DNA from: Caulobacter sp. B11
GTDB lineage: Bacteria > Pseudomonadota > Alphaproteobacteria > Caulobacterales > Caulobacteraceae
Length of the DNA stretch: 11,779 nucleotides
Direction: 5' to 3'
NCBI RefSeq assembly: GCF_002737765.1
Contig: NZ_PEGG01000066.1
Location: 1-11,779, forward strand
The notes beneath the pieces are model-generated. The model searched no databases and had not been told where the DNA came from. It saw only the letters and a list, made by a program, of their open reading frames with translations. Below are positions 1 to 11,779 of this stretch, piece after piece. A program made the translations under genes and the position numbers. Within the stretch, counting starts at the first letter, position 1, and each line of letters begins with the position of its first letter.

Positions 1-221
1 TCATGCCGGCGCCGTCGACGCGGACGGCGATGCCGACCAGGCCTTCAGCGGCGACGCGGTCGGCCTTCTTGGCGGCCTTGGAAAGGCCCTTGGCGCGCAG
101 CCAGTCGATGGACGCGTCGATGTCGCCGTTGTTTTCGATCAGCGCCTTCTTGCAGTCCATCATGGCCGACGCCGGACTTGTCGCGCAGCTCTTTGACGAG
201 CGCAGCCGTGATCTCAGCCAT
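1..221 (-). CDS. tsf: Elongation factor Ts, N-terminal part (3' end outside window; apparent 1-bp insertion)
   Basis: EF-Ts is the cytoplasmic guanine-nucleotide exchange factor that recycles EF-Tu. Translation from the ATG at 221-219 begins [19 protein letters not shown], the usual EF-Ts N-terminus (UBA-like domain). After codon 19 the frame breaks: one extra C (plus-strand G at 164 or 165) precedes ATG ATG GAC TGC AAG. With that base removed the reading continues [20 protein letters not shown] and on to the window edge, about 73 residues in all. The break falls inside the conserved family signature L-R-x-x-[ST]-G-x-G-M-x-D-C-K-K-A-L, so a real loss is unlikely and a sequencing error is the best explanation. 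A GGAG ribosome binding site lies 7 nt before the ATG. The gene follows rpsB in the conserved rpsB-tsf order, about 97 bp downstream. Identification is secure; the rest of the gene is outside the window. Confidence 0.93.
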
Positions 222-247
222 GGAAAATCTCCATATTCAAATAGTTA

Positions 248-273
248 GCGACCGGGCTTGATAGCCCGGTCGC
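248..273 (-). terminator. Hairpin between rpsB and tsf (terminator or attenuator)
   Basis: A perfect 10-bp inverted repeat, GCGACCGGGC and GCCCGGTCGC, with a 6-nt loop, lies in the rpsB-tsf intergenic region. In the direction of transcription it is followed by TAACTATTTGAAT, which is A/T-rich but not a clean U-tract. Partial termination would lower tsf relative to rpsB expression; a role in protecting the 3' end of rpsB mRNA is the alternative. The hairpin is seen directly; its function is inferred. Confidence 0.6.
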
Positions 274-318
274 ATGTCAGGGTCGTTACAGCCGCCACAA
301 GGGGCGACGGCAGGTCAA

Positions 319-1200
319 TCAGCTCGCGGCCGGCTCTTCGGCGACGGCTTCGATCGCCTCGGCGGTGGCTTCCTGGGCGGCCTCGGGGGCGGCTTCGGCA
401 ACGGCTTCCGGGGCGACGGCGGCTTCAGCCACCGGCTCGGGGGTCAGTTCGCGAGCCAGGGTCGGTTCCATCGGGGCCACCGAGGCGCCCAGATCGACGC
501 CCGACGAGGCCTGGCCGGCGGCCAGACCGTCGAGGACGGCGTCGGCGATCAGGTCGCAGTACAGCTGCAGGGCGCGGGCGGCGTCGTCGTTACCCGGGAT
601 CGGATAGGTGATGCCGTCCGGATCGCAGTTGGTGTCCAGGATCGCGATGACCGGGATGTTCAGCTTGCGGGCTTCAAGGATCGCGATCGCTTCCTTGTTG
701 GTGTCGATCACGAACATGATGTCGGGGATGCCGCCCATGTCCTTGATGCCGCCCAGCGACAGTTCCAGCTTGTCGCGTTCGCGGGTCAGCTGCAGCAGTT
801 CCTTCTTGGAACGGCCCGAGCCGTCGCCGCCCAAAACGCCTTCGAGCTCGCGCAGACGCGCGATCGAGCCCGACACGGTGCGCCAGTTGGTCAGGGTGCC
901 ACCGAGCCAGCGGTGATTGACATAGTACTGGGCGCAGCGCTTGGCGGCGGTGGCGACGGGGTCCGAAGCCTGACGCTTGGTGCCGACGAACAGCACGCGA
1001 CCGCCGGCGGCGGCGACTTCACGCACCTTCACCAGGGCCTGGTGCAGGAGCGGAATCGACTGCGACAGGTCGATGATGTGGATGTTGGAACGCGAGCCAA
1101 AGATGAAGCGGTCCATCTTCGGGTTCCAGCGATGGGTCTGGTGGCCGAAGTGGGCGCCAGCTTCCAGGAGCTGACGCATGGAGAATTCGGGAAGCGCCAT
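319..1200 (-). CDS. rpsB: 30S ribosomal protein S2
   Basis: S2 is a structural protein of the small ribosomal subunit. It binds late in assembly, near S1 and the mRNA path. The protein is 293 aa. The start ATG at 1200-1198 gives [20 protein letters not shown], the canonical S2 N-terminus. It continues with [31 protein letters not shown] and [14 protein letters not shown], all highly conserved S2 blocks. A further in-frame ATG 54 codons upstream is rejected because the extra residues have no S2 character. An AAGGA element lies about 11 nt before the ATG. The last ~50 residues are a low-complexity Ala/Glu/Pro tail, making the protein about 50 residues longer than E. coli S2; such acidic tails are common in alphaproteobacterial S2. 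tsf follows downstream. A leader hairpin and a candidate promoter lie upstream. Confidence 0.97.
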
Positions 1201-1243
1201 GTGGCCTATAATCCTTTTTCCGGTTGAACCTCCGCGGACACCC

Positions 1244-1278
1244 CCGTTCCGAACGATTTCGGAGCGGGACCGGAACGG
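1244..1278 (-). promoter_or_regulatory. Hairpin in the rpsB mRNA leader, possible S2 autoregulatory element
   Basis: An 8-bp perfect inverted repeat (CCGTTCCG at 1244-1251, CGGAACGG at 1271-1278) encloses a 19-nt loop, 44 to 78 nt upstream of the rpsB start. A smaller competing stem (CGTTC-C-GAACG) shares the left arm, so two alternative folds are possible. rpsB is known to be autoregulated through its leader in E. coli. Whether this hairpin does the same is inference. Confidence 0.4.
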
Positions 1279-1334
1279 CGACCTCGGGATGTCTCCCCAA
1301 AGCAACCGAACGTCCACGTGTGGAATGGCGGCGC

Positions 1335-1362
1335 AAATAGGCTGGATGGGCGGCAAATGCAA
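1335..1362 (-). promoter_or_regulatory. Candidate rpsB promoter
   Basis: On the minus strand TTGCAT (1362-1357) and CTATTT (1340-1335) are separated by 16 bp. They resemble the -35 and -10 of a housekeeping sigma promoter; the -10 region GCCTATTTG is loosely like the Caulobacter consensus GCTANAWC. Transcription would start near 1327 and give a leader of about 127 nt containing the hairpin at 1244-1278. The match is moderate and unsupported by any other evidence. Confidence 0.4.
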
Positions 1363-1671
1363 GCCCTAGCGGTCGAAACACGCGGCGAGGGCCGACGATC
1401 ACGCCCGATTCACCCTGGGTCGGCGCGCTCCCCGCAAGGCCGATGCGCGGATCCGGCTCGGCGCGCGAAAGACCGCCCCCAAGAAATCCGCGAAGACGAA
1501 TCGCCCAAATGGCCGTCCGGCGCACAAACCTCGGCAGCCCAGGCCTGAGCGAGCGCCGCCCTATGGACCCGACCGACGCCAGGGGCGCGTCCTCCGAGGC
1601 GGACTCTGCTCTGGAGAGATGCCCGTCGAGGACGGGGGCAACACCCCAAGACGACGGTAGGGTCAGACGCC
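1363..1671. other. Gene-free interval between dnaE and the rpsB promoter
   Basis: I see no convincing gene in this stretch. Reading frames across it have no recognisable protein character, mixing Arg/Pro/Ala-rich translation on both strands. Just past the dnaE stop there are short inverted repeats (CCCGTC-gag-GACGGG at 1622-1636; GGGG-caaca-CCCC at 1635-1647), but neither is followed by a U-tract, so no intrinsic terminator for dnaE can be claimed. Confidence 0.5.
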
Positions 1672-5102
<3,431 letters not shown>

Positions 5103-5126
5103 GACCCTACCTCACCGAAAAGCGAC

Positions 5127-5216
5127 TCAGGCCACCAACTGGGCGACCGAGCACATCATCCAGACGAAGCTGACGACAGATACAAGCGCCAAAGACTCAC
5201 GTGCGATCCGGACCAT
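5127..5216 (-). CDS. sidA: SidA-like SOS-induced inner-membrane cell division inhibitor (29 aa)
   Basis: A 29-codon ORF starts at the ATG at 5216-5214, 6 nt after a strong GGAGG, and ends with TGA at 5129-5127. The peptide begins [12 protein letters not shown]. It has a short basic N-terminus (R3, R6) and one hydrophobic segment from about residue 8 to the end, containing W19, two Met and C22, as expected of a single-pass inner-membrane peptide. Known biology: Caulobacter crescentus SidA is a 29-aa inner-membrane protein, induced through LexA, that blocks constriction by binding FtsW (with FtsN). The identical length, the membrane character, the two LexA-like boxes directly upstream and the Caulobacter context make this the best call; I did not compare it with the reference sequence. 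It is transcribed toward dnaE, 24 bp away. A longer in-frame start at 5309 is rejected because it runs through the LexA boxes and the ribosome binding site. Weak TTGCGG (5276-5271) N17 TAGAGA may be its promoter. Confidence 0.85.
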
Positions 5217-5234
5217 GGGAAGCCTCCAAATATC

Positions 5235-5267
5235 GTTTCTATTTTGTTCTCTATTCCACTTTTGTTC
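5235..5267 (-). promoter_or_regulatory. Tandem LexA (SOS) boxes in front of sidA
   Basis: Two 15-bp elements sit 18 bp apart on the plus strand: GTTTCTATTTTGTTC (5235-5249) and ATTCCACTTTTGTTC (5253-5267). Each matches the alphaproteobacterial LexA direct-repeat consensus GTTC-N7-GTTC with a single mismatch in the first half-site and a perfect second half-site. Both carry a T-rich spacer. They lie 19 to 51 nt upstream of the sidA ATG, immediately before its GGAGG, so bound LexA would cover the promoter or start of transcription. The A/T richness of this patch stands out in the GC-rich surroundings. Confidence 0.75.
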
Positions 5268-5348
5268 TCCCCGCAAGATACCCGCGTTCGATCCAGGCAA
5301 TTGACCCATGCCCTTGGCGTCGGCAGGCGGTTCGAGTCAGATGGGCGC

Positions 5349-6308
5349 ATGCGCCTGATCATTGATACCGACACCGCCGGAGACGACGTCTTCTCCCTCA
5401 TGCTCGCCCTGCGTCGCCCCGGCGTCACGGTCGAGGCCATCACCATCGCCCACGGCAATGTCGGCTTCGCGCAGCATGCCGAGAACGCCTTGGTGACCCT
5501 CGCGGCCTGCGGTCGCGCCGATCAGGTTCCGGTCTATCTCGGGGCCCAGCGGCCCTTTTCTCGCGCGCCGCTAGATGCGGCCTATGTGTTCGGCGCGGAT
5601 GGCATGAGCGACTGCGCCTTTCCGGCGACGCCCCAGCGCCCCGCTCCCGGCCATGCGGCCGACGAGATCGTACGACGGATCATGGAGTCTCCGGGCGAGA
5701 TCACCCTGCTGGCCCAGGCGCCGCTGACCAACATCGCCCTGGCCTGGCTGCGCGAGCCGAAGATCGCCCAGGCCTGCAAGCACCTCTGGGTGATGGGCGG
5801 CACGGATAACGGCGTGGGCAATGTCACGCCGGCGGCCGAGTACAATCTCTATGTCGATCCCGAGGCGGCCAGACTGGTCATCAATGCCGGCTTCAACCTG
5901 TCGATCGTCACCTGGACCGAGACCCTGAGGGACGGGTTGCTCGATCTCGACCAGCTCCAGGCGCTCGACGCCCTGGACACCCCGCGCGCCCGGTTCTTCA
6001 CCCAGGTCAATCGCGCCTCCCTGGCCTTCGCCCAGGAGACCGAGCATCTGGACGGCAGCCTGCATCCCGACGCCCTGACCTGCGCCGTGGCCCTGGACGA
6101 GACGCTGATCCTGGAGTCGGAGATGGCCGTCGTCGACGTCGAGACCAAGGGCGAACTGACCCGGGGCTATCTGAGTGTTTCCCACAACATTCTGCCGGAC
6201 ATCGAGCTGGCGGACCCCGCCCTCAAGCGGCGTCCGCCCAATGCCCGGGTGATCAAGGCTGTCGATCGCCAGGGCTTCTTCGCCGCGATGCGCCAGGCCC
6301 TACTCTGA
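5349..6308 (+). CDS. Inosine-uridine preferring nucleoside hydrolase family protein
   Basis: Members of this family hydrolyse the N-glycosidic bond of ribonucleosides to a free base plus ribose, using an active-site Ca2+, in nucleoside salvage. The 319-aa protein shows the N-terminal metal motif DTDTAGDD (residues 6-13; canonical DTDPGxDD), the ribose-binding blocks APLTNIALAW (N128) and AEYNLYVDPEAA (N166), VMGG at 148-151, and the C-terminal calcium-ligand region LHPDALTCA with D241. The canonical C-terminal motif is H-D-P; here a Pro (240) occupies the His place and a His sits one residue earlier, so base specificity or leaving-group activation may differ. The ATG at 5349 is chosen because homology starts at once (MRLIIDTDTAG); no clear Shine-Dalgarno is visible. 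It is the only gene on the plus strand, divergent from sidA and ending 7 bp from the convergent lolD stop. The exact substrate cannot be told. Confidence 0.88.
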   Translation: MRLIIDTDTAGDDVFSLMLALRRPGVTVEAITIAHGNVGFAQHAENALVTLAACGRADQVPVYLGAQRPFSRAPLDAAYVFGADGMSDCAFPATPQRPAPGHAADEIVRRIMESPGEITLLAQAPLTNIALAWLREPKIAQACKHLWVMGGTDNGVGNVTPAAEYNLYVDPEAARLVINAGFNLSIVTWTETLRDGLLDLDQLQALDALDTPRARFFTQVNRASLAFAQETEHLDGSLHPDALTCAVALDETLILESEMAVVDVETKGELTRGYLSVSHNILPDIELADPALKRRPPNARVIKAVDRQGFFAAMRQALL

Positions 6309-6315
6309 GCCCGGC

Positions 6316-7014
6316 CTAGAAGGTCTGCGGCACCAGGTGCCCGTCCTTCAGGGCGAAGACCCGGTCCATGTAGCGGGCCAGTTCCATGTTGTGGGTGGCG
6401 ATCAGGGCGGCGACACCGCGCTGACGAGCCTGCTCGTACAGGGCCTGAAACACCGCCGCCGAATTGGTCGGGTCGAGGTTACCCGTCGGTTCATCGGCCA
6501 GCAGCAGCTTGGGCTGGTTGGCCAGGGCCCGGGCGATGGCGACTCGTTGTTGCTCGCCGCCGGACATCTGACCCGGCTGGTGATCGACTCGCGCCGCAAG
6601 GCCTAATTGATCGAGCATGGCCGCCGCGCCGCGCCGGGCCTCCGCCTTGGACTTGCCGGCGATCTCGGCCGGCAGGGCCACGTTCTCAAGCGCCGTAAAC
6701 TCGGGAAGCAGATGGTGGAACTGGTAGACGAAGCCGACCGTCGTCAACCGAACCTTGGTTCGCTGGCGCTCCGACAGCTTGGAACAGTCGCGGCCGTCCA
6801 GGGCTATGATCCCGGCGTCGGGCTTTTCCAGCAGGCCGGCGGCATGCAGCAGGGACGACTTGCCCGAGCCCGAAGGCCCGATCAGCCCGACGACCTCGCC
6901 GGGATAGACGTCCAGATCGACGCCGCGCAGCACATGCAGCGCCCCGGCCTCGGTGACATAGGTGCGCTCGACCCCGCGCAGGGACAGGACGGGATTACGC
7001 TCGGGATCACTCAT
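6316..7014 (-). CDS. lolD: Lipoprotein-releasing ABC transporter ATP-binding protein LolD
   Basis: LolD is the cytoplasmic ATPase of the Lol complex, which lifts outer-membrane lipoproteins out of the inner membrane and hands them to the periplasmic carrier LolA. The 232-aa protein has Walker A GPSGSGKS (46-53), a Q-loop in the very LolD-typical block [17 protein letters not shown] (Q98), the ABC signature SGGEQ (151-155), Walker B LLLADE (170-175) and the switch His at H208. The ATG at 7014 ([10 protein letters not shown]) overlaps the end of lolC by 8 nt, a sign of translational coupling; the in-frame ATG five codons upstream is less likely. It is the last gene of the proS-lolC-lolD operon. 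Length and motifs are normal. Confidence 0.95.
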
Positions 7015-8278
7015 AGCGAAGGGCCTCAACCGGATCGAGACGCGAGGCCCGCCAGGCCGGCGGCAAGGTCGCCAGAATGCTCATGACCGTGGAAATGGCG
7101 ACAATGATCGCCACCTCCGTCCAGTCGATCTTGGCCGGGATATGGGCCAGGAAATAGATGTCGGCGCTGAACACCGCCGTGCCGGTCACCCATTCGACGA
7201 AGCGCTGGATGGCGGCGATATTGGCGCAGACCACCACGCCCAGAGCCAGTCCCGCCAGGGTGCCGGCCACGCCGATCGAGGCGCCGGCCATCACGAAGAT
7301 CCGCAGGATCGCCCCCTGCCCGGCGCCGATGGTTCTGAGAATCGCGATGTCGCGCCCCTTGTTCTTCACCAGCATGACCAGGGCCGAGATGATGTTGAGC
7401 GTCGCGATGGCGACGATCATGAACAGGATCAGCCGCATCACCTTGCGCTCCACCTGCAGGGCGTTGAAATAGCTGTTGTTCTTATCCATCCAGTCTTGGA
7501 CGAAGGCGCCCGGACCGCTGGCCTGCTCGATGACGGGTTTTATGGCCTTGGCCTTGTCGGGATCGACGAGCTTGATCTCGATATAGTCGACCGCCGTGTC
7601 GCGGCCAAAGAACAGCTGCGCCTGGGGCAAGGCCATGTAGACGAAGCTCTCGTCGAACTGGCTCATTCCGACGCTGAAGATGCCGCCGACCGTATAGTCC
7701 TTCTCACGCGTCGAGGTGCCGAAGGCCGTGGCCGGGCCCGAGGGCGAGATCAGGGTGATGGCGTCGCCGACCGAAAGGCCCAGATTGCGGGCCATGCGGT
7801 CGCCGATCAGCACGATGTCGCCGCCGTACTCGCCCTGGCCGAACCCCTCGATCGAGCCGCGCTTGATGTTGTCCGAAATCATCTTCATGCCGCGCAGGTC
7901 ATCTGGGGTCACGCCGCGCACAATGGCGCCGGTCACCTGGCTGGGACCGATCACCATGGCCTGAGCCTCGACCATCGGCGCGGCCTGGGTGACGCCCGGC
8001 ACCGCCCGGATCCGGGAAATCACCCCAGAACGGTCCGGGCCGTTGATGAGCGGCCCCTGAGCATAGACATGGCCGTTAAAGCCCAGCAGACGCCCCAGCA
8101 GCTCGCCGCGAAAGCCGTTCATGACGCTCATCACCGTGATCAGGGCGAAGACCGCCATGGTCACGGCGGCGAACGAGATGATGGCGATCAGGGCGACGCC
8201 GCCGTTCTTGCGCTTGTTGCGCAGGTAGCGCCAGGCGACCGTACGCTCCCAGCGTCCAAACGCCCCGCCGGCCGCCAT
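7007..8278 (-). CDS. lolC: Lipoprotein-releasing ABC transporter permease, LolC/LolE family (LolF-type)
   Basis: This is the inner-membrane permease of the Lol lipoprotein release system, partner of LolD. The 423-aa protein has the MacB/LolC layout: a transmembrane helix at ~27-52, a large periplasmic domain (~55-278), then three helices at ~280-304, ~325-352 and ~386-406. The C-terminus [15 protein letters not shown] and the block DWMDKNNSYFNALQVERKVM are typical of the family. Only one permease gene accompanies lolD here; in alphaproteobacteria a single LolF-like subunit is thought to homodimerise in place of the LolC/LolE pair of gammaproteobacteria. The start is the ATG at 8278-8276, which overlaps the proS stop as TGATG. 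A TTG one codon upstream also opens the frame but is unlikely. The symbol lolC follows common annotation; lolF would be equally fair. Confidence 0.93.
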   Translation of the reverse strand: MAAGGAFGRWERTVAWRYLRNKRKNGGVALIAIISFAAVTMAVFALITVMSVMNGFRGELLGRLLGFNGHVYAQGPLINGPDRSGVISRIRAVPGVTQAAPMVEAQAMVIGPSQVTGAIVRGVTPDDLRGMKMISDNIKRGSIEGFGQGEYGGDIVLIGDRMARNLGLSVGDAITLISPSGPATAFGTSTREKDYTVGGIFSVGMSQFDESFVYMALPQAQLFFGRDTAVDYIEIKLVDPDKAKAIKPVIEQASGPGAFVQDWMDKNNSYFNALQVERKVMRLILFMIVAIATLNIISALVMLVKNKGRDIAILRTIGAGQGAILRIFVMAGASIGVAGTLAGLALGVVVCANIAAIQRFVEWVTGTAVFSADIYFLAHIPAKIDWTEVAIIVAISTVMSILATLPPAWRASRLDPVEALRYE

Positions 8279-9606
8279 CAACCGGCGGCCTTGGCCGTCA
8301 GGCCGGCGATCGCATCTGCCAGCGGCGCGGTTTGACGTTCGCCGGTCTTGCGGTTCTTGACCTCGACCAGGCCCTCGGCGATCCCCTTGGGGCCGACGAT
8401 CACCTGCCAGGGCACGCCGATTAGGTCCATCGAGGCGAACTTGCCGCCGCCGCGGGCGTCAGTGTCGTCATAGAGCGCGGTCTTGCCGGCCGCGTGGACG
8501 GCCTTGTAGACCGCTTCACAGGCCGCGTCGCAGGCCGCGTCGCCGACGCGCAGGCTGATGATGCCGACATCGAACGGCGCCACGGATTCCGGCCAGATGA
8601 TGCCCGCCTCGTCATGGCTGGCCTCGATGATCGCGCCCAGCAGACGCGAGACCCCGACGCCGTAGCTGCCCATCTGCACCATGTGGTCCTTGCCGTCGGG
8701 ACCGGCGACCAGGGCCTTCATCGGCTCGGAATACTTGGTCCCGAATGAGAAGATGTGGCCTACCTCAATGCCGCGCGCCGACAGGCGATCGCCCTCGGCG
8801 ACGGCGTTGAAGGCCGCCTCGTCGTGCATTTCCTCGGTGGCGGCATAGAGGGCGGTGCGCTGGTCGACCAGCGGCTGCAGGTCGCCGTCCCAGTCCACGT
8901 CGGGACCCGGTGCGCCCATCTCGACCAGGTCCTTGTGGCAGAACACGGCGCTTTCACCAGTGTCGGCCAGCACGATGAACTCGTGGCTCAGATCGCCGCC
9001 GATCGGACCGGTGTCGGCGCGCATCGGCACCGCCTTCAGGCCCATGCGGGCGAACAGGTTCAGATAGGCCACGAACATACGGTTGTAGGACTTGCGGGCG
9101 CCCGCCTCGTCGAGGTCGAAGCTGTAGGCGTCCTTCATCAGGAATTCGCGGCCGCGCATCACGCCAAAGCGCGGACGCCGCTCGTCACGGAACTTCCACT
9201 GCACGTGGTAGAGGTTCTTGGGCAGATCCTTGTAGCTCTTCACCGACCCCCGGAAGATCTCAGTGATCATCTCCTCGTTGGTGGGGCCGTACAGCAGCTC
9301 GCGCTCATGGCGGTCGGTGATGCGCAGCATTTCGGGGCCATAGGCGTCGTAGCGGCCCGACTCGCGCCAGAGATCCGCCAACTGCAGGGTCGGCATCAGC
9401 AGTTCAATGGCCCCGGCGCGGTCCATTTCCTCGCGAACGATCTGCTCGACCTTGTTGAGCACCCGAAGGCCGAGCGGCAGCCAGGCATAGATGCCGGCGG
9501 CCTCCTGCCGGATCATCCCCGCGCGCAGCATCAGCTGGTGCGACACGATCTGGGCGTCGGAAGGGGCTTCTTTCAGCACGGGCAGGAAATAGCGCGACAG
9601 GCGCAT
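8278..9606 (-). CDS. proS: Prolyl-tRNA synthetase, short bacterial form without the editing insertion
   Basis: ProRS is a class II synthetase that charges tRNA-Pro with proline in the cytoplasm. The 442-aa protein carries motif 1 (about 60-74, ending LLMPTLQ), the TNEE loop at 109-112, motif 2 ([17 protein letters not shown], 139-155) and motif 3 (GSYGVGVSR, 313-321), followed by the anticodon-binding domain (~345-440). E. coli ProRS (572 aa) has an inserted editing domain of about 180 residues between motifs 2 and 3. Here that interval holds only a short linker, the form common in Alphaproteobacteria. Ala-tRNA-Pro clearance must therefore depend on a trans-editing protein encoded elsewhere, or be absent. 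The start ATG at 9606-9604 has GGAG 11 nt before it. A good promoter lies 33 to 61 nt upstream, and the stop overlaps the lolC start, so this is the first gene of a proS-lolC-lolD operon. Confidence 0.97.
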
Positions 9607-9638
9607 GGACAGGACGTCTCCGGGAAATTCAGGCGTTG

Positions 9639-9667
9639 AGATAGCCGCTTGGCCCGCAGCTTGGCAA
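9639..9667 (-). promoter_or_regulatory. Candidate promoter of proS-lolC-lolD
   Basis: On the minus strand TTGCCA (9667-9662) and CTATCT (9644-9639) are spaced by exactly 17 bp. The extended -10, GCTATCTC, matches seven of eight positions of the Caulobacter sigma-73 consensus GCTANAWC. Transcription would start near 9632, giving a leader of about 26 nt before the proS ATG. Confidence 0.6.
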
Positions 9668-9760
9668 CGCGCGCGGCAAAAAGATGACGGTCCAGCCCAA
9701 TCAAGTGTGACGCAGGCCGGATCGCCCGATGCGATAGCGCCACGAAGACGACGCTGAGGC

Positions 9761-9797
9761 TTAACGAAAAGAAGGCCGCGCGGTTCACGCGCGGCCT
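9761..9797 (-). terminator. Intrinsic terminator of the mce-DUF1467 transcript
   Basis: A perfect 9-bp inverted repeat, AGGCCGCGC (9773-9781) and GCGCGGCCT (9789-9797), has a 7-nt loop. In the minus-strand direction it is followed by TTCTTTTCGTTAA, a U-rich tail. It lies downstream of the DUF1467 gene and upstream of the proS promoter, the right place to separate the two transcripts. On the plus strand the hairpin is not followed by T residues. Confidence 0.75.
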
Positions 9798-9924
9798 ATC
9801 AAGTCATCGTCGGGGAAGACGCCACAGAGCAAGATCGGCGAGCCGACCTCGTGCTGAAACGCTACGCCGGACAAACCCGTGCAGGGGCGCCAGATTGCCG
9901 ACACCGACCCCAAGCGGCGAGAAT

Positions 9925-9982
9925 CGCCCAAGCCTTGGGCGATCCGTGGAAAATCGAGCGCGGCCCGCCCAAGGCTTGGGCG
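9925..9982. repeat. Pair of 17-bp palindromes downstream of the DUF1467 gene
   Basis: CGCCCAAGCCTTGGGCG (9925-9941) and CGCCCAAGGCTTGGGCG (9966-9982) are two copies of the same odd-centred palindrome, differing only in the central base. The first extends to 10-bp arms (9923-9943). Their centres are 41 bp apart, about four helical turns. The right copy ends 8 bp from the DUF1467 stop codon. They could be binding sites for a dimeric protein, REP-like elements or mRNA 3' stem-loops; neither is followed by a U-tract. Confidence 0.7.
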
Positions 9983-9990
9983 CCGCCTGC

Positions 9991-10251
9991 CTAGTAGGCG
10001 CGGGCCAGTGGCGGAAGACTGACCAGGTGGAAATGTAGTACCAGCCACAACACGGCGAAGAGGACCGCCGAGACCCAGGTTGTGGTGATGAACTTGCGCT
10101 TCAGATTGGGATTGACCGGCGCGCCGGGATCACCGCCGGCCGGCGGTTCAATTCCCATGTCATGATAGCTGCGCACGCCCAGCGGCAGCACGCAGAACAG
10201 AGCGGTCCACCAGATGGTCAGATAGATCGCGATCGCCGTAACCGGGCCCAT
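9991..10251 (-). CDS. Small membrane protein, DUF1467 family
   Basis: An 86-aa protein of unknown function. It has two hydrophobic segments, at about residues 4-26 (IYLTIWWTALFCVLPLGVRS) and 57-79 (WVSAVLFAVLWLVLHFHLV). A Pro/Gly-rich loop joins them, followed by a basic stretch (LKRKF) just before the second segment. This is the pattern of the alphaproteobacterial DUF1467 family, which is commonly found next to methylmalonyl-CoA epimerase. The ATG at 10251-10249 overlaps the corrected mce stop as TGATG, implying translational coupling and co-transcription with mce. No catalytic motif is visible, and no function is assigned. Confidence 0.85.
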   Translation of the reverse strand: MGPVTAIAIYLTIWWTALFCVLPLGVRSYHDMGIEPPAGGDPGAPVNPNLKRKFITTTWVSAVLFAVLWLVLHFHLVSLPPLARAY

Positions 10252-10669
10252 CAGTGATGCGCCTCCTTGGGGTTTCCATCAATTCCACCAGCATGCCGCC
10301 CATATCCTTGGGATGCACGAAGATGATCAGCGTACCGTGCGCCCCGATACGCGGTTCGCCCAGCACGGTCGCGCCCTTGGCGACCAGCGCGTCGCGGGCC
10401 TCATAGATATTCTCGACCTCAAAGCAGATGTGGTGCTGGCCGCCCTTGGGGTTCTTGGCCAGGAAGCCATGAATCGGCGACTTTTCGCCATAGGGCTCGA
10501 TCAGCTCGATCTGGCTGTTGGGCAGGTTGACGAAACACACCCATACGCCCTGCTCGGGCATGGCCCACTTCTCAGTGAACGAGGTCGCGCCCAACAGGTC
10601 GCGATACATCTTCAGGGACTCGTCGATAGACGGCGTTGCGACACCGACGTGATTGAGCTTGCCGATCAT
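10251..10669 (-). CDS. mce: Methylmalonyl-CoA epimerase (apparent 1-bp deletion near the 3' end)
   Basis: The enzyme interconverts (2R)- and (2S)-methylmalonyl-CoA, linking propionyl-CoA carboxylase to methylmalonyl-CoA mutase in propionate, odd-chain and branched-chain catabolism. It is a small VOC/glyoxalase-fold metalloprotein. The sequence begins MIGKLNHVGVATPSIDESL, with probable metal ligands H7, H80 in GGQHHICFEV and E129 in MLVELMET, and two beta-alpha-beta-beta-beta modules. A GGGAG site lies 6 nt before the ATG. As given, the frame runs on past METP into DUF1467 in a nonsensical extension. Adding one C to the four-C run (plus strand 10269-10272) gives METPKEAHH and a TGA at 10253-10251 that overlaps the next ATG. 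The repaired protein is 139 aa, the normal family length. The frameshift is most likely a sequencing error. Confidence 0.93.
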
Positions 10670-10743
10670 GATCCGCTCCCGGGCGACTATTTGTTCTTGG
10701 CCAGACGCCTAACACCGATGCTGCATCGCGAAAAGGGCGGCGG

Positions 10744-11478
10744 TCAGCCTTGGGGCGGCTGAACTTTGAGCCACCAGAACCGCACCGGCAGCACCGAGAT
10801 CAGCAATAGGCCGGCGAGGAATCCACCCAGATGGGCCTCCCAGGCGATCCCGATCACCCCGGCGCCAGACACCAGCCCGAAGGTCGCGCCCAGGGCCACG
10901 ATCACCAGGTTCATCATGATGAAGGAACCGGCCTGCTTGGCCACCGGCCGGGAGAGGATCGGCGCCAGTTCGGCCCTGCCCGGGCCTGTCAGGCGGGCGG
11001 ACGCGCCCCACAGACCGCAGATCGCGCCCGAGGCGCCCAGCATCGGCACGGGATCCTGCCCATGCAGGCCGAGGAAAGCGACGGCTCCGGCCAGGCCGCA
11101 GACCAGGAAAAAGCCCAAAAACAGCAGCCCCCCTAAAGCGTCCCGCCCCAGGCGCTGGGCGACACCGGGACCCAGGGCGATCAAGGCGCCGCAGTTCATG
11201 ATCAGGTGCAACCACGATCCGTGGAGGAAGATATGGGTGACGGGCGTCCACCAGATTCCGGCCTCCAGGCCCGGCCGGAACAGGCTCCCCAGCACGAGGA
11301 TCGCCTGCTCTTGCCCCAGGGCGCGACCAACCTCCTGTCCAAGGAAAACCAGCCCAAGAATGGCCGTCAGCACCACGACGGGCCAGGCCTCTGACCACAG
11401 GACCGCGATCCCGCCGCCCAGCAGGCCCTGCCGCGCGGGCGGGGCCTCAGGCGAGGCCGGATCGTGATCCTGGGTCAC
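10744..11478 (-). CDS. Rhomboid family intramembrane serine protease
   Basis: Rhomboids cleave membrane-protein substrates within or near the lipid bilayer. From the chosen GTG start (11478-11476) the protein is 244 aa and has a polar, Pro-rich N-terminus followed by about six hydrophobic segments. Catalytic features are all present: HGSWLHLIMN (H86, H91, N95 in the HxxxxHxxxN pattern), the nucleophile S150 in LGASGAICGL, and the base H216 in EAHLGGFLAG. It is thus probably active; substrates are unknown. The start is uncertain: the GTG lies 7 nt after the rnj stop with no clear Shine-Dalgarno. An in-frame ATG 41 codons further upstream is rejected because it lies inside rnj and encodes an Arg/Ser-rich stretch. 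Tight spacing suggests co-transcription with rnj. 74 bp separate its stop from mce. Confidence 0.9.
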   Translation of the reverse strand: MTQDHDPASPEAPPARQGLLGGGIAVLWSEAWPVVVLTAILGLVFLGQEVGRALGQEQAILVLGSLFRPGLEAGIWWTPVTHIFLHGSWLHLIMNCGALIALGPGVAQRLGRDALGGLLFLGFFLVCGLAGAVAFLGLHGQDPVPMLGASGAICGLWGASARLTGPGRAELAPILSRPVAKQAGSFIMMNLVIVALGATFGLVSGAGVIGIAWEAHLGGFLAGLLLISVLPVRFWWLKVQPPQG

Positions 11479-11485
11479 GTTGGCG

Positions 11486-11779
11486 CTAGACCCGCAGGAC
11501 CGTGGTCTCGACCACGGGCTTGCGTTCCCAGATGCGGAAGGCCGCCTTCTTGACCGCGCGGGAAATGGCGCTCTCGATCGCCTCGTCCTGCTCGCGTTCA
11601 TTGCCCTTCAGACGCTTGAAGGCGTTCTCGGCCTCATCGGCCAGATCATCCAGGGCGTCGTCGAGCGGATAGTCCTTGTCCCCGGCCAGGCCCAGGCCGC
11701 GAACCTGCGGACCCGAGATGATGCGGCTTTGGCCATCCAGCACGACCGACACCGCCAGCATGCCGTTGAAGGCCGCGTG
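11486..11779 (-). CDS. rnj: Ribonuclease J, C-terminal part (5' end outside window)
   Basis: RNase J is a metallo-beta-lactamase/beta-CASP ribonuclease with endo- and 5'-exonuclease activity, used in rRNA and mRNA processing. Only the last 97 codons are in the window; the frame is open to the window edge. They read HAAFNGMLAVSVVLDGQ, then GPQVRGLGL, then an acidic helical region (DDALDDLADEAENAFKRLK) and end KPVVETTVLRV. This matches the RNase J C-terminal domain, which follows the catalytic core and carries none of its metal ligands. The rhomboid gene follows 7 bp downstream. The family call rests on the C-terminal domain alone, hence the slightly reduced confidence. Confidence 0.85.
   Translation of the reverse strand, partial: HAAFNGMLAVSVVLDGQSRIISGPQVRGLGLAGDKDYPLDDALDDLADEAENAFKRLKGNEREQDEAIESAISRAVKKAAFRIWERKPVVETTVLRV

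Follow-up and report, generated by a model that had tools for sequence, protein, structure and literature searches.

A 29-codon sidA-family gene behind LexA-type boxes and directly upstream of dnaE in a Caulobacter-group bacterium

The sidA locus and its neighbours

The window, the whole 11,779-nt stretch of DNA that was analysed, carries on its minus strand an open reading frame of 29 codons plus stop (5127..5216), which begins with an ATG at 5216 and finishes with a TGA whose last base is 5127. A Shine-Dalgarno sequence, GGAGG, lies 6 nt 5' of this ATG (5223..5227, minus strand), and GGAGG also precedes the starts of many relatives. The encoded peptide has a single hydrophobic span, with a top 19-residue Kyte-Doolittle mean of 2.04, a hydropathy value consistent with one membrane helix. 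Translation and hydropathy thus agree with the initial annotation of this DNA, which had described 29 codons, GGAGG at 6 nt and one hydrophobic span. It had also placed the frame directly upstream of dnaE, and the dnaE ATG does lie at 5102, 24 nt after the stop. Assignment of the frame as the sidA coding sequence draws on its translation, the NCBIfam model NF033228, conservation upstream of dnaE, and pN/pS.

The 5' part of the dnaE frame extends over 2193..5102 (minus strand) and matches the Pfam families DNA_pol3_alpha, PHP, finger and HHH_6. The frame breaks near 2241 (site 2193-2260, minus strand), where a 969-residue frame ends at 2193 and a second frame (1672-2223) contains the C-terminal OB-fold; the genome is fragmentary, and the break most likely reflects an error of sequencing or assembly. 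On the other side of sidA, a nucleoside hydrolase gene (Pfam IU_nuc_hydro, 5349-6308, plus strand) is transcribed divergently from it across about 130 bp. Elsewhere in the window, the start of rpsB matches Rfam RF01815, 'rpsB sRNA' (1204-1322, minus strand; 44.4 bits against a gathering score of 40).

Between sidA and the hydrolase gene are two putative LexA-binding sites. The C. crescentus LexA box is described as the direct repeat GTTCN7GTTC (PMC9578287), and seven of its eight bases were accepted as a match in PMC4211646. The proximal box, GTTTCTATTTTGTTC (5235..5249, plus strand), and the distal box, ATTCCACTTTTGTTC (5253..5267, plus strand), which lies 18 nt from it, each have 7/8 bases, so that both carry one mismatch and the window's sidA promoter has no exact LexA-type box. 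The initial annotation had made no mention of these boxes. A possible -10 element, GAATA (5252..5256, minus strand), overlaps the distal box; its candidate role is suggested by conservation of the T/A bases in relatives. A possible -35 element, TTGCGG (5271..5276, minus strand), is suggested by its position and by a first T that is partly conserved. A scan for sigma-70 promoters and terminators around sidA found none.

Identity and conservation of the peptide

The window peptide matches NF033228, the NCBIfam equivalog model named 'cell division inhibitor SidA', at 70.3 bits over positions 1-29 of 29. Because this score stands against a cut-off of 35 and the match covers the full model length, identity as SidA is supported at the level of sequence, the comparison being one with the family model. 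No Pfam family matched the peptide at E 0.01. When 200 genomes of the order were searched with NF033228, 26 exceeded the cut-off, all of them from the window's family, Caulobacteraceae. Among 14 control genomes, four had a match (E. coli, B. subtilis, C. vibrioides and Bacteroides ihuae) and one was over the cut-off, which we infer to be C. vibrioides; the peptide is present 5' of dnaE in loci assigned to that species (L041, L049).

In order to compare the locus with those of relatives, the N-terminus of DnaE was used as a query and the loci of the best 80 of 573 relatives were taken, a choice that makes the sample lean to near relatives. The best match to the sidA peptide lies directly 5' of dnaE in 80 of these best 80 of 573 loci (L055 is cut by a contig end). 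In 79 of the 80, the sidA stop and the start of dnaE are a median of 29 nt apart (range 12-139 nt), no dnaE start having been found in L099. The initial annotation had named the peptide SidA and had suggested looking for the same frame upstream of dnaE in relatives; it had added that a peptide dissimilar to SidA, or one unconserved among relatives, would speak against the name. The full-length NF033228 match bears the name out and supplies the similarity, and the 80 loci supply both the position and the conservation.

The codons of sidA are under protein-level constraint. Pooled over 78 distinct nucleotide sequences, whose pairs are not independent, pN/pS comes to 0.39 in the sidA frame, as against 1.05 and 1.67 in the two shifted ones. 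M1, S13, F17, W19 and M20 are invariant in 36 aligned peptides, which were picked for diversity and omit forms that lack a start residue at the first aligned position. The 65 distinct peptides found in 80 sequences (79 loci and the window) likewise have an invariant F17, while S13, W19 and R6 each differ in one peptide and M20 in two. This data set of SidA sequences from 80 loci therefore offers R6, S13, F17, W19 and M20 as candidate residues of an FtsW-binding face.

These data bear directly on what else the frame might be. A short frame behind GGAGG is by itself no evidence of a gene, because frames of 20-45 codons in that position occur about 1.0 times per first-order Markov copy of the window, as expected by chance for its composition. 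Adding a hydropathy of at least 1.8 brings the mean to 0.0 in 200 such copies, with a threshold that was set only after the value of 2.04 had been seen. The matter is decided by the family match and by conservation among relatives: a chance frame with a chance Shine-Dalgarno match would have to recur in the same place in every one of the best 80 of 573 loci and also show codon constraint, and its probability is negligible. The sidA frame is confirmed as a real gene. Its start could in principle lie further upstream, as the frame stays open beyond 5216 and would give a 60-residue product from an ATG at 5309. Such a product is extremely unlikely, since similarity among relatives begins at the ATG at 5216, the open frames of some relatives have only 29-34 residues there, and the added part would cross both LexA-type boxes.

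A further reading keeps the gene short and gives its translation another purpose, namely that of a leader peptide (uORF) that tunes dnaE expression and whose amino acid sequence is unimportant. Small leader coding sequences are reported in C. crescentus (PMC4117421), and the 24-nt spacing before dnaE in the window, like the median of 29 nt in relatives, would suit such a role. However, constraint acts on the protein, the core of S13, F17, W19 and M20 is almost invariant and the match to the SidA family is full-length, which makes a pure leader peptide very unlikely. A gene that encodes SidA may have a side effect on dnaE as well.

LexA-type boxes and the adjoining dnaE gene

Within the window alone, the excess of LexA-type boxes is weak evidence, with 13 matches of 7/8 bases where 7.5 are expected and 6 of 200 shuffles reaching 13. 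The case among relatives is strong as judged by sequence. Of the 80 loci, L043 and L055 were dropped for having less than 120 nt upstream. Within 150 nt upstream of sidA, 78/78 of the others carry a box that departs from the consensus at one base or none, and 58/78 carry an exact box. Control pieces from the same loci (n=3668) contained a box with at most one mismatch in 8.0% and an exact box in 0.22%. These pieces were taken anywhere in loci that are related to one another and differ from promoters in base composition because they are mostly coding DNA. Several of the nearest Caulobacter loci (for example L033 and L035-L038) have no exact box, as in the window.

Paired boxes are the usual arrangement: of 79 upstream regions, the window's among them, 69 have a pair spaced by 16-18 nt. 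On the sense strand, the distal box of these 69 regions reads GAAT, not GAAC, in 85%, and the next base is A in 91%. This conservation of GAAT-A, and a T-rich element immediately upstream that is conserved in part, suggest that the distal box overlaps a -10 element. The regulator itself was not found in the window's genome, which is 61.7% complete; of 41 genomes of the genus, 38 have a LexA-family member, and this genome is among the three that do not.

An essential replicase gene, dnaE, sits close behind this SOS-type promoter. In most of the 79 loci with a measured gap, a few tens of bases separate sidA from dnaE, so the LexA-type promoter may read into the latter. We tentatively propose, as a possibility to which we give well under even chances, that sidA and dnaE of Caulobacteraceae form a LexA-controlled operon with dnaE in second place, in which the SOS promoter would also raise the supply of replicative polymerase. 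If true, the conserved place of sidA, besides its sequence, would be part of the checkpoint. No statement of such an operon was found in the literature searched, including the parts of PMC6120978 and PMC9578287 that it covered; the main older papers and the supplements were outside its scope, and the idea may be published there.

Range, proposed function and known systems

Among the genomes of the order and class searched, full-length SidA matches were confined to the window's family. A family-alignment search of 299 genomes of the order placed 61 of 62 matches in that family, the remaining one covering 9 positions, and none of the 20 listed non-matching genomes (of 237) belongs to it. The corresponding 240 genomes of the class gave four matches, of which two were full-length and from the window's family and two were partial (24 and 16 positions), the latter with no adjoining dnaE and no LexA-type box within 150 nt. 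A count of 257/299 genomes with a match at E<=1 is unusable as a prevalence figure because that threshold includes look-alikes. Among phages, tblastn gave no match for the window peptide or for the SidA-like peptide of genome G022 described below, and among plasmids none for the G022 peptide; both negatives are weak because tblastn is insensitive with 29-37 residues. Viral contigs contained no exact match to one degenerate pattern.

Divergent forms extend the family beyond its current model. A Brevundimonas bullata-type peptide (L107) scores 20.5 bits against NF033228, below the cut-off of 35, and in genus g3, which by its peptides looks like Brevundimonas, one of 15 listed genomes is over the cut-off. 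Brevundimonas-type forms still lie 5' of dnaE and behind LexA-type boxes. In genus g15, one locus (L163, genome G014) has a divergent 29-residue peptide before dnaE and an exact LexA-type box; its match is weak (E 0.0016 in the family-alignment search) and falls far short of the NCBIfam range. The age and diversity of SidA may exceed what the present NCBIfam model captures, and divergent members score under the current annotation cut-off. The initial annotation had expected the window's gene to be probably unannotated, a claim that is doubtful because this 29-residue family has its own NCBI model, so that NCBI annotation is unlikely to miss the gene. The description holds better for the Brevundimonas-type forms. 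In C. crescentus the gene is annotated as locus CCNA_02004 (PMC11034885), with a start corrected in a ribosome-profiling study (PMC4117421).

A second SidA in many genomes was considered and rejected. In 16 of 20 inspected genomes with multiple matches, the extra match was weak (E ~0.09-0.4) and lay inside a frame of 429-536 residues, and we read these as hydrophobic look-alikes. Eleven of the 16 share a contig with the sidA match, at a distance of about 2-5 kb, and the other five are elsewhere; from position, our guess for the gene is lolC. Another extra match (G263:C91, L131) belongs to an assembly in which a dnaE-linked copy occurs twice. The sole credible extra copy among the 20 is in G022, where a 37-residue SidA-like peptide is encoded away from dnaE (contig 3, L175:5076-5186, minus strand) by a frame whose ATG overlaps the stop of the preceding frame. 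This copy has no LexA-type box within 150 nt and is surrounded by genes for an integrase, a ParB-like protein, a phage-type regulator and a nuclease. Peptides of its type were found at high score only in G022 among the 299 family genomes (69.1 bits, the next being 29.3). The island is possibly prophage-like, and the copy possibly a prophage-borne division inhibitor.

For the window's gene, we consider it almost certain that it is the sidA of a Caulobacter-group bacterium, predicted to encode a LexA-silenced, SOS-induced single-helix inhibitor of FtsW/FtsI/FtsN, with its predicted induction, target and effect taken over from C. crescentus. SidA of that organism is described as a 29-residue inner-membrane protein that is produced during the SOS response and has both FtsW and FtsN as interaction partners; the model preferred in that study is that SidA promotes inactivity of FtsW/FtsI/FtsN (PMC4211646). 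Its gene is reported to be induced by DNA damage via RecA and LexA, and its deletion to relieve filamentation in lexA mutants (PMC12700426). By analogy, LexA would silence the window's sidA by occupying one of the paired promoter boxes or both, and removal of LexA upon DNA damage would allow the 29-residue peptide to be made. Its basic N-terminus (MVRIAR) is predicted to be cytoplasmic, while one helix with the S-x3-F-x-W-M core would cross the inner membrane. Association of the peptide with FtsW/FtsN would favour the inactive FtsW/FtsI/FtsN complex, as in C. crescentus, and septation would be blocked until repair. The window's genome does encode an FtsW/RodA-family protein, which is either FtsW or RodA.

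The window's sidA is a correct but ordinary finding, a further member of a known family, from a bacterium related to the one in which SidA was discovered, and no new kind of system. It shares with C. crescentus SidA the length of 29 residues, the one hydrophobic span, the full-length family match and the LexA-type boxes. It differs in belonging to another strain or species, in having two boxes of 7/8 bases each, and in being known from sequence alone. DidA of C. crescentus is likewise a small single-helix membrane inhibitor of the same late divisome complex, but is set apart by its description as a 71-residue, SOS-independent protein that binds FtsN (PMC4211646). YneA of Bacillus subtilis, likened here by description, is also a small membrane inhibitor, induced in the SOS response and interacting with FtsW (PMC13396833), but its role is an analogous one in another phylum.
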